From Pseudomonas fluorescens (GTDB lineage Bacteria > Pseudomonadota > Gammaproteobacteria > Pseudomonadales > Pseudomonadaceae), in the NCBI RefSeq assembly GCF_902497775.2, contig NZ_OZ024668.1, positions 3,456,326 to 3,520,325 on the forward strand: a stretch of DNA of 64,000 nt, in the 5' to 3' direction. Position 1 is the stretch's first letter, and the number at the start of each line of letters is the position of its first letter. Shown here piece by piece: positions 1-64,000 of the stretch. The notes beneath the pieces were generated by a model, which made no database searches, had not been told where the DNA came from, and saw only the letters and a program-made list of their open reading frames with translations. The translations under genes were made by a program, and so were the position numbers.

Positions 1-1379
1 TCCAGCTCGATCGCCGTGCTGTTGGAACCTTCTTCCAGCACTTCGGTGCTGAACGCGGCCTGGATCACGGCGCGGTTGGCAGTGATGCCTTCGCCGCCTT
101 CACGACCGAACGCTGGCGAGGTGTGCACCTTCAGACCCAGTTCCTGAGCCGGCTGGGCCAGGTCGGAGGCTTCGAATGCCGAGTCTTCCAGTTGCTTGGT
201 CACTTCGACGAAGCGCTGTTCGACCTGCTGGGTCTTGAGCTCGCGGGTCAGCTTGTCTTTCAGGCTGTCGAAGCTTGGCACTTCAGGCGCCTGCACATCG
301 AGCAACTTGATCAGATGGAAACCGTACTCGGTACGCACCGGCCCCGAGACCTGGTCCTTGTTCAGCGTATACAGCGCATCTTCGAAGGCCGGATCATAGA
401 CGCCCTGCCCGGCAAAGCCGAGGTCACCGCCGTTGTTGGCCGAGCCCGGGTCCTGGGAGAATTCCTTGGCCAGGGTGGCAAAATCTTCGCCTTTGGCCAG
501 ACGTGCCTGGATCTCTTCGATCTTGGCCTTGGCCTGACCCTCGTTCACCTTGTCGTTGATTTCGATAAGGATGTGCGCGGCGTGACGTTGCTCGGCGAGG
601 TTGGCGATTTCTTTCTCGTACAGCGCCTTGAGCTCGTCCTGGTTGACTTCAACCTGATCGAAGAACGCGGATTTCTTCAGCTCGATGTAGTCGATGACGA
701 CCTGATCGGGGCTCATGAACTCCTTGGCGTGTTCGTCGTAGTGCGCCTTGATCTGCTCGTCGGTGACCTTGACTGCGGCCGGGTCGGCCTTGAAGGTCAG
801 CGAGGCGAAATCACGGGTCTGTTTTTCCAGGCGAGCGAAAGCGTTGACCTGGTCATCGGTGACAAAACCGCTGCCGGCAAGGCCGGTGCGCAGTTGGCCG
901 ATGAGCATTTCCTGGGCCAGCATTTCGCGGAATTGCAGACGGCCGTAGCCCATCTGGCGAATGACCTGGTCAAAGCGCTCGGCGCTGAACTTGCCATCTT
1001 CCTGGAACTCAGGCGTTTGCAGGATCAGTTGGTCGAGGGCCGCCTCGGAAAAAGAGAACTTGGCGTCTTCGGCACCCTGGAGCAGCAACTTGCGATCGAT
1101 CAGGCCCTTGAGCGCCGCTTCACGCAGCATTTGCTCGTTGAGCATGGCCGGATCGAAATCCTTGCCCAGCTGTTGCATCAGCTGCCGACGTTGCATGTCG
1201 ACGGCCTGGCTCAGCTCGTTCTGGCTGATCTTGTCGCCGTTGACCTTGGCAGCGTCCTGGCTGCTGGTGGTGGCCTGGAAGATGGCATCGAAGCCGGTCA
1301 GTGCCATCAAGGCTACGATGACACCGATGATGGTCTTGGCAATCCAACCTTGTGAATTGTCCCTGATATTCTGCAGCAT
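1..1379 (-). CDS. ppiD: Peptidyl-prolyl cis-trans isomerase D (PpiD), 3' end cut by window
   Basis: Inner-membrane-anchored periplasmic folding factor of the SurA/parvulin type. The visible 459 residues begin MLQNIRDNSQG, followed by one membrane segment at about residues 12-32, a SurA-like N-terminal region, and a parvulin domain in the last third with the typical HILI, GGDLGF and FHLIKLLD motifs. The C-terminus lies outside the window. The start at 1379 matches the usual PpiD N-terminus. It lies downstream of hupB in the same direction, separated by a stretch of hairpins, as in other pseudomonads. The family assists outer-membrane protein folding near the Sec translocon; that role is established knowledge, not visible here. 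Confidence 0.95.
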   Translation of the reverse strand, partial: MLQNIRDNSQGWIAKTIIGVIVALMALTGFDAIFQATTSSQDAAKVNGDKISQNELSQAVDMQRRQLMQQLGKDFDPAMLNEQMLREAALKGLIDRKLLLQGAEDAKFSFSEAALDQLILQTPEFQEDGKFSAERFDQVIRQMGYGRLQFREMLAQEMLIGQLRTGLAGSGFVTDDQVNAFARLEKQTRDFASLTFKADPAAVKVTDEQIKAHYDEHAKEFMSPDQVVIDYIELKKSAFFDQVEVNQDELKALYEKEIANLAEQRHAAHILIEINDKVNEGQAKAKIEEIQARLAKGEDFATLAKEFSQDPGSANNGGDLGFAGQGVYDPAFEDALYTLNKDQVSGPVRTEYGFHLIKLLDVQAPEVPSFDSLKDKLTRELKTQQVEQRFVEVTKQLEDSAFEASDLAQPAQELGLKVHTSPAFGREGGEGITANRAVIQAAFSTEVLEEGSNSTAIEL

Positions 1380-1446
1380 GCGTCCCCCAGAAACGGTTGT
1401 ACTGAATGAACCAACCGTGGAGCGTGGGTAGAGTCCTGATAGAAGA

Positions 1447-1470
1447 AAGGCGCATCCGAGGATGCGCCTT
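1447..1470 (-). terminator. Terminator-like hairpin between hupB and ppiD
   Basis: A 10-bp perfect stem (AAGGCGCATC paired with GATGCGCCTT) with a 4-nt loop. On the minus strand it is followed by a pyrimidine-rich TCTTCT tract, so it fits rho-independent termination or attenuation after hupB and before ppiD. Confidence 0.6.
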
Positions 1471-1480
1471 CTCGTAACTG

Positions 1481-1565
1481 GCCGAGCGCCGGGAACCTGG
1501 TATCAGGCCTCCCGGCGCTCGGCAGCCGGGCCAGGCGTGAGCCTGGCTCGGTTAGGCGTGAGCCT
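1481..1565. repeat. Cluster of inverted and direct repeats in the hupB-ppiD spacer
   Basis: The 198-nt spacer holds a 14-bp perfect inverted repeat (1481-1494 with 1510-1523). Next to it is a 7-bp stem at 1530-1547. The 13-mer AGGCGTGAGCCTG occurs twice (from 1533 and from 1554) and is itself able to form a small hairpin. With the terminator-like stem at 1447-1470 this makes a series of three or four RNA hairpins downstream of hupB. They could stabilise the abundant hupB message or limit read-through into ppiD; that role is inference. Confidence 0.5.
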
Positions 1566-1577
1566 GAAGGAAGCGAC

Positions 1578-1850
1578 TTAGTTGACGGCTTCTTTCAGTG
1601 CCTTGCCAGCCTTGAAGCCAGGCTTCTTGGCGGCAGGGATTTCCAGGGTCTTACCGGTTTGCGGGTTGCGGCCGGTGCGAGCTGGACGGTCGGTGACGGA
1701 GAAGGTACCGAAACCTACCAGTACCACGGAGTCACCTGCCTTCAGGGCGCCGGTGACGGATTCGATTACTGCGTCCAGCGCTTTGCCAGCGCTAGCTTTC
1801 GAAATATCAGCAGATGCGGCGATAGCGTCAATCAGTTCCGACTTGTTCAC
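1578..1850 (-). CDS. hupB: Nucleoid-associated protein HU, beta subunit
   Basis: A 90-residue histone-like DNA-bending protein starting [11 protein letters not shown]. It has the HU signature region (VGFGTFSV, then RTGRNPQTG with the Pro that intercalates DNA, and [16 protein letters not shown]). Length and sequence are typical of gamma-proteobacterial HU-beta. It acts on the nucleoid as a dimer. It is preceded by a consensus-like sigma70 promoter at 1945-1974 and a leader of about 95 nt, and lies downstream of lon, the arrangement known from other gamma-proteobacteria. Confidence 0.98.
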
Positions 1851-1944
1851 TCTAAGTCCCCTTATATCTCTATTGAGTTTGTTTCTAAGTATGTAATGAA
1901 AAGCTAAACGAGCGCTGGGTGGCCTGTTGACACTTAAGTGCCGC

Positions 1945-1974
1945 TTTATAACAAGGGCCTGAAAATACTGTCAA
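1945..1974 (-). promoter_or_regulatory. Sigma70 promoter of hupB
   Basis: On the minus strand TTGACA (1969-1974) is followed after 17-18 bp by TTATAA/TATAAA (1945-1951). This near-consensus pair lies about 95 nt before the hupB start, as expected for a highly expressed nucleoid protein. Confidence 0.7.
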
Positions 1975-1998
1975 GAAAGCCCCCCAGCCAAATACGTA

Positions 1999-4395
1999 CT
2001 AATGTGTGCTGATTCTTTCCTTGGAATCGCTGTCGCGCTTTTCATCCTTGGCGACAATCTCCGGAGCCACATCGGGCAAGGGCTCCGGGGCGTATTGCAG
2101 CGCAATTTGGAGGACTTCGTCAATCCATTTGACCGGTTTAATCTGCAGATCCTGCTTAATATTCTCAGGAATTTCCTTCAGATCACGCACATTCTCTTCC
2201 GGAATGATCACCGTCTTGATTCCACCACGGTGCGCAGCCAGCAGTTTTTCCTTCAAACCGCCAATCGCCAGCACCTGACCACGCAAGGTAATCTCGCCAG
2301 TCATTGCTACATCGGCACGTACCGGAATCTGGGTCAGGGCCGAGACCAGGGCGGTGCACATACCGATACCGGCACTTGGACCATCCTTGGGCGTGGCGCC
2401 TTCGGGCATGTGGATGTGGGTGTCGCGCTTCTCGTGGAAGTCGGCAGGAATCCCCAGGCTGCGGGCCCGGCTGCGCACCACGGTTTGCGCGGCCGTGATG
2501 GACTCGACCATCACGTCACCGAGCGAGCCGGTCTTGATCAGTTGGCCCTTGCCCGGAATCACCGCCGCTTCGATGGTCAGCAGCTCGCCGCCCACCTGGG
2601 TCCAGGCCAGGCCCGTGACCTGCCCAACCTGATCCTGCTGCTCGGCCAGACCGTAGCGGTACTTGCGCACCCCAAGGTAGTGCTCGAGCTGCTCGCCAGT
2701 GACCTTCACCGCGACCTGCTTGAGGCCGGAGTGCTCCTTGACCACCTTGCGGCAGATCTTCGCGATCTGGCGCTCCAGACCCCGCACACCGGCTTCGCGG
2801 GTATAGTAGCGGATGATGTCGCGGATCGCCGTGACGTCGATCTCCAGCTCGCCCTTCTTCAGGCCGTTGGCCTTGATCTGCTTGGGCGACAGGTACTTGA
2901 CCGCGATGTTGATCTTCTCGTCTTCGGTGTAACCTGGCAGACGGATGACTTCCATCCGGTCCAGCAACGCTGGCGGGATGTTCATCGAGTTGGAGGTGCA
3001 GAGGAACATCACGTCCGAGAGGTCGTAGTCGACCTCCAGGTAGTGATCGTTGAAGTTGTGGTTCTGCTCGGGGTCGAGCACTTCCAGCAGCGCCGAGGCC
3101 GGATCGCCACGCATGTCGCTGCCCATCTTGTCGATTTCGTCGAGCAGGAACAGCGGGTTGCGTACACCAACCTTGGTCATTTTCTGAATCAGACGACCGG
3201 GCATGGAACCGATGTAGGTACGGCGGTGGCCGCGAATCTCGGCTTCGTCACGCACGCCACCCAAGGCCATGCGCACGAACTTGCGGTTGGTCGCACTGGC
3301 GATCGACTCGGCCAGGGAGGTCTTGCCCACCCCAGGCGGTCCTACCAGGCACAGCACCGGGCCACGGATCTTTTTCACCCGCTTTTGCACGGCGAGGTAC
3401 TCAAGGATGCGTTCCTTGACCTCCTCCAGGCCGTAGTGGTCGGCGTCGAGGATTTCCTCGGCCTTGGCCAGGTCCAGGCGCACCTTGCTCTGCGCCTTCC
3501 ACGGCACCTGCACCAGCCAGTCGAGGTACGAGCGCACCACGGTGGCTTCGGCCGACATTGGCGACATTTGCTTGAGCTTGTTCAGCTCGGCCTGGGCCTT
3601 GGCGTAGGCATCCTTTGGCAGGCCGGCGGCGTCGAGACGCTTTTTCAGCTCTTCGACTTCGTTGTGACCTTCTTCGCTGTCGCCGAGCTCTTTCTGAATG
3701 GCCTTCATCTGCTCATTCAGGTAGTACTCGCGCTGACTGCGCTCCATCTGTTTCTTGACCCGGCCACGAATACGCTTCTCGACCTGCAGTAGGTCAATTT
3801 CCGCATCGAGCAGCGCCAGCACGTGTTCGACACGGGCCGACAGATCGAGAATTTCGAGGATTTCCTGCTTCTGCTCGATCTTCAGCGCCATGTGCGCTGC
3901 CATGGTGTCGACCAGACGCCCAGGTTCGTCGATGCTGTTGAGCGACGAAAGGACTTCAGCCGGGACTTTCTTGCCCAGCTGAACATATTGTTCAAATTGT
4001 GACAGCAAGCTGCGGACGAAGACTTCCGACTCGCGCTCGGCGGCCTGGGATTCGTCAATCAGCGAAACTTCGGCACGAATGTGCCCGTCGACTTCGTTGA
4101 AACGCTCGACCGCGCCACGCTGCTCGCCTTCGACCAGCACCTTGACGGTGCCATCGGGCAGTTTCAGCAGTTGCAGGACGGTGGCAATGGTACCGACGCG
4201 GTACAGGGCGTCTTCGCCTGGATCGTCGTCAGCGGGGTTCTTCTGGGCCAGCAGGAGGATCTGCTTCTCGCCCGTCATCGCGGCCTCAAGGGCCTCGATG
4301 GACTTCTCGCGCCCCACGAACAGTGGGATGACCATGTGCGGATAGACGACGACATCGCGCAATGGCAGGAGAGGCAAGTCGAGGGTGGTCTTCAT
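1999..4395 (-). CDS. lon: ATP-dependent protease Lon
   Basis: Full-length (798 aa) cytoplasmic AAA+ serine protease that degrades misfolded and regulatory proteins. The N-terminal substrate-binding LON domain covers about residues 1-200 and begins [14 protein letters not shown]. The ATPase domain has Walker A GPPGVGKT (352-359) and Walker B FLLDE (416-420). The C-terminal protease domain has the catalytic Ser674 in PKDGPSAG and Lys717 in GGLKEK, the Ser-Lys dyad of LonA. It sits between clpX and hupB with a heat-shock-like promoter upstream. Confidence 0.98.
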
Positions 4396-4454
4396 GATTT
4401 CGCCTCTACAGCGGCCTTATGGCCGGAAACCGATGGAATTTGAGCGTGGAGTTA

Positions 4455-4483
4455 ATGTGGGGGCAGGCCCGCAAAAAAACAAG
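4455..4483 (-). promoter_or_regulatory. Sigma32-like (heat-shock) promoter of lon
   Basis: The minus strand reads CTTGTT (4478-4483), 14 bp, then CCCCCACAT (4455-4463). This resembles the RpoH consensus CTTGAAA and CCCCATNT. It lies 60 nt before the lon start. lon is a known RpoH target in gamma-proteobacteria. Confidence 0.5.
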
Positions 4484-4502
4484 CTCTGCGACAGGAAAAG
4501 CA

Positions 4503-4522
4503 AAGGGGCCCGAAGGCCCCTT
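4503..4522 (-). terminator. Rho-independent terminator of clpX
   Basis: Stem AAGGGGCC/GGCCCCTT with a CGAA loop (read TTCG on the minus strand), followed on the minus strand by TTTGCTTTT. It lies just downstream of the clpX stop. Confidence 0.75.
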
Positions 4523-4546
4523 GCTTGAATCGAGCCGCGTGGCGAC

Positions 4547-5830
<1,284 letters not shown>

Positions 5831-5938
5831 TCGATCGATCCAATCCGGTAGGCTTGCAACACAAGATGAAGGCAATTGCGGGCTTTTTCAAGTCCGCAGG
5901 TAGGCGCAATGCGCGCCCGCCTGCTCTGGCACCCGGAT

Positions 5939-6580
5939 TCAGGAGGCCAGTTGCCGCTTGTCGTAGACCGAGTCGATCAGGCCGTATTCGGCTGCGCGCT
6001 CGGCGCTCATGAAATTGTCGCGTTCAGTGTCACGCTTGATGGTCTCGAGGTCCTGACCTGTGTGGTAGGCCAGCAGCTCGTTCAGACGCGACTTGATGGA
6101 AAGGATTTCCTTGGCGTGGATCTCGATATCCGTCGCCTGACCCTGGAAACCGCCCAGTGGCTGGTGAATCATCACCCGCGAGTTCGGCAGGCAGTGACGC
6201 TTGCCCTTGGCACCCGCAGCCAGCAGGAAGGCGCCCATGCTGCAGGCCTGGCCGATGCAGATGGTCGAGACGTCCGGCTTGATGAACTGCATGGTGTCGT
6301 AGATCGACATGCCGGCAGTCACCGAACCGCCCGGCGAGTTGATGTAGAGATGGATATCCTTGTCCGGGTTTTCCGCTTCAAGGAACAGCATCTGCGCCGC
6401 TACCAGGTTGGCCATGTAGTCCTCTACCGGGCCGACCAGGAAGATCACTCGTTCCTTCAGAAGGCGCGAGTAGATGTCATAGGCGCGTTCGCCACGAGCG
6501 GATTGCTCGATAACCATCGGGACCAGGCCGCCTGCGGCCTGGATGTCAGAGCTCTGCTGATAATAAGAATTGCGGGACAT
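5939..6580 (-). CDS. clpP: ATP-dependent Clp protease proteolytic subunit ClpP
   Basis: A 213-residue serine peptidase forming the tetradecameric chamber used by ClpX. Catalytic Ser114 (GQACSMGA) and His139 (MIHQPLGG) are present, with the Asp expected in the DTERD region. The N-terminus carries a short segment upstream of the mature LVPMV region, as in E. coli. A GTG three codons upstream (6589) is possible. ATG 6580 was chosen by homologue length, although neither start has an ideally spaced ribosome-binding site. Confidence 0.97.
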
Positions 6581-6620
6581 GTCCTGCACTCACTCCCAAA
6601 TAGTCATGTCTTGAATACGC

Positions 6621-6646
6621 ACAAGCCAGCTCGAAGGCTGGCTTGT
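6621..6646 (-). terminator. Stem-loop between tig and clpP
   Basis: Perfect 11-bp stem ACAAGCCAGCT/AGCTGGCTTGT class hairpin with a CGAA-type loop. It has no clear U-tract on the minus strand. It may attenuate tig transcription or protect its 3' end rather than terminate fully. Confidence 0.45.
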
Positions 6647-6671
6647 GGTGTTTTCCTACGAAGCAGGCGAA

Positions 6672-7985
6672 TTACTCAGCGTCGGCAGGGGCCTGGGCTG
6701 GTTTTACGGCTTCTTCGTACGAGACCGATTTGTCGGTCACAGTCGCTTTCTGCAGAACAGTATCCACAACTTGTTCTTCCAGCACAACCGAACGGACTTC
6801 GTTCAGTTGCTGGTCGTTCTTGTAGTACCAAGCCACGACCTGCTCAGGCTCCTGGTAGGCCGAGGCCATTTCCTGGATCATTTCGCGAACACGGTCTTCG
6901 TCCGGCTTCAGTTCGTTCTGCTTGACCACTTCGGCGACGATCAGGCCCAGCACCACGCGGCGCTTGGCTTGCTCTTCGAACAGTTCGGCCGGCAGTTGCT
7001 CAGGCTTGATGTTGCCACCGAACTGCTGAACGGCTTGAACGCGCAGGCGGTTCACTTCGTTTTCCAGCAGGGCTTTCGGCACTTCGATCGGGTTGGCAGC
7101 CAGCAGGCCGTCCATTACCTGGTTCTTGACCTTGGTCTTGATCGCCTGACGCAGTTCACGCTCCATGTTCTTGCGAACTTCGGTGCGGAAACCTTCCAGG
7201 GTTGCTTCCTTGATGCCGAACTGGGCGAAGAATTCTTCGGTCAGCTCAGGCAGCTTTGGCTCTGCAACGCTGTTGACGGTAACGGTGAACTCGGCGGTTT
7301 TGCCAGCCAGGTCCAGGTTCTGATAGTCCTCAGGGAAGGTCAGGTTCAGAACGCGCTCTTCACCGGCCTTGGCGCCAACCAGGCCTTCTTCGAAGCCAGG
7401 GATCATGCGGCCGGAACCCAGTACCAGCTGGGTACCCTTGGCCGAACCGCCGGCGAACACTTCACCGTCGACCTTGCCGACGAAATCGATGTTCAGCTGG
7501 TCTTCGTTCTGGGCTGCGCGGTCGGCGGCTTCGAAACGAACGTTCTGCTTGCGCAGCACTTCCAGCATGTTGTCCAGGTCGGCGTCAGCCACTTCGGCGC
7601 TCAGGCGCTCGACGGCGATCGAGTCGAAACCGGCAACGGTGAACTCAGGGAATACTTCGAAAATGGCGACGTATTCCAGGTCCTTGCCCTTTTCGAACGA
7701 TTTTGGCTCGACGGCAGGGGCGCCAGCCGGGTTCAGCTTCTGCTCGACCACGGCTTCGTAGAAGGAAGCCTGTACCAGGTCGCCGAAGGCTTCCTGACGG
7801 GCGGCGTCTTCGTAGCGCTGACGGATCACGCTCATCGGCACTTTGCCAGGACGGAAGCCTGGGACCTTGGCGCGACGGGCAGTCTGTTGCAGACGCTTGT
7901 TGACTTCGGTCTCGACGCGCTCGGCCGGAACGGCGATGGTCATGCGGCGCTCGAGAGCAGAAGTATTTTCAACAGAAACTTGCAT
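6672..7985 (-). CDS. tig: Trigger factor, ribosome-associated chaperone
   Basis: A 437-residue chaperone and prolyl isomerase that binds nascent chains at the ribosome exit. The N-terminal ribosome-binding domain carries the signature region [11 protein letters not shown] near residue 44. The FKBP-like isomerase domain is central ([17 protein letters not shown]). The helical C-terminal arms end in an alanine-rich tail. The start [11 protein letters not shown] was chosen over a longer frame because GAGGAA precedes it at good spacing and homologues start there. It heads the tig-clpP-clpX block. Confidence 0.98.
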
Positions 7986-8046
7986 GGATATTCCTCGTTG
8001 CACAGACGTTAGCCGGCGATACCCGACTCCAGAATCAAGGGCAAGC

Positions 8047-8052
8047 ATTCTA
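8047..8052 (-). promoter_or_regulatory. Putative -10 element for tig
   Basis: TAGAAT on the minus strand, 62 nt before the tig start. A weak TGACTT lies 16 bp upstream as a possible -35. This is pattern evidence only. Confidence 0.3.
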
Positions 8053-8263
8053 GTGGCTCAAAGACCAGAAGTCACCCCGTTCAGGACGACGGGAAAGTAC
8101 GCCGGTCCATTTAATTCATAGACCCCGGCAAAAACCCTGCCCAAGGCCCCTCAACACACGCAGGCCCTGGCCTGGACGCCACAGGTGAAGCCGTGACGCT
8201 CCAGTCTTGGCCTGCAGAATATCTTGTCAAAACACTACAAATCCGAATCGCGGCGTTGCGGCT

Positions 8264-8554
8264 CTATTCGATGTCGTTGAACGCACAATACTCTTCCCAT
8301 GCCATCCCCAACGCCTCGGCAGCTTCGCGATGCACCTCCAGGCGCATGGCCGCAAGCTCCTCGGGGGACTCGGCGATCAGTTGCAAGGTCAGCTCCCAGG
8401 GCTCGATCCCCTGTTCCTGCGCGGCATCCTCAAAGGCCCACTGGACCTGCTGAGCCTGCTCGTGCTCGCTGAGCCCGGCGATCTCATCGCGCATCTGCGG
8501 GTTGGCATCGACATAGCGCTGCAGGGCAATAGCCTGACGTTCTGGTGAAATCAT
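8264..8554 (-). CDS. Small acidic protein, DUF6388-like
   Basis: A 96-residue soluble, acidic protein starting MISPERQAIAL, preceded by AAGGAA. It has no signal peptide or membrane segment. The pattern PWELTLQLIAESPEELAAMRLEVHREAAEALGM is shared, as I recall it, with a Pseudomonas family of unknown function (DUF6388). It is a single-gene unit in its own direction upstream of tig, with no functional clue from context. The family assignment is from memory; the coding call rests on the ribosome-binding site, codon use and the conserved motif. Confidence 0.75.
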   Translation of the reverse strand: MISPERQAIALQRYVDANPQMRDEIAGLSEHEQAQQVQWAFEDAAQEQGIEPWELTLQLIAESPEELAAMRLEVHREAAEALGMAWEEYCAFNDIE

Positions 8555-8814
8555 GGTGTTTTTCCTTTTCGCGACCGCCCCGGCCACGGTTTCAACCGGC
8601 TGAAATTTATCAGCTTTTAGTTAATTGTCACCAGGGCGTAAAAAGATGCGTGAATAATCTCCTCCAGTTGTCGGAAAATTCAGGAACAAAAGGGGCAGGT
8701 GATTGTCTAGGAAGCGCTCGCCCACTAAGCTAGCAACGTGCCATGTCGGTAATACGTTTCATTATCGACTGACACCTCCTGCAAAATCACAGCGCCAAAT
8801 GCAAGGAAGTACCC

Positions 8815-9231
8815 GTGCTGACCAAACTTATCTCCGGCAGCTGCCTGGCACTCTGCAGCTTCGCCGCCAGCGCAACAGTACTGCAAACCTCCTTCGACCC
8901 CGATGCCCGCTACTCGATCGTCAGCGTTTCCGGAGATGCCTCCCAGCGCACTGTGATCACCCAGCGTATCGGCATCAGCGGCACCAGTTACAGTGCTCGC
9001 CAGTACGATTGCACAGCTCGAACCGTACGCTTCCTAGGCTCGGGAACTTCGCTGGAGGATCTTCAACACGCCGAAGCCGACCGCGAGCCCACCCCTATCT
9101 TCAAGGGCTCGTTGGCCAGAGCCATTAGCCAGGCAGCCTGCGACGAAGGCGTGCAACCAGGCGCTACGGCAGATGGGCACGGCGGCATATCCGCCAGCAA
9201 CCAGCCTGTGACCAACAACACTCATCAATAA
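8815..9231 (+). CDS. Small secreted hypothetical protein
   Basis: A 138-residue protein from a GTG start preceded by AAGGAAG. An N-terminal signal peptide (LISGSCLALCSFAASA, probable cleavage after ASA) predicts periplasmic or exported location. The mature part has two cysteines, one in QYDCTA and one in QAACDEG, that could form a disulfide, and a polar Gly/Asn-rich tail. I do not recognise the family. Its stop codon overlaps the Fur-like site in front of the following sigma-factor gene, so the next transcription unit starts immediately after it. Confidence 0.7.
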   Translation: MLTKLISGSCLALCSFAASATVLQTSFDPDARYSIVSVSGDASQRTVITQRIGISGTSYSARQYDCTARTVRFLGSGTSLEDLQHAEADREPTPIFKGSLARAISQAACDEGVQPGATADGHGGISASNQPVTNNTHQ

Positions 9232-9262
9232 CGATTATCATTTGATAATTGTTCTCGTTATA
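9227..9262. promoter_or_regulatory. Fur-box-like operator upstream of the ECF sigma gene
   Basis: The minus strand of 9227-9245 matches 14 of 19 positions of the Fur consensus (core AATGATAATCGTTAT). A second overlapping GATAAT...TTAT stretch runs to 9262. The site is 40-75 bp before the sigma-factor start at 9301, the expected arrangement for iron-repressed control of a FecI-type regulator. Confidence 0.65.
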
Positions 9263-9300
9263 CTGCGCGCCCGTTCCGCTTCACGCCGGCCACGCACCCG

Positions 9301-9816
9301 ATGGACACCCGCCCCGCTACACCGCAGCTCGATACGTACCTGAGCACCCTGTACAACGACCATCACCTTTGGCTGCACCGATGGCTACGCAAGCGTATCG
9401 GCTGCCCGGAGCACGCCGCCGACATCGCCCAGGACACCTTCCTGAGCATCCTTAGCTCCAAGGACCTGTTCAGGATCCGCGAGCCCCGCTCGTTCCTCTC
9501 GACCGTGGCGCGGCGGCTGATGGCCAATGTCTATCGCCGGCGCCTGGTTGAGCAGGCGTATCTGGAAGCGTTGGCCAGCCTGCCCGAAGCAGTGGAGCCT
9601 TCCCCCGAAGTCCGTGTGCTGGCACTCGAAGCCCTGACCTTGCTCGATCGCATGCTCGACGCCCTGCCGGGCAAGGTCCGCGAAGCCTTCCTGCTGTCGC
9701 ACCTGCAAGGCCTGAAGATTGCCGAGATCGCCCAGCGCCTGCAGGTCAGCACGCGTTCGGTGAAGCTCTACCTGGTACGGGCCAACCAACATTGTTTTTT
9801 TGCAGAGCTGTCATGA
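9301..9816 (+). CDS. FecI-family ECF sigma factor
   Basis: A 171-residue extracytoplasmic-function sigma factor. Region 2 covers about residues 10-75 (YNDHHLWLHRWLRKRIG, then ADIAQDTFLSIL) and region 4 covers residues 110-165 (LDALPGKVREAFLLSHLQGLKIAEIA, then STRSVKLYL). The ATG follows the Fur-like site. It overlaps the anti-sigma gene by ATGA, so the two are translationally coupled. By analogy with FecI and HasI it should direct transcription of an iron-uptake receptor gene. The best local candidate is the receptor at 15286-17697, which has a signalling domain. Confidence 0.93.
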   Translation: MDTRPATPQLDTYLSTLYNDHHLWLHRWLRKRIGCPEHAADIAQDTFLSILSSKDLFRIREPRSFLSTVARRLMANVYRRRLVEQAYLEALASLPEAVEPSPEVRVLALEALTLLDRMLDALPGKVREAFLLSHLQGLKIAEIAQRLQVSTRSVKLYLVRANQHCFFAELS

Positions 9817-10772
9817 GCCCCTCCCCCTTCAACCCGCGCACCACCCGCGAAGCCGCGCAGTGGCTCACCGAAACCATGGAGGGCGCGCTCAGCCCCGAGC
9901 AACAGCAAGCACTGGAGCATTGGCGCGCCGCCCATCCGGACAACGAGCGCGCCTGGCTGCACATTGAAGCCCTGCGCCGGCGCATGGCGGGCCTTGAACC
10001 CCACGCCGGCTACAAGAGCCTGTCGCAGGGCAACCCGGGCAGCAGTCGCCGACAAGCGCTCAAGGCCCTCGCCGTGCTCGGCCTGTTCGGCTGCGCCGGG
10101 CAACTGGCCTATCGCAATTTCTGGCAGCCGAACCGGGAGTTGAGCTACAGCAATGGCGCCAGCGCGCCGCAGCACATCAGCCTGGAAGATGGCAGCCAGT
10201 TGACCCTCGATGCAAACACCGAGATCACCGTACTGTTCGATAACCGGCAGCGGCGCGTGCAGTTGCATGCCGGACGCCTGCTGATCAGCAGCGGCCACCC
10301 GCCGAACGCCGTTGAACGCCCGTTGAGTGTCTACACCGCACAAGGCCTGGTGCGTGCACTGGGAACCCGTTTTTGCGTCGAACTGCAAGCGGGAATGACC
10401 CAGGTCGACCTGTTCGAAGGCGCGGTCGAGGTGCAGGCGCAGCAGTCGCCTGGCAACACCCTGCGCCTGGCCCCGGGGCAACGCACCCGTTTTACCCCGA
10501 CACGCATCGAACCGGCCAGCGGCAACCTGGCTGAGCCGGCCTGGAGCAAGGGCTTGCTAGTGGCCGACAACATGCGCCTGGACGCCTTCGTGGGCCAGCT
10601 CAGCCGTTACCGGCCAGGCTTGCTGCGCTGCAGCGATGAAATCGCTGCGCTGCGCATCTCCGGTGTTTATCCGCTGGCTGATACCGATGCGGTACTCGAC
10701 GCCCTGCCCCTCTCATTGCCCGTGCGGGTGCAGCGCCGTTCGCGCTACTGGGTCACGTTGAGCCCGCGCTAG
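9813..10772 (+). CDS. FecR-family anti-sigma/sigma regulator
   Basis: A 319-residue inner-membrane regulator. The N-terminal cytoplasmic sigma-binding domain has AAQWLTETMEG and the conserved WRAAHPDNERAW pattern. A single membrane segment lies at about residues 82-100 (LKALAVLGLFGCAGQLAY). The periplasmic FecR domain follows (EDGSQLTLDANTEI, TAQGLVRALGTRFCV). The start at 9813 overlaps the sigma stop; a longer frame beginning inside the sigma gene was rejected. It ends only 7 nt from the convergent hmuV stop. It should relay receptor occupancy to the sigma factor. Confidence 0.92.
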   Translation: MSPSPFNPRTTREAAQWLTETMEGALSPEQQQALEHWRAAHPDNERAWLHIEALRRRMAGLEPHAGYKSLSQGNPGSSRRQALKALAVLGLFGCAGQLAYRNFWQPNRELSYSNGASAPQHISLEDGSQLTLDANTEITVLFDNRQRRVQLHAGRLLISSGHPPNAVERPLSVYTAQGLVRALGTRFCVELQAGMTQVDLFEGAVEVQAQQSPGNTLRLAPGQRTRFTPTRIEPASGNLAEPAWSKGLLVADNMRLDAFVGQLSRYRPGLLRCSDEIAALRISGVYPLADTDAVLDALPLSLPVRVQRRSRYWVTLSPR

Positions 10773-10779
10773 AGGCCTG

Positions 10780-11547
10780 TCACGGCGCCAGTTCGATGTT
10801 CACTTTATGCTGCTCGTCCGCCGTTACCCGCACCTGCGCACCGAACACTTGCGCAATGCGCTGCGCGCTGAGCACCTGGGCTGGCGCACCACTGGCGCAG
10901 AGCCGGCCATTCTCCAGGAGCCACAGGCGATCGCAATAGCGTGCCGCCAGGTTCAGATCATGGAGCACACATACCACCGCAATGCGCGGTGAACTGGCCA
11001 GGGTGCGCAATACCCGCATGAGGTTTTGTTGCTGGCCGATGTCCAGGGCGCTGGTAGGTTCATCCAGTAGCAGCAGGCAGCCCTGACCATCGTTCCAAGC
11101 GTCAGTCAGCGGGCTGACGGCCAACTGGTTCATGGCCCGGGCAATGGTCACCCGCTGCAATTCACCGCCGGACAAGGACAACACCCCGCGACCGAGCAGA
11201 TGGCGAATATCCAGGGCGTCGACAATGCCCGGGCAAGGCTCGCCGGGATGCTGCTGACCGAGGCGAATGAACTCATTGACCCGCCAATCAAAGGCACTGT
11301 CCATCTGTTGAGTGACCAGCGCCCGCCTGCGCGCCAGTTGTGCGGGCACGTACCCAGACAGTTCACGGCCAAGCAAGTCGATGCGGCCGCCTCCCGGCTG
11401 CAGGTAACCGGAGATCAGCGAGAGCAGCGTGCTTTTGCCCGCGCCATTGGGACCGATCAGCCCGAGCAACTCGCCGGGCTTGATCTGTTCATTGATGGGC
11501 GCCAGGGCAAAGGGCCGCTCCAGGCTGACATTGATCAGTTCAAGCAT
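10780..11547 (-). CDS. hmuV: Hemin ABC importer ATP-binding protein HmuV
   Basis: A 255-residue ABC ATPase of the FecE/BtuD class that powers periplasm-to-cytoplasm heme import. Walker A GPNGAGKS is at residues 32-39, the signature LSGGE precedes LQRVTIARAM, and Walker B is LLLLDEP, with an H-loop in VLHDLNLA. The insert before Walker B (NQLAVSPLTDAWNDGQG) is typical of HmuV. The start is 1 nt after the stop of the permease gene. It is the last gene of the heme operon. Confidence 0.95.
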   Translation of the reverse strand: MLELINVSLERPFALAPINEQIKPGELLGLIGPNGAGKSTLLSLISGYLQPGGGRIDLLGRELSGYVPAQLARRRALVTQQMDSAFDWRVNEFIRLGQQHPGEPCPGIVDALDIRHLLGRGVLSLSGGELQRVTIARAMNQLAVSPLTDAWNDGQGCLLLLDEPTSALDIGQQQNLMRVLRTLASSPRIAVVCVLHDLNLAARYCDRLWLLENGRLCASGAPAQVLSAQRIAQVFGAQVRVTADEQHKVNIELAP

Positions 11548-11548
11548 G

Positions 11549-12559
11549 TCAAAACTCCCGCACCTTGCGACCGAGCAACAACCAGAGAAAGTACGGCCCG
11601 CCAATAATGCTGGTGACCAGGCCGACGGGAATTTCTGCCGGGCTGGTGAGGCTGCGCGCCAGGGTGTCGGCAACCAGCAACAGGATCGCGCCGCAGAGCA
11701 TCGACGCCGGAATCAGCAAACGGTGACCAGGGCCGAAATACAGGCGCAGGCAATGCGGCACCAGCAGGCCGATAAAGCCGATGATGCCGCTCAAGGCCAC
11801 GCACAGGCCCACGCCCAGCGACGAGGCCAGCACCACGCGGTTTTTCAGGCGATCGCCATCCAGCCCGGCGGCGTGCGCTGACACCTCGCCCAACTGGAAC
11901 AGGTCCAGATCACCCGCGCAGCGCGCCAGCACCCACAAGGTCAAGGGCAAGACCAGGCAGGCCAGCGTCAGGGTCGACCACTCGGCGCTGCTCAGGCTGC
12001 CCATGCCCCACAGGCTCAGCTGGCGCAACTGCTCTTCGCTGGCAACAAAGGTGAGAATGCCGCCCAGGGCCCCCGTCAGGGTGTTGATCACCAGTCCCGC
12101 CAACAGCAAGGTGATGGTCGACTCGCGCCCTTTGTACCCCCGGCCGATACGAAAAATCACCAGGGTCACCAGCAACGCCCCGAGAAAACCTGCGAAAAAC
12201 TGCCCATACAGTTCCAGCCCGGCGAAGCGGCCGTTGAACAGTACTATCCAGACCGACACCGCCAGCCCCGCTCCACTGGCCTGCCCCAAAAGGGTGGGGT
12301 CGGCCAGCGGATTGCGAAACAGGCCCTGCATCGCTGTGCCACCCACCGCCAGGGTCGACCCCACCAGCACTGCCAGCAGCAGGCGCGGCAGGCGCACCTC
12401 GCTCCATACCTGCCACTCCAGCGCAGTGGGCAGATCGCCAAACAGGATCCGCGGCGACAAGCCGATACTGCCGATCAGCGAACACACCACCAGCAGGGTG
12501 CACAGCGCGGCCAGCATGAGCATCAAGGTCGGCAACGAGACACTTCCCGCGCCTTTCAT
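11549..12559 (-). CDS. hmuU: Hemin ABC importer permease HmuU (FecCD family)
   Basis: A 336-residue polytopic inner-membrane permease with about nine to ten hydrophobic segments. Typical FecCD motifs are present (RLPRLLLAVLVGSTLAVGG, GMQG-like TAMQGLFRNPLADP, and GFIGLLVPHCLR near the C-terminal coupling region). The ATG overlaps the stop of hmuT by 4 nt, indicating coupling. It pairs with HmuV and HmuT. Confidence 0.95.
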   Translation of the reverse strand: MKGAGSVSLPTLMLMLAALCTLLVVCSLIGSIGLSPRILFGDLPTALEWQVWSEVRLPRLLLAVLVGSTLAVGGTAMQGLFRNPLADPTLLGQASGAGLAVSVWIVLFNGRFAGLELYGQFFAGFLGALLVTLVIFRIGRGYKGRESTITLLLAGLVINTLTGALGGILTFVASEEQLRQLSLWGMGSLSSAEWSTLTLACLVLPLTLWVLARCAGDLDLFQLGEVSAHAAGLDGDRLKNRVVLASSLGVGLCVALSGIIGFIGLLVPHCLRLYFGPGHRLLIPASMLCGAILLLVADTLARSLTSPAEIPVGLVTSIIGGPYFLWLLLGRKVREF

Positions 12560-13386
12560 GGAAATAGCGCTCCCGCATCCTGGCGCAACTGCAGCATGGC
12601 CTGCACCGTGCGCGGCCCGAGGTTCAGCAGCGCCTGGTCATCGACCTGCACCAGGCGCCGATGCTGTCCGGCCGGGGTATGCAGCAGACCGCCCAGTTTC
12701 CACAGGTTGTCTTCCCCACCCAATGCCGCCAGCCCAGCCGTGCTGACAATCACGAAATCCGGCGCCAGCGACACCATGGCTTCGGCCGCGACTTGTTTAT
12801 AGGCGTTGAAGGTCGCGCAGTTTTCGATCCCCGCCTGTTCCAGCGCCGCCTGAGCCTCGGTGCCGCGCCCCATGATCAGCGGCGTCATGCCCGCGTAATT
12901 GAAAATGAACAAGGCCTTCGGCCCTTTCAGCACTGGCGTTTTTGCCAGCTGCCCTGCCAGCTGGCGCTGTTCGGCGAGCAACGCTTGCGCCTGCGCCTGA
13001 CGGTCCATGGCCGCCGCGACCTGCTCGATTTTTGCCGGGATATCGCCGACGCCCTTGCCCCGGGCAATACTCACCACCTCAAGCCCCAGGCCGCTCAACT
13101 GGCGCAGCACGATGCCCGGGCGGGCGGCATCGCTGATCAGCAACCGCTGCGGCTTGAGGGCCAGCACGCCCTCTGCCGAGAGCTGGCGCAGGTAACCCAC
13201 CGACGGCAGGCTGGCGATCGCTTGCGGGTAGCGACTGGAGTCATCGCGCCCCACCAGGCGCGACGTGCCACCCAGTCGATCGACAATTTCCGCCAGGTCG
13301 TTGCCGATCACCAGGGTGTCGGCCGGTTCGGCCTGGGCGGTCATGACCGCGCACGCCGTCAACACGCCAAAGAGCAAACCCTTCAT
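12556..13386 (-). CDS. hmuT: Periplasmic hemin-binding protein HmuT
   Basis: A 276-residue class III periplasmic binding protein with a clear signal peptide (MKGLLFGVLTACAVMTAQA, then EPADT). The body has the BtuF/HmuT pattern (DTLVIGNDLAEIVDRLG, PSVGYLRQLSAEGVLALKPQRLL, MGRGTEAQAALEQAG). It delivers heme to HmuU. The start overlaps the stop of the preceding gene (ATGA at 13383-13386). A nine-residue upstream extension was rejected. Confidence 0.93.
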   Translation of the reverse strand: MKGLLFGVLTACAVMTAQAEPADTLVIGNDLAEIVDRLGGTSRLVGRDDSSRYPQAIASLPSVGYLRQLSAEGVLALKPQRLLISDAARPGIVLRQLSGLGLEVVSIARGKGVGDIPAKIEQVAAAMDRQAQAQALLAEQRQLAGQLAKTPVLKGPKALFIFNYAGMTPLIMGRGTEAQAALEQAGIENCATFNAYKQVAAEAMVSLAPDFVIVSTAGLAALGGEDNLWKLGGLLHTPAGQHRRLVQVDDQALLNLGPRTVQAMLQLRQDAGALFP

Positions 13387-14327
13387 CGCACCGCCTCCAG
13401 GGCATCCAGCCATTCACGCCAGGCCAGCTGCTCAGGCTGCCCGGCCGGGCGACGGGCGAAAACCTGGACGATCAGGCGCTGCTCGGCGTCAAAAAACTCA
13501 AGACTGGTGACGCCGCCTACCTGGTTAGGCTTGTAAACGCGCCAGATTTGCGCATCCGGCGCATCGGCGATGCTGAAGCAGGTCGGCGCCGCCTGCTCAC
13601 TGGCGGGCATATCAAACAGCAGCTCCGCGCCTGCCTCGCTCATGCCCGTCAACCGCCCGGTGAAGATCTGTACACTGCCGGCGCTGTAAACGAACAGCAT
13701 CAATTCCAGGGCACTGGCGGCCAACCGCCGGAATACCTCGACCGGGCTGGACTGCGCCAGTTGCCGGGCAAATTTGGGGGCCACCAGGGCGTTGCCTTCG
13801 TAACGGGTCAGGCCGTGGCGCTTGAGCAGGGCAAAATGCTCATGGACATTTGCCATCGCCGCCCACTCATCAACCAGGCCGGGCACCTGGACCACGCGCT
13901 TGGCGAAGGCTTCGCGCGGGATGAATTGCGACGGCCTGGCCACACACTGGCTGTACAGCGCTGCCCAGCCCGCTGACGAAGACTGCGGCAGTGACGTCAG
14001 GCGCAGCAACGTCTGAGCGTGTCGGTCGAGCACATTCAGGCTGTAAGCATTACGCATAACATCATGTTGCAAGCACACCCGGAACCAGGCGCGCAGATTC
14101 AAGCGCAGGTCCAGGCCATCTTCGCCAATCACCAGCCCCGCTTCGCTGATATCGTCAGACTGCGGGTAGTACCCGACCTGCTCGATCCAGGCATGGCTGG
14201 CCGGGGTCACAGTGCGCACCGGGCCGAGGGCATGCAATTGCGCAGCGACGTCCACCGCCGGCAGATCAAGACACAGGCAATCGCTACCAAAACGCTCGTT
14301 GAGTTCGACAGCAGTCAATTGAGTCAC
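13383..14327 (-). CDS. HmuS/PhuS-like cytoplasmic heme-binding protein
   Basis: A 314-residue soluble protein of the HemS/HmuS/PhuS family, which traffics or degrades imported heme in the cytoplasm. It has the two-repeat organisation: residues about 5-150 include VELNERFGSDCL, LGPVRTVTPA and HDVMRNAYSLNV, and residues 160-310 are the second repeat. It is about 40 residues shorter than PhuS of P. aeruginosa. The GTG start at 14327 follows AAGGAAT. I did not assign the axial histidine. The repeat layout and operon position make the family call good; degradation versus trafficking is open. Confidence 0.82.
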   Translation of the reverse strand: MTQLTAVELNERFGSDCLCLDLPAVDVAAQLHALGPVRTVTPASHAWIEQVGYYPQSDDISEAGLVIGEDGLDLRLNLRAWFRVCLQHDVMRNAYSLNVLDRHAQTLLRLTSLPQSSSAGWAALYSQCVARPSQFIPREAFAKRVVQVPGLVDEWAAMANVHEHFALLKRHGLTRYEGNALVAPKFARQLAQSSPVEVFRRLAASALELMLFVYSAGSVQIFTGRLTGMSEAGAELLFDMPASEQAAPTCFSIADAPDAQIWRVYKPNQVGGVTSLEFFDAEQRLIVQVFARRPAGQPEQLAWREWLDALEAVR

Positions 14328-14353
14328 GGTAAATTCCTTGTAGTGAAGGGGGT

Positions 14354-15274
14354 TCAATGGGCGGGCTGGTCGCAACCGTCAGCGGCGGCAACCAGGGCGG
14401 CACCCTCGGCATCTTCAGCCGGCAACATCCAGACGTAGTCGGCATCACGGGTGGTCAGGCGATGATCCTGCTCACCGATCACCAGCACTTTCAGCCCCGG
14501 ATCGCTCGCGCCTTGCGCCAGGTATTGCGGGGCGCCAAGGCTTTTCAGCGTGTGCAGGACCCCGGCGAACAGCAAGCCGGGGGCTTTGGCGTTATCGAGT
14601 ACCTGCGCCATGCGCTGGTCGCGGGCGTGCTGGATCGCGAGCATGGCGTTCATGCGCGAAGCATCGATCTGCCCGCAGTGCATTTCGCTGATGTGCTGGC
14701 GCTGGCGTGCGGCAATGGCCGGCGACGGAAACAGGTCATCCGGGTTTTGTACCGGTGCCGCCGTCAGGCGCTTGCGCTCAGCGCCCGACAGGTTGCCGGC
14801 CAGCAGCGACGTCGGCGCCGGCATCAGTGCCTCCATCAGGGGGGCGTACTGCTCCCAGCTCCAGCGCGGGTCCCAATGGATGATCTGTTGCAGGCGCTGG
14901 CTGCGCACCTGGTTGCCCTGGCCCAGCCAGGCCTGGACTTCGCTAACCGGGCGCTGCTGGTCGCTGTCGAGCATCTCCAGAACGACTGCGCCCTGGGGTC
15001 GGCGCTCGGCCAGATGGGTGGCCAGCCATTGTTCGATCAGGTGATGGGCGAAGTTGTCATGCACTTCACCAACCATCACCGTTCGCGCCGGCGCCAGCTC
15101 ATCGAGCAGCTGGGTCGGTGAGATCTGCCTGCCACTGCCCAGCTCGATGATTGCGCCCCATTCACCAATGCGCGATTCGACCCGGGTATAGGCACGGTCG
15201 GCCACCGGCGCATTGACACTGGCGCAACCAACGAGCAGCGCCAGCCCTGCCCCTATAAAGGAAGACTTGAACAT
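14354..15274 (-). CDS. ChaN-family heme-binding lipoprotein (PhuW-like)
   Basis: A 306-residue predicted lipoprotein with lipobox LLVGC (Cys17). It has the ChaN domain (PARTVMVGEVHDNFAHHLIEQW, VVLEMLDSDQQ). ChaN proteins bind heme and belong to the EreA/ChaN fold. In P. aeruginosa the phu heme locus includes a related gene, phuW. It lies 11 nt after the receptor gene in the same operon, so a role in heme handling at the outer or inner membrane is likely. A longer frame reaching into the receptor gene is an artefact of overlap. Confidence 0.87.
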   Translation of the reverse strand: MFKSSFIGAGLALLVGCASVNAPVADRAYTRVESRIGEWGAIIELGSGRQISPTQLLDELAPARTVMVGEVHDNFAHHLIEQWLATHLAERRPQGAVVLEMLDSDQQRPVSEVQAWLGQGNQVRSQRLQQIIHWDPRWSWEQYAPLMEALMPAPTSLLAGNLSGAERKRLTAAPVQNPDDLFPSPAIAARQRQHISEMHCGQIDASRMNAMLAIQHARDQRMAQVLDNAKAPGLLFAGVLHTLKSLGAPQYLAQGASDPGLKVLVIGEQDHRLTTRDADYVWMLPAEDAEGAALVAAADGCDQPAH

Positions 15275-15285
15275 GTTGGGTCCTG

Positions 15286-17697
15286 TCAGTATTCGAGGGT
15301 GAAGCCGAACGAGGTAGTGCGGCCGCGGCCATTGCCCTGGTCCATCACCGCCGACATCAGGTAATCCACCGAGGCGCTGTTGTTGTAGACCTTGTTGCCG
15401 ACGTTCTCGACGTTGAAGAACAGGCTCAGGTTGTCCTGCACCCGGTAGCTGCCATACAGATCCCAGATCACTCCGGTGGAGTTGGACTTTTTCGTCTCGT
15501 ACCAGTCCCAGCTGGTTTCCGAGGGGCCGGCGTATTCGCCACGGGCGCCCAGCACCAGGCGCTCGTCGAACCAGCGAGTGCCGAGGTCGAGGGTCCAGAA
15601 GCGGTCCGGCTGGCTGTTGATGTCTTCCAGCTCGATGCCGGAGGTGGTGGGCGACTTGGTAGTGGCCTTGGTCCACGACAGGTTGGCGTAGAAGAAGCCG
15701 GCGTCGTAGCGGCCTTCCAGCTCATAGCCGCTCATGCGCACTTCTTCCGGCCAATTGACCCAGTTCATCTTCGCCGACTCTTCGCCCTCGTCATCGAGGA
15801 TGTCGAACGACTGCGGCGTGATGTAGCCATCGATCTTGCTGATGAAGCGGTTGATCTTCAGTTGCCCGTAGTCATCATTGGTGAACAACCCGCTTCGCGA
15901 GAAGTTGACCCCGAACTCGTAGTTGGTCGAGCGCTCCTGACGCAGGAATGGGTTGGCTCCTACACCATCGGCATCGCTGGCATCGGCCTCGAGCGGTACT
16001 TTCTCGAAGAACATTTCCTGCACCCGCGGCGCCCGTGAAGTACGCGACCAACTGCTGTAGAGCTGCATCCAGTCATAGGGCTTCACGGCAAAGCCAACCC
16101 GCGGGTTGAAACTGTGTTCGCGGCGGGTGACATCCACGTCGCCACCGTCGATACCGCGGCACTGGCCGATGATCGAGCACTTGGGCACATGGCCGCTGAC
16201 CTTGTAACCATCGTAGTGACCGGCCAGGGTCAGGGCATAGATGTCGTAATTGAACTCCAGGGTGCTGAACAGGCTGTGGGTGGTCTGCTTGCCTTCGGGG
16301 TTGGCGCCGCGTTTTTCCGGCGTCTGGGCAACAAAATCGTCAGTGTAGTAGCGCGCGCCGTTGCTCCAGCTCGCCTCCACCGGCCCAAGATTGAAACGAC
16401 TGACGTTGGTCAGGTCAAAACCGTGGGCATCGTCACGCGTCTTGCGACCGATGTAGTGGGATTCTTCTACCGGCGGATACTCAAGCTTGGTCTTGTTTTG
16501 GTAGGCATTGACCGTGAGGTTCACCCATTCGCTGTAGGGCGTGTAGGCGTACTTGGCACGATAGGTCTCGTTGTCCAACTGCCAGGGGTAGTTGTGATAG
16601 AACTCGTTGCGGTACTTCACCCCGCTCAGGTCCAGGCGGTGCATGTCGTTCGGCTGCAGGCGCAGCTTGAGCAAGCCGGAGCGTGGATTCTGCTTGGTGG
16701 TGTCGTACTCGTTGGACTGACCATTGGTGGTCTTGTACTCGCCGGTCTGGGTGCTGCTGACCGCAGCGACCAGGCCGTAGACACCCTCGACATCTTCCGG
16801 GCGGGTACGGGCACCGGCGGCGAACATGCGGGTATTGCCGTAGCCATTGTTACCGGTGCGATAGGTCGTACGCAGACCTACGCGGTGGTCTGGCTTGACG
16901 ATGTCATCGATATCAAAGGTGCGAAAGTTCGCCGAGCCGCCCAGGGTGTTGGCGCCTTCGGCGCCGTCCACCGAGCCACGCTGCACATCGACCCCGGCCA
17001 GCAGGTTGGCGTCGACAAAGGCCATCGGCCCGCCCGAGCCATGGCCGGCGTTATTGCGAAAGGTCTGGGTCACCCCATCGATCATGGTGTTGACCCGGCC
17101 CAACCCGGCCAGGCCGCGAATATTCACCGACACCCCCGGCTGGCTACGCGAGTGCAAGGTGTAGGTACCCGGAATCGAACGCACCACACTGTTGAGGTCC
17201 TGGCGCTCGGCATGCACCTCACGACTGCTCTGGATCGCGCCCGGCCGCTCGGCCAGGGCGCCCACCATGGTTGGCCCGACTTCCAGGGCGCTGTCGCTGC
17301 GTTCGTGCATGCGCAGCACATAGGTATGATCCTTCAGCCGCTCGACCCACAGGCCGGTGCCCATCAGCAGCAGATCGAAGGCCTCCTTGAGGGTGTAATC
17401 GCCGCTCAAGCCCTGGGTGCTGCGGTTTTCACTCAACTGCGGATCAAAGGTGAGGATCACCCCGGTAGCCCCGGCCAGCTGATTCAACGCCGGGGCGAGC
17501 GCGCCTGCCGGAATCTGGTAATGCTTGCGCAGCGGGGCCTGCTGGGTCACGCCCCTTTCGCCTGCGTCGGCCAACGACCAACTGCTGCACCCGCCCGCCA
17601 ATACCAGTGCCGTCAACGCACTGCAGGCAATCTTGCGTGCACCGCTTTTGTTGTTGTGCTGCAACCGCTGAACGGCGGCCGGCTGTGTGCTCTTCAC
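15286..17697 (-). CDS. TonB-dependent heme receptor with N-terminal signalling domain
   Basis: An 803-residue outer-membrane receptor from a GTG preceded by AAGGGAG; a GTG 45 nt upstream has no such site. After a signal region there is an STN secretin/TonB signalling domain (about residues 59-130, HYQIPAGALAPALNQLA). Then come a plug (about 150-280, with SVNIRGLAGLGRVNTMIDG) and a 22-strand barrel ending in Tyr. SRAPRVQEMF and NPFLRQE correspond to the FRAP and NPNL boxes of heme receptors. The signalling domain implies a sigma/anti-sigma partner, here the pair at 9301-10772. It resembles HasR and PhuR; which substrate form it takes is unclear. Confidence 0.9.
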   Translation of the reverse strand: MKSTQPAAVQRLQHNNKSGARKIACSALTALVLAGGCSSWSLADAGERGVTQQAPLRKHYQIPAGALAPALNQLAGATGVILTFDPQLSENRSTQGLSGDYTLKEAFDLLLMGTGLWVERLKDHTYVLRMHERSDSALEVGPTMVGALAERPGAIQSSREVHAERQDLNSVVRSIPGTYTLHSRSQPGVSVNIRGLAGLGRVNTMIDGVTQTFRNNAGHGSGGPMAFVDANLLAGVDVQRGSVDGAEGANTLGGSANFRTFDIDDIVKPDHRVGLRTTYRTGNNGYGNTRMFAAGARTRPEDVEGVYGLVAAVSSTQTGEYKTTNGQSNEYDTTKQNPRSGLLKLRLQPNDMHRLDLSGVKYRNEFYHNYPWQLDNETYRAKYAYTPYSEWVNLTVNAYQNKTKLEYPPVEESHYIGRKTRDDAHGFDLTNVSRFNLGPVEASWSNGARYYTDDFVAQTPEKRGANPEGKQTTHSLFSTLEFNYDIYALTLAGHYDGYKVSGHVPKCSIIGQCRGIDGGDVDVTRREHSFNPRVGFAVKPYDWMQLYSSWSRTSRAPRVQEMFFEKVPLEADASDADGVGANPFLRQERSTNYEFGVNFSRSGLFTNDDYGQLKINRFISKIDGYITPQSFDILDDEGEESAKMNWVNWPEEVRMSGYELEGRYDAGFFYANLSWTKATTKSPTTSGIELEDINSQPDRFWTLDLGTRWFDERLVLGARGEYAGPSETSWDWYETKKSNSTGVIWDLYGSYRVQDNLSLFFNVENVGNKVYNNSASVDYLMSAVMDQGNGRGRTTSFGFTLEY

Positions 17698-17762
17698 GAG
17701 GCGCTCCCTTGCAGATTGAAATGATCTTGCAATAGAGGTCACGCGAAGGATTGAAAAAGGGA

Positions 17763-17781
17763 AATGCTAATCAGAATTATT
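17763..17781. promoter_or_regulatory. AT-rich Fur-like site before the heme receptor operon
   Basis: The minus strand reads AATAATTCTGATTAGCATT, matching 11 of 19 positions of the Fur consensus. It lies about 70 nt before the receptor start, in an AT-rich patch (17761-17792) that stands out from the GC-rich surroundings. I could not identify the sigma-specific promoter elements. Confidence 0.4.
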
Positions 17782-17903
17782 TAATATTTTTTGCCGCCAC
17801 GCCGCCCAAGCCCTGCGGGCGTAACAAAGGGCCATAAACCAACGGATGAAAAAGCTGACGCCGCGTGGAACACTGCGGACATTGACCACACCAGGGAATC
17901 CTC

Positions 17904-18218
17904 ATGCTACTAAGCCGCACTCCAGCCCCAGGCCAGCGCTTGCGCTACAAGGTGATCGGCTATGTGCTGATCCTTCCGCTGGCTGTATCCCTGGTAAAGC
18001 TACCGCCAGCCCTGGCCCTGGCCACGGCCGGCGTTGCGGTCATCCTGGGCTTGTACGGCGCGTACCTTGCTGCCAGCCAGGGCTCGCGCACCCTGGCCTT
18101 CTTTGCAGGTACCACGGCAGCACTCAATACCCTGTCACTGATTGCACTGGGCACAGCCTCGGCGGTCATCGGCGGATATTGGCTGGCGTGGATTGGATGG
18201 CATGCCTTGGCGAACTGA
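17904..18218 (+). CDS. Small hydrophobic membrane protein
   Basis: A 104-residue protein with three strongly hydrophobic segments (about residues 17-36, 38-58 and 66-100), rich in Leu and Ala. It starts at an ATG preceded by AGGGAA. I do not recognise a family. It is transcribed divergently from the heme receptor operon and convergently with the tRNA operon. The short N-terminus is basic (RLRYK), suggesting the N-terminus is cytoplasmic. No function can be inferred. Confidence 0.6.
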   Translation: MLLSRTPAPGQRLRYKVIGYVLILPLAVSLVKLPPALALATAGVAVILGLYGAYLAASQGSRTLAFFAGTTAALNTLSLIALGTASAVIGGYWLAWIGWHALAN

Positions 18219-18250
18219 TTGCCGGTAAAGTAAAAGCCCAGAAACGTAAA

Positions 18251-18269
18251 AAGCCGCGCAAGGCGGCTT
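18251..18269 (-). terminator. Terminator of the tRNA operon
   Basis: Stem AAGCCGC/GCGGCTT with a 5-nt loop, followed on the minus strand by TTTTT. It closes the tRNA transcription unit. Confidence 0.7.
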
Positions 18270-18314
18270 ATTACGAGACTTTCTCGCGCTTCAGCAAAGG
18301 GAGGTGAAAGCGTG

Positions 18315-18339
18315 GATGGTGAGAACGACCACGCCCGCA
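18315..18339 (-). pseudogene. Remnant of a second tRNA-Leu gene
   Basis: The sequences on both sides align with those around the intact tRNA-Leu at 18553-18637. Upstream on the plus strand, GCTTCAG..AAGGG.GGTGAAAGC is shared. Downstream, the stretch from the tRNA 5' end through the next hairpin to tRNA-His is shared. Between them only the two tRNA ends remain (GGTG.G.ACGA and CCACG.CCGC), so the central part of about 60 nt is missing. I read this as a decayed tRNA-Leu left by tandem duplication of a His-Leu unit. Confidence 0.55.
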
Positions 18340-18354
18340 TGAAGCGCTTAAAAC

Positions 18355-18384
18355 AAAAGGCGCCGGATTTTCATCGGGCGCCTT
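18355..18384 (-). terminator. Hairpin after the distal tRNA-His
   Basis: Stem AAAGGCGCC/GGCGCCTTT with an 11- to 12-nt loop and TTTTGTTTT following on the minus strand. A near-identical copy lies at 18653-18683 after the other tRNA-His. Confidence 0.55.
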
Positions 18385-18392
18385 TCGGAATA

Positions 18393-18468
18393 TGGGGTGG
18401 ACGATGGGAATCGAACCCACGACAACAGGAATCACAATCCTGGGCTCTACCAACTGAGCTACGCCCAC
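18393..18468 (-). tRNA. tRNA-His (anticodon GTG), distal copy
   Basis: A 76-nt cloverleaf with encoded CCA. The acceptor stem GTGGGCG pairs with CGTCCAC, the D-arm is AGCTCAGTTGGTAGAGC, the anticodon loop TTGTGAT reads GTG, and the T-arm is GTGGGTTCGATTCCCAT. The extra 5' G opposite C73 characteristic of tRNA-His is encoded at 18469. It is identical to the copy at 18691-18766. Confidence 0.97.
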
Positions 18469-18552
18469 CATATTGCATTTGCAGCCTTACTACTGGCAAA
18501 GCTGCCTTTTGGTACATTCACGCACTTCAGCGAAGGGCGGTGAAAGCTTGAA

Positions 18553-18637
18553 TGGTGCGGACGAAGAGACTCGAACTCTTACAGCTTGCGCCGCTGGAAC
18601 CTAAATCCAGTGTGTCTACCAATTCCACCACGTCCGC
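18553..18637 (-). tRNA. tRNA-Leu (anticodon TAG)
   Basis: An 85-nt class II tRNA with a long variable arm. The acceptor stem GCGGACG pairs with CGTCCGC, the anticodon loop TTTAGGT reads TAG (codon CUA family), the T-arm has GTTCGAGTC, and CCA is encoded. It lies between the two tRNA-His copies. Confidence 0.97.
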
Positions 18638-18652
18638 GTAAAGCGTTTAAAG

Positions 18653-18683
18653 CAAAGGCGCCAGATTTTCATCAGGCGCCTCT
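18653..18683 (-). terminator. Hairpin between tRNA-His and tRNA-Leu
   Basis: The inverted repeat AGGCGCC/GGCGCCT is duplicated with the tRNA-His unit. It lies inside the operon, so it is probably an RNA-processing or attenuation hairpin rather than a full stop. Confidence 0.4.
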
Positions 18684-18690
18684 TGGAATA

Positions 18691-18766
18691 TGGGGTGGAC
18701 GATGGGAATCGAACCCACGACAACAGGAATCACAATCCTGGGCTCTACCAACTGAGCTACGCCCAC
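18691..18766 (-). tRNA. tRNA-His (anticodon GTG), proximal copy
   Basis: A 76-nt tRNA with encoded CCA, identical over its length to the copy at 18393-18468, including the short 3' flank. Anticodon GTG. It follows tRNA-Arg by about 40 nt in the operon. Confidence 0.97.
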
Positions 18767-18807
18767 CATATTGCAGTTACCGCTTTACTTGTGCCAAAGC
18801 TGCCGAT

Positions 18808-18884
18808 TGGCGCACCCGGCAGGACTCGAACCTGCGACCATCCGCTTAGAAGGCGGATGCTCTATCCAGCTGAGCTACGGGCGC
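18808..18884 (-). tRNA. tRNA-Arg (anticodon TCT)
   Basis: A 77-nt cloverleaf with the acceptor stem GCGCCCG paired with CGGGTGC and the anticodon loop CTTCTAA reading TCT (AGA codons). The T-arm has GCAGGTTCGAGTCCTGC and CCA is encoded. It is the first gene of the minus-strand tRNA operon. Confidence 0.97.
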
Positions 18885-19008
18885 ATATTTAATCTGCTTT
18901 CTGTTACGATTACAAATTAACTTTTAGCCGTACCGAACAAGCTAAAAATCTGCTTATTCTGCCTGACCTTGCTAACCAGTGCTAGGCTCTGCCCGACAAG
19001 TGCGACGA

Positions 19009-19037
19009 ATCTTATAGACGAGCGGATAGGCCGTCAA
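19009..19037 (-). promoter_or_regulatory. Promoter of the tRNA operon
   Basis: On the minus strand TTGACG (19032-19037), 17 bp, then TAAGAT (19009-19014), preceded by an A/T-rich UP-like tract. It lies about 125 nt before tRNA-Arg. The rest of the 18885-19168 gap holds no gene I can support. Confidence 0.6.
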
Positions 19038-19168
19038 CACTTTTCTAAAAAAAATTCATTTTATTTAAGGGCTTAGGGCAATTGCCGGACCAAGCGCCTT
19101 TGCCCTCGGCCCCCTTCATGCGAGAATGCGCGCTCTTTTTATTCCCACTCGATGGTTAATCACGCGTC

Positions 19169-20023
19169 ATGACTGCACACCTTATCGACGGCAAGGCGAT
19201 CGCCGCCAGCCTGCGCCAGCAGATCGCCCAACGTGTCGTGGAGCGTCGCCAGCAAGGCCTGCGTACGCCTGGCCTGGCGGTGATCCTGGTCGGCACCGAC
19301 CCCGCTTCTCAAGTCTATGTCTCGCACAAGCGCAAGGATTGCGAAGAGGTCGGCTTTATCTCCCAGGCTTTCGACCTGCCCAGCGATACCACGCAGCAAG
19401 CCCTGACCGAGCTGATCGATCGCCTCAATGATGACCCGAACATCGACGGCATCCTCCTTCAGCTGCCGCTGCCGGCGCATCTGGACGCCTCGCTGCTGCT
19501 CGAGCGCATTCGTCCGGACAAGGACGTCGACGGTTTCCATCCGTATAACGTCGGCCGCCTGGCCCAGCGTATCCCGCTGCTGCGCCCGTGCACGCCAAAA
19601 GGCATCATGGCCCTGCTGGAAAGCACCGGTCAGGACCTGTACGGCATGAACGCCGTTGTCGTCGGCGCCTCCAACATCGTTGGCCGGCCGATGGCCATGG
19701 AGCTGCTGCTGGCCGGTTGCACCGTGACCGTCACCCACCGCTTCACCAAGGACCTGGCCGGCCACGTCGGCCGCGCCGACCTGGTGGTGGTTGCCGCCGG
19801 CAAGCCGGGCCTGGTCAAGGGTGAGTGGATCAAGGAAGGCGCGATCGTCATCGACGTCGGCATCAACCGTCAGGAAGATGGCAAGCTGGTTGGCGATGTG
19901 GTCTACGAGACCGCCCTGCCCCGCGCTGGCTGGATCACCCCGGTGCCGGGTGGCGTCGGGCCGATGACCCGGGCGTGCCTGTTGGAAAACACTTTGTATG
20001 CGGCGCAAGAGTTGCACAAGTAA
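19169..20023 (+). CDS. folD: Bifunctional methylenetetrahydrofolate dehydrogenase/cyclohydrolase FolD
   Basis: A 284-residue cytoplasmic enzyme of one-carbon metabolism that interconverts 5,10-methylene-, methenyl- and 10-formyl-THF with NADP. Signature regions are present: [22 protein letters not shown] with the catalytic Lys, [34 protein letters not shown], the Rossmann [14 protein letters not shown], and [18 protein letters not shown]. Length is normal. It lies beside the tRNA operon, transcribed the opposite way, as in other pseudomonads. Confidence 0.98.
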
Positions 20024-20037
20024 GTGTTGATGGCGGG

Positions 20038-20073
20038 ATAAAAAACGGCACCTGCGAAGGTGCCGTTTTTTTG
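20038..20073. terminator. Bidirectional terminator between folD and the ABC operon
   Basis: An 11-bp stem AACGGCACCT...AGGTGCCGTT flanked by A- and T-runs on both sides. It serves folD (plus) and the convergent glycerol-type ABC operon (minus). Confidence 0.85.
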
Positions 20074-20084
20074 TGCCAGTGTGG

Positions 20085-21824
20085 TTACTTGCGCGCAGCC
20101 TCCCAGGATTTGAGCAGTTCGCTGTAGCTGACGGTCTCGCCCTTGGGCTTCTCGTTGGCCAGTTTCGGCTTCGGCGCACCGGGCTGGTCAAACCAGTACT
20201 GGGCATCTTTCTCGGGGTTGAGCTTCGGCGCGCAGGTGGCCTGGGCCTTGGAACGCTCAAGGCGAGCGAGGATCGCGTCCTGATCCTTGGCCAGGCCGTC
20301 CAGCGCCTCCTGCGGAGTTTTCTCGCCACTGGCAGCTTCAGCGATGTGGCTCCACCACAGCTGCGCCAGGCGCGGGTAATCAGGCACGTTGGTCCCGGTC
20401 GGGGTCCATTGCACCCGCGCCGGGCTGCGGTAGAACTCCACCAACCCACCCAGCTTGGGCGCAAGGTCGGTCATGGCCTGGGAGTTGATATCCGATTCGC
20501 GGATCGGCGTCAGGCCGACGATGGTCTTTTTCAGCGAGACGGTCTTGGAGGTGACGAACTGGGCGTAGAGCCAGGCCGCCAGGCGCTGTTTCTCCGGCGT
20601 CGACTTGAGGAACGTCCAGGAGCCGGCGTCCTGATAACCCAGCTTCATGCCCTCCTCCCAGTACGGCCCTTTGGGCGACGGCGCCATGCGCCACTTCGGC
20701 GTACCGTCGGCGTTCATTACCGGCAGGCCAGGCTTGGTCATGTCGGCGGTAAAGGCGGTGTACCAGAAGATCTGCTGGGCAATGTTGCCCTGGGACGGCA
20801 CCGGCCCGGACTCGGAGAAGGTCATGCCCTGGGCTTCAGGCGGCGCGTAGGCACGCATCCAGTCGACATACTTCTGCGTGGCATACACCGCCGCCGGGCC
20901 ATTGGTGTCGCCGCCACGGGTCACGCTGGAGCCGACCGGGTGGCAGTCCTCGACGCGAATGCCCCATTCGTCCACCGGCAGGCCATTGGGCAGGCCCTTG
21001 TCGCCGCCGCCGGCCATGGAGAACCAGGCGTCGGTGAAGCGCCAGCCCAGCGACGGGTCTTTCTTGCCATAGTCCATGTGCCCGTAGACACGCTTGCCGT
21101 CGATTTCCTTGACGTCCTCGCTGAAGAACTTGGCGATGTCTTCATAGGCCGACCAGTTCACCGGCACGCCCAGTTCATAGCCGTACTTTTCCTTGAACCT
21201 GGCCTTGAGGTCGGGGCGATCGAACCAGTCGGCGCGGAACCAGTAGAGGTTGGCGAACTGCTGGTCGGGCAATTGATAGACCTTGCCGTCCGGCGCGGTG
21301 GTGAAGGAGATACCGATAAAGTCCTTGAGGTCCAGGGTTGGCGAGGTGTAGTCCTTGCCTTCGTTGGCCATCAGGTCGGTGATCGATTCAGTCTTGCCGT
21401 AACGAAAGTGGGTACCGATCAGGTCGGAGTCATTGACCCAGCCGTCGTAGATGTTCTTGTCCGACTGCATTTGCGTCTGCAGTTTTTCCACCACGTCGCC
21501 TTCTTGCAGCAGATCGTGGGTCAGCTTGATCCCGGTGATCTCGCTAAAGGCCTTGGCCAGCACCTTGGATTCGTATTCATGGGTGGCGATGGTTTCCGAC
21601 ACCACGTTGATCTTCATCCCGCGAAACGGCTCGGAGGCCTTGATGAACCACTTCAACTCTTCGAGCTGCTGCTCGGGGGTCAGGGTCGAAGGTTTGAACT
21701 CGCTGCCGATCCACTTTTTCGCGGCATCTTCGTAGGCATCGGCCCAGGCGCTGGCGTGAAAGCTGCCCAGCACCAGCAGGGCTGCCAGGGTCAAATGTCG
21801 CCGGTTCTTGTTGTTGTCGAACAT
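20085..21824 (-). CDS. Glycerol-type ABC transporter substrate-binding protein (GlpV-like)
   Basis: A 579-residue periplasmic binding protein with signal peptide (LTLAALLVLGSFHASAWA). It is much longer than most sugar-binding proteins, as is typical of the GlpV group. Features include ELKWFIKASEPFRGMKINVVSE near the N-terminus and a long C-terminal extension ending SYSELLKSWEAARK. It is the last gene of an operon whose order ATPase-ATPase-permease-permease-DUF2160-binding protein matches rhizobial glpSTPQUV, which imports glycerol. The exact polyol substrate here is inference. A longer frame into the upstream gene was rejected. Confidence 0.85.
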   Translation of the reverse strand: MFDNNKNRRHLTLAALLVLGSFHASAWADAYEDAAKKWIGSEFKPSTLTPEQQLEELKWFIKASEPFRGMKINVVSETIATHEYESKVLAKAFSEITGIKLTHDLLQEGDVVEKLQTQMQSDKNIYDGWVNDSDLIGTHFRYGKTESITDLMANEGKDYTSPTLDLKDFIGISFTTAPDGKVYQLPDQQFANLYWFRADWFDRPDLKARFKEKYGYELGVPVNWSAYEDIAKFFSEDVKEIDGKRVYGHMDYGKKDPSLGWRFTDAWFSMAGGGDKGLPNGLPVDEWGIRVEDCHPVGSSVTRGGDTNGPAAVYATQKYVDWMRAYAPPEAQGMTFSESGPVPSQGNIAQQIFWYTAFTADMTKPGLPVMNADGTPKWRMAPSPKGPYWEEGMKLGYQDAGSWTFLKSTPEKQRLAAWLYAQFVTSKTVSLKKTIVGLTPIRESDINSQAMTDLAPKLGGLVEFYRSPARVQWTPTGTNVPDYPRLAQLWWSHIAEAASGEKTPQEALDGLAKDQDAILARLERSKAQATCAPKLNPEKDAQYWFDQPGAPKPKLANEKPKGETVSYSELLKSWEAARK

Positions 21825-21874
21825 TGTGATCTCCCGATTGAGTATTTTCACGGAGCCGTGCCGATTGCCCTCGG

Positions 21875-22147
21875 CTAACCCCAGCGCATCACCACCAACA
21901 GCCAGGCCAGGGACAGCAGCGAGGCTACCCACAGGTTCCAGTCGCTGAGCCCGATTACCAGCAAGTGCAGGTAAGCGCTGACCAGCAAACCAATGAACAA
22001 CCGGTCGCCACGGCTGGTGGCAATCGGCAGAAAACCGCGACGTTCGACGCACGGCCGGCGCAGCTCGTACAGCGTCATGCCCAGCAGTAACAGGCCGATC
22101 GCGGCGAAGAAGATCCCGGTGGGCAGGGTCCAGGCCATCCAGTCCAT
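21875..22147 (-). CDS. DUF2160 small membrane protein (GlpU-like)
   Basis: A 90-residue integral membrane protein with three hydrophobic segments (GIFFAAIGLLLLGMTLY, LFIGLLVSAYLHLLVIGL, LWVASLLSLAWLLVV). Such DUF2160 proteins occur almost only between the permease and binding-protein genes of glycerol-type ABC operons; their role is unknown. Start MDWMAW; upstream extension rejected. It overlaps nothing but lies 10 nt after the permease gene. Confidence 0.85.
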   Translation of the reverse strand: MDWMAWTLPTGIFFAAIGLLLLGMTLYELRRPCVERRGFLPIATSRGDRLFIGLLVSAYLHLLVIGLSDWNLWVASLLSLAWLLVVMRWG

Positions 22148-22157
22148 AGCGCGCTCC

Positions 22158-22958
<801 letters not shown>

Positions 22959-22967
22959 GGGCGGCCC

Positions 22968-23827
<860 letters not shown>

Positions 23828-23831
<4 letters not shown>

Positions 23832-24925
23832 GGCCGGGCCTCCAGCAGTACGTCATCGGCATAGAGCATCAGCCACTGCGCCGGAAAACTGATCCAGGCC
23901 TGACCCTCGGGCAGCATACGGTCCTCGCCCAGGCGCACCTTGAGCGGCACGCCTTGCAGGTCGAGGGTGAGAATCCTGTAGGTGCCCAGGTCTTCGACAT
24001 CCACCACCCTGGCGCTGAAGCCTTCATCGAATGGCGCGTCCCAGACCTGGACGAACTCGGGGCGGATGCCCACCTGCAGGCGCGTGGCATTGCTCGCGGC
24101 CAGGCGTTCCTGCAGCTCTTCCGGCAACGGCAGATGGATGCCGGCAAAACCGACGCCACCGGGCTGCACCTGTACCGGGATCAGATTCATCCCGGGGCTG
24201 CCGATGAAGTAGCCGACAAACGTATGGCGCGGGCGCTCGAACAACTCGCGCGGGGTGCCGAACTGGACGATCTGCCCGCCATACATCACCGCGATCTTGT
24301 CAGCGAAGGTCGAGGCTTCGAGCTGATCGTGGGTGACGTAGATCATAGTGATGTTGAACTGCTCATGGATCTGCTTGAGCTTGCGCCGCAGCTTCCATTT
24401 AAGGTGCGGGTCGATCACCGTCAGCGGCTCGTCGAAGAGGATCGCCGAGACATCGTCGCGCACCAGGCCGCGGCCCATGGAGACCTTCTGTTTTTCATCG
24501 GCGCTGAGGTTGCGGGCTTTTTTCTTCAGCAGGTTACCCAGGTCGAGCACCTCGGCGATCTCGGCCACCTTCCTGGCGATGCGTGCTTCATCCAGGCCCT
24601 GGTTGCGCAGCGCAAAGGCCAGGTTGTCGTACACCGTCATGGTGTCGTAGACCACCGGAAACTGGAACACCTGGGCGATGTTGCGCGCCTGTGGCGACAG
24701 CGCGTTGACCACCTTGCCATCGAACAATACCTGGCCCTGGGATGGGCTCAGCAGCCCAGAAATGATGTTGAGCAAGGTGGACTTGCCGCAGCCCGAGGGC
24801 CCGAGCAAGGCATAGGCACCGCCCTGCTCCCAGACATGCTCAAGCTCGCGCAAGGCATAGTCGGCCGCCCCCTGCGGGTCGCGGCTGTAGCTATGGGACA
24901 ACTGCTGCAGGCGAATCTCGGCCAT
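23828..24925 (-). CDS. ABC transporter ATP-binding protein (GlpT-like) with degenerate signature
   Basis: A 365-residue MalK-type ATPase with a C-terminal regulatory OB-like region (about 240-365). The Walker A is canonical (GPSGCGKS, 42-49), the Walker B/catalytic Glu is present (AILFDEP), and the H-loop His199 is present (YVTHD). The ABC signature is altered to LSADEKQK (140-147) instead of LSGGQ. The partner at 24925-26019 has the complementary pattern. Stop/start junction TGATG with that gene. Confidence 0.92.
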
Positions 24926-26019
24926 CAGGCGACCCTCGCTTCACGCAGGCCCGGTGCCTGCACCAGTTGCCCGGCGCTGTCGAAAACAAACAACTTGTGG
25001 GTGGGAATGAACACCCGGATCGGCGCATCGACGTGATACTCGTGCACCCCCGGCAAGTGCAGGACCAGGCGAAAGTGCTCGTTGCGCACATGCAGGAAGG
25101 TTTCCGAGCCGCTGATTTCCGCCAGCTCCACCAAAACCGCCAGCTCCAGGTCATCGTCGTTGGACGGCACCAGGCTGATATGGCTCGGGCGCACGCCAAA
25201 GCGGTAGTCGCCGTCGCCAATGCGGCGCAAGTCGGCGTTCATGGCGAAATGTACGGCACTGGCAAAACTCACTTCATTGCCGCTGATACGCCCGGGCATC
25301 AGGTTGATCGGCGGTTCAGAGAACAGCTCGGCCGCCAGCACCGTGCGCGGCTGGTGGTAGACCTGGGCAGTGGGCCCGCTCTGCACGATGCGCCCTTCAT
25401 GGAGGATGGTGGTGGTGCCGCCCAGGGCCAGGGCCTCGTTGGGTTCGGTGGTGGCGTACACGGCAATGCAGTGGCGGGCGGCGAACAGTTCGCGCATCTC
25501 CTGGCGCAGTTCTTCGCGCAGCTTGTAGTCAAGGTTCACCAGCGGCTCGTCGAAGAGGATCAGCTCGGCATCCTTGACCAGCGCCCGGGCCATGGCCGTG
25601 CGCTGCTGCTGGCCGCCCGACAGCTCCAGCGGCAAGCGTTGCAGGTAGGGCTCGATACGCAGCATCTGCGCGGTCTGCCGGACCTTCTCACGGATCTGCT
25701 CTTCGGCCATGCGCGCCTGGCGCAAGGGCGAGGCGATATTCTCGAACACGTTCAAGGTCGGGTAGTTGATGAACTGCTGATAGACCATCGACACATTGCG
25801 CTGGCGCACCGGCCGGCCGGTGACATCCTCACCATTCATCAGCACCCGGCCACGGTCCGGCCGGTCAAGCCCGGCCATCAGGCGCATGAGGCTGGTCTTG
25901 CCGGCCAGGGTGCGGCCGAGCAGCACATTGAACGAGCCGGGCTCGAAGCTCAGGCAGGCGTCGTCGATGCACACCTGGTTATCCACGGTACGGCTGACAT
26001 GGTCGAGCGTGAGCGACAT
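24925..26019 (-). CDS. ABC transporter ATP-binding protein (GlpS-like) with variant P-loop
   Basis: A 364-residue MalK-type ATPase, first gene of the operon. The signature LSGGQ (132-136) is canonical. The P-loop is the variant GRTLAGKT (35-42), and the H-loop His is replaced by Thr190 (YATTEPNEA). Walker B LILFDEP is intact. Together with the other ATPase it should form one consensus and one degenerate nucleotide site. It is preceded by a sigma54-type promoter at 26062-26077. Confidence 0.92.
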   Translation of the reverse strand: MSLTLDHVSRTVDNQVCIDDACLSFEPGSFNVLLGRTLAGKTSLMRLMAGLDRPDRGRVLMNGEDVTGRPVRQRNVSMVYQQFINYPTLNVFENIASPLRQARMAEEQIREKVRQTAQMLRIEPYLQRLPLELSGGQQQRTAMARALVKDAELILFDEPLVNLDYKLREELRQEMRELFAARHCIAVYATTEPNEALALGGTTTILHEGRIVQSGPTAQVYHQPRTVLAAELFSEPPINLMPGRISGNEVSFASAVHFAMNADLRRIGDGDYRFGVRPSHISLVPSNDDDLELAVLVELAEISGSETFLHVRNEHFRLVLHLPGVHEYHVDAPIRVFIPTHKLFVFDSAGQLVQAPGLREARVA

Positions 26020-26061
26020 GGCGCGGCCTTCTTGTTGTTATCGGACAGGCGTCTGCAGCAG

Positions 26062-26077
26062 AGCCAGATTCGTGCCA
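26062..26077 (-). promoter_or_regulatory. Sigma54 (-24/-12) promoter of the ABC operon
   Basis: On the minus strand TGGCACGAATCTGGCT has GG and GC separated by exactly 10 nt. It matches TGGCAYR-N4-TTGCW with one change in the -12 element (TGGC for TTGC). It lies 43 nt before the first ATPase gene and faces away from a sigma54-activator gene. Confidence 0.65.
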
Positions 26078-26133
26078 GCGCACGCCAAGCCTTTGTCGGT
26101 AAAAGACTTTCACCAGCACGGCGGATCAGTACC

Positions 26134-26211
26134 GTTCACCCCTGAACAGAAATGAGCCGTTTTCGCTGCTCAGTTGAACAGCCGCGGCATTGACAATGAA
26201 CAGGACTGAAC
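26134..26211. promoter_or_regulatory. Putative activator binding region with four TGAAC elements
   Basis: A perfect inverted repeat GTTCA-N4-TGAAC (26134-26147) is followed by TGAAC copies at 26175, 26197 and 26207, all in the 244-nt divergent gap. They lie 57-150 bp upstream of the -24/-12 element, where enhancer-binding proteins normally dock. Binding of the neighbouring regulator is inference. Confidence 0.5.
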
Positions 26212-26263
26212 AACACTGGATCACACAAAAACAACAACACTGCCGCCGGCAGAGGACAGGCCC

Positions 26264-28075
26264 ATGGCCGCATCCACCAGTGCCCATGCGCAATTGATTC
26301 AGGCGTCCTGGCAGCGCTGCCGCGCCTACGGCCTGGATCATCAGTCGCAACCACAATTCGGCGAAGCATCCGCCGCGCAGGTCAGCCAACTGCTCGAACG
26401 CCAGCATGCACTGCTGGGCACCACCCGCGACGAGGTGCTGCCGCAGTACGCACACCTGCTCGGCAACTCCAGTTACCTGATCATGCTCAGCGACCACCAG
26501 GGCCATTTGCTCGATGCCTGGGGCACCCGCCGCTTTATCGACCCGCGCCAGCGCCACGGCTTTGTCGCCGGCGCCTGCTGGCGCGAGCAAGGGGTGGGCA
26601 CCAATGCCATCGGCACCGCCCTGGCCACCGGCGAGGCGGTGCATGTCAGCCAGGATGAACACTTCCTCAAGCTCAACCGCTTCATGGCCAGCGCCGCCGC
26701 ACCGTTGTTCGATGCCGAGCGCCAGCTGATCGGCGTGCTTGATGTGTCCAGCGACAGCTACCTGCCGGCAGCGCAAACCCAGGGCCTGGTGCGGATGATG
26801 AGCCAGAGCCTGGAGAACCGCCTGATCCTGGCACGCTTTGCCGGGCATTACCGGCAGCTGAGCTTCAATACCGGCGCCAACAACCTCGACAGCCAATGGG
26901 CCGGGCTCTTGCTGTTCGATGACCAGGGCCGGGTGCTGGCGGCCAATCGCCGGGCCGACAGCCTGCTCGGGCAGAATCCGCTGCAATCGAACCTGGAGCA
27001 GTTGTTCAGAACACCGTTGGCGCAGTTGTTGGCCCACAACGCTGAGCAGCCTTTTGCTGTGCAGGTCAGCGGTCGCAACCGCTTTCATTGCCTGTTGCAC
27101 GCCCCCACCCAAATCCCTGCGGCCACACCACCGGGCCACACGCAACCAAGCTGCGACCCGCGTATCGACAAGGCCCTGCGCCAGGCCGGGTTGCTGCTGG
27201 AAAAAGACATCCCGCTGTTGATCGAGGGCGAAACCGGCGCCGGCAAAGAGATCTTCGTCACTGCCCTGCACCGCGCCAGCAGCCGCGCCGCCCAGCCGTT
27301 GATCGCGGTGAACTGCGCCGCGATCCCGGCCGAGCTGGTCGAGTCGGAGCTGTTCGGCTACGAGAAAGGCGCGTTCACCGGTGCCCACCACAAGGGCAAC
27401 ATCGGCCTGTTCCGCAAGGCCGACCGGGGCATCCTGTTTCTCGATGAAATCGGCGACATGCCGCTGCCGACCCAGGCGCGCCTGCTGCGCTTTCTGCAGA
27501 CCCGCAGCATCCAGCCACTAGGCAGCGGCGCACCGACCCCGGTGGATATCCGCGTGGTCTCGGCGACCAACCACAACCTCGCCGAGCAGGTACGCCTCGG
27601 CCACTTTCGCCAGGACCTGTATTACCGCATCGCAGGTCTTAGCCTGATGCTGCCGCCATTGCGCGAGCGCAGCGACCGCCTGGTTTTGATCGAACAGCTC
27701 CACCAGCAGTACCGCGAGCCCGGGGCGCCGACGCAGCTACCTGGCAAGGTGCTGGAACTGCTGCTCCAGCATCCCTGGCCGGGCAACCTGCGCCAGTTGG
27801 CCAGCGTGCTGCAGGTGGCGCTGGCGTTGGCCGGCGAACGGCCGATTGCCGTGGAGCACCTGCCGGACAGTTTCTTTGCCGAGTTGCCTGAGGCCAGGCC
27901 CGCGGTGCCCGTGTTGGCCACGCCGGCGAACACTGACGACCTCGGCCAGCGCCTGCGCGCCCTCAATGGCAATATCTCGGCCCTGGCCCGCGACCTGGGG
28001 ATCAGCCGCACCACCCTGTACAAGCGCCTGCACGCCCAGGGCCATGCTTGCGCAGTTGACGAACGCCTGGGCTGA
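26264..28075 (+). CDS. Sigma54-dependent activator, AcoR-like
   Basis: A 603-residue enhancer-binding protein. An N-terminal sensory region with a GAF-type domain covers about residues 60-190 ([15 protein letters not shown]). A PAS-like segment follows at 210-280. The AAA+ domain has Walker A GETGAGKE (322-329), the sigma54-contacting GAFTGA loop (369-374) and Walker [10 protein letters not shown] Fis-type helix-turn-helix lies at the C-terminus ([20 protein letters not shown]). It is transcribed divergently from the glycerol-type ABC operon, which has a sigma54 promoter, so it is the likely activator of that operon. The inducer is unknown. Confidence 0.93.
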
Positions 28076-28094
28076 TGGTCAGATGCCTGCCAGT

Positions 28095-28273
28095 TTCAGG
28101 TGCCTGCCGCCGCCGTGCGTCAGGTGAAACGGGAAGCCGGTGCGTCGTTATCGACCAGTCCGGCGCTGCCCCCGCAACGGTAAGCGAGTGAAGCATTCAA
28201 CACGCCACTGTGCCCACAGGCACGGGAAGGTGAATGGCTTCAAGCCTCGCAAGCCCGGAGACCGGCCTGAAGC
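28095..28273 (+). ncRNA. Cobalamin riboswitch
   Basis: An AdoCbl-type leader. It starts near CAGGTGCCTGCCGCC and has the conserved GGTGAAACGGGAAGCCGGTG segment and the CTGCCCCCGCAACGGTAA core. The classic B12 box AGCCCGGAGACCGGCCTG is at 28252-28269. It lies upstream of the [2Fe-2S] protein and BtuF-like genes, so both are expected to be repressed by cobalamin. Confidence 0.93.
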
Positions 28274-28390
28274 CCCACGACTGCCTGCAGTCATTTAGGC
28301 AAACCTGCGGAGGGCGGGCACGAGCCGGCTCTCTGGCGCGTGTTGGCCGGGCCCCTCCTGTGCGCTTCGCGAATGTTTTTCGAGAAGTCC

Positions 28391-28777
28391 ATGACAGCAA
28401 CAACCCCCAAGCGTCGCCGCGGCCGACTCGCCGAAGATCAAATCCAGAGCAAACCCGAGTGGTCGCAGATCCCCGAGCACACCCGCCACGTGATGCTCTG
28501 CACCGGCCCGCGCTGTGTGCAACGTGGTGCCCTGCCGCTGTGGAAAGTCCTGCGCCGCGAGCTGCTGGTGGCCAACCGCATCGAAACCACTGACGGCGTG
28601 CTGCTGACCCGCAGCCATTGCCAGTTCCCGTGCAACCTCGGCCCGGTGCTGACGGTGTATCCGGACCGTTGCTGGTACCGGGTGGCCAACGCAGAAGACG
28701 CACAGCGCCTGGTGCGCGTGCACCTGATCGACGGCCAGCCGGTGCCCGAGCTGCTGCTCAACGGCCAGGACTCATGA
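28391..28777 (+). CDS. Thioredoxin-like [2Fe-2S] ferredoxin domain protein
   Basis: A 128-residue soluble protein. It has the cysteine pattern C-X4-C (MLCTGPRCVQRG) and C-X3-C (SHCQFPCNLGP) of thioredoxin-like [2Fe-2S] ferredoxins, and a basic N-terminus (KRRRGR). ATG at 28391 follows GAGAAG; an in-frame ATG at 28373 is possible. It is the first gene after the cobalamin riboswitch and overlaps the next gene by ATGA. A role in cobalamin or cobalt metabolism follows from regulation only. Confidence 0.85.
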   Translation: MTATTPKRRRGRLAEDQIQSKPEWSQIPEHTRHVMLCTGPRCVQRGALPLWKVLRRELLVANRIETTDGVLLTRSHCQFPCNLGPVLTVYPDRCWYRVANAEDAQRLVRVHLIDGQPVPELLLNGQDS

Positions 28778-29706
28778 GGTGGATCGGCGCCAGCTTACTG
28801 GCCGTATTGAGCAGCAGCGCCGTAGCCCTGGACTATCAGAACTGCGGGCAGACCTGGCAACTGCCAGAGGACCGACCGCAGCGCATCCTGGCCCTCAACC
28901 AGCACGCCGCCGACCTGCTCCTGGCCCTTGAGGCCGGCCCGGCGCTTGCCGCCGTCAGCTACATAGATGACGACCCGCAAGCCCTGGCCAGCGGTCGCTA
29001 TCGTGGGGTTGCGCTGCTATCACACCGCTACCCGGCAACCGAGGTGGTCTATGCCCAGGGTTACGACCTGCTGATCGGGGGGTTTGCCAGCGCCTTTCGC
29101 GACAGCGACGGCGTCGCCCCGCGCACGACCTTGAGGGCCAACGGCATCGCTACCTACCTGCTGGAGAACGCCTGCGCGCCAGCACCTGAAAACGGCTTTG
29201 CCGCCGTCGAACACGACCTGCGCACCCTCGGCCGCCTGCTGCAGCGCGACGCCCAGGCCAACCAGTTGATCAGCCGCCAGCGCCAGGACCTGGCCGCCGC
29301 CAAAGCCATCGCCGGGCACGGCCAGCCGCTGTCGGTGTTCTACCTCGACAGCGCGGTCAACGGCCTGCAAAGCGAAGGCAAGCGCGGCTTCATCACCCAG
29401 CTGATCGGTGCAGCGGGCGGGCGTAACCTGTACGCCGAGGTCGAGCTGAACCGGGTCACGGTCGATGCCGAAAGCCTGCTGCGCGCCGACCCCGACGTGA
29501 TCATCCTGGCCGATGCCGTGTGGTCGCCCGCTGCCGGCAAGCGCGCCTACCTGCGCAAGCACCCGGCACTCTCGCACCTGCGCGCAGTGCGCGACAATCG
29601 CCTGATCGACCTGCCCTTCACCCACCTTCTGCCCGGCGAACACAGCGCCAGCACCGCCCTGAGCCTGGCCCGCCGGCTGCACGCCTTCAAGCAAGACGTG
29701 CCTTGA
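28774..29706 (+). CDS. BtuF-like periplasmic binding protein, riboswitch-controlled
   Basis: A 310-residue class III binding protein with signal peptide (IGASLLAVLSSSAVA). It shows the BtuF/FecB-type fold (RPQRILALNQHAADLLLALE, VVYAQGYDLLIGG, LLRADPDVIILADAVW). Translational coupling to the upstream gene (ATGA) and the cobalamin riboswitch point to cobalamin or a corrinoid precursor as ligand. No BtuC, BtuD or BtuB gene lies nearby, so it must use a transporter encoded elsewhere. Confidence 0.85.
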   Translation: MRWIGASLLAVLSSSAVALDYQNCGQTWQLPEDRPQRILALNQHAADLLLALEAGPALAAVSYIDDDPQALASGRYRGVALLSHRYPATEVVYAQGYDLLIGGFASAFRDSDGVAPRTTLRANGIATYLLENACAPAPENGFAAVEHDLRTLGRLLQRDAQANQLISRQRQDLAAAKAIAGHGQPLSVFYLDSAVNGLQSEGKRGFITQLIGAAGGRNLYAEVELNRVTVDAESLLRADPDVIILADAVWSPAAGKRAYLRKHPALSHLRAVRDNRLIDLPFTHLLPGEHSASTALSLARRLHAFKQDVP

Positions 29707-29751
29707 ACCGTTACAGCCGATTCCGCTGCCAAACCCACTATTTCAGCTTTA

Positions 29752-29781
29752 CCGGCTGAGCGCCCAACGCGCTTCAGCCGG
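29752..29781 (+). terminator. Hairpin after the riboswitch operon
   Basis: Stem CCGGCTGA/TCAGCCGG with a 14-nt loop, 46 nt after the BtuF-like stop. There is only a weak T-rich tail. Confidence 0.4.
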
Positions 29782-29839
29782 GATTTATCGTTGATCACGT
29801 CGACAATAAGCACACAGCCAACCCCGGATGCGTGCCTCG

Positions 29840-30757
29840 ATGCAAACAACAAATACAGTCTTGATGATCCGCCCGGCGCGGTTCGCCTTCAACCCGGACA
29901 CTGCCCTGAACAACCGTTTCCAGCAAGCCCTGCTCGACCCGGAGCAGGCACAGCACAAAGCGCTGGAAGAGTTCGATGGCTATGTCGACACCCTGCGCCA
30001 GCACGGCGTCGAAGTGTTGGTGGTGCAGGACACCCCGGCGCCGCACACCCCTGACTCGATCTTTCCCAACAACTGGTGGAGCAGCCACGCCGACGGCAGC
30101 CTGGTGCTCTACCCGATGGAAGGCCAGAACCGCCGTCTGGAGCGCAGCAAGGGCGTGCTCAAGGTGCTCGAGGAGCGCTTCGCCGTCCGTCAGACCATCG
30201 ATCTGAGCCCCCTGGAACAGCAGAGTATGTATCTGGAAGGGACCGGCAGCATGGTCCTGGATCGCGAGCACCGGATCAGCTACGCCTGCCACTCCGGGCG
30301 CACCCACACCCAGGCCCTGCGCCTGTTCGCCGAACAGCTCGACTATCGCCTGTGCCTGTTCCATGCCGTCGACCGCCACCAGGCGCCGATCTATCACAGC
30401 AACGTGATGATGAGCGTCGGCCGCGGGCTCTCGCTGGTCTGCCTGCAGGCGCTGCCCGAAGCCGACGAACGTCGCGCCCTGGAGTATTCGCTGCGCGACA
30501 CCGGCAAGGACATCCTGGCCCTGGACTTCGACCAGCTCGAAGGCTTCGCCGGCAACATGCTCGAAGTCCACGACAAGCAAGGCCAGCCGCTGCTGGTGAT
30601 GTCGCGCAGCGCCTGGCGCTCGCTCAGCCCCGAACAACGCCGGCAGGTCGAACAGCACAGCCACCCGGTGGTGGTGAACATCGACCATATCGAGCGCATC
30701 GGCGGCGGCAGCGCGCGCTGCATGCTCGCCGAAGTGCACCTGCCCGTCCGTCACTGA
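29840..30757 (+). CDS. ctlX: CtlX-type citrulline/arginine-modifying hydrolase
   Basis: A 305-residue enzyme of the guanidino-group-modifying (amidinotransferase/arginine deiminase) superfamily. Expected catalytic elements are visible: FPNNWWSSHADG and YLEGTGSMVLD near the middle with the acidic residue, His in YHSNVMMSVG, and the nucleophilic Cys in GGGSARCML near the C-terminus. CtlX members hydrolyse citrulline, giving ornithine. The following gene encodes ornithine cyclodeaminase, supporting this. An ATG 12 nt upstream is an alternative start. Confidence 0.85.
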   Translation: MQTTNTVLMIRPARFAFNPDTALNNRFQQALLDPEQAQHKALEEFDGYVDTLRQHGVEVLVVQDTPAPHTPDSIFPNNWWSSHADGSLVLYPMEGQNRRLERSKGVLKVLEERFAVRQTIDLSPLEQQSMYLEGTGSMVLDREHRISYACHSGRTHTQALRLFAEQLDYRLCLFHAVDRHQAPIYHSNVMMSVGRGLSLVCLQALPEADERRALEYSLRDTGKDILALDFDQLEGFAGNMLEVHDKQGQPLLVMSRSAWRSLSPEQRRQVEQHSHPVVVNIDHIERIGGGSARCMLAEVHLPVRH

Positions 30758-30777
30758 TTACAACAAAGGAGTTCATC

Positions 30778-31824
30778 ATGACCCGCTATATCGACGTTAC
30801 CGACCTCAGCCGCCTGGTGGCACGCAAAGGCCTGAGCACCTGCATCAGCGAAATGGCCGAGTACATCCGTGAGGACTACCTGCGCTGGCATGACTTCGAA
30901 AAATGCGCGCGCCTGGCCAACCACTCGCCCGATGGCGTGATTGAGCTGATGCCGGTGTCCGACGCCAACCTGTATGCCTTCAAGTACGTCAACGGCCACC
31001 CGAAAAACACCCAGCGCGGCATGCTTACGGTGATGGCCTTCGGCGCCCTGGGCGACGTCGATACCGGCGCGCCGGTGCTGCTCAGCGAGATGACCCTGAC
31101 CACCGCCATCCGCACCGCCGCCACCTCGGCCCTGGCCGCCCGCTACCTGGCGCGCAAGGACAGCCGCAGCATGGCGCTGATCGGCAACGGCTCGCAGAGC
31201 GAGTTCCAGGCCCTGGCCTTCCATGCCTTGCTAGGCATCGAGGACATCCGCCTGTACGACCTGGACCCTGCCGCCAGCGCCAAGCTGGTGGCCAACCTCA
31301 GCGCCTTCCCGACAATCAAGGTGAGCGTCGCCGGCTCCGTCGCCGAAGCGGTGCGTGGTGCCGATATCGTTACCACGGTGACTGCCGACAAGGCCTACGC
31401 CACCATCCTCACCCCGCAGATGATCGAGCCGGGCATGCACCTCAATGCCGTCGGCGGCGACTGCCCGGGCAAGACCGAGCTGCACCGGGAAATCGTCGAG
31501 CGTGCGCGGGTGATCGTCGAGTACGAACCGCAAAGCCGCATCGAAGGCGAAATCCAGCAAATGCCCGCCGACTCGCCAACCACCGAGTTCTGGCAAGTGC
31601 TCAACGGCCAGGCGGCCGGTCGCGAAAACGCCGCACAAGTGACCCTGTTCGACTCGGTCGGCTTCGCCCTCGAAGACTACTCGGCGCTGCGTTATGTGCT
31701 GGACGTGGCCAAGGCCCTGGACATCGGCAGCGAGATCGCCCTGGTGCCGGAGCTCAAGGACCCCAAAGACCTGTTCGCGCTGTTGCGTGCGCCGGTTGAA
31801 AACCTGCAGAAAAAGCGCGCCTGA
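30778..31824 (+). CDS. Ornithine cyclodeaminase
   Basis: A 348-residue cytoplasmic NAD-dependent enzyme of the OCD/mu-crystallin family converting ornithine to proline and ammonia. ATG follows AAAGGAG at ideal spacing. Features are the Rossmann segment SMALIGNGSQSEFQALAFHALLG, the substrate region ALLSEMTLTTAIRTAATSALAARYL, HLNAVGGDCPGKTEL with the catalytic Asp region, and VTLFDSVGFALEDYSALRYV. It is 20 nt downstream of ctlX in one transcription unit. Confidence 0.93.
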   Translation: MTRYIDVTDLSRLVARKGLSTCISEMAEYIREDYLRWHDFEKCARLANHSPDGVIELMPVSDANLYAFKYVNGHPKNTQRGMLTVMAFGALGDVDTGAPVLLSEMTLTTAIRTAATSALAARYLARKDSRSMALIGNGSQSEFQALAFHALLGIEDIRLYDLDPAASAKLVANLSAFPTIKVSVAGSVAEAVRGADIVTTVTADKAYATILTPQMIEPGMHLNAVGGDCPGKTELHREIVERARVIVEYEPQSRIEGEIQQMPADSPTTEFWQVLNGQAAGRENAAQVTLFDSVGFALEDYSALRYVLDVAKALDIGSEIALVPELKDPKDLFALLRAPVENLQKKRA

Positions 31825-31830
31825 ACCCGA

Positions 31831-31864
31831 CCGATTCTGCCGTGCCACGGCGCGGCAGAATCGG
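31831..31864 (+). terminator. Perfect 12-bp hairpin after the ornithine cyclodeaminase gene
   Basis: CCGATTCTGCCG paired with CGGCAGAATCGG around a 10-nt loop, 6 nt after the stop. It has no U-run, so it may act as a 3'-end stabiliser or weak terminator. Confidence 0.5.
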
Positions 31865-31894
31865 AAACTGCTGCAAGGGAAGCTCAAACAGGAG

Positions 31895-31930
31895 GTGATC
31901 CAGCCGATTCGGCTGCCATACACGCGTTAA
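31895..31930 (+). other. Possible leader mini-ORF with full-length Shine-Dalgarno match
   Basis: AGGAGGTGATC at 31890-31900 complements the 3' end of 16S rRNA completely. An in-frame GTG inside it opens an 11-codon frame ending TAA, peptide VIQPIRLPYTR, with two Arg codons. It lies 143 nt before the amino-acid-binding protein gene. It could be a leader peptide, a ribosome standby site, or chance; there is no proof of translation. Confidence 0.2.
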
Positions 31931-32073
31931 CAGCAAAATCCGGCCGCCGACGCCGGCGCAAACGACACAAAAAAAACGTCGTCATCGCGCATTCTGAGCC
32001 CGACCCGAGAGTCACTAAAAGACCAGAAGCGCACCACTGCCCTACATCAACTATAAAACTCAGGGATACGAAT

Positions 32074-32853
32074 ATGACTTCGCTGCGAAAGTTCCTCAGC
32101 GTGCTGCTCCTGCCACTGTGCGCAAGTGCGGTGCAGGCCAAGGAATGGACCGAGATCCGTTTCGGCGTCTACCCCGAATACCCCCCTTTTGAATCCGTTG
32201 CCGCCGATGGCAGCCTGCAAGGCTTTGACATCGAATTGGGCAACGCCATCTGCGCCAAGCTGCAGGTCAAGTGTACCTGGGTGCACAACGAATTCGACGG
32301 CATGATCCCGGCCCTGCGGGCACGCAAGTTCGACGCAATCATGTCGTCGATGGCGGTGACCCCGGCGCGGGAAAAACAGATCGACTTCAGCGCCAAACTG
32401 TTCCTCAGCCCGACCTCGGTGATCGTGCGCAAGAGCGCCGACTTCGGCGACACCCCCGAGTCGCTCAAAGGCAAGCAGGTCGGCGTGCTGCAAGGCTCGT
32501 TGCAGGAAGCCTACGCCCGCGCCAAGCTGGCGCCGCTGGGCGCCCAGGTCAAGGCCTACCAGGCCCAGGACCAGAACTACGCGGACCTGATCAACGGCCG
32601 CCTCGACGCCACCCTGACCGACAAGCTCGAAGCCCAGCTCAACTTCCTCTCCAAGCCCGAAGGCGCCGACTTCAAGAGCGGCCCGGCGATCAAGGACCCC
32701 ACCCTGCCCCTGGACATCGCCATGGGCCTGCGCAAGAACGACAGCGAGCTCAAGGCCCTGCTCGACAAAGGCATCGCTGCGGTACACGCCGACGGCACCT
32801 TCGCCGCAATCCAGAAGAAGTACGTCGGCGACCTGGATATCTACAACGAGTAA
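32074..32853 (+). CDS. Polar amino-acid ABC transporter substrate-binding protein
   Basis: A 259-residue periplasmic binding protein of the HisJ/ArgT/AotJ family. It has a signal peptide (FLSVLLLPLCASAVQA), then IRFGVYPEYPPFESVAADG, the ligand-contact region GFDIELGNAICAKL, the FDGMIPALRARKFDAIMSSMAVT hinge pattern, and a C-terminal second lobe. It heads the importer next to ctlX and ornithine cyclodeaminase. The likely ligands are citrulline, ornithine or arginine; this is inferred from context. Confidence 0.93.
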   Translation: MTSLRKFLSVLLLPLCASAVQAKEWTEIRFGVYPEYPPFESVAADGSLQGFDIELGNAICAKLQVKCTWVHNEFDGMIPALRARKFDAIMSSMAVTPAREKQIDFSAKLFLSPTSVIVRKSADFGDTPESLKGKQVGVLQGSLQEAYARAKLAPLGAQVKAYQAQDQNYADLINGRLDATLTDKLEAQLNFLSKPEGADFKSGPAIKDPTLPLDIAMGLRKNDSELKALLDKGIAAVHADGTFAAIQKKYVGDLDIYNE

Positions 32854-32863
32854 GCCGTGCTGT

Positions 32864-32892
32864 CGTGATCAGTTCGCCCTGAGCTGATCACG
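32864..32892 (+). promoter_or_regulatory. Intra-operon stem-loop
   Basis: Perfect 9-bp stem CGTGATCAG/CTGATCACG between the binding-protein and permease genes, without a U-tract. Such stem-loops commonly stabilise the upstream message, allowing more binding protein than permease to be made. Confidence 0.5.
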
Positions 32893-32928
32893 GCCGCATT
32901 TGCCCTGCGTCCTACCGAGATTTTTCCC

Positions 32929-33654
32929 GTGAACGACTTCCTTCACTCCCATGGCTGGCAGGCCCTGAGCCTGCAGGGCTTCGGCCCGCTGTTGCTGCAA
33001 GGGACCTGGATGACCCTGAAACTGGCGCTGCTGTCGCTGGCCCTGAGCCTGGCGTTGGGCCTGTTCGGCGCCAGCGCCAAGCTCTCGCGACTGAAACTGC
33101 TGCGGGTACCGGCCACCCTGTACACCACCCTGATTCGCAGCGTGCCGGACCTGGTGCTGATCCTGCTGATCTTCTACACCCTGCAACTGTGGCTCAACGA
33201 CCTGACCGAACTGCTCGGCTGGGACTACTTCGAGATCGACCCGTTTACCGCCGGAGTAATCACCCTGGGCTTTATCTACGGCGCCTACTTCACCGAGAAC
33301 TTTCGCGGGGCGATTCTCAGCGTCCCGGCCGGGCAGTTGGAGGCCGCCACCGCCTACGGCTTGAGCCGTGCACAACGCTTTCGCCTGGTGTTGTTCCCGC
33401 AACTGATGCGCTTCGCCCTGCCGGGCCTGGGCAACAACTGGCTGGTGCTGCTCAAGTCCACCGCGCTGGTGTCGATCATCGGCCTGGCCGACCTGGTCAA
33501 GGCCGCGCAGAACGCCGGCAAGACCACCAACAACACCCTGTATTTCCTGATCATCGCCGGGCTTGTGTACCTGCTGATCACCACCCTCTCCAACCGCCTG
33601 TTCAAGCACCTGGAGCGGCGTTACAACACTGGCATCAAGGGGCTGGCCCGATGA
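32929..33654 (+). CDS. Polar amino-acid ABC transporter permease (HisQ-type)
   Basis: A 241-residue inner-membrane permease with about five membrane segments. It carries the His/Glu/Gln family motif (IRSVPDLVLILLIFY) and the EAA-type loop AGQLEAATAYGLSRAQRFRLVLFPQ. It starts at a GTG with a weak ribosome-binding site and overlaps the next permease by ATGA. Confidence 0.92.
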   Translation: MNDFLHSHGWQALSLQGFGPLLLQGTWMTLKLALLSLALSLALGLFGASAKLSRLKLLRVPATLYTTLIRSVPDLVLILLIFYTLQLWLNDLTELLGWDYFEIDPFTAGVITLGFIYGAYFTENFRGAILSVPAGQLEAATAYGLSRAQRFRLVLFPQLMRFALPGLGNNWLVLLKSTALVSIIGLADLVKAAQNAGKTTNNTLYFLIIAGLVYLLITTLSNRLFKHLERRYNTGIKGLAR

Positions 33655-34364
33655 TCGAACTCTTTGAGCAATACGGCCAGGCCTACCTCTACAGCGATGG
33701 TGCCGGGCTTTGCGGGCTGGCCATGACCCTGTGGCTGTTCGTTATCACCATGGTCCTGGGCTTTTTCCTGTCGCTGCCGCTGGCCCTGGCGCGGGTGTCG
33801 CGCAGCCTCTGGCTGCGCTGGCCGGTGGAGTTCTACACCTTTGTGTTCCGCGGCACGCCGCTGTATATCCAGTTGCTGATCTGCTACACCGGCCTGTACG
33901 GGCTAGAGGTGGTGCGCGATCACGCCCTGCTCGACCAGTTCTTTCGCAATGCATTGAACTGCACCTTGCTGGCCTTCGTACTCAACACCTGCGCCTACAC
34001 CGTGGAGATTTTCGCCGGAGCGATTCGCAACATTCCCCATGGCGAGATCGAAGCGGCCCAGGCCTATGGCCTGCACGGCTGGAAGCTGAACCTGTTCGTG
34101 GTGCTGCCAGCAGCCCTGCGCCGCTCACTGCCGGCCTACAGCAACGAACTGATACTGATGCTGCACGCCACCTCGCTGGCCTTCACCGCCACCATCGCCG
34201 ACATCCTCAAAGTTGCCCGCGATGCCAACGCCGCCACCTTCCTGACCTTCCAGGCCTTCGGCACCGCGGCGCTGCTGTACATGTTGCTGTCCTTCGCGCT
34301 GGTCGGGCTGTTTCGCCTGGCCGAGCGACGCTGGATGGGTTTTCTTGTTCCTGCCCGAGGCTAA
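33651..34364 (+). CDS. Polar amino-acid ABC transporter permease (HisM-type)
   Basis: A 237-residue inner-membrane permease, partner of the preceding one. It has the family motif FVFRGTPLYIQLLICY and the EAA-type loop HGEIEAAQAYGLHGWKLNLFVVLP. The start at 33651 is coupled to the upstream stop. A much longer overlapping frame begins inside the previous gene and was rejected. Confidence 0.93.
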   Translation: MIELFEQYGQAYLYSDGAGLCGLAMTLWLFVITMVLGFFLSLPLALARVSRSLWLRWPVEFYTFVFRGTPLYIQLLICYTGLYGLEVVRDHALLDQFFRNALNCTLLAFVLNTCAYTVEIFAGAIRNIPHGEIEAAQAYGLHGWKLNLFVVLPAALRRSLPAYSNELILMLHATSLAFTATIADILKVARDANAATFLTFQAFGTAALLYMLLSFALVGLFRLAERRWMGFLVPARG

Positions 34365-34367
34365 TTC

Positions 34368-35219
34368 ATGACCACTACCGCACACGCCCTGGCGACTGCC
34401 GAGCACACCCCTGGCAGCCGTCCAACTCCACGTATCGCCAGCGTTGCCGCCGATGCCACGGTCAAGTTGAGCGTTGCCGACCTGCACAAACGCTATGGCG
34501 ATCATGAAGTGCTCAAAGGCGTCTCGCTGCAGGCGCGCAAAGGCGACGTGATCAGCCTGATCGGCGCCAGCGGCTCGGGCAAGAGCACCATGCTGCGCTG
34601 CATCAACTTCCTCGAGCAACCCGACGCCGGGGTCATCACGCTCGACGAGCAGACCATTGAAATGCGCCAGGGCCGTGCCGGCACCCGGGCGCCGCATCCG
34701 GCCCAGTTACAGAACCTGCGCACACGCCTGGCCATGGTCTTCCAGCACTTCAACCTGTGGAGCCACATGACGGTGCTGGAGAACATCTGCATGGCGCCGC
34801 GGCGGGTGCTTGGGGTCAGCAGCGCAGAAGCCGAAGCCCGGGCGCGCAAGTACCTGGACAAGGTTGGCCTGCCGCCGCGCGCCGCCGACCAGTACCCGGC
34901 GTTTCTCTCCGGTGGCCAGCAACAGCGGGTGGCGATCGCCCGGGCCCTGGCCATGGAGCCGGAAATCATCCTCTTCGATGAACCGACCTCGGCCCTGGAC
35001 CCGGAGCTGGTCGGTGAAGTGCTGAAAGTCATACAGACGCTGGCCGAGGAAGGTCGTACCATGCTCATGGTCACCCACGAGATGGGCTTTGCCCGTCAGG
35101 TGTCGAGCCAGGTGCTGTTTCTGCATCAGGGCCGGGTCGAGGAACAAGGAAGCGCCGAGATACTTGACCAGCCGCAGAGCGAGCGCCTGCAGCAATTTCT
35201 TTCCAACCGTTTGAAGTGA
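34368..35219 (+). CDS. Polar amino-acid ABC transporter ATP-binding protein (HisP-type)
   Basis: A 283-residue ABC ATPase with Walker A GASGSGKS, the HisP-type insert after it (RQGRAGTRAPHPAQLQNLRTRLAMVFQHFNLW), signature LSGGQQQRVAIARALA, Walker B IILFDEPTSALDPE and the H-loop VTHEMGFA. The first 30 residues are an unusual Thr/Ala-rich extension relative to HisP. The next Met is far inside, so the start was kept. It completes the importer. Confidence 0.94.
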   Translation: MTTTAHALATAEHTPGSRPTPRIASVAADATVKLSVADLHKRYGDHEVLKGVSLQARKGDVISLIGASGSGKSTMLRCINFLEQPDAGVITLDEQTIEMRQGRAGTRAPHPAQLQNLRTRLAMVFQHFNLWSHMTVLENICMAPRRVLGVSSAEAEARARKYLDKVGLPPRAADQYPAFLSGGQQQRVAIARALAMEPEIILFDEPTSALDPELVGEVLKVIQTLAEEGRTMLMVTHEMGFARQVSSQVLFLHQGRVEEQGSAEILDQPQSERLQQFLSNRLK

Positions 35220-35231
35220 AGCCGAACCTGC

Positions 35232-35726
35232 ATGGATACCAAGGTCAACAGCCCACAGACCACGCCGCCCCTGGACCGGATCGACGAAGCGATCATCGAC
35301 GTGCTGCGCCACAACGGACGCATCACCTATGAAAAGCTCTCATCGCTGGTGCACCTCACCCCACGCCCGTGCCTGGAGCGGGTGCGCAAGCTGGAACGGC
35401 GCGGGGTGATTCGCGGCTATGGCGCGATCATCGATGTACAGATGGTTTCGCCGGGGTTGTCGCTGCTGGTGCTGGTGGCCCTTTCCAACCAGAGCGGGCG
35501 CGCGGCGCAAAAGGCCTTCGAGGCCTGCGTACGTGCCTGCCCGCAGGTGTTCGACTGCCAGCTGATCAGCGGCCACTTCGACTACAGCCTGCGCATGCGT
35601 TGCCGCGACATGGAGCACTACCGGGTGCTGACCGAGACCTGGATGAACAACGACGAGCTGCACATCGACAAGCTGGTCGCCCACCCGGAGCTGGCGGTGG
35701 TGAAGAACACCGCCCCCCAGCTCTAG
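35232..35726 (+). CDS. Lrp/AsnC-family transcriptional regulator
   Basis: A 164-residue regulator. The N-terminal winged helix-turn-helix covers about residues 14-65 (LDRIDEAIIDVLRHNGRITYEKLSSLV). The C-terminal RAM ligand-binding domain covers about 75-155 (LLVLVALSNQ, CPQVFDCQLISGHFDYSLRMR). It lies 12 nt after the importer ATPase gene, so it is probably co-transcribed. It is the obvious candidate for sensing the transported amino acid and controlling the citrulline/ornithine module. Confidence 0.92.
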   Translation: MDTKVNSPQTTPPLDRIDEAIIDVLRHNGRITYEKLSSLVHLTPRPCLERVRKLERRGVIRGYGAIIDVQMVSPGLSLLVLVALSNQSGRAAQKAFEACVRACPQVFDCQLISGHFDYSLRMRCRDMEHYRVLTETWMNNDELHIDKLVAHPELAVVKNTAPQL

Positions 35727-35735
35727 GCCATCACC

Positions 35736-36791
35736 TCAGGTACGCGGCGGCGCCACCGGCCCGCTGCGCGACCAGTCCAGCAACAGGCTGTAGGCCACCG
35801 CCAGCAAGGTCGGGCCGATGAACAAGCCGATAAAGCCGAAGGCCAGCAGGCCGCCAAACACCCCGAGCAGGACGATCACCAGCGGCAGGTTGCCGCCACG
35901 GCTGATCAGGTAGGGTTTGAGCACGTTGTCGACGCCGCTGATAATGAACGTCCCCCAGAGGCCGAGGAACACCGCCATGCCGTACTCGCCCTGCCAGGCT
36001 AGCCAGGCGGTGGCCGGCACCCAGGCCAGTGGCGGGCCCATGGGGATCAGGCTGAGCATGAAGGTGACGATACCCAGCACCAGCGCCCCCGGCACACCGG
36101 CAATCAGGAAGCCGATCAGGGCCAGTACCGCTTGCGCGGCGGCGGTGCCGATCACGCCGTTGACCACGCGCTGCACGGTACCGGCCACCAGGTCCAGGTA
36201 ATACTCGGCCCGCTCGCCGATCAAACGGTCCAGCAGGCGCAGGACGAAAGCCGCCAGGCGTGGCCCGTCACGGTAGAAGAAGAACACGAAGACAAGACTC
36301 AAGGTCAGCTCGAGAATTCCGCTGCCGATCTGTGCGCTGCGCGCCAGCAGCCAGTTGCCGACCTGGCCCAGGTACGGCTTGATGGTGGTGAGCAAGGCGG
36401 CGCCCTGTTGGTCAATGGTGTTCCACATGCCCACCAGACGCTCGCCCACGAACGGCACGCCGGCCAGCCAGCTCGGCGCATCGGGCAGGCCGTCGACCTG
36501 CACATCACGCACGAACGCGGTGGCGTCACGAATGTGATCGGCCAGGTTGAAGCCCAGCCATACCAGCGGCAATGCCACCAGGAGGATCCACAAGGTGGTC
36601 AGCAAGCCTGCCGCCAGGGTTTCGCGACCGCCTAGCAGGCGGGTCAACAGGCGCATCAGCGGCCAGCTGGCATAGGCCAGGATGGCCCCCCAGAGCAGCG
36701 CCGAGATAAACGGCGCCATCACCCACAGGCCGGCGCCAAGCAGCGCCAGCAGGATGATCTGCACCAGGAGGCGGTCATTATTGGGCATCAT
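35736..36791 (-). CDS. AI-2E/PerM family transporter
   Basis: A 351-residue polytopic membrane protein with about eight hydrophobic segments and the family pattern in the C-terminal half (VNGVIGTAAAQAVLALIGF, GPPLAWVPATAWL, IISGVDNVLKPYLISRGGNLPLVIVLLGVFGGLLAFGFIGLFIGP). The family includes TqsA and PerM, but substrates differ widely (signal export, Na+/H+ exchange). No autoinducer-2 role can be inferred. It lies 9 nt after the DUF4892 gene. Confidence 0.9.
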   Translation of the reverse strand: MMPNNDRLLVQIILLALLGAGLWVMAPFISALLWGAILAYASWPLMRLLTRLLGGRETLAAGLLTTLWILLVALPLVWLGFNLADHIRDATAFVRDVQVDGLPDAPSWLAGVPFVGERLVGMWNTIDQQGAALLTTIKPYLGQVGNWLLARSAQIGSGILELTLSLVFVFFFYRDGPRLAAFVLRLLDRLIGERAEYYLDLVAGTVQRVVNGVIGTAAAQAVLALIGFLIAGVPGALVLGIVTFMLSLIPMGPPLAWVPATAWLAWQGEYGMAVFLGLWGTFIISGVDNVLKPYLISRGGNLPLVIVLLGVFGGLLAFGFIGLFIGPTLLAVAYSLLLDWSRSGPVAPPRT

Positions 36792-36800
36792 GCTTCTCGA

Positions 36801-37598
36801 TCAACGAATCAGTTCGACGTGCAAACCTTCAGTCTCGGCGCTACCCACTTCCAGGCGCGCCGGGCGTACTCCGGCCTTGACCAGTTGCTCGCGCCAGGCT
36901 TCGGCCTTGGCCCCGCTCAGGCTCACGCGCAAGGTGGTGCTGTTGTTCAGGCTGCGCCCGATCAGGTTGACCCAGGCCTCAGGCGGCTCGCCATTCAAGT
37001 CAGGGTAGTCGAGCTTGCCGGTGTCGAGCAGTTCGCGCATCAGTGTCGCTGCGGTCGGCAGCAATTCGCCCAGAGGCGCCTCGGCGACGAACTCTTCAAC
37101 GTGCAGGTAGGCGCGCTTGTTACCACGAGTGATGCTGTACAGCGCGATCAGGGTGTTGCTCTGCTCGGCGGAGCGGCGCAGCAGAATGAATGCCTGTTGC
37201 TCGTCCGCGCCCGACAGTGTGCGGTTCTTGAACACCTCGTTGGCCCACAGGCTGTTCTCGCCACAATCACGGGCCTGGCACCAGAACAATGGATAGCCGC
37301 CGTCCTTCTGCAGGGTTTCGCGGGCTGCGGTGAAGGCTTCGTTGGCGCTGCGCTCGCGGGGTAGCTCATAGGTGGTCGAGCTGACCTGGCCACGGCTCTC
37401 GATCTTGCCGTCGACCCGCAGCTGATTGCTGATCTTGCGCAGACCGCCCAACGGGTAGATGCGCTCCTGCAGTACTGCCGGGCGCTGCTCGATCACTTTG
37501 GCGTCCAGCGGTACCGGTAGCCCGTCGGCCAGCAGCGGCAGGCTGGCGAGAACACCGAGCCCGGCCATTGCCGCCTGGATAAAAGGTTTGAGCCTCAT
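36801..37598 (-). CDS. DUF4892 exported protein
   Basis: A 265-residue protein with a signal peptide (MRLKPFIQAAMAGLGVLASLPLLA). It has the conserved DUF4892 region (LQERIYPLGGLRKISNQLRVDGKIESRG, PLFWCQARDCGENSLWANEVF, with two cysteines able to form a disulfide). The C-terminal segment after residue 190 resembles an OmpA-type periplasmic region. A GTG two codons upstream is possible. Function unknown. It is immediately upstream of the PerM-type transporter gene. Confidence 0.8.
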   Translation of the reverse strand: MRLKPFIQAAMAGLGVLASLPLLADGLPVPLDAKVIEQRPAVLQERIYPLGGLRKISNQLRVDGKIESRGQVSSTTYELPRERSANEAFTAARETLQKDGGYPLFWCQARDCGENSLWANEVFKNRTLSGADEQQAFILLRRSAEQSNTLIALYSITRGNKRAYLHVEEFVAEAPLGELLPTAATLMRELLDTGKLDYPDLNGEPPEAWVNLIGRSLNNSTTLRVSLSGAKAEAWREQLVKAGVRPARLEVGSAETEGLHVELIR

Positions 37599-37713
37599 AG
37601 GCACGCCACCGAGCGCGGGGCGCCAAGGCGGTCAATGGATGTGGCGTTGTCTTGCTCGATCATGGTTGTCTCCCTGTTCAACCCGCCAAGCCTCGACAGT
37701 TGACCGCCACAAG

Positions 37714-38568
37714 TCAAGGAATGCCAAAGAAGCGATTGAAACAGTCTGCAACAAGGGTTGCGCCGGCCTGGTCATTCAGGTGCAGATGATGGCCGCCCGG
37801 CAGTTGTTCTCGCTCAAAGGGTAGCTGCTCGAGCAACTCGCCGTGACGCGCCAGCATGCCGTCTGCGGCCACCACCAGTTTTGCCGGGCAGGCAATGCGC
37901 TGCACAAAGCTCATGGCCTGGGCTTCATTGAGGCGGGTGGGCGATGGCAGGGTCAAGCGGCTGTCGCTGCGCCAACTGAAGCCACCGGGTACCGGCATCA
38001 GCCCACGCTGGGCAAGCAGTTCGGCGGCTTCGCGGCTGACCGCCACCATGCCTTTCATGCGCGCCTCGATGGCCTGGTCAAGGGTCGGGTGCACCGCCTT
38101 GCGCTTGCTGTCCAGGCGCAGTTGCGCCTGCAGGGCCATGCCCATGCGTTCAGCCGCATCCTGCGGGCCGCTGGTGGGCGGGATCACCCCGTCGATCAAG
38201 GCCAGGCGGGTCACCCGTTCGGGCAGGGCGCCGGCTAGCAGCACCGAGATGATCGCCCCCAGCGAATGCCCAAGCAGGGCAAAACGCTCCCAGCCCATCT
38301 GCTCGGCGACCCGCAGCACATCGTGGACGTAGTCGGCCAGGGCGTAGCCGGCACCCGCCGGGCGGTGTTCGGAATGGCCGTGGCCGGCCAGGTCCAGGGC
38401 GAGGATGCGCAGGCCGTTGAGCCGCGGTGCCAGGCGGGCAAAACTGTTGGCGTTGTCGAGCCAGCCGTGCAAGGCAATCACCGGCAGGCCATCGACCGGG
38501 CCGAACAGGTGCGCAGCCAGCTCGATATGCCCCAGGTTAAGGCGTACTTCTTCCATTTCGCTGTTCAT
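37714..38568 (-). CDS. Alpha/beta hydrolase
   Basis: A 284-residue alpha/beta-hydrolase-fold enzyme. The oxyanion region is ALHGWLDNANSF and the nucleophile elbow is GHSLGA. An acidic residue sits in VVAADGML, and the catalytic His in GGHHLHL near the C-terminus. No signal peptide, so it is cytoplasmic. It overlaps the upstream hydrolase gene by 4 nt; the two are only distantly similar. Substrate unknown, perhaps an ester. Confidence 0.9.
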   Translation of the reverse strand: MNSEMEEVRLNLGHIELAAHLFGPVDGLPVIALHGWLDNANSFARLAPRLNGLRILALDLAGHGHSEHRPAGAGYALADYVHDVLRVAEQMGWERFALLGHSLGAIISVLLAGALPERVTRLALIDGVIPPTSGPQDAAERMGMALQAQLRLDSKRKAVHPTLDQAIEARMKGMVAVSREAAELLAQRGLMPVPGGFSWRSDSRLTLPSPTRLNEAQAMSFVQRIACPAKLVVAADGMLARHGELLEQLPFEREQLPGGHHLHLNDQAGATLVADCFNRFFGIP

Positions 38569-39359
38569 GCCGGGGTGTCCTGCCAGCGGTCGAACAGGCC
38601 TTTGATCAGGCTCGCGGTATCGGTGGGGTACTCAAGGGGAAACATGTGGCCACCCGGCAGGCTGTGGTATTCGCCCCTGGGCATGCCACGCACGGCCAGT
38701 GCGTGGTGACGCTTGACCACTCGGCTGTGGCTGCCACGGACCATGGCCAGGGGCAGGTTCAACTGCCTGGCCGGGCTTGGGCTGGTGTGCGGCAGGTTGC
38801 GGTAGATGCTGATCTCGGTAGCCGGGTCAAAGCGCAGGCGCAAGCCGTCTTCGCCGGGCTCCAGGCCATGGTCCAGGTAGTCATCCAGGCATTGCGGGTC
38901 GAAATGGCGGAACAACGTCTTGCCGGCAAAATAGGCCCGCGCGCTGTCACGGTCGGCAAAGGCTTCGCGGCGGCCCAGGGTCCGCCCGGCCGGAGTGATG
39001 CGATCGATGAACCCCATGCGCTTGGCCGCCTGGATCAACCACTGATCGACCCGGGTCAGCACCGGCGAATCGAGCATCACCACGCCTCGGTAGTACTGCG
39101 GGCAGCGCATGGCGGCATGCAGGTGCAACACGCCGCCCAGGGAGTGGCCGACACCCCAGACCGGGCCCGGTTGTTGCTCCAGGTGATGGATCAGCTCGTC
39201 GACCAGGTTGTGCCAGTTGTCATTGACCGGAAAGCGCGGGTCGTGGGCGTGCTGGGCCAGATGGGTGACCTGGTAGTCCGGTGCCAGCGCAGCGAAGAGC
39301 TTGCCGTAGGTGGCCGAGGGGAAACCATTGGCATGAGCGAAGAAGATTTGCTGCGACAT
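38565..39359 (-). CDS. Alpha/beta hydrolase
   Basis: A 264-residue alpha/beta-hydrolase-fold enzyme starting MSQQIFFAHANGFPS. The oxyanion region is HANGF, the nucleophile elbow is GHSLGG, and the catalytic His is in LPGGHMFPLE. A 29-residue upstream extension was rejected. It is coupled by ATGA to the following hydrolase gene. Substrate unknown. Confidence 0.9.
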   Translation of the reverse strand: MSQQIFFAHANGFPSATYGKLFAALAPDYQVTHLAQHAHDPRFPVNDNWHNLVDELIHHLEQQPGPVWGVGHSLGGVLHLHAAMRCPQYYRGVVMLDSPVLTRVDQWLIQAAKRMGFIDRITPAGRTLGRREAFADRDSARAYFAGKTLFRHFDPQCLDDYLDHGLEPGEDGLRLRFDPATEISIYRNLPHTSPSPARQLNLPLAMVRGSHSRVVKRHHALAVRGMPRGEYHSLPGGHMFPLEYPTDTASLIKGLFDRWQDTPA

Positions 39360-39451
39360 GGCCGCCAATCCAGAGGGAAGTAATGGCTCATTGTCGGCAA
39401 CCGCACCCGCTGGGGCAATGTCCGGAAAAGCCATCGGCGACGGCAATCAGG

Positions 39452-39799
39452 TCAATACTCGCCAAAACTGGCCATCGAGCGGCGCAGGCAGGCCTGCATA
39501 TAGGCCAGTTGCTGCTCCAGCGCTTCGCGGGCGCGGCGCTTGTCTTCGGCATCGAGCTCGAGCCGGCGCAGGGCAAGGCAGCTGGTCTGCAGCAGGTGCG
39601 ACATGCGAATGCTGGCCTGGCGCAGTTGTTCCAGTTCGTACTGGCCTTCGAACTTGCGCAGCAGGTAGTCGAGCTTGGCGTCGGCGCTGTCCTGCAGCAT
39701 GCGGTACTCGGCAAAGTCCAGCACCTGATGCTTTTGTACCTTGTCGAGCGCCGGCTGCACGTCGGCTGAGTACACCAGATCCAGATGTCTACTGCTCAT
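39452..39799 (-). CDS. Hypothetical cytoplasmic helical protein
   Basis: A 115-residue, charged, helix-prone protein (MSSRHLDLVYSADVQ to RRSMASFGEY) without signal or membrane segment. Heptad-like Leu spacing from residue 45 to 105 suggests a coiled coil. I do not recognise the family. An 18-residue longer frame lacks a good ribosome-binding site. It is 92 nt before the hydrolase pair, in the same direction. Confidence 0.7.
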   Translation of the reverse strand: MSSRHLDLVYSADVQPALDKVQKHQVLDFAEYRMLQDSADAKLDYLLRKFEGQYELEQLRQASIRMSHLLQTSCLALRRLELDAEDKRRAREALEQQLAYMQACLRRSMASFGEY

Positions 39800-39890
39800 A
39801 GTCGAATTCCCTGGGACACCCTGCCCCGCAACTTCAATGCACGCTAACAAGGTGTACGGGGCACGACAACTGGTAAAAATGCCAGGTCGA

Positions 39891-40334
39891 TCAGCGGCTG
39901 GGGGCGTCCTGACCCAGAGGAATTACGGCGATGGTGAGGCGCGAGATGCAACTGGCCTTGCCCTCGTCGCTGCTCAGGCGGATATCCCAGACATGCGTGC
40001 TGCGGCCGATGTGTACCGGTTTGGCCGTCGCGGTTACCCGCCCGCTGCGGATCCCGCGCAAGTGGTTGGCGTTGATTTCCAGGCCCACGCAGTAGAATTT
40101 CTGCGGGTCGATACACAGGTAGCTGGCCATGGAACCGACGGTTTCGGCCAGCACCACCGAGGCACCGCCGTGCAGCAGGCCAAACGGCTGGTGGGTGCGA
40201 TGGTCGACGACAATGCTGGCGCTCAGCGAGTCTTCGCTGAATGCTTCGAAACGAATATCCAGGACCTCACCGATGGTGTTCTTCTGCAGGGCGTTGAGAT
40301 GGTCGATATCAGGCTGGGTATGCCACAGGCTCAT
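39891..40334 (-). CDS. Hotdog-fold acyl-CoA thioesterase (YdiI/MenI-like)
   Basis: A 147-residue hotdog thioesterase. The family motif includes QPFGLLHGGASVVLAETVGS, with the HGG and catalytic Glu, and GLEINANHLRGIRSGRV. Start MSLWHTQ follows AAGGA at somewhat long spacing; a longer frame of 14 residues exists. Likely releases CoA from aromatic or short acyl-CoAs; specificity is not visible. Confidence 0.9.
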   Translation of the reverse strand: MSLWHTQPDIDHLNALQKNTIGEVLDIRFEAFSEDSLSASIVVDHRTHQPFGLLHGGASVVLAETVGSMASYLCIDPQKFYCVGLEINANHLRGIRSGRVTATAKPVHIGRSTHVWDIRLSSDEGKASCISRLTIAVIPLGQDAPSR

Positions 40335-40372
40335 GGGCGCAAATCCTTGTTGTGCTTGTAAATGAGGGTGAC

Positions 40373-40828
40373 TCACGGGTGCTTGAGGCTCTTGAGGGTC
40401 ATCAGCCCGGCCAGCGGCCAGTCGCCTTCAAGCTGCGCCAGGCTGGCGGTGCTCATCGGCGCCGCTTGCTGGTAGCTGCCGTGTTCCAGCAGCCCCACCA
40501 GGTTACCCACCAACGGCTGGTGACTGACCAGCAGCACCTCATCCACGCCCAGCTTGTCCAGCTCGGCAATGACCGCGTGCGGGTCGCTGTCAGGCGTCAG
40601 CCACGGTACGGTCTGCACCGGCTTGGCGAAACCCAGCGCCTCGTGGACCAGCGCCGCGGTCTGCTGGGCGCGCACATAAGGGCTGGCAAGGATGACCTGC
40701 GGCGGCTGGCCGAGCAGCTCTGCGGCGCTGCGCAGCACCTGCTCGCGGCCATGAGCGGTCAGCCGGCGCTCGGCGTCGGTGTTGGCCCGCTGCTCGGCTT
40801 CGCCGTGACGCAGAACCCAGAGCTTCAC
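40373..40828 (-). CDS. sixA: Phosphohistidine phosphatase SixA
   Basis: A 151-residue small histidine-phosphatase-superfamily protein. It has RHGEAE at residues 7-12, with the catalytic His8, and LVSHQPLVG as the second conserved His region. In E. coli SixA dephosphorylates phospho-histidine proteins. The GTG start is coupled to the upstream DUF4389 stop (GTGA), and the neighbouring gpsA places it as in other pseudomonads. Confidence 0.9.
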   Translation of the reverse strand: MKLWVLRHGEAEQRANTDAERRLTAHGREQVLRSAAELLGQPPQVILASPYVRAQQTAALVHEALGFAKPVQTVPWLTPDSDPHAVIAELDKLGVDEVLLVSHQPLVGNLVGLLEHGSYQQAAPMSTASLAQLEGDWPLAGLMTLKSLKHP

Positions 40829-41172
40829 AGCTTCGGCTCTTCGTCGCGTACCGGGTGCGCGGCCGGCGGCACGCTGTGCGCAGCCTCGCCTTCCGGCGCA
40901 CGTGGGGTTGGCCAGTCGGCGAACGGCCAGGGCTTCTGGTCGCTGTGGAAGCTGCCGAAGCGGCCGATCTGGGCCAGGAACTGGCTGAGGCTGTCGCCGA
41001 AGTTCATCAAGCTGGCGCTCGGAGCGCCATAGATCAGCCGGTAGATCAGTTGCACCAGCACCAGGCCGCCGAGCAGCAGTTCGGCCAGTTGCCAGACCAC
41101 CAGGAACACCAGCATCCACAGCACACGCAAGATGATCGACTCGCGCTGGGTCTGGTTCGGGGATTCGTTCAT
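40825..41172 (-). CDS. DUF4389 membrane protein
   Basis: A 115-residue protein with two hydrophobic segments (about residues 15-32 and 34-50: LRVLWMLVFLVVWQLAELLLGGLVLVQLIYRL region) and a Pro/Glu-rich cytoplasmic tail. It matches the DUF4389 pattern. Start MNESPNQ follows AGGAGCAG; a longer frame was rejected. Lies between gpsA and sixA and is translationally coupled to sixA. Function unknown. Confidence 0.85.
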   Translation of the reverse strand: MNESPNQTQRESIILRVLWMLVFLVVWQLAELLLGGLVLVQLIYRLIYGAPSASLMNFGDSLSQFLAQIGRFGSFHSDQKPWPFADWPTPRAPEGEAAHSVPPAAHPVRDEEPKL

Positions 41173-41185
41173 GTCCTGCTCCTGC

Positions 41186-42211
41186 TTAGTTGAAACCGCT
41201 GGTGGAGATAAAGTCGACATCGGTTTTCGGCTCGCCGCGCATCAGCAGCTCGATTACCTGGGTCAGGGTCCGGCCTTCGAACAGGATCGCGTGCAGCCCG
41301 GCGACCAGGGGCATGTACACCTGCACCTCCTGGGCTTTGACCTTGAGCACCTTGAGGGTGTTCACCCCTTCTGCCACTTCGCCCAGGCGGCTGACCGCCT
41401 CGTCCAGGCTCAGGCCCTGGCCCAGGGCGTGACCGACCTGGTAGTTGCGGCTCTTGGGCGAGGAGCAGGTGACGATCAGGTCACCGACCCCGGCCAGGCC
41501 CAGAAAGGTCATCGGGTTGGCGCCCTGGCTGACGGCAAAGCGGGTCATCTCGGCCAGGGCGCGAGTGATCAGCATGCTCTTGGTGTTTTCGCCCATGCCC
41601 AGCGCTACGGCCATGCCGGCGATGATCGCGTAGACGTTCTTCAACGCCCCGCCCAGCTCGACGCCAAAGCGGTCGCCGCTGGCGTAAACGCGAAAGGTGC
41701 GCCCGTGCAGTACGGCCTGGACCTGCTGGCAGAGGGCTTCGTCTTCGCTGGCGACCACGGTGGCGGTCAGGGCGTGTTCGGCCACTTCGCGGGCCAGGTT
41801 AGGCCCGGACAGCACGCCAATGCGCGCCTGGGGAGCGATTTCTTCGAGGATCTGGCTCATCAGCTTGAAGCTTTGCGCCTCGATGCCCTTGGTCAGGCTG
41901 ACCAGCATCTTGCCGCCCAGCAGTTGGGCATGGGGCGCCAGCACGCTGCGCAGGGCGCTGGAGGGCAAGGCGACGAAGATCAGCTCGCAGGCCTCGAGGG
42001 TCTCCAGCAAATCGTTGACCGGCTCGACCCCGGCATGCAGCTTGATGCCCTTGAGGTAGCGCGGGTTCTCGCGGTTGCTGCGCATGGCCTCGGCCTGCTC
42101 GGGGTCGCGCATCCATTGGCGCACCCGAACGCCGTTTTCCGCCAGCAGATTCGCCACGGCGGTGCCGAAACTCCCGCCTCCCAGAACTGCAACAGGCTGC
42201 TGTTCAGTCAT
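41186..42211 (-). CDS. gpsA: Glycerol-3-phosphate dehydrogenase [NAD(P)+]
   Basis: A 341-residue cytoplasmic enzyme making sn-glycerol-3-phosphate from dihydroxyacetone phosphate for phospholipid synthesis. The N-terminal Rossmann motif GGGSFGTA is at about residues 11-18. Other features are [54 protein letters not shown] with the catalytic Lys, and [18 protein letters not shown]. Start [11 protein letters not shown]; a 36-residue upstream extension was rejected. Confidence 0.97.
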
Positions 42212-42382
42212 ATCCAATCCGTTAAAACCAATTAAAGTGGCGACCTGCGCATTATACGGAGCGCCAGTGCCAGAGCCAGTGGCAGATGACCGAATCGGCC
42301 TTGGGAACAGTCGCGCCATGACTGGAAAATGCCCACCACTCGGTTAACATGCCCGACTTGAACCTGTTACCAAGGCCGTACT

Positions 42383-44494
42383 GTGTCTTTTGGCCCGACC
42401 TCCAAACGCCCTTTATTACTGCTGACTGCCCTGCTCAGCGGCCCCAGTGTGGCTGACGACCTGTTCGTCGACAGCCAGGCCCTGCCGCAAGTGCTCACCG
42501 CCACCCGCCTCAAGCAATCGCCAGCGGCGGTGCCGGGTAGCATGACCGTGCTCGACAGCGAGTTGATTCGCGCCAGCGGCGCCCGCGATATACCCGAGCT
42601 GCTGCGCCTGGTGCCGGGGATGATGATCGGCTACGGCGCCGGCAACCAGCCAACGGTCAACTACCACGGCAGCAACGTCAATGATGCCCGGCGCATGCAG
42701 GTGCTGATCGATGGCCGTTCGGTGTACCGCGCAGGCCTGGCTACAGTGGACTGGAGCGACATACCGCTGGCCATGGAAGACATCGAGCGCATCGAGGTGT
42801 TCCGCGGCCCCAACACCGTCAGTTACGGCGCCAATGCACTGATGGCGGTGGTCAACATCCTCACCCGCAGCCCGGCCGACAGCCACGGCACGCGCCTGAA
42901 GGTCACCCGTGGCCAGCGCGGCATCAATGACTGGTACGCAAGCCAAGGCCTGGGCTGGGACGGCGGTGACCTGCGCCTGTCGCTGTCGGGCATGCAGGAC
43001 GACGGTTTCGACCAGAACCACCTGGGCCAGGACTACCGCGACAGCCGCCGCCTCAACCGCCTGGGTCTGAGCGCCAGCCACACCCTGGCCAGCAACCAGA
43101 GCCTGGAATGGCAACTCTCGGCCAAGGAAGGCAGTGACCAGCGGCCCTATACCTATAAGCCGGTGTTCCCCTACATTACGGCCGCTGGCAACAACGCCGA
43201 CCTCAATGCCAAGGACTACGCAGGCTCCCTGCGCTGGAACATCGACTTCAACCCCGACCACAGCCTCTATGTACAGGGCTCGGCCCAGCACTGGGACCGT
43301 GAGCAAGTGTGGCGCGCCTGTGATGCGGCGCTGTCGTTCAGCCCGCAACTGACCCAGCTCTGGCGCCTGAACCCGAACTTTGCCGAGCAGGTGGCGCGCA
43401 ACATCACCTCGCCCCTGCCCGCCGGCAGCAGTGAGGAACTCGCCCTGGCCACGCAGGTTCAGCAGCAGTGGCGCAATGGCGGCGCGCAGCAGGTGTGCGG
43501 TGATATCGACCAGAGCACCCGGGAAACCCGCTACGACTTTGAAGTGCAGGACACCCTGAGCCTGTCCGACAGCCTGCGCCTGGTCAGCGGGGCCAACTAC
43601 CGCTACGACCGCGCCGATTCACAGACCTACTTCAATGGCAGCCTCGACGACAGTACCTGGCGCCTGTTCGGCCACCTGGAATGGCGCGCCGACGAGCACT
43701 GGATCCTCCAGGGCGGGGCCATGTACGAAGATGCCCGGCTGTCCGGCAACTCCCTGACCCCACGGGTGGCAGTCAACTACCTGATCACCCCGCGCCACGG
43801 CTTGCGCGCGGTGTACTCGGAAGCGGTGCGCTCACCGGACATGTTCGAAAACAACGTCAACTGGAGCTACCGGGTCAACAACCTGGTGCCCGGCGCCTTC
43901 GGCCAGCGCAACGCCGAATACTTCGTCAAGACCCGCGGCCCGGGCGATCTCGAACAGGAGCGCATGCGCTCGCGGGAACTGGGCTATAACGGTTACTTCG
44001 CCGATGCCGACCTGAGCGTCGACCTCAAGCTGTTCTACGACGAAATCACCGGCATGATCAGCGAACCTCTGCGCAACAACCAGTACATTGCCAGCAACAG
44101 CAACAAGGCCCGTTTCAGCGGCAGCGAAGCGCAGCTGGACTGGCGCCTGAGCCCGACCGACCGCCTGCGCCTGACCTACGCCTACGTCGATGCCTGGGCC
44201 AGCAACCCCGCCGACCGGCGCCTGAGCGCGCACAACAGTGGCTCGGCCGGCTGGTTGCGGGACTGGGGCGCCGGTTGGTCCAGCGCCCTCTTCTATTATG
44301 GTGATGACGCGCTCAACCAGTACCGCTTCGAACGCGTCGACTTGCGCGTGGCCAAGCGTCTGCACTGGAACCGTACCAACCTGGAACTGGCCGGCATGCT
44401 CCAGCAGCGCCTGGACGACGAACCCACGACCATCTACGACAACCGCTATGACAGCCGCCATGTAGTGTCTTTCAGTGCGGAGCTAGCGTTCTGA
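42383..44494 (+). CDS. TonB-dependent receptor of unknown substrate
   Basis: A 703-residue outer-membrane receptor from a GTG preceded by AAGG. Signal peptide (LLLLTALLSGPSVA), then a plug domain (about residues 35-160: VLTATRLKQSPAAVPGSMTVLDSELI, RIEVFRGPNTVSYGANALMAVVNI) and a barrel ending in Phe (SFSAELAF). There is no N-terminal signalling domain. Two cysteines (WRACDAA and QQVCGDI) may form an extracellular disulfide. It overlaps by 1 nt with a binding-protein gene that overlaps a hybrid kinase gene. I see no Fur-like box upstream. Substrate unknown. Confidence 0.9.
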   Translation: MSFGPTSKRPLLLLTALLSGPSVADDLFVDSQALPQVLTATRLKQSPAAVPGSMTVLDSELIRASGARDIPELLRLVPGMMIGYGAGNQPTVNYHGSNVNDARRMQVLIDGRSVYRAGLATVDWSDIPLAMEDIERIEVFRGPNTVSYGANALMAVVNILTRSPADSHGTRLKVTRGQRGINDWYASQGLGWDGGDLRLSLSGMQDDGFDQNHLGQDYRDSRRLNRLGLSASHTLASNQSLEWQLSAKEGSDQRPYTYKPVFPYITAAGNNADLNAKDYAGSLRWNIDFNPDHSLYVQGSAQHWDREQVWRACDAALSFSPQLTQLWRLNPNFAEQVARNITSPLPAGSSEELALATQVQQQWRNGGAQQVCGDIDQSTRETRYDFEVQDTLSLSDSLRLVSGANYRYDRADSQTYFNGSLDDSTWRLFGHLEWRADEHWILQGGAMYEDARLSGNSLTPRVAVNYLITPRHGLRAVYSEAVRSPDMFENNVNWSYRVNNLVPGAFGQRNAEYFVKTRGPGDLEQERMRSRELGYNGYFADADLSVDLKLFYDEITGMISEPLRNNQYIASNSNKARFSGSEAQLDWRLSPTDRLRLTYAYVDAWASNPADRRLSAHNSGSAGWLRDWGAGWSSALFYYGDDALNQYRFERVDLRVAKRLHWNRTNLELAGMLQQRLDDEPTTIYDNRYDSRHVVSFSAELAF

Positions 44495-45387
44495 TGCGCC
44501 GCCTGCGGCACTGGCTGCTGCTGGCCTGCCTGTGGCCCCTGGGGGGCCTGTCGGCCAGTGAGATCCTGCTCACCGCCAGCCTGGACAACCCCGGCGTGCG
44601 CAGCTTCGTTGAAGCCCTGCGCGAGCGCCGCCCGGCCGACCAGGTGCATTTCGTGCCGGTGGCCGAACTGCCGCGACCGAGCCAGATAAAAGCCGCCACG
44701 CGCCTGATCCTGCTCGATGGCGCCGGCCTCGAGTGGCGCCTGAGCGAAACCGCAGGACCTCCGGCCCTGGCCCTGCGTGTCAGCCGGGTCCAGGCCCAGC
44801 AGCGCCTGGGCAGCCTGCGCCCGGCTTATCTGAGCCTGCTGTGGAGCGACCCACCCCTGGCCCGCCAGCTGCGCCTGACCCGCTACCTGTTGCCACAGGC
44901 CAAGCGCGTGGGCGTACTGTATGCCGAACACAGCCAGTTCCTTCTCGACGAACTGCGCAAGGCGGCGCGCCCGATGGGCCTGGAAATCATTGCCCAAGCC
45001 TGGCCCGACCTGCGTGACAGCCGCCCACTGCAAACTCTTCTGCAAAACAGCGATGTACTGCTGGGCATCGACGATCCACAGTTGTACAACTCCAAGACGG
45101 CGAAGAACGTTTTGCTCAGCAGCTATGGCCGGCAGATGGCGCTGATCGGGCCCAATGCCGGTTTCGTCAAGGCCGGTGCCCTGGCCAGCACCCTGAGCGA
45201 TCAGGATGACTGGCTGGCAGTGCTCGACAGGCTGCTCAACCAGGCTCCCAATCGCTGGCCACGTACGCTCTACCCGGATCACTTCAGCGTGCTCGGCAAC
45301 CAGCAGGTGGCCCGAGCCCTGGGTATCGAAGCGATTGACCCGTCCGCCGCCGCCCTGGCTCTGGCCGAAGGAGAAAGCACACCATGA
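44494..45387 (+). CDS. Periplasmic binding-protein-like component (ABC-type, orphan)
   Basis: A 297-residue exported protein (signal [17 protein letters not shown]). The fold resembles the ABC_sub_bind family of periplasmic proteins ([69 protein letters not shown]). No permease or ATPase is nearby. Its start shares a base with the receptor stop, and its stop overlaps the kinase start by ATGA, so the three proteins are co-produced. The likely role is presenting a ligand to the kinase sensor domain; this is inference. Confidence 0.82.
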
Positions 45388-47312
45388 GACGGCGCCTGAG
45401 CTGGGACATCCATACCCGTACGCAGATCATCAGCCTCGGCCCGGCCCTGTTGCTGACCCTGCTGCTGATCAGCTTCTTTACCTTCGTGCGCATCCAGGAC
45501 CTGCGCCAGGAACTCAACCACACTGGCCAGTTGATCGCCAATCAGCTGGCCCCGGCCTCCGAGTACGGCGTGATCGCCGGCAACAACGAAGTGCTCGAAA
45601 GTTTGATGCGCGCCACCTTGAGCATCCCCCACGTGCGCTTTCTCGAGGTGCAGGACAGCAGCAACCATATCCTCGTGTACGTCGAGCAACCGGACGAAAG
45701 CAACAACCGCGCGCAGCAGGTCGAAGTGTTCCAGGCCCCGATCCGCCTGCAGCAGATCCGCCTGGACAACGACTTCTTGCACAGCAATGCGCCGACCAGA
45801 AACATCGGCGACGACTACCTGGGACGGGTGATCGTCGGCATGTCGGACGACGCCTTCAGCGAGCGTCAGCAGGAAATCGTGGTCAAGGCCGGGATCCTCG
45901 CCCTGTTCGCCCTGCTGTTCACCTTCATCCTCGCCCGGCGCCTGGCGCTGAGCCTGGCCAAGCCGATCAGCGACATGGGCCATGCGGTCAGGGCTATCCA
46001 GCAAGGCGAGTTCAATGCGCCATTGCCGGTGGTCGATGACAGCGAACTGGGACACCTGGCCCGGCACATCAACAACCTGGCCAACGCCCTGGGCAAGGCC
46101 AGCCACGAACAGCAGCAGGCCATGTCGCAGCTGATTCAGGCCCGCGAAGAAGCCGAACAGGCGAACAAGGCCAAGTCCGACTTCCTGGCGATGATGAGCC
46201 ACGAATTGCGCACGCCAATGAACGGCGTCATGGGCATGCTGCAACTTCTGGAAACAACCTCGCTCAATGAAGAGCAGGCCGAATACACCGCCGTGGCCAG
46301 TGAATCGACCGGACACCTGCTCAAGGTCATCAACGATATCCTCGATTTCTCGCGCATCGAGCGCACCAACCTCGAGCTTGAGCATATCGACTTCAACCTC
46401 GGCGAGCTGATCGGCAGCAGCGTGCAGTCGTTCCAGCACCTGGCCCAGCAACGCGAGCTGGACCTGCAACTGCGCCTGCCGCCGGGCATGGAACAGCTGC
46501 AGGTGGTGGGCGACCCGACCCGCATCCGCCAGGTCCTGCTCAACCTGATCGGCAACGCCCTGAAGTTCACCGAGCGCGGCAGCGTGCACATCGAACCGCG
46601 CTGGCAGGTGCTCGACCGCCAGTTGCTCTGGTTCACCTGCGCGGTGCGCGACACCGGTATCGGCATCGACAGCACACGCCTGGAGATGATGTTCGTCGCC
46701 TTCCAGCAGGCCGACAGCTCGATTTCCCGCCGTTATGGCGGCACGGGCCTGGGCCTGTCGATCGCCCGTACCCTGGCCGAACGGATGGGCGGTACCCTGC
46801 GCGGCGAAAGCCGTGAGGGCATCGGCTCGATCTTCACCCTGGAGATGCCCCTGGCCTTGTCTACGGCGCAAACGCCGCGCCTGCCCAGCGGCCTGACCCG
46901 CCCCGAAGACGACGGCCAGGGCCGGCGCATACTGCTGGTCGAAGACAACCCGGTGAACCAGACGGTAATCGAAGCCATGCTGCGCAGCCTGGGTTTTGAG
47001 GTGTGCGTCGCCGTTGATGGCGCCCAGGCCGTGGCGCAAGCCGGGCGCCAGCGCTTTGCCGCAGCGCTGATGGATTGCCGCCTGCCGATCATCGACGGTT
47101 ACGAGGCCACCCGGCGTATTCGCCTGCTACCGCAGGCGGCGGCCATGCCGATCATCGCCCTGACCGCCAATGCCTTGCAGGGCGATCGCGAGCGCTGCCT
47201 GAAGGCGGGCATGAACGACTACCTGGCCAAGCCGTTCAAACGCACTGATCTGCAGCAAATTCTGCAACGCTGGCTGCCCGGTCAGACAGCTGCGACTGGC
47301 GATAAATGCTAA
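45384..47312 (+). CDS. Hybrid sensor histidine kinase with periplasmic sensor and receiver
   Basis: A 642-residue hybrid kinase. First membrane segment at about residues 16-36, a periplasmic sensor (37-166, CHASE8-like), second segment at about 167-190, then HAMP. The dimerisation/phosphoacceptor domain has His273 in MSHELRTP, and the catalytic domain has N-box [18 protein letters not shown] and GTGLGLSIA. The C-terminal receiver (about 513-635) has Glu520/Asp521, Asp564 in MDCRLP and Lys617. The P. aeruginosa kinase next to fabA (PA1611) is known to bind RetS and affect virulence switching; this gene has the same position. Output here is unknown. Confidence 0.93.
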
Positions 47313-47369
47313 ATTGCGGCAGTCTAAGAGACTGGACAAGCGCCGCGAAGGGCTTGAAAATAAAATTTC

Positions 47370-47385
47370 AGTGCACAAGTGTACT
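47370..47385. promoter_or_regulatory. Palindromic candidate operator before fabA
   Basis: AGTGCACAAGTGTACT is an imperfect palindrome (one mismatch per arm plus centre) in the 205-nt gap before fabA. TetR-type regulators such as DesT control fabAB in P. aeruginosa. Assigning this site to such a regulator is inference; I did not find clear promoter boxes. Confidence 0.35.
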
Positions 47386-47517
47386 TCTTTGTCCCGTGTG
47401 CTGTGACTTTCACTACAACGCAATAGTCTATGTGTAGGCTGCCGGCTCAAACGCATATGTTTTGGGACGGCCGGGAAGATTTGCCCCCTGCCGCACGGGG
47501 ACTATTGAGGAGCTCGC

Positions 47518-48033
47518 ATGACCAAACAAAACGCCTTTACTCGGGAAGACCTGCTGCGCTGCAGTCGCGGTGAGCTGTTCGGCCCAGGTAACGCGCAACT
47601 GCCCGCCCCGAACATGCTGATGGTGGATCGCATCGCCCATATCAGCGAAGAGGGTGGCAAGTACGGCAAAGGTGAATTGGTCGCCGAGCTGGATATCACC
47701 CCGGACCTGTGGTTCTTCGCCTGCCACTTCGAAGGTGATCCGGTGATGCCGGGCTGCCTGGGCCTGGACGCCATGTGGCAACTGGTCGGCTTCTTCCTCG
47801 GCTGGCAAGGCCTTCCAGGCCGCGGCCGTGCCCTGGGTTCGGGCGAAGTGAAATTCTTCGGCCAAGTCCTGCCGACCGCCAAGAAAGTCACCTATAACAT
47901 TCATATCAAGCGCGTCCTCAAAGGCAAGCTGAACATGGCCATCGCCGATGGTTCGGTCAGCGTCGACGGTCGCGAGATCTACACCGCCGAAGGCCTCCGG
48001 GTCGGCGTATTCACCTCCACTGACAACTTCTAA
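47518..48033 (+). CDS. fabA: 3-hydroxydecanoyl-ACP dehydratase/isomerase FabA
   Basis: A 171-residue cytoplasmic dimeric hotdog enzyme that introduces the cis double bond of unsaturated fatty acids. Catalytic His70 ([14 protein letters not shown]) and Asp84 (GLDAMWQ) are present. Length is standard. It forms an operon with fabB (11-nt gap), the anaerobic unsaturated fatty-acid pathway arrangement of pseudomonads. Confidence 0.99.
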
Positions 48034-48044
48034 GGGTTATCCGC

Positions 48045-49265
48045 ATGCGCCGCGTCGTTATCACTGGTCTGGGCATCGTTTCGTGCCTGGGCAATGACAA
48101 AGAGACCGTCTCCGCCAACCTGCGTGCAAGCCGCCCTGGCATCCGATTCAACCCGGAATATGCCGAAATGGGTCTGCGTAGCCAGGTTTCCGGCTCCATC
48201 GACCTCAACCTCGAAGAACTGATCGACCGTAAAATCTACCGTTTCGTTGGTCACGCCGCAGCCTACGCCTACCTGGCAATGGCTGACGCGATCAAGGACT
48301 CGGGCCTGACCGAAGAGCAGGTCTCCAACCCGCGTACCGGCCTGATCGCAGGCAGCGGCGGCGCCTCGACCCTGAACCAGATGGAAGCGCTGGACATCCT
48401 GCGCGAGAAAGGCGTCAAGCGCGTTGGCCCGTACCGTGTCACCCGGACCATGAGCAGCACCGTTTCGGCGTGCCTGGCCACCCCGTTCAAGATCAAGGGC
48501 CTGAACTACTCCATCGCTTCGGCCTGCGCCACCAGTGCTCACTGCATCGGTACCGCGATGGAACAGATCCAGATGGGCAAGCAGGACATCGTCTTCGCCG
48601 GTGGCGGTGAAGAAGAGCACTGGAGCCAGTCGTTCCTGTTCGACGCCATGGGCGCCCTGTCCAGCAAGCGCAACGACACCCCGGAAAAAGCCTCCCGCGC
48701 CTATGACGCCGACCGTGATGGCTTCGTCATCGCCGGCGGTGGCGGTATGGTCGTGGTTGAAGAGCTGGAACACGCTCTGGCCCGCGGCGCCAAGATCTAC
48801 GCCGAAATCGTCGGCTACGGCGCTACTTCCGATGGCTACGACATGGTCGCGCCAAGCGGCGAAGGCGCCATCCGCTGCATGCAGATGGCCATGTCCACCG
48901 TCGACACCCCGATCGACTACCTGAACACCCACGGCACCTCGACCCCGGTTGGCGACGTTGCCGAAATGAAGGGCGTTCGCGAAGTGTTCGGCGACAAGGC
49001 GCCAGCCATCAGCTCGACCAAGAGCCTGTCCGGTCACTCCCTGGGCGCCGCTGGCGTTCACGAAGCGATCTACTGCATGCTGATGATGGAAGGCAACTTC
49101 ATTGCCGGCTCCGCCAACATCGATGAACTGGACCCGGAAGTAGCCGATCTGCCGGTACTGACCCAGTCCCAGGAAAACGCCAAGATCGATACCGTGATGA
49201 GCAACAGCTTCGGTTTCGGCGGCACCAACGCCACCCTGGTGCTCAAGCGCTGGGCAGGCAAGTAA
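48045..49265 (+). CDS. fabB: 3-oxoacyl-ACP synthase I FabB
   Basis: A 406-residue condensing enzyme that elongates cis-3-decenoyl-ACP. The catalytic triad is visible: Cys161 (SACATSAH), His296 (THGTST) and His331 (SGHSLGA), with the glycine-rich [15 protein letters not shown] near the C-terminus. Standard length; operon with fabA and a strong terminator after it. Confidence 0.99.
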
Positions 49266-49286
49266 GGGCTAGCCCCTTATGCTCGA

Positions 49287-49313
49287 ACGCCCCGACTGGT
49301 CGGGGCGTTTTTG
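49287..49313 (+). terminator. Rho-independent terminator of fabAB
   Basis: Stem AACGCCCCGAC/GTCGGGGCGTT with a short loop (TG) followed by TTTTTG. Confidence 0.9.
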
Positions 49314-49337
49314 TTTGTGCCAGCGCGGGTCCTGTGC

Positions 49338-49384
49338 CGATCTTGTGGGAGCGGCGGTGCGACGACTCGACTTGACCCGCGATG
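49338..49384. repeat. REP-like intergenic repeat
   Basis: The stretch beginning TGTGGGAGCGGCGGTGCGAC and ending near ACCCGCGATG is characteristic of repeated intergenic palindromes of the P. putida lineage. It lies between the fabAB terminator and the convergent chemoreceptor gene. Recognition is from memory of such repeats. Confidence 0.5.
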
Positions 49385-49386
49385 CG

Positions 49387-51012
49387 TTACACCGAAAACC
49401 GCCCCACCAGCCCATTGAGCTCAATCGCCAGCTGCGACAACGCCTGGCTCGCCGCATTGGTCTGATTGGCCCCCGCCGAGGTCTGCATGGCCAGGTCGCG
49501 GATATTGGTCAGGTTGCGATCCACCTCTCGCGCCACCTGCGCCTGCTGCTCCGAGGCACTGGCAATCACCAGGTTGCGCTCGTTGATCAGGCTGATGGCC
49601 GTGGCAATCTCCTCCAGCGCCGCACCGGCAGCATGGGCGCCTTCCAGGGTACCGCGCGCCCGCTCGTTGGTCTGCTGCATGCCCTCGACCGCGCGATTGG
49701 TGCCTTGCTGAATGCCATCGATCATCTGCTCGATCTCGCGGGTCGATTGCTGAGTGCGATGAGCCAGCGCCCGGACTTCATCAGCCACCACAGCAAAACC
49801 ACGCCCGGCATCACCCGCTCGCGCGGCTTCGATCGCAGCGTTAAGGGCCAGCAGGTTGGTCTGTTCGGCAATCGCACCGATCACATCCAACACCTTGGTA
49901 ATACCGTGGACTTGCTGCGCCAGTTGCCCGACCTCTTCAGCGTTGGCAGTGACACCGGCCGCCAGGTCTTCGATCGAGGTCACAGTCCGGCGCACCTGCT
50001 CGCGCCCTTGACGGGCGATGCGGTCCGACTCACGCGAGGCTTCGGAAGTGGCCACGGCATTGCTCGCCACCTCCTCCACCGCCGCGGTCATCTGGTTGAC
50101 GGCAGTCGCCGCCTGTTCGATTTCCTGACTCTGCTGCATCAGCCCGCGAGTAGCATCTTCGGTCACTGCGCTGAGCTCTTCGGAGGCCGAGGCCAACTGG
50201 TTAGATGAATCGGAGATACGTCCAATGGTATCGCGCAGGCTCTGCTGCATCTGTTTCAGGGCGGCAAGCAAACGCGCTGGCTCATCCTTGCCCTGCACCG
50301 AAATCTGCGGGGTCAGGTCGCCGGTGGCCACCACCTCGGCCACCTGCAGCGATTGCGCCAGCGGCCGGACGATACTGCGGGTCAGGGTCAGGGCCAGTAC
50401 CACAGTGAGCGCCACGGCGGCGATCAATAAGCCGACCACCCAGATCCGCGCCTCTTTGTAGACAACCTCGGCAAGGTCGGTCGCGGTGTTGGCATGATGG
50501 TTATTCAGCGCGATCAGCTCGTTGAGGCTGGCGGTCATCTGGTCGGCGAGCTGGTTCATCTCGCCATTGACCATGGCGACCGCCTCTTCCAGCCGGTGCT
50601 CGGTGGACAGCTGGACCACCTGAGCCTGCAGCTTGAGGTAGCGCTGCTCCAGGCTCAGGTAGCGGTCGAACAGGGTCTGTTCTTCAGGCAGGACGATCAG
50701 CGCCTGGTACCTCTGCTGGGCCTTGTCCAGACCGGACTTGATCTCGTCGATGCGCGCCTTGTTCTGCTCCAGGGCCGCAGCATCACGATTGACCAGCAGA
50801 CGCAGGGTTAAGGCGCGGATGCGCAGCATGTCCTGGGTCATCTGGCCGACCGAAATTACGCTGGGCAACCAGTTGCTGTCGACCTGCTCGGACTGCTGGC
50901 GCATGCTGGTCATCTGCATCAGGGCAAAAACGCCCAGGGCAAACACCAGCGCCGCCACCAGACCAAAACCCAGGCCGGCCCTGGGCGCGATATTCATGCT
51001 TCTCAAGCTCAT
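49387..51012 (-). CDS. Methyl-accepting chemotaxis protein
   Basis: A 541-residue inner-membrane chemoreceptor. First membrane segment at about residues 12-34, a four-helix-bundle periplasmic sensor (35-190), second segment at about 191-212, and HAMP (213-265). The cytoplasmic signalling domain has the highly conserved hairpin [20 protein letters not shown] and flanking methylation helices. No C-terminal CheR-binding pentapeptide. Ligand unknown. Its place next to fabB matches P. aeruginosa gene order. Confidence 0.94.
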
Positions 51013-51151
51013 CTTCTGGCTCCCTCCAAAAGCGCTGCAAAACAGTGCAGCAGTCCTTGCTTCTAGACGGTATCGGCCTGGAGAAAATTTGCGTAAGACG
51101 AAAACGTGATATCAAAAGGCCTTATGATCGCGACGCCACGGCCACCCTGCC

Positions 51152-51616
51152 TCAACGCACGGTAAAGCGTTGCTCGGCCAGCAGGCGATCGCCCTGGAAG
51201 ACCATGAAATGCCACTGCCCCGGCACCACTTCGTGATTTTCGCTGAACTCATAGGCCATGACGTCCTGGGCCGCGCCCGGCACCAGCTTTTGCACCACCT
51301 CGAACTTGTCGTGGCGCTTGCCGTCGGGCGTACGCACCCCAGGGGTGAGGTACAGCAGGGTCAGCGGCGTGTCTTCGGCCACCTTGCCTTGCAGGCGGTA
51401 GCGCATGCCGAACTTGCTGCCCAGGCGCGCCGGGATTTCATCGGTTTGCTGGAGGGTCTGGTTGCTCTGGGTCAGCACCCGTTCGCCCGGCTGGAAATTC
51501 TGGTGGCGGGTTTCGAACAGGCCGTACTCGACCGGCCCCTCGACACGAACCTCGGCGCTGGCCATCGCACTAACCAGCAACAGCCCGCACAGGGCGCTGA
51601 AACGACATGGGAACAT
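51152..51616 (-). CDS. DUF3859 exported protein
   Basis: A 154-residue protein with signal peptide (ALCGLLLVSAMASA) starting MFPCRFS, preceded by GGAGTG. The mature part (EVRVEGPVEYGLFETRHQ, GQWHFMVFQGDRLLAEQRFTV) matches the DUF3859 pattern of small beta-rich periplasmic proteins. Function unknown. Monocistronic by its spacing. Confidence 0.82.
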   Translation of the reverse strand: MFPCRFSALCGLLLVSAMASAEVRVEGPVEYGLFETRHQNFQPGERVLTQSNQTLQQTDEIPARLGSKFGMRYRLQGKVAEDTPLTLLYLTPGVRTPDGKRHDKFEVVQKLVPGAAQDVMAYEFSENHEVVPGQWHFMVFQGDRLLAEQRFTVR

Positions 51617-51682
51617 AGTGCACTCCATCAGGTTGATGGCGGCAGGCTATGACGCGGGCATGACAAGCTGATGACAGTGCTG

Positions 51683-52690
51683 TCACTTGCGCACTTTGGG
51701 CAGCACAGCCAGAAAGTTGTCGCGGGCGACCTTTTGCGCCACATCGCCAGGCAAGGCATCCAGAAACGGATCAAAGCCATGCAGCTGCTCACCCAGGCTG
51801 TTGAAGCGCCCGACCACGTCGGAGCCGAGCATGAAGCGCTCCGGGAAGCGTTTGACCAGCGCCAGCCACTCAGGCCTGGGGTTGCCCTTCTCGTCCAGCA
51901 GATAAGGCTGCAGCACGCTCCAGGACAGGTCTATGTACAGGTTCGGGTAATCCTCGAGCATCCGCGACAGCGTCGGCAGCAAAAAATCCAGCTGCGTCTG
52001 GTGGCGATGGATCTCCATGCTGGTACCGGCGTGAGCCCAAATGAAGCGGGTATGCGGATGATTGCGCAGCGGCTCTTCGATTTCCGCCAGGTACAGCGGA
52101 TTGCGCTCTCGCTTGGAGGTGATGTTGGAATGGATCAGCACCGGCAGGTCCTGTTCGGCGGCCAGGTGATAGATGCGGGTCATGGCCTCGTTGTTGGCCC
52201 TGGGTATATCGCCGCTGGTCAGCGCAGTGAGGTCATCATGGCGGGTGAACACCTCGCCGATGCCCTGCCACAGGCCCGGGTGCAGCTCGAGCATGCGCTC
52301 GATGTGGGCCACAGCATTCTTGTCGACCGGGTTGAAGCCGGTAAGGAACGGATGAAAACGCTGGCGCTGGGCGGGGCTGAGCTGCTCCAGGGCCGCCGCG
52401 ACATAGATATCGGTGGCGCTGTACCAATAGGCATCGGCATCGTCGCCTGCGTAGTATCGCGGGCGCTTGGGCTCATCCTCATGCCATTTTTTGGCCACCG
52501 GAATGCCGGAGATCATCGACTGGTCGATACGCGCCTCATCCATGGCCTTGAGCAAGGCATCCATGCCGGCGGTTTCCTGGAAGAAGTCGACGTAATGCAG
52601 GTGGGCATCACTGTAGTGGTATTCGCGCGCCTGCGCCGCCTCAAGCGACACCCCCAGCAACAGCACCCAGCCCAGACACCTGGCAATCAT
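51683..52690 (-). CDS. Amidohydrolase-family metal-dependent hydrolase, exported
   Basis: A 335-residue protein with a signal peptide (CLGWVLLLGVSLEAAQA), so periplasmic. The amidohydrolase-2 type TIM barrel shows metal-site motifs DAHLHY near residue 28, LIHSNI mid-protein, FIWAHAGTS and MLGSDVVG. Substrate unknown; periplasmic location is unusual for this superfamily. The following 51-nt gap separates it from the divergent pirin gene. Confidence 0.85.
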   Translation of the reverse strand: MIARCLGWVLLLGVSLEAAQAREYHYSDAHLHYVDFFQETAGMDALLKAMDEARIDQSMISGIPVAKKWHEDEPKRPRYYAGDDADAYWYSATDIYVAAALEQLSPAQRQRFHPFLTGFNPVDKNAVAHIERMLELHPGLWQGIGEVFTRHDDLTALTSGDIPRANNEAMTRIYHLAAEQDLPVLIHSNITSKRERNPLYLAEIEEPLRNHPHTRFIWAHAGTSMEIHRHQTQLDFLLPTLSRMLEDYPNLYIDLSWSVLQPYLLDEKGNPRPEWLALVKRFPERFMLGSDVVGRFNSLGEQLHGFDPFLDALPGDVAQKVARDNFLAVLPKVRK

Positions 52691-52794
52691 CTCGCATTCC
52701 TTTTGGCCGATTCAGACAGGGTAGACCGAGCTGAACACACAGCAGTTCAGCAGGTTATGCTACAAGAACTTTCCCTCCTGGCCTGGAGCACACC

Positions 52795-53655
52795 GTGAGC
52801 CTTCCCTTGGTCATCCGCCCTCGCGCCGAATCGGTCGAAGGCCAACCTATCCTGCGTCCCCTGCCTTCGGCCCAGTGCCGCAGCGTCGGGCCGTTCGTGT
52901 TCTTCGACCACATGCTCGAAACCGACTACCCGGCCGGGCGCGGCATGAACATTCGCCAGCATCCGCATATCGGCCTGTCGACCCTCACCTACCTGTTCGA
53001 GGGCGAGATCCAGCACAAGGACAGCCTGGGCTCGGATCAACGGGTCAAGGCCGGTGAAGTCAGCTGGATGACCGCTGGCAGCGCCATTGCCCATGTCGAG
53101 CGCACCCCATCCGACTTGCTGACGCAGAGCTTGCGCCTGCATGGCTTGCAGGTGTGGCTGGCCTCACCCAAGAAGCACGAGCAAGGTCCTGGGCACTACA
53201 GCCATCACCCGGCGGCGAGCTTGCCGGTCAGTGACAGCCTGGGGGTCAGTATTCGCATGATTGCCGGCAACGGTTTTTGCCTGCAATCGCCGGTGCCGGT
53301 GCTGTCGCCGACCCTGTATGCGCTGGTACAGATGCGGGCGGCCACAACCCTGACGGTGCCCACCGAGCATGTCGAGCGTGCGTTGTATGTACTGGATGGC
53401 GAAGTCAGCCTGAACGACGAGGCAGTCGAACCCTGCAGCCTGGTGGTATTGCCGCCCGGTGAAGAGATGAGCCTGTATGCCGACAGCGAGAGTCAGCTGG
53501 TGCTGTTTGGCGGGGCGCCGCTGGACGGACCGCGGCGGATGAACTGGAATTTCGTTGCCAGTGACCCGGCGTTGATCGAACAGGCGCGGGCACGCTGGGC
53601 GGCCGGGGATTGGCCGACGGTGCCGGGGGAAACCGAGCGGATCGAGTTGCCTTGA
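52795..53655 (+). CDS. Pirin family protein
   Basis: A 286-residue bicupin. The N-terminal domain has the metal-binding pattern NIRQHPHIGLSTLTYLFEGE and, later, AIAHVERTP (second His and Glu). The C-terminal domain has the pirin_C pattern with the ERALYVLDGEVSLN repeat. GTG start preceded by GGAG. Bacterial pirins may have quercetinase activity or bind metabolic enzymes; neither can be read from sequence. Confidence 0.93.
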   Translation: MSLPLVIRPRAESVEGQPILRPLPSAQCRSVGPFVFFDHMLETDYPAGRGMNIRQHPHIGLSTLTYLFEGEIQHKDSLGSDQRVKAGEVSWMTAGSAIAHVERTPSDLLTQSLRLHGLQVWLASPKKHEQGPGHYSHHPAASLPVSDSLGVSIRMIAGNGFCLQSPVPVLSPTLYALVQMRAATTLTVPTEHVERALYVLDGEVSLNDEAVEPCSLVVLPPGEEMSLYADSESQLVLFGGAPLDGPRRMNWNFVASDPALIEQARARWAAGDWPTVPGETERIELP

Positions 53656-53660
53656 GGTTG

Positions 53661-53752
53661 TCGCGACCGCTACGCGGTCGATCGCCGGCAAGGCCGGCTC
53701 CCACAGGGTGGATGCATGCAGGTCCAGTGTAGGAGTCAGCCTTGCTGGCGAC
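53661..53752. repeat. REP-type inverted repeats
   Basis: The sequence contains CGACCGC-TACG-CGGTCG and CGCCGGCAAGGCCGGCTCCCACAG (53661-53706). Facing it is a degenerate partner, TGTAGGAGTCAGCCTTGCTGGCGA (53728-53752). Together they form a pair of extragenic palindromes in the convergent spacer between pirin and the dienelactone-hydrolase-like gene. Confidence 0.75.
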
Positions 53753-53775
53753 GGGCTGCACCGCAGCCCCCTCAC

Positions 53776-54501
53776 TCAGCGCTGGAACACTTCATCGAGC
53801 AGATTGAACATCGCCCGGAACGCGCGCTTGGATGTGCGGGCGTCGTACTTCATTTTGCCGGGAACGTTCGCCGCCGTATCGGTGAACGAATGCACCGCGC
53901 CGCCATAGCTGATCAATTGCCAATCGACCTTGGCCGCGTCCATCTCGGCTTCGAACGCCGGCAACTGCGCCTTGGGCACGAACGGGTCGGCCGCACCATG
54001 CAGCACCAGCATCGAGGCCTTGACCTTGCCCTCTTCAGCCGGCAGCGGCGTATCCAGGGTGCCGTGGAACGACACCGCGGCCAGCAAGCGGGCATCTTCG
54101 CGGGCCAGCTCCAAGGCGCAGCAACCGCCGAAGCAGAAGCCGAAAGTGGCCAGCTTGCCCGGCTCCAATACCGCCTTCGACTGCCCCAGCAACTGGTCCA
54201 GTGCCGCCTTCAGGCGCTTGCGCAGCTCGACGCGGTCATCCTTCAGCGGCGTCATCGCCGCACCGGCTTCGTCCATGTTCGACGGGCGCAGGGTCTGGCC
54301 GTAGAGGTCGGCCAGCAACACCACATAACCCTGGGCGGCAACTTCGCGGGCGATACGCTCGGCACCCTCGCCCACCCCCATCCAGTTTGGCGCCATCAGC
54401 AGCCCGGGCTGCTCGCGGGCGCCCTGGGTAAAGAACAAGCGGCTCTCATAGGCTTTGCCGGCAACATGATAGACCAGCGATTCGACGGTAACCTTGCTCA
54501 T
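53776..54501 (-). CDS. Dienelactone hydrolase family protein
   Basis: A 241-residue alpha/beta hydrolase with the DLH-type Cys nucleophile elbow GFCFGGCC, Asp in HGAADPFVP and His in GGAVHSFTD. No signal peptide. DLH proteins open dienelactones in aromatic degradation, but no such pathway genes are nearby; a general carboxylesterase role is as likely. Confidence 0.92.
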   Translation of the reverse strand: MSKVTVESLVYHVAGKAYESRLFFTQGAREQPGLLMAPNWMGVGEGAERIAREVAAQGYVVLLADLYGQTLRPSNMDEAGAAMTPLKDDRVELRKRLKAALDQLLGQSKAVLEPGKLATFGFCFGGCCALELAREDARLLAAVSFHGTLDTPLPAEEGKVKASMLVLHGAADPFVPKAQLPAFEAEMDAAKVDWQLISYGGAVHSFTDTAANVPGKMKYDARTSKRAFRAMFNLLDEVFQR

Positions 54502-54522
54502 GCACTCCTCCTTGCACCATGA

Positions 54523-54546
54523 AAAAAGCCCGCCGAAGCGGGCTTT
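54523..54546 (-). terminator. Rho-independent terminator of htpG
   Basis: Stem AAGCCCGC/GCGGGCTT with a CGAA-type loop. On the minus strand TTTTTT follows, 12 nt after the htpG stop. Confidence 0.9.
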
Positions 54547-54557
54547 CCTGCAACTAC

Positions 54558-56462
<1,905 letters not shown>

Positions 56463-56538
56463 GGTCTTCAACACTCCGATCTGATGACAGTTGTCGTTGG
56501 GCAGGCCGGCGGCCTGCTTTCACGGCGGGATGCACAAC

Positions 56539-56566
56539 AGATGGGGGTGGCTTGGGCTATTTCAAG
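56539..56566 (-). promoter_or_regulatory. Sigma32 heat-shock promoter of htpG
   Basis: The minus strand reads CTTGAAA (56560-56566), 13 bp, then CCCCATCT (56539-56546), a full match to the RpoH consensus. The -35 overlaps the last codons of the upstream thioesterase gene, about 77 nt before the htpG start. Confidence 0.85.
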
Positions 56567-57018
56567 GGCGAGGTCATTTCTTCGATCTTGAAATGCGCCC
56601 GTGCCGTGGCAATTGGCTCATCCGGGTCACCCTGCCAGGCGGTGATCGCCACATTGGTCACCCGCCGACCCTGGCGCCACAGCTGACAGCGGGCGTAGGT
56701 GTCGCGGTAGTGGCCAGCGCGCAGGTAGTCGATGGAAAAGTCGATGATCTTCGGAATCGCCGCGCTTTCGCTGAAAATCAGCAGGTACAGCGCCGCCGAC
56801 AGCTCCATGAAGCCTGCGATCACCCCGCCATGAATCGCCGGCAGCAAAGGATTGCCTATGTTGTCCTGGCTGGCCGGCAGGCAAAACAGCAGGTCGTCAC
56901 CCTGGCGGCTGCACTGGATACCAATCAATCCGGCATAAGGGATCAACTGCAGCAGCGGCTCATAATTGCCTTGGGCATGGGCCTGGCGCAGTTGCAGGTG
57001 CACTTCTGGCGGGATCAT
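56557..57018 (-). CDS. PaaI-family hotdog thioesterase (second of tandem pair)
   Basis: A 153-residue hotdog-fold protein (MIPPEVHLQLRQ). The typical motif AIHGGVIAGFMELSAALYL has the HGG pattern and its following acidic residue, and later PKIIDFSIDYLRAGHYRDTYARC. Start coupled to the upstream thioesterase by ATGA. Likely acts on acyl-CoA; substrate unknown. Its 3' end carries the htpG -35 element. Confidence 0.9.
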   Translation of the reverse strand: MIPPEVHLQLRQAHAQGNYEPLLQLIPYAGLIGIQCSRQGDDLLFCLPASQDNIGNPLLPAIHGGVIAGFMELSAALYLLIFSESAAIPKIIDFSIDYLRAGHYRDTYARCQLWRQGRRVTNVAITAWQGDPDEPIATARAHFKIEEMTSPLK

Positions 57019-57491
57019 TGGCCACTCCCCTTGAGCTTGTCGGCAAAATTGAGGCCGCCCTTGATGCCCTTGCCCAGGCGCATGAAGGTGCCCACCACCT
57101 GGGCAATCGGCTGCTCGGGATCGTCCTGATAGGCCACGCCACGGGTAAAAATCACATCGCGGGAAACGCGATAACAATAGGCATGGCCGAAGATATCCTT
57201 GCCAGCTTCGGCCGGGTGCATGTAGTCAATGCGCAGGTCCAGGGTCGGGCAGACCTCGAACTCAGGCAGCGCGCAGAGGGTGGCCATGCCGCAGGTGGTA
57301 TCCATCAAGGTGGTCACCGCCCCGCCGTGCACGGCGCCGGTTTGCGGATTGCCGACAATCCTGGTGGAGTAAGGCAGTATCAGGGTCATGCCCTCGGCAT
57401 CGGCATGATGCACGCGCATCTGCAGTACCTGGCAATGGCGCAATGCCGAAAGAAAACGCTCGGCCATTGCCAGCAAAGAAGTGTCGTTCAT
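57015..57491 (-). CDS. PaaI-family hotdog thioesterase (first of tandem pair)
   Basis: A 158-residue hotdog-fold protein with motif GAVHGGAVTTLMDTTCGMA and LDLRIDYMHPAEAGKDIFGHAYC. The two tandem proteins differ substantially, so they may form a heteromer or have different substrates; this is inference. It heads a two-gene unit. Confidence 0.9.
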   Translation of the reverse strand: MNDTSLLAMAERFLSALRHCQVLQMRVHHADAEGMTLILPYSTRIVGNPQTGAVHGGAVTTLMDTTCGMATLCALPEFEVCPTLDLRIDYMHPAEAGKDIFGHAYCYRVSRDVIFTRGVAYQDDPEQPIAQVVGTFMRLGKGIKGGLNFADKLKGSGQ

Positions 57492-57644
57492 TAGAAAAAA
57501 CTCTCAGGCCATTGAGAACATGCACACAGTCTGGCAAATGTCCATATAGATCCATTTGTTATATATCTGTATTGTGCGCGGAACTTCTACCGGTTACTTG
57601 AGCTCAAAGGAACAAGTAACTTATTCCACAAGGAGAAACACCCC

Positions 57645-57920
57645 ATGCGTAAACCTTTTGCTTTTGCCGTTATGCTCGCCGCTGCTCTGGGCCTGGCCGC
57701 TTGCGATAAAGCCAGCGAAAACAAAGCCCAAGATGCTCAACAACACGCCGAGCAAGCCCAAGAGAAGATGGGTGAAGCTCAGGATAAAGTGAACGAGGCA
57801 GCGAAAGAAAACGCCGAAGCCGCCAAAGATCAGGCCGAAGCGCAACAAAAAGCCGCTGAAGAAGCTGCGAAAGAAGCCGCTCCAGCTGCACCAGCTGCTC
57901 CTGCCGAGCCTGCCAAGTAA
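57645..57920 (+). CDS. Small Ala/Glu/Lys-rich lipoprotein
   Basis: A 91-residue protein with a lipobox (LGLAAC, Cys at residue 20) and then an almost uninterrupted helical, charged Ala/Gln/Glu/Lys sequence that reads as a coiled coil, ending in an Ala/Pro tail. Good ribosome-binding site AAGGAG. Function not recognised; it is monocistronic with a strong terminator, which suggests abundant expression. Reminiscent of small outer-membrane lipoproteins that space the envelope. Confidence 0.8.
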   Translation: MRKPFAFAVMLAAALGLAACDKASENKAQDAQQHAEQAQEKMGEAQDKVNEAAKENAEAAKDQAEAQQKAAEEAAKEAAPAAPAAPAEPAK

Positions 57921-57936
57921 GCACGCCCGCTGGAAT

Positions 57937-57966
57937 AAAAAAAACCCGACGCTGTCGGGTTTTTTT
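57937..57966. terminator. Bidirectional terminator after the small lipoprotein
   Basis: Stem ACCCGAC/GTCGGGT with A- and T-runs of about eight and seven on either side; it also faces the convergent DUF599 gene. Confidence 0.9.
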
Positions 57967-58006
57967 ATGCCTGTGGAATCGGATTAAACGATTCAGTCCA
58001 TGACCG

Positions 58007-58747
58007 TCAGGCGAGGTTCTCTTTGGCCGGCTCCGACGCTGGCGCTTCGGTCGGGGTATAGACCATCACATCGAGCACATCGGAGTGGAATTCCCGGCGA
58101 TAAAGCACCAACACTACCCCGGTACTCATCAACATGAACAACCAGGGGCTGATAAACCAGCAGAGCATGGCCATGCCAAAGTAATAGGAACGCAGGCCAA
58201 AGTTGAACTGGTTGGCCGCCAGGGAAATAACCTTGGCCGCTCTATGGGCAAATGCCTTGCGCTCAAGTTCACTGACGTGGCGCTCGCCGATCATCGGCGC
58301 CGAGCCCACCAACACCGCCGCGAAGTTGTATTGACGCATGCACCAGCTGAAGGTGAAGAAGGCATACACAAACACCATCGCCAGGCACAGCAACTTGATT
58401 TCCGACATGCCCTGGGATGCCTGCTGCACCAACGGCAGGTCCGCCAGCAACGACACCGCACGGTCCGAAGCGCCGAGCACGGTGAGAATGCCGGCAAGGA
58501 TGATCAGGGTGCTGGAGGCAAAGAACGAGGCGTTGCGCTCCAGGTTGCCGATCACGCTGGCATCGGCGATGCGGTTGTCGCGCAGCAGCATGCGGCGCAT
58601 CCAGTCTTCGCGGTACAGGTGCATCACGCTGGCCAGGCACGCGGTATCGCGGCCCTTCCAGGTGGCGTAACGGGTATAACCGCCCCAGCAGACGACAAAC
58701 CAGCAGGCGGCCAGCAGGTGGATCAGATTGCTTTGAATGAAGCTCAT
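58007..58747 (-). CDS. DUF599 membrane protein
   Basis: A 246-residue polytopic inner-membrane protein with about four hydrophobic segments, starting MSFIQSNLIHLLAACW. It carries the DUF599 pattern (GGYTRYATWKG, LERNASFFASSTLIILAGI, FTFSWCMRQYNFAAVLVGSAP). Function unknown. A ten-residue upstream extension was rejected. Confidence 0.88.
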   Translation of the reverse strand: MSFIQSNLIHLLAACWFVVCWGGYTRYATWKGRDTACLASVMHLYREDWMRRMLLRDNRIADASVIGNLERNASFFASSTLIILAGILTVLGASDRAVSLLADLPLVQQASQGMSEIKLLCLAMVFVYAFFTFSWCMRQYNFAAVLVGSAPMIGERHVSELERKAFAHRAAKVISLAANQFNFGLRSYYFGMAMLCWFISPWLFMLMSTGVVLVLYRREFHSDVLDVMVYTPTEAPASEPAKENLA

Positions 58748-58844
58748 GCAAGGTCCTGATAGAAGTTTCGAGCACAATAAAGCCCATTGACCGGCTTTCG
58801 ACGCTTTACCGCAGAAAAAGACACGTCTGCCCTTAAGAAACGAA

Positions 58845-58878
58845 AAAGCCCCGCATCCTTTCGGACACGGGGCTCGGA
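58845..58878 (-). terminator. Terminator of brnQ
   Basis: Stem AGCCCCG/CGGGGCT with loop, followed on the minus strand by TTTTTCG. Confidence 0.8.
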
Positions 58879-58936
58879 ATCTGCCGTGACGGTCACCCTG
58901 TTGGCTTGTGGCCGGCGTCCGTCACCTGGCCAATTC

Positions 58937-60250
58937 TCAGGCCAGCACTTCGCGTGGCTTGCCCAGCATGCGGTCACACAGCACCGCAACGCCCAGGGTA
59001 ACCACCGAAGGCACCAGCCAGGCCAGGCCCTGCTCGCTCAGCGGCAGGTGGGCCAGGATTTCTGGCAGCTCATTGGCCAGGGCGGTGCCCTTGATGGCAT
59101 CGATCATGCCGAACAGCAGCGACACCAGCATCACCGGCGCCAGAATGCGCACCTCGGAGTTCCACAGCTCTTTGCAGAAGCTCAGGCCCACGACCACGAT
59201 GCACGGTGGGTAGATTGCGGTCAGCACCGGGATCGAGAACATGATCAGCTTGGTCAGGCCGAGGTTGGAGATCAGCAGCGAGAAGCCGGCGAGGATCACC
59301 ACCAGGGTGCGGTACGACAGTGGCAGTACCTGGCTGAAGTACTCGGCACAGGCGCAGGTCAGGCCCACCGCGGTCACCAGGCAAGCCAGGGCGATCAGCA
59401 CGGCCAGGAAGCCGCTGCCCAGCGAGCCGAAGGTGTGCTGTACATAGGCATGCAGTACCGCTGCGCCGTTGCTGGCACCGGCAGCGATTTCATGGGCGCC
59501 GGCGCCCAGGCGGAACAGGCTGATATACACCAGGGCCAGGCCGACACCGGCGATCAGGCCAGCGATGATCGCGTAGCGGGTGATCAACCGTGGCGATTCG
59601 ACGCCACGCGAACGGATGGCGTTGACGATGACGATACCGAACACCAGCGCGCCAAGGGTATCCATGGTCAGGTAACCATTGATGAAACCCTGGGAGAACG
59701 GTGCGGCGACGTAGGCAGGCTGTGCTTCGCCGATACCACCGGCTGGCAGCATGAACGCGGCGATGCCCAGCGCGGCCAGGGCGATGATCTTCAGAGGCGC
59801 GAGGAAGCGGCCGACGGTGTCGAGCAACTTGCCCGGGTACATGGACACCGCCAGTACCACCAGGAAGTACACCAGGCTGTAGATGAACAGGGCCAGCGGG
59901 CTTTCACCGGTCAGCGGCGCAACACCCACCTCGAAGGATACAGTGGCGGTACGCGGGGTGGCGAACAACGGGCCTACCGAGAGGTAGCACACTGCGGCCA
60001 GCAGGCCGCCGGCGACCTTGCCGATCGGGCTGCTCAGGGCATCCATGCCGCCGCCGACCTTGGCCAGGGCGATAACGGTGATGACCGGCAGGCCCACAGC
60101 AGTGATCAGGAAACCTAGCGCCGCCATCCACACGTGTGGACCGGATTGCAGACCGACGATAGGTGGGAAAATGATATTGCCCGCGCCGACGAACAAAGCG
60201 AACGTCATAAAACCAAGTGCCAGAATGTCCTGGCCTTTTAAAACTTTCAT
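58937..60250 (-). CDS. brnQ: Branched-chain amino acid transporter BrnQ
   Basis: A 437-residue inner-membrane carrier with about twelve segments. The N-terminus reads [30 protein letters not shown], followed by [24 protein letters not shown] and the other BrnQ-typical motifs. It imports Leu, Ile and Val with a cation. A 46-residue N-terminal extension in the frame was rejected since homologues start MKVLKG; no clear ribosome-binding site precedes this start. Confidence 0.94.
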
Positions 60251-60486
60251 TAAGGAAATACCACACTGCTGAAATCGGGATTTAGAGAGGGATTTCCCCT
60301 TGGGTGAGGGAAATGCTGCCTGGCTGGATGAGCCAGACCCGTTTAGCGTGTCGTTCCCTTTTGGGGAGCGGGCACAAAATGAGTGCATAGGTTAACGAAT
60401 TTGTCACAGAAACGCACTGCTGCAGGGCTGCTTGTCCGATGTGCGAATGTACATGTCGTCTGGTTGACCGCTTTTTTGCCAGAAAG

Positions 60487-60543
60487 CATCGCGGGGCAAG
60501 CCCGCTCCTACAGATCATGTAGGAGCGGGCTTGCCCCGCGATG
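60487..60543. repeat. Perfect inverted REP pair (BIME-like)
   Basis: Two 26-nt arms (60487-60512 and 60518-60543), perfectly complementary around GATCA; each contains the Pseudomonas REP core GGGGCAAGCCCGCTCCTACA. Located between brnQ (minus) and the sucD terminator. The rest of the 60251-60558 gap has no gene I can support. Confidence 0.9.
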
Positions 60544-60558
60544 GCATTAGCAGAAAAC

Positions 60559-60582
60559 AAAAAGGCCACCCGAAGGTGGCCT
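60559..60582 (-). terminator. Terminator of the suc operon
   Basis: Stem AGGCCACC/GGTGGCCT with a CGAA-type loop. On the minus strand TTTTTGTTTT follows, about 20 nt after the sucD stop. Confidence 0.85.
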
Positions 60583-60601
60583 CTTTGTCAGCGGGCAGTG
60601 A

Positions 60602-61486
60602 TTACTTCTTCACTTCCCAGCCAGTCAGCTCGGCCAGGGCCTTGCCGATGTCTGCCAGCGAACGCACGGTTTTCACACCAGCGTCCTGCAGCGCAGCGAA
60701 TTTCTCGTCTGCAGTGCCTTTGCCGCCGGAGATGATGGCGCCAGCGTGGCCCATACGCTTGCCCGCAGGAGCGGTAACACCAGCGATGTAGGAAACGACA
60801 GGCTTGGTGACGTTGGCCTTGATGTAGGCAGCAGCTTCTTCTTCAGCCGAACCGCCGATCTCGCCGATCATGACGATCGCTTCGGTCTTCGGGTCTTCCT
60901 GGAACAGCTTCAGGATGTCGATGAAGTTGGAGCCCGGGATCGGGTCGCCACCGATACCGACGCAGGTGGACTGACCGAAACCGGCGTCAGTGGTCTGCTT
61001 GACCGCTTCGTAAGTCAGGGTGCCGGAACGCGAAACGATACCGACCTTGCCTGGCAAGTGGATGTGACCTGGCATGATGCCGATCTTGCACTCGCCCGGA
61101 GTGATGACGCCTGGGCAGTTAGGGCCGATCAGGGTAACACCCAGCTCGTCGCACTTGACCTTGGCATCGAGCATGTCCAGGGTAGGAATGCCTTCGGTGA
61201 TGCAGACGATCAGCTTGATGCCGCCGAAAGCAGCTTCCAGGATCGAGTCTTTGCAGAAAGGAGCCGGAACGTAGATGACCGACGCGTCAGCGCCGGTAGC
61301 TTCTACAGCTTCTTTGACAGTGTTGAACACTGGCAGGCCCAGGTGGGTGGTGCCACCCTTGCCTGGGGTTACGCCGCCGACCATCTTGGTGCCGTAGGCG
61401 ATGGCCTGTTCGGAGTGGAAAGTACCTTGCGAGCCGGTGAAGCCCTGGCAGATGACTTTGGTGTCTTTATTGATCAGGACGCTCAT
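60602..61486 (-). CDS. sucD: Succinyl-CoA synthetase, alpha subunit
   Basis: A 294-residue TCA-cycle enzyme subunit that carries the phosphohistidine. The CoA-binding Rossmann region is at the N-terminus ([18 protein letters not shown]) and the phosphorylated His247 is in [13 protein letters not shown]. Start overlaps the sucC stop by one base (TAATG). Length standard. Confidence 0.99.
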
Positions 61487-62652
61487 TACTTGCCCTCCGC
61501 AGCTTTGACAACTTGTTGAGCAGCGTCGGTCAGGCTGGTTGCAGCAATGATGTTCAAACCGCTTTCTGCCAGTACTTTAGCACCCAGTTCAGCGTTGTTA
61601 CCTTCCAGGCGAACAACAACCGGTACCTTGACGCCGACTTCTTTCACAGCGCCAATGATGCCTTCGGCAATCATGTCGCAGCGAACGATGCCGCCGAAGA
61701 TGTTGACCAGAACGGCCGCGACATTGCTGTCGGACAGAATGATCTTGAAGGCTTCGGTAACGCGCTCTTTGGTAGCACCACCACCTACGTCGAGGAAGTT
61801 GGCTGGCTTGCCGCCGTGCAGGTTGACGATGTCCATGGTACCCATGGCCAGGCCGGCACCGTTGACCATGCAGCCGATGTTGCCTTCCAGGGCCACGTAG
61901 TTCAGCTCGAAGCTGGCAGCGTGGGCTTCACGAGGATCGTCTTGCGACGGGTCGTGGAAGGTTTTCAGCTTAGGCTGACGGTACATGGCGTTAGCGTCGA
62001 TGTTGATCTTGGCATCGAGGCAGTGCAGGTCGCCGTCGGCCTTGATGACCAGCGGGTTTACTTCCAGCAGGGCCAGGTCGTGTTCTTTGAACAGCTTGGC
62101 CAGGCCTACGAAAATCTTGGCGAACTGAGCAACTTGCTTGCCTTCCAGACCCAGCTGGAACGCCAGTTCACGACCCTGGAATGGCTGAGCGCCAACCAGT
62201 GGATCGATAGTAGCCTTGATGATCTTCTCAGGAGTCTCGTGAGCAACTTTCTCGATGTCCACGCCACCTTCGGTGGAAGCCATGAACACGATACGACGGC
62301 TCGAACGGTCGACTACAGCGCCCAGGTACAGCTCTTTGGCGATGTCAGTGCAGGATTCGACCAGGATCTTGGTCACTGGCTGACCGTTGGCGTCGGTCTG
62401 GTAGGTTACCAGACGCTTGCCCAACCATTGCGCAGCGAACGCCTTGGCGTCTTCCTTGCTGCGAACCAGCTTGACGCCGCCCGCTTTACCGCGACCACCG
62501 GCGTGGACCTGGGCTTTGACAACCCACTCGGTGCCACCGATCTTGTCGCAGGCTTCTGCGGCAGCTTCAGGGGTGTCGACTGCGAAACCCTTGGAAACTG
62601 GCAGGCCGTATTCAGCGAACAGCTGCTTACCCTGATACTCGTGAAGATTCAT
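61486..62652 (-). CDS. sucC: Succinyl-CoA synthetase, beta subunit
   Basis: A 388-residue subunit with an ATP-grasp nucleotide-binding domain ([21 protein letters not shown]), the conserved LEVNPLV segment and the succinate-binding loop [10 protein letters not shown]. It makes ATP and succinate from succinyl-CoA with SucD. It lies 175 nt downstream of lpd, in the sdh-suc-lpd operon order of Pseudomonas. Confidence 0.99.
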
Positions 62653-62827
62653 GCTTTTTACCGTCTTCGTTAGGTACTGCGCTTCGGCGCTGCGCTCCTG
62701 GGGAGTGCCGCGCCACCTGTGACCACTTGCCCCCGGTATGCTCCGGGAGTTCGAGTCCGGCGGACTTTCCGCGGTGAGTCATGCACGCAAGACTCACGAC
62801 GGGCCACCCGCCGTGGTTTCTTATTGT
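62653..62827. other. lpd-sucC intergenic spacer
   Basis: A 175-nt spacer in the operon. It holds short GC-rich palindromes, for example CTCCCGGAGCATACCGGGGG-type pairing around 62728-62752, but no promoter or gene I can support. Confidence 0.3.

Positions 62828-64000
<1,173 letters not shown>

Follow-up and report, generated by a model that had tools for sequence, protein, structure and literature searches.

Within the 64,000-nucleotide stretch of the Pseudomonas fluorescens chromosome analysed here (the window), three genes on the + strand are placed between gpsA and fabAB. The first of these (42383..44494, GTG start) encodes a TonB-dependent receptor of 703 residues that would form the outer-membrane inlet of the trio, the second (44494..45387) a PF04392-like periplasmic substrate-binding protein of 297 residues with no ABC partner nearby, and the third (45384..47312) a PA1611-type hybrid histidine kinase of 642 residues. 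The receptor stop and the binding-protein start overlap by 1 nt in TGATG (44492..44496, + strand), and the binding-protein stop and the kinase start by 4 nt in ATGA (45384..45387, + strand). Both overlaps had been pointed out in the original prediction, where the genes were called fused; this is correct for the reading frames, which overlap, but not in the sense of a single protein. A 1094-residue open frame in locus L019 was likewise rejected as a fusion protein, as the binding protein and the kinase are separate ORFs. With start codons picked by a script rule, 113 of the 136 trio loci from the family, the named genomes and the window retain the 4-nt overlap (102 ATGA, 10 GTGA and 1 TTGA), which is also found in 19/34 class loci, while the 1-nt overlap occurs in 23 of the 136.

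In the 16 ORFs examined around the trio (35.7-54.5 kb), Pfam identifies gpsA, fabA and fabB, among others, and no ABC ATPase or permease, as had been predicted; the sole transporter among them is an AI-2E-family protein (35736-36791). Neither a response regulator nor a sigma factor was detected by Pfam among the three genes and these 16 neighbours. The adjacent fabA-fabB pair (47518..49265, + strand), which lies outside the sensor, is probably co-transcribed with the trio: no terminator-like site was found on the + strand from the trio to 49285, and PA1612-PA1611 of PAO1 has been reported to be co-transcribed with fabA (PMC3462791). In genus g5 an extra gene between the kinase and fabA was considered as an output partner and rejected, since by eye it reads as an AMP-binding acyl-CoA synthetase (8 loci).

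The receptor consists of a Plug domain, starting at residue 49, and a β-barrel, with no Pfam domain before the Plug, and thus indeed has no signalling domain. It appears to belong to a dedicated subfamily, scoring 551 bits against a profile of 29 receptors taken from class-level trios and none from the family, while the next receptor of the genome reaches 164. In genus g10, five genomes have a further receptor copy elsewhere (62-63% identity), and no second strong match to the binding protein was found in those five. The binding protein itself matches PF04392 weakly, at 23 bits with a cut-off of 25.9, and its match to the tryptophan-binding protein TrpX is far below threshold (23.7 bits, cut-off 390). 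A profile of 125 of its relatives nevertheless finds the structures 3LKV, 6HNI and 3LFT, substrate-binding proteins that match nearly its whole length. The protein carries a signal peptide without a lipobox, as read by eye, and in a motif scan an ABC-ATPase-like ORF was present in 0/51 class loci and 1/136 family loci.

The kinase is composed of sCache_4, HAMP, HisKA (H273), HATPase_c and receiver (Response_reg, D564) domains, and Pfam detects no Hpt domain in it. Its periplasmic sensor (residues 37-166, 45492..45881, + strand), with a 13-residue stretch of note at residues 55-67, is flanked by hydrophobic windows from about residues 15 and 165, which agrees with the two membrane segments, periplasmic sensor and receiver originally described. 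The proposed correspondence to PA1611 likewise stands, as the gpsA/fabA position is shared and the receiver is 71.3% identical over 122 residues to PA1611REC (7C1J). With this position, a domain set without Hpt and a PA1611REC-like receiver, the kinase is of the PA1611 type and not an unorthodox kinase of the BarA/GacS type, which would have a C-terminal Hpt and lie at relA-rlmD(-cysM). Among the genomes compared, PA1611REC is closest (receiver 96%) to a kinase whose genome has all three genes; the view of PA1611 as an orphan kinase that lost its partners was rejected on this ground and because a PA1612-PA1611 operon has been described (PMC3462791). The genome also encodes a homologue of HptB (7C1I, E 1.2e-29; 7C1I is HptB, PMC7467158), adjoining a SpoIIE/HATPase protein that resembles HsbR, and phosphotransfer from the PA1611 receiver to HptB has been reported (PMC7467158).

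The three genes are, as judged from their distribution, one evolutionary unit. Among 198 genomes of Pseudomonadaceae the receptor is found in 89, the binding protein in 90 and the kinase in 137 (a hand count of 136 fetched kinases and the window's own), and the pattern is nested, with the receptor occurring only together with the binding protein and the binding protein only together with the kinase. Independent distribution, the outcome named in the original prediction as speaking against the unit, was thus not observed for the receptor and the binding protein. The kinase does stand without the pair in 47 of the 137 cases, so that the dependence is one-way. Both partners are absent in 47 of the 48 family loci that are without a partner, and the gpsA-...-fabA order is shared by the family loci shown. 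The trio or solo label changes seven times on one kinase tree (FastTree), changes which, with the direction read from the outgroup, would be losses; absence of the pair is generally taken here as loss.

Within Pseudomonadaceae, divergence of the binding protein tracks the kinase sensor and not the receiver. With fabA, fabB and the kinase core removed, the partial correlation of distances is 0.74 for the binding protein and sensor (n = 90) and 0.08 for the binding protein and receiver. The comparison used the 100 of 132 loci with all six genes, reduced to 90 by dereplication; genus g18, which has no receiver, and loci with >35% gaps in a gene were dropped, a filter which left only 4 g5 loci. 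It replaced a first version (binding protein-sensor 0.62, binding protein-receiver 0.35), in which gpsA was poorly extracted and receiver-less kinases were included. The correlation between receptor and binding protein, with the sensor removed, is 0.05 in the whole set and 0.63 in genus g1 with the named Pseudomonas, and at class level the binding protein-sensor value of 0.37 is no better than that of the binding protein and core (0.34). The ratio of sensor to core divergence tends to be higher for solo kinases. Three solo groups gave values of 2.7, 3.2 and 3.4, with 3.1 for two groups pooled, and five trio groups gave 0.9-2.5, a difference that is suggestive only, given the few independent groups. 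Compared site by site, trio and solo sensors yielded just one position that trios conserve and solos have lost, and one of the reverse kind. The exact motif [ST]EYG is a weak marker of partnered sensors and was rejected as such (7/29 class trio kinases versus 1/15 solo); the form [STAC]E[YF][GA] occurs in 23/29 versus 2/15 (absent from GacS, present in BarA) and, in the trio-versus-solo comparison of family kinases, in 118/137 versus 33/47, but serves as a lead only because the pattern was widened after the data were seen.

Beyond the family, the order receptor - binding protein - signalling gene is kept in 39 of 52 distant loci (36 by rule and 3 by inspection) in a sample of 321 genomes of Gammaproteobacteria. 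The downstream neighbours in 46 loci, taken with the window, contain HAMP in 45 cases, HisKA in 43, sCache_4 in 41, a receiver in 38 and Hpt in 32, and the class trio kinases are mostly of the BarA/GacS type. In two loci (L286 and L323) a homologous sensor carries a GGDEF-EAL output, the input being retained and the output swapped. Genes for a cysM-like protein and/or rlmD lie divergently upstream in 27/52 class loci, with relA as well in L317 (the name cysM was given by eye, the protein of L289 being a PALP-family enzyme); in E. coli, relA-rlmD lies next to barA in divergent orientation. Neither the spread of the trio through the class nor this link to the BarA/GacS locus was part of the original prediction. 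The 13.5 kb around E. coli barA and the ~1.5 kb on either side of gacS in the present genome contain neither a receptor nor a binding protein, and of 62 tabulated full-length matches of the GacS type 33 are without the pair. The binding protein and kinase occur without the receptor in 8/52 class loci; a cysM-like gene or rlmD directly abuts in five of these (L289, L300, L304, L305 and L317), and 0.8-2.1 kb of upstream sequence is present in L311, L324 and L108. In L307 and L318 the receptor and binding protein stand beside fabA with no kinase. Since a single clade of solo GacS/BarA rows is compatible with the data of the supported set (AU p 0.51), synteny is the main ground for regarding the class trio kinases as orthologues of BarA/GacS.

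The arrangement recalls several known systems. In LuxP-LuxQ and TorT-TorS a periplasmic binding protein acts on a hybrid kinase through its periplasmic region, and the trio similarly links a binding-protein gene to a hybrid kinase with a periplasmic sensor; those binding proteins are of other families and their units are not known to include an outer-membrane receptor, whereas the trio has one, and its sensor is an sCache_4 domain as in BarA/GacS-type kinases. With the latter the kinase has the sCache_4-HAMP-HisKA-HATPase-receiver order in common but differs in the missing C-terminal Hpt. FecA/FecR and PfeA-PfeRS likewise link a TonB-dependent receptor to signalling, but the trio receptor has no N-terminal signalling domain and neither a response regulator nor a sigma factor is found among the three genes and the 16 neighbours. 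In YfiBNR, too, a signalling protein of the inner membrane has outer-membrane and periplasmic partners that act on it. That system differs from the trio in its output, a cyclase (although L286/L323 have GGDEF-EAL), in YfiR, which is of another family, and in YfiB, which is no TonB receptor. From ABC importers the locus differs in having no permease and ATPase with the binding protein. The PA1612-PA1611 operon is the nearest relative, sharing the fabA-side position, a 71% identical receiver, the lack of Hpt and HptB as partner; in the available parts of the literature PA1611 is treated as a kinase countering RetS and feeding HptB, and neither the receptor nor the binding protein is considered to provide its input (PMC3462791, PMC7467158, PMC4866733). 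As originally supposed, no description of the three as one system was found in the open-access literature.

Taken together, the trio probably serves sCache_4 kinases of the BarA/GacS superfamily as an inlet that is fed through TonB and depends on the binding protein, an inlet that the PA1611 type has kept. In such a model, which the comparison of genomes supports in part, the TonB-energised receptor would carry a scarce molecule across the outer membrane, and the binding protein would catch it on the periplasmic side. Its docking site would be the kinase's sCache_4 domain and not a transporter, no ABC partner being encoded close by. Kinase autophosphorylation would then be set by the complex, either liganded or empty, and phosphate would pass from His273 to Asp564 and on to an Hpt domain on another protein (in Pseudomonas, HptB); in addition or instead, the kinase would modulate RetS/GacS.

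Receptors and binding proteins usually feed transporters, and PfeRS controls pfeA, so the binding protein could instead serve an unlinked inner-membrane transporter, with the kinase merely controlling expression of the receptor and binding protein. The sub-threshold TrpX match would fit such a regulon, but it appears unlikely, as ABC-ATPase-like ORFs are missing from 135/136 family and 51/51 class loci (motif scan of the loci), no ABC gene lies among the 16 window neighbours, no DNA-binding response regulator is found among these and the three genes, and the output can be GGDEF-EAL. Nor does a Fur box upstream exceed chance, the mean best score being 10.07 of 19 versus 10.03 in shuffled sequence (134 loci) for the Fur consensus.

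YfiR regulates YfiN, and by analogy the binding protein might be a ligand-independent kinase regulator reporting envelope or TonB state. The overlap with the kinase gene, the co-divergence with the sensor, the PF04392 match below cut-off and the receptor-less class loci are all in line with this, but a dedicated receptor subfamily travels with the binding protein, the two are jointly absent in nearly all family loci lacking either, and substrate-binding-protein structures cover nearly the whole profile, which makes such a role less probable still. That the genes are functionally unrelated and stay adjacent because of their location upstream of fabA or through hitch-hiking is very improbable. 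In the family the locus always lies between gpsA and fabA, and shared position alone could therefore preserve the order, but the same order recurs in the class, at the barA-like locus and others, the pair is absent jointly with seven changes on the tree, and no family binding protein was found without the kinase.

With the inlet model preferred, the trio has the appearance of an ancient module for input to BarA/GacS superfamily kinases, because the same receptor and binding protein accompany a BarA/GacS-type kinase, often at the barA position, in many class members. It is conceivable, at somewhat less than even chances, that the receptor and the orphan PF04392-like binding protein are the ancestral inlet of the whole superfamily (Gac/Rsm, BarA/UvrY), the barA locus of many class members then having the order relA-rlmD-cysM / receptor - binding protein - BarA-type kinase. 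The inlet would have been dropped in the lineages leading to E. coli BarA and to Pseudomonas GacS and kept by the PA1611-type kinase; if so, the molecule that acts as the Gac signal would have to be taken up with the help of TonB. The signal of GacS is spoken of as yet unknown (PMC5595915), and the trio, often found at the BarA/GacS position in related bacteria, may be a long-missing signal inlet. In such a system a substrate-binding protein with a dedicated gate in the outer membrane, and without an adjacent importer, would be used for signalling. If the receptor and binding protein are the natural partners of the superfamily kinases, the search for the ligand could rely on standard binding assays with a single small periplasmic protein, and the recurrent lack of the pair would be a natural experiment in rewiring a global lifestyle switch.

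The three genes of the window overlap at both junctions and stand between gpsA and fabA-fabB. The TonB-dependent receptor gene (42383-44494, + strand) meets the binding-protein gene (44494-45387, +) at TGATG, which in turn meets the hybrid kinase gene (45384-47312, +) at ATGA; the divergent gpsA (41186-42319, − strand) lies on the receptor side and fabA-fabB (47518-49265, +) on the kinase side. Pfam assigns Plug and beta-barrel domains but no signalling domain to the receptor ORF, and sCache_4, HAMP, HisKA, HATPase_c and Response_reg but no Hpt domain to the kinase, in which hydropathy places residues ~37-163 between two likely membrane segments. The binding-protein ORF matches PF04392 below threshold, and a profile built from 125 of its relatives matches 3LKV, 6HNI and 3LFT. 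No ABC genes were found by Pfam among the 16 ORFs around the trio. The + strand holds no terminator-like site from the receptor to 49285, which agrees with the report, based on RT-PCR and fusions, that fabA of PAO1 is partly on the PA1612-PA1611 transcript; its expression is reported to be unchanged on PA1611 deletion (PMC3462791). When 12 related Pseudomonas are aligned, the stretch 5′ of the receptor (42310-42383, ACTGGAAAA...GGTTAACATG) proves conserved; it is perhaps a promoter and contains no Fur box. The closest named binding proteins, 93-95% identical, carry the labels P. vranovensis, P. sp. SORT22, P. sp. R32, P. donghuensis and P. wadenswilerensis, the last two taken from a list possibly without the nearest records. 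A Pseudomonas locus with a binding-protein identity of 77% is found under a Pantoea name (NZ_VWXI01000011.1, 'Pantoea sp. Cy-639'), possibly a misnamed Pseudomonas.

Within the Pseudomonadaceae the distribution of the three genes is nested. Of 198 genomes, 137 carry the PA1611-type kinase (counted by hand at E ≤ 4.7e-35, with GacS-like matches beginning past a gap, at 6.7e-23), 94 the binding protein, or 90 once four merely weak matches (E about 1e-4) are removed, and 89 the receptor (E ≤ 1e-60); all receptor genomes fall within the 90 and all of these within the 137. The 136 kinase loci besides the window were all fetched and classed, giving 86 trios by rule, 47 loci without either partner and three single cases: an otherwise intact trio with one internal TAA stop in the receptor gene (L263, genome G073), a binding protein and kinase without receptor (L260) and a locus truncated at a contig end (L268). 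With the truncated locus set aside, both partners are missing from 47 of the 48 loci that miss any. A further 49 named loci are also trios but, having been found via the binding protein, are not informative on presence. In the solo loci listed, the kinase comes directly after gpsA. In a FastTree tree of 197 kinases, with 11 class-level kinases as outgroup, the trio/solo label changes seven times and the solo rows form seven groups; while the number of changes alone gives no direction, they are read as losses because the outgroups carry the trio. The 4-nt binding protein/kinase overlap is present in 113 of 136 trio loci (ATGA in 102); receptor and binding protein overlap by 1 nt in just 23 of these 136. 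It argues against a strict unit that five genomes of genus g10 (G025, G061, G077, G085 and G093) carry another copy of the receptor elsewhere, full-length and with 62-63% identity to that of the window, while none of them has a second strong binding-protein match. In genus g18 (L243, L245-L247, L253-L257, L262, L263 and L266) the kinase frames are about 500 aa and show no receiver match, and in genus g5 loci such as L231, L239, L248 and L252 an AMP-binding gene, by eye acyl-CoA synthetase-like, separates the kinase from fabA.

Within the family, the binding protein diverges in step with the sensor more than with the receiver. Dereplication left 90 family loci that encode a receiver (drawn from 132, g18 and gappy loci excluded). 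Across them, binding-protein distances follow those of the sensor with a partial r of 0.74 when fabA, fabB and the kinase core are removed, compared with 0.22 for the core (fabA, fabB and sensor removed) and 0.08 for the receiver (fabA, fabB, sensor and core removed); the sensor minus receiver difference is 0.63 (bootstrap 0.22-0.92). The place of the receptor depends on the sample: its correlation with the binding protein, sensor removed, is 0.05 in the 90 loci and 0.63 in genus g1 plus named Pseudomonas, and that with the sensor, binding protein removed, 0.45 and −0.04, respectively. At class level (37 loci) the binding protein correlates no more closely with the sensor (0.37) than with the core (0.34), and its correlation with the receptor reaches 0.75. 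Relative to the core, the sensor diverges by 2.7-3.4 in solo groups versus 0.9-2.5 in trio groups, although the groups are few.

The trio also occurs elsewhere in the Gammaproteobacteria. A binding-protein match at E ≤ 1e-12 occurs in 51 of 321 genomes, the window's own included, and 51 places in the other 50, together with an unplaced MAG (L108), make up 52 class loci. The order receptor, binding protein, signalling gene is found in 39 (36 by rule; L283, L285 and L301 by inspection). Eight have binding protein and kinase without receptor: L289, L300, L304, L305 and L317, whose immediate upstream neighbour is a cysM-like gene or rlmD, and L311, L324 and L108, where the upstream sequence covers 0.8-2.1 kb. 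Receptor and binding protein without kinase are seen in three, namely L313, at a contig end, L307 and L318; in L306 the kinase precedes the binding protein, and L321 is truncated at a contig end. In L307 (2510-7000) and L318 (3000-8343), both of family f130, the pair is kept at fabA, with a TrmO-like gene and then fabA-fabB downstream. Of 34 class loci, 19 again show a 4-nt overlap between the binding-protein gene and the signalling gene. Among 47 Pfam members (46 downstream neighbours and the window; L306, L307, L313, L318, L319 and L321 left out), HAMP is found in 45, HisKA in 43, sCache_4 in 41, the receiver in 38, Hpt in 32 and GGDEF with EAL in two. The latter, 828-aa proteins in the kinase's place in L286 (4913-2427, −) and L323 (5675-8161, +), have sensors homologous to that of the window kinase, a relationship that indicates a changed output and a kept input. 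In L297 (2254-8405) a receiver protein stands before receptor and binding protein, and sensor-HAMP is a separate 260-aa protein followed by a second kinase-like gene. The trio receptors are a subfamily of their own, since a profile built from 29 of them at class level scores the window receptor at 551 bits versus 164 for the next receptor of the genome; in a phylum sample (n=398; E ≤ 1e-110, three candidates scored per genome) this subfamily occurs in 19 genomes, none of which lies outside the class.

P. aeruginosa itself was not found among the 25 sampled genomes of its genus code, where the best receiver match is 96% and the genome nearest by receiver (G126) carries the trio; judged by gene order and the cited papers, its receptor would thus be PA1613 and its binding protein PA1612. 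PA1613 is listed in a pathoadaptive gene table of a cystic fibrosis lineage study (PMC4199492). Searches of the open-access PMC literature, which largely leaves out subscription journals, brought up no paper that describes the trio as a single system or mentions a receptor and a binding protein among the genes of the barA/gacS locus.

In the proposed working, the receptor, judging from its family, would import a ligand across the outer membrane in a TonB-dependent manner, and the binding protein would capture it in the periplasm with no ABC partner nearby; a motif scan picked up an ABC-ATPase-like ORF in one of the 136 family loci and in none of the 51 class loci. The binding protein would then dock on the sCache_4 sensor, as suggested by the gene overlap, by the absence of both partners together, by the exchange of the output and by the co-divergence. 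Fur sites give no indication of iron as the ligand, although a study of iron-acquisition proteins includes PA1613 (PMC9864456). Phosphate would pass from His273 to Asp564 and on to HptB, a transfer reported for PA1611 (PMC7467158), whose interaction with RetS is reported to be independent of its phosphorelay residues (PMC4866733). The window genome encodes a 115-aa HptB homologue, matching 7C1I at E 1.2e-29, which adjoins an HsbR-like SpoIIE/HATPase protein.

Unexpectedly, a profile built from 26 trio kinases of the class ranks GacS of the window genome first (927 bits), ahead of the trio kinase (479 + 127 bits). With GacS as query, a GacS-type match lies within 1.5 kb of the binding protein on the same strand in 31 of 50 class genomes with the binding protein; of 62 full-length GacS-type matches tabulated, the binding protein is adjacent in 29 and absent beside 33, a count that would miss binding proteins below the E 1e-12 cut-off. 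Just over half of the class loci, 27 of 52, have a cysM-like gene and/or rlmD divergently upstream (cysM-like 24, rlmD 16, both 13), and in L317 the relA and rlmD arrangement matches that of E. coli, whose relA-rlmD diverges from barA; in Pseudomonas, cysM-rlmD-relA presumably lies near gacS. A tree of 62 rows unites GacS, BarA and solo relatives in a supported set (SH-aLRT 98) that also takes in the kinases of L293, L310 and L317, three loci with the binding protein; the PA1611 type forms its own clade (100). A single clade of all 17 solo rows, a group named after the tree was seen, is rejected (AU p 0.004); a single clade of the supported set's 10 solo rows is not (AU p 0.51). Overall, BarA/GacS-type kinases commonly have the receptor and binding protein next to them, including at a barA-like locus. 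The window trio would represent a relocated or parallel copy, without an Hpt domain, standing at fabA.
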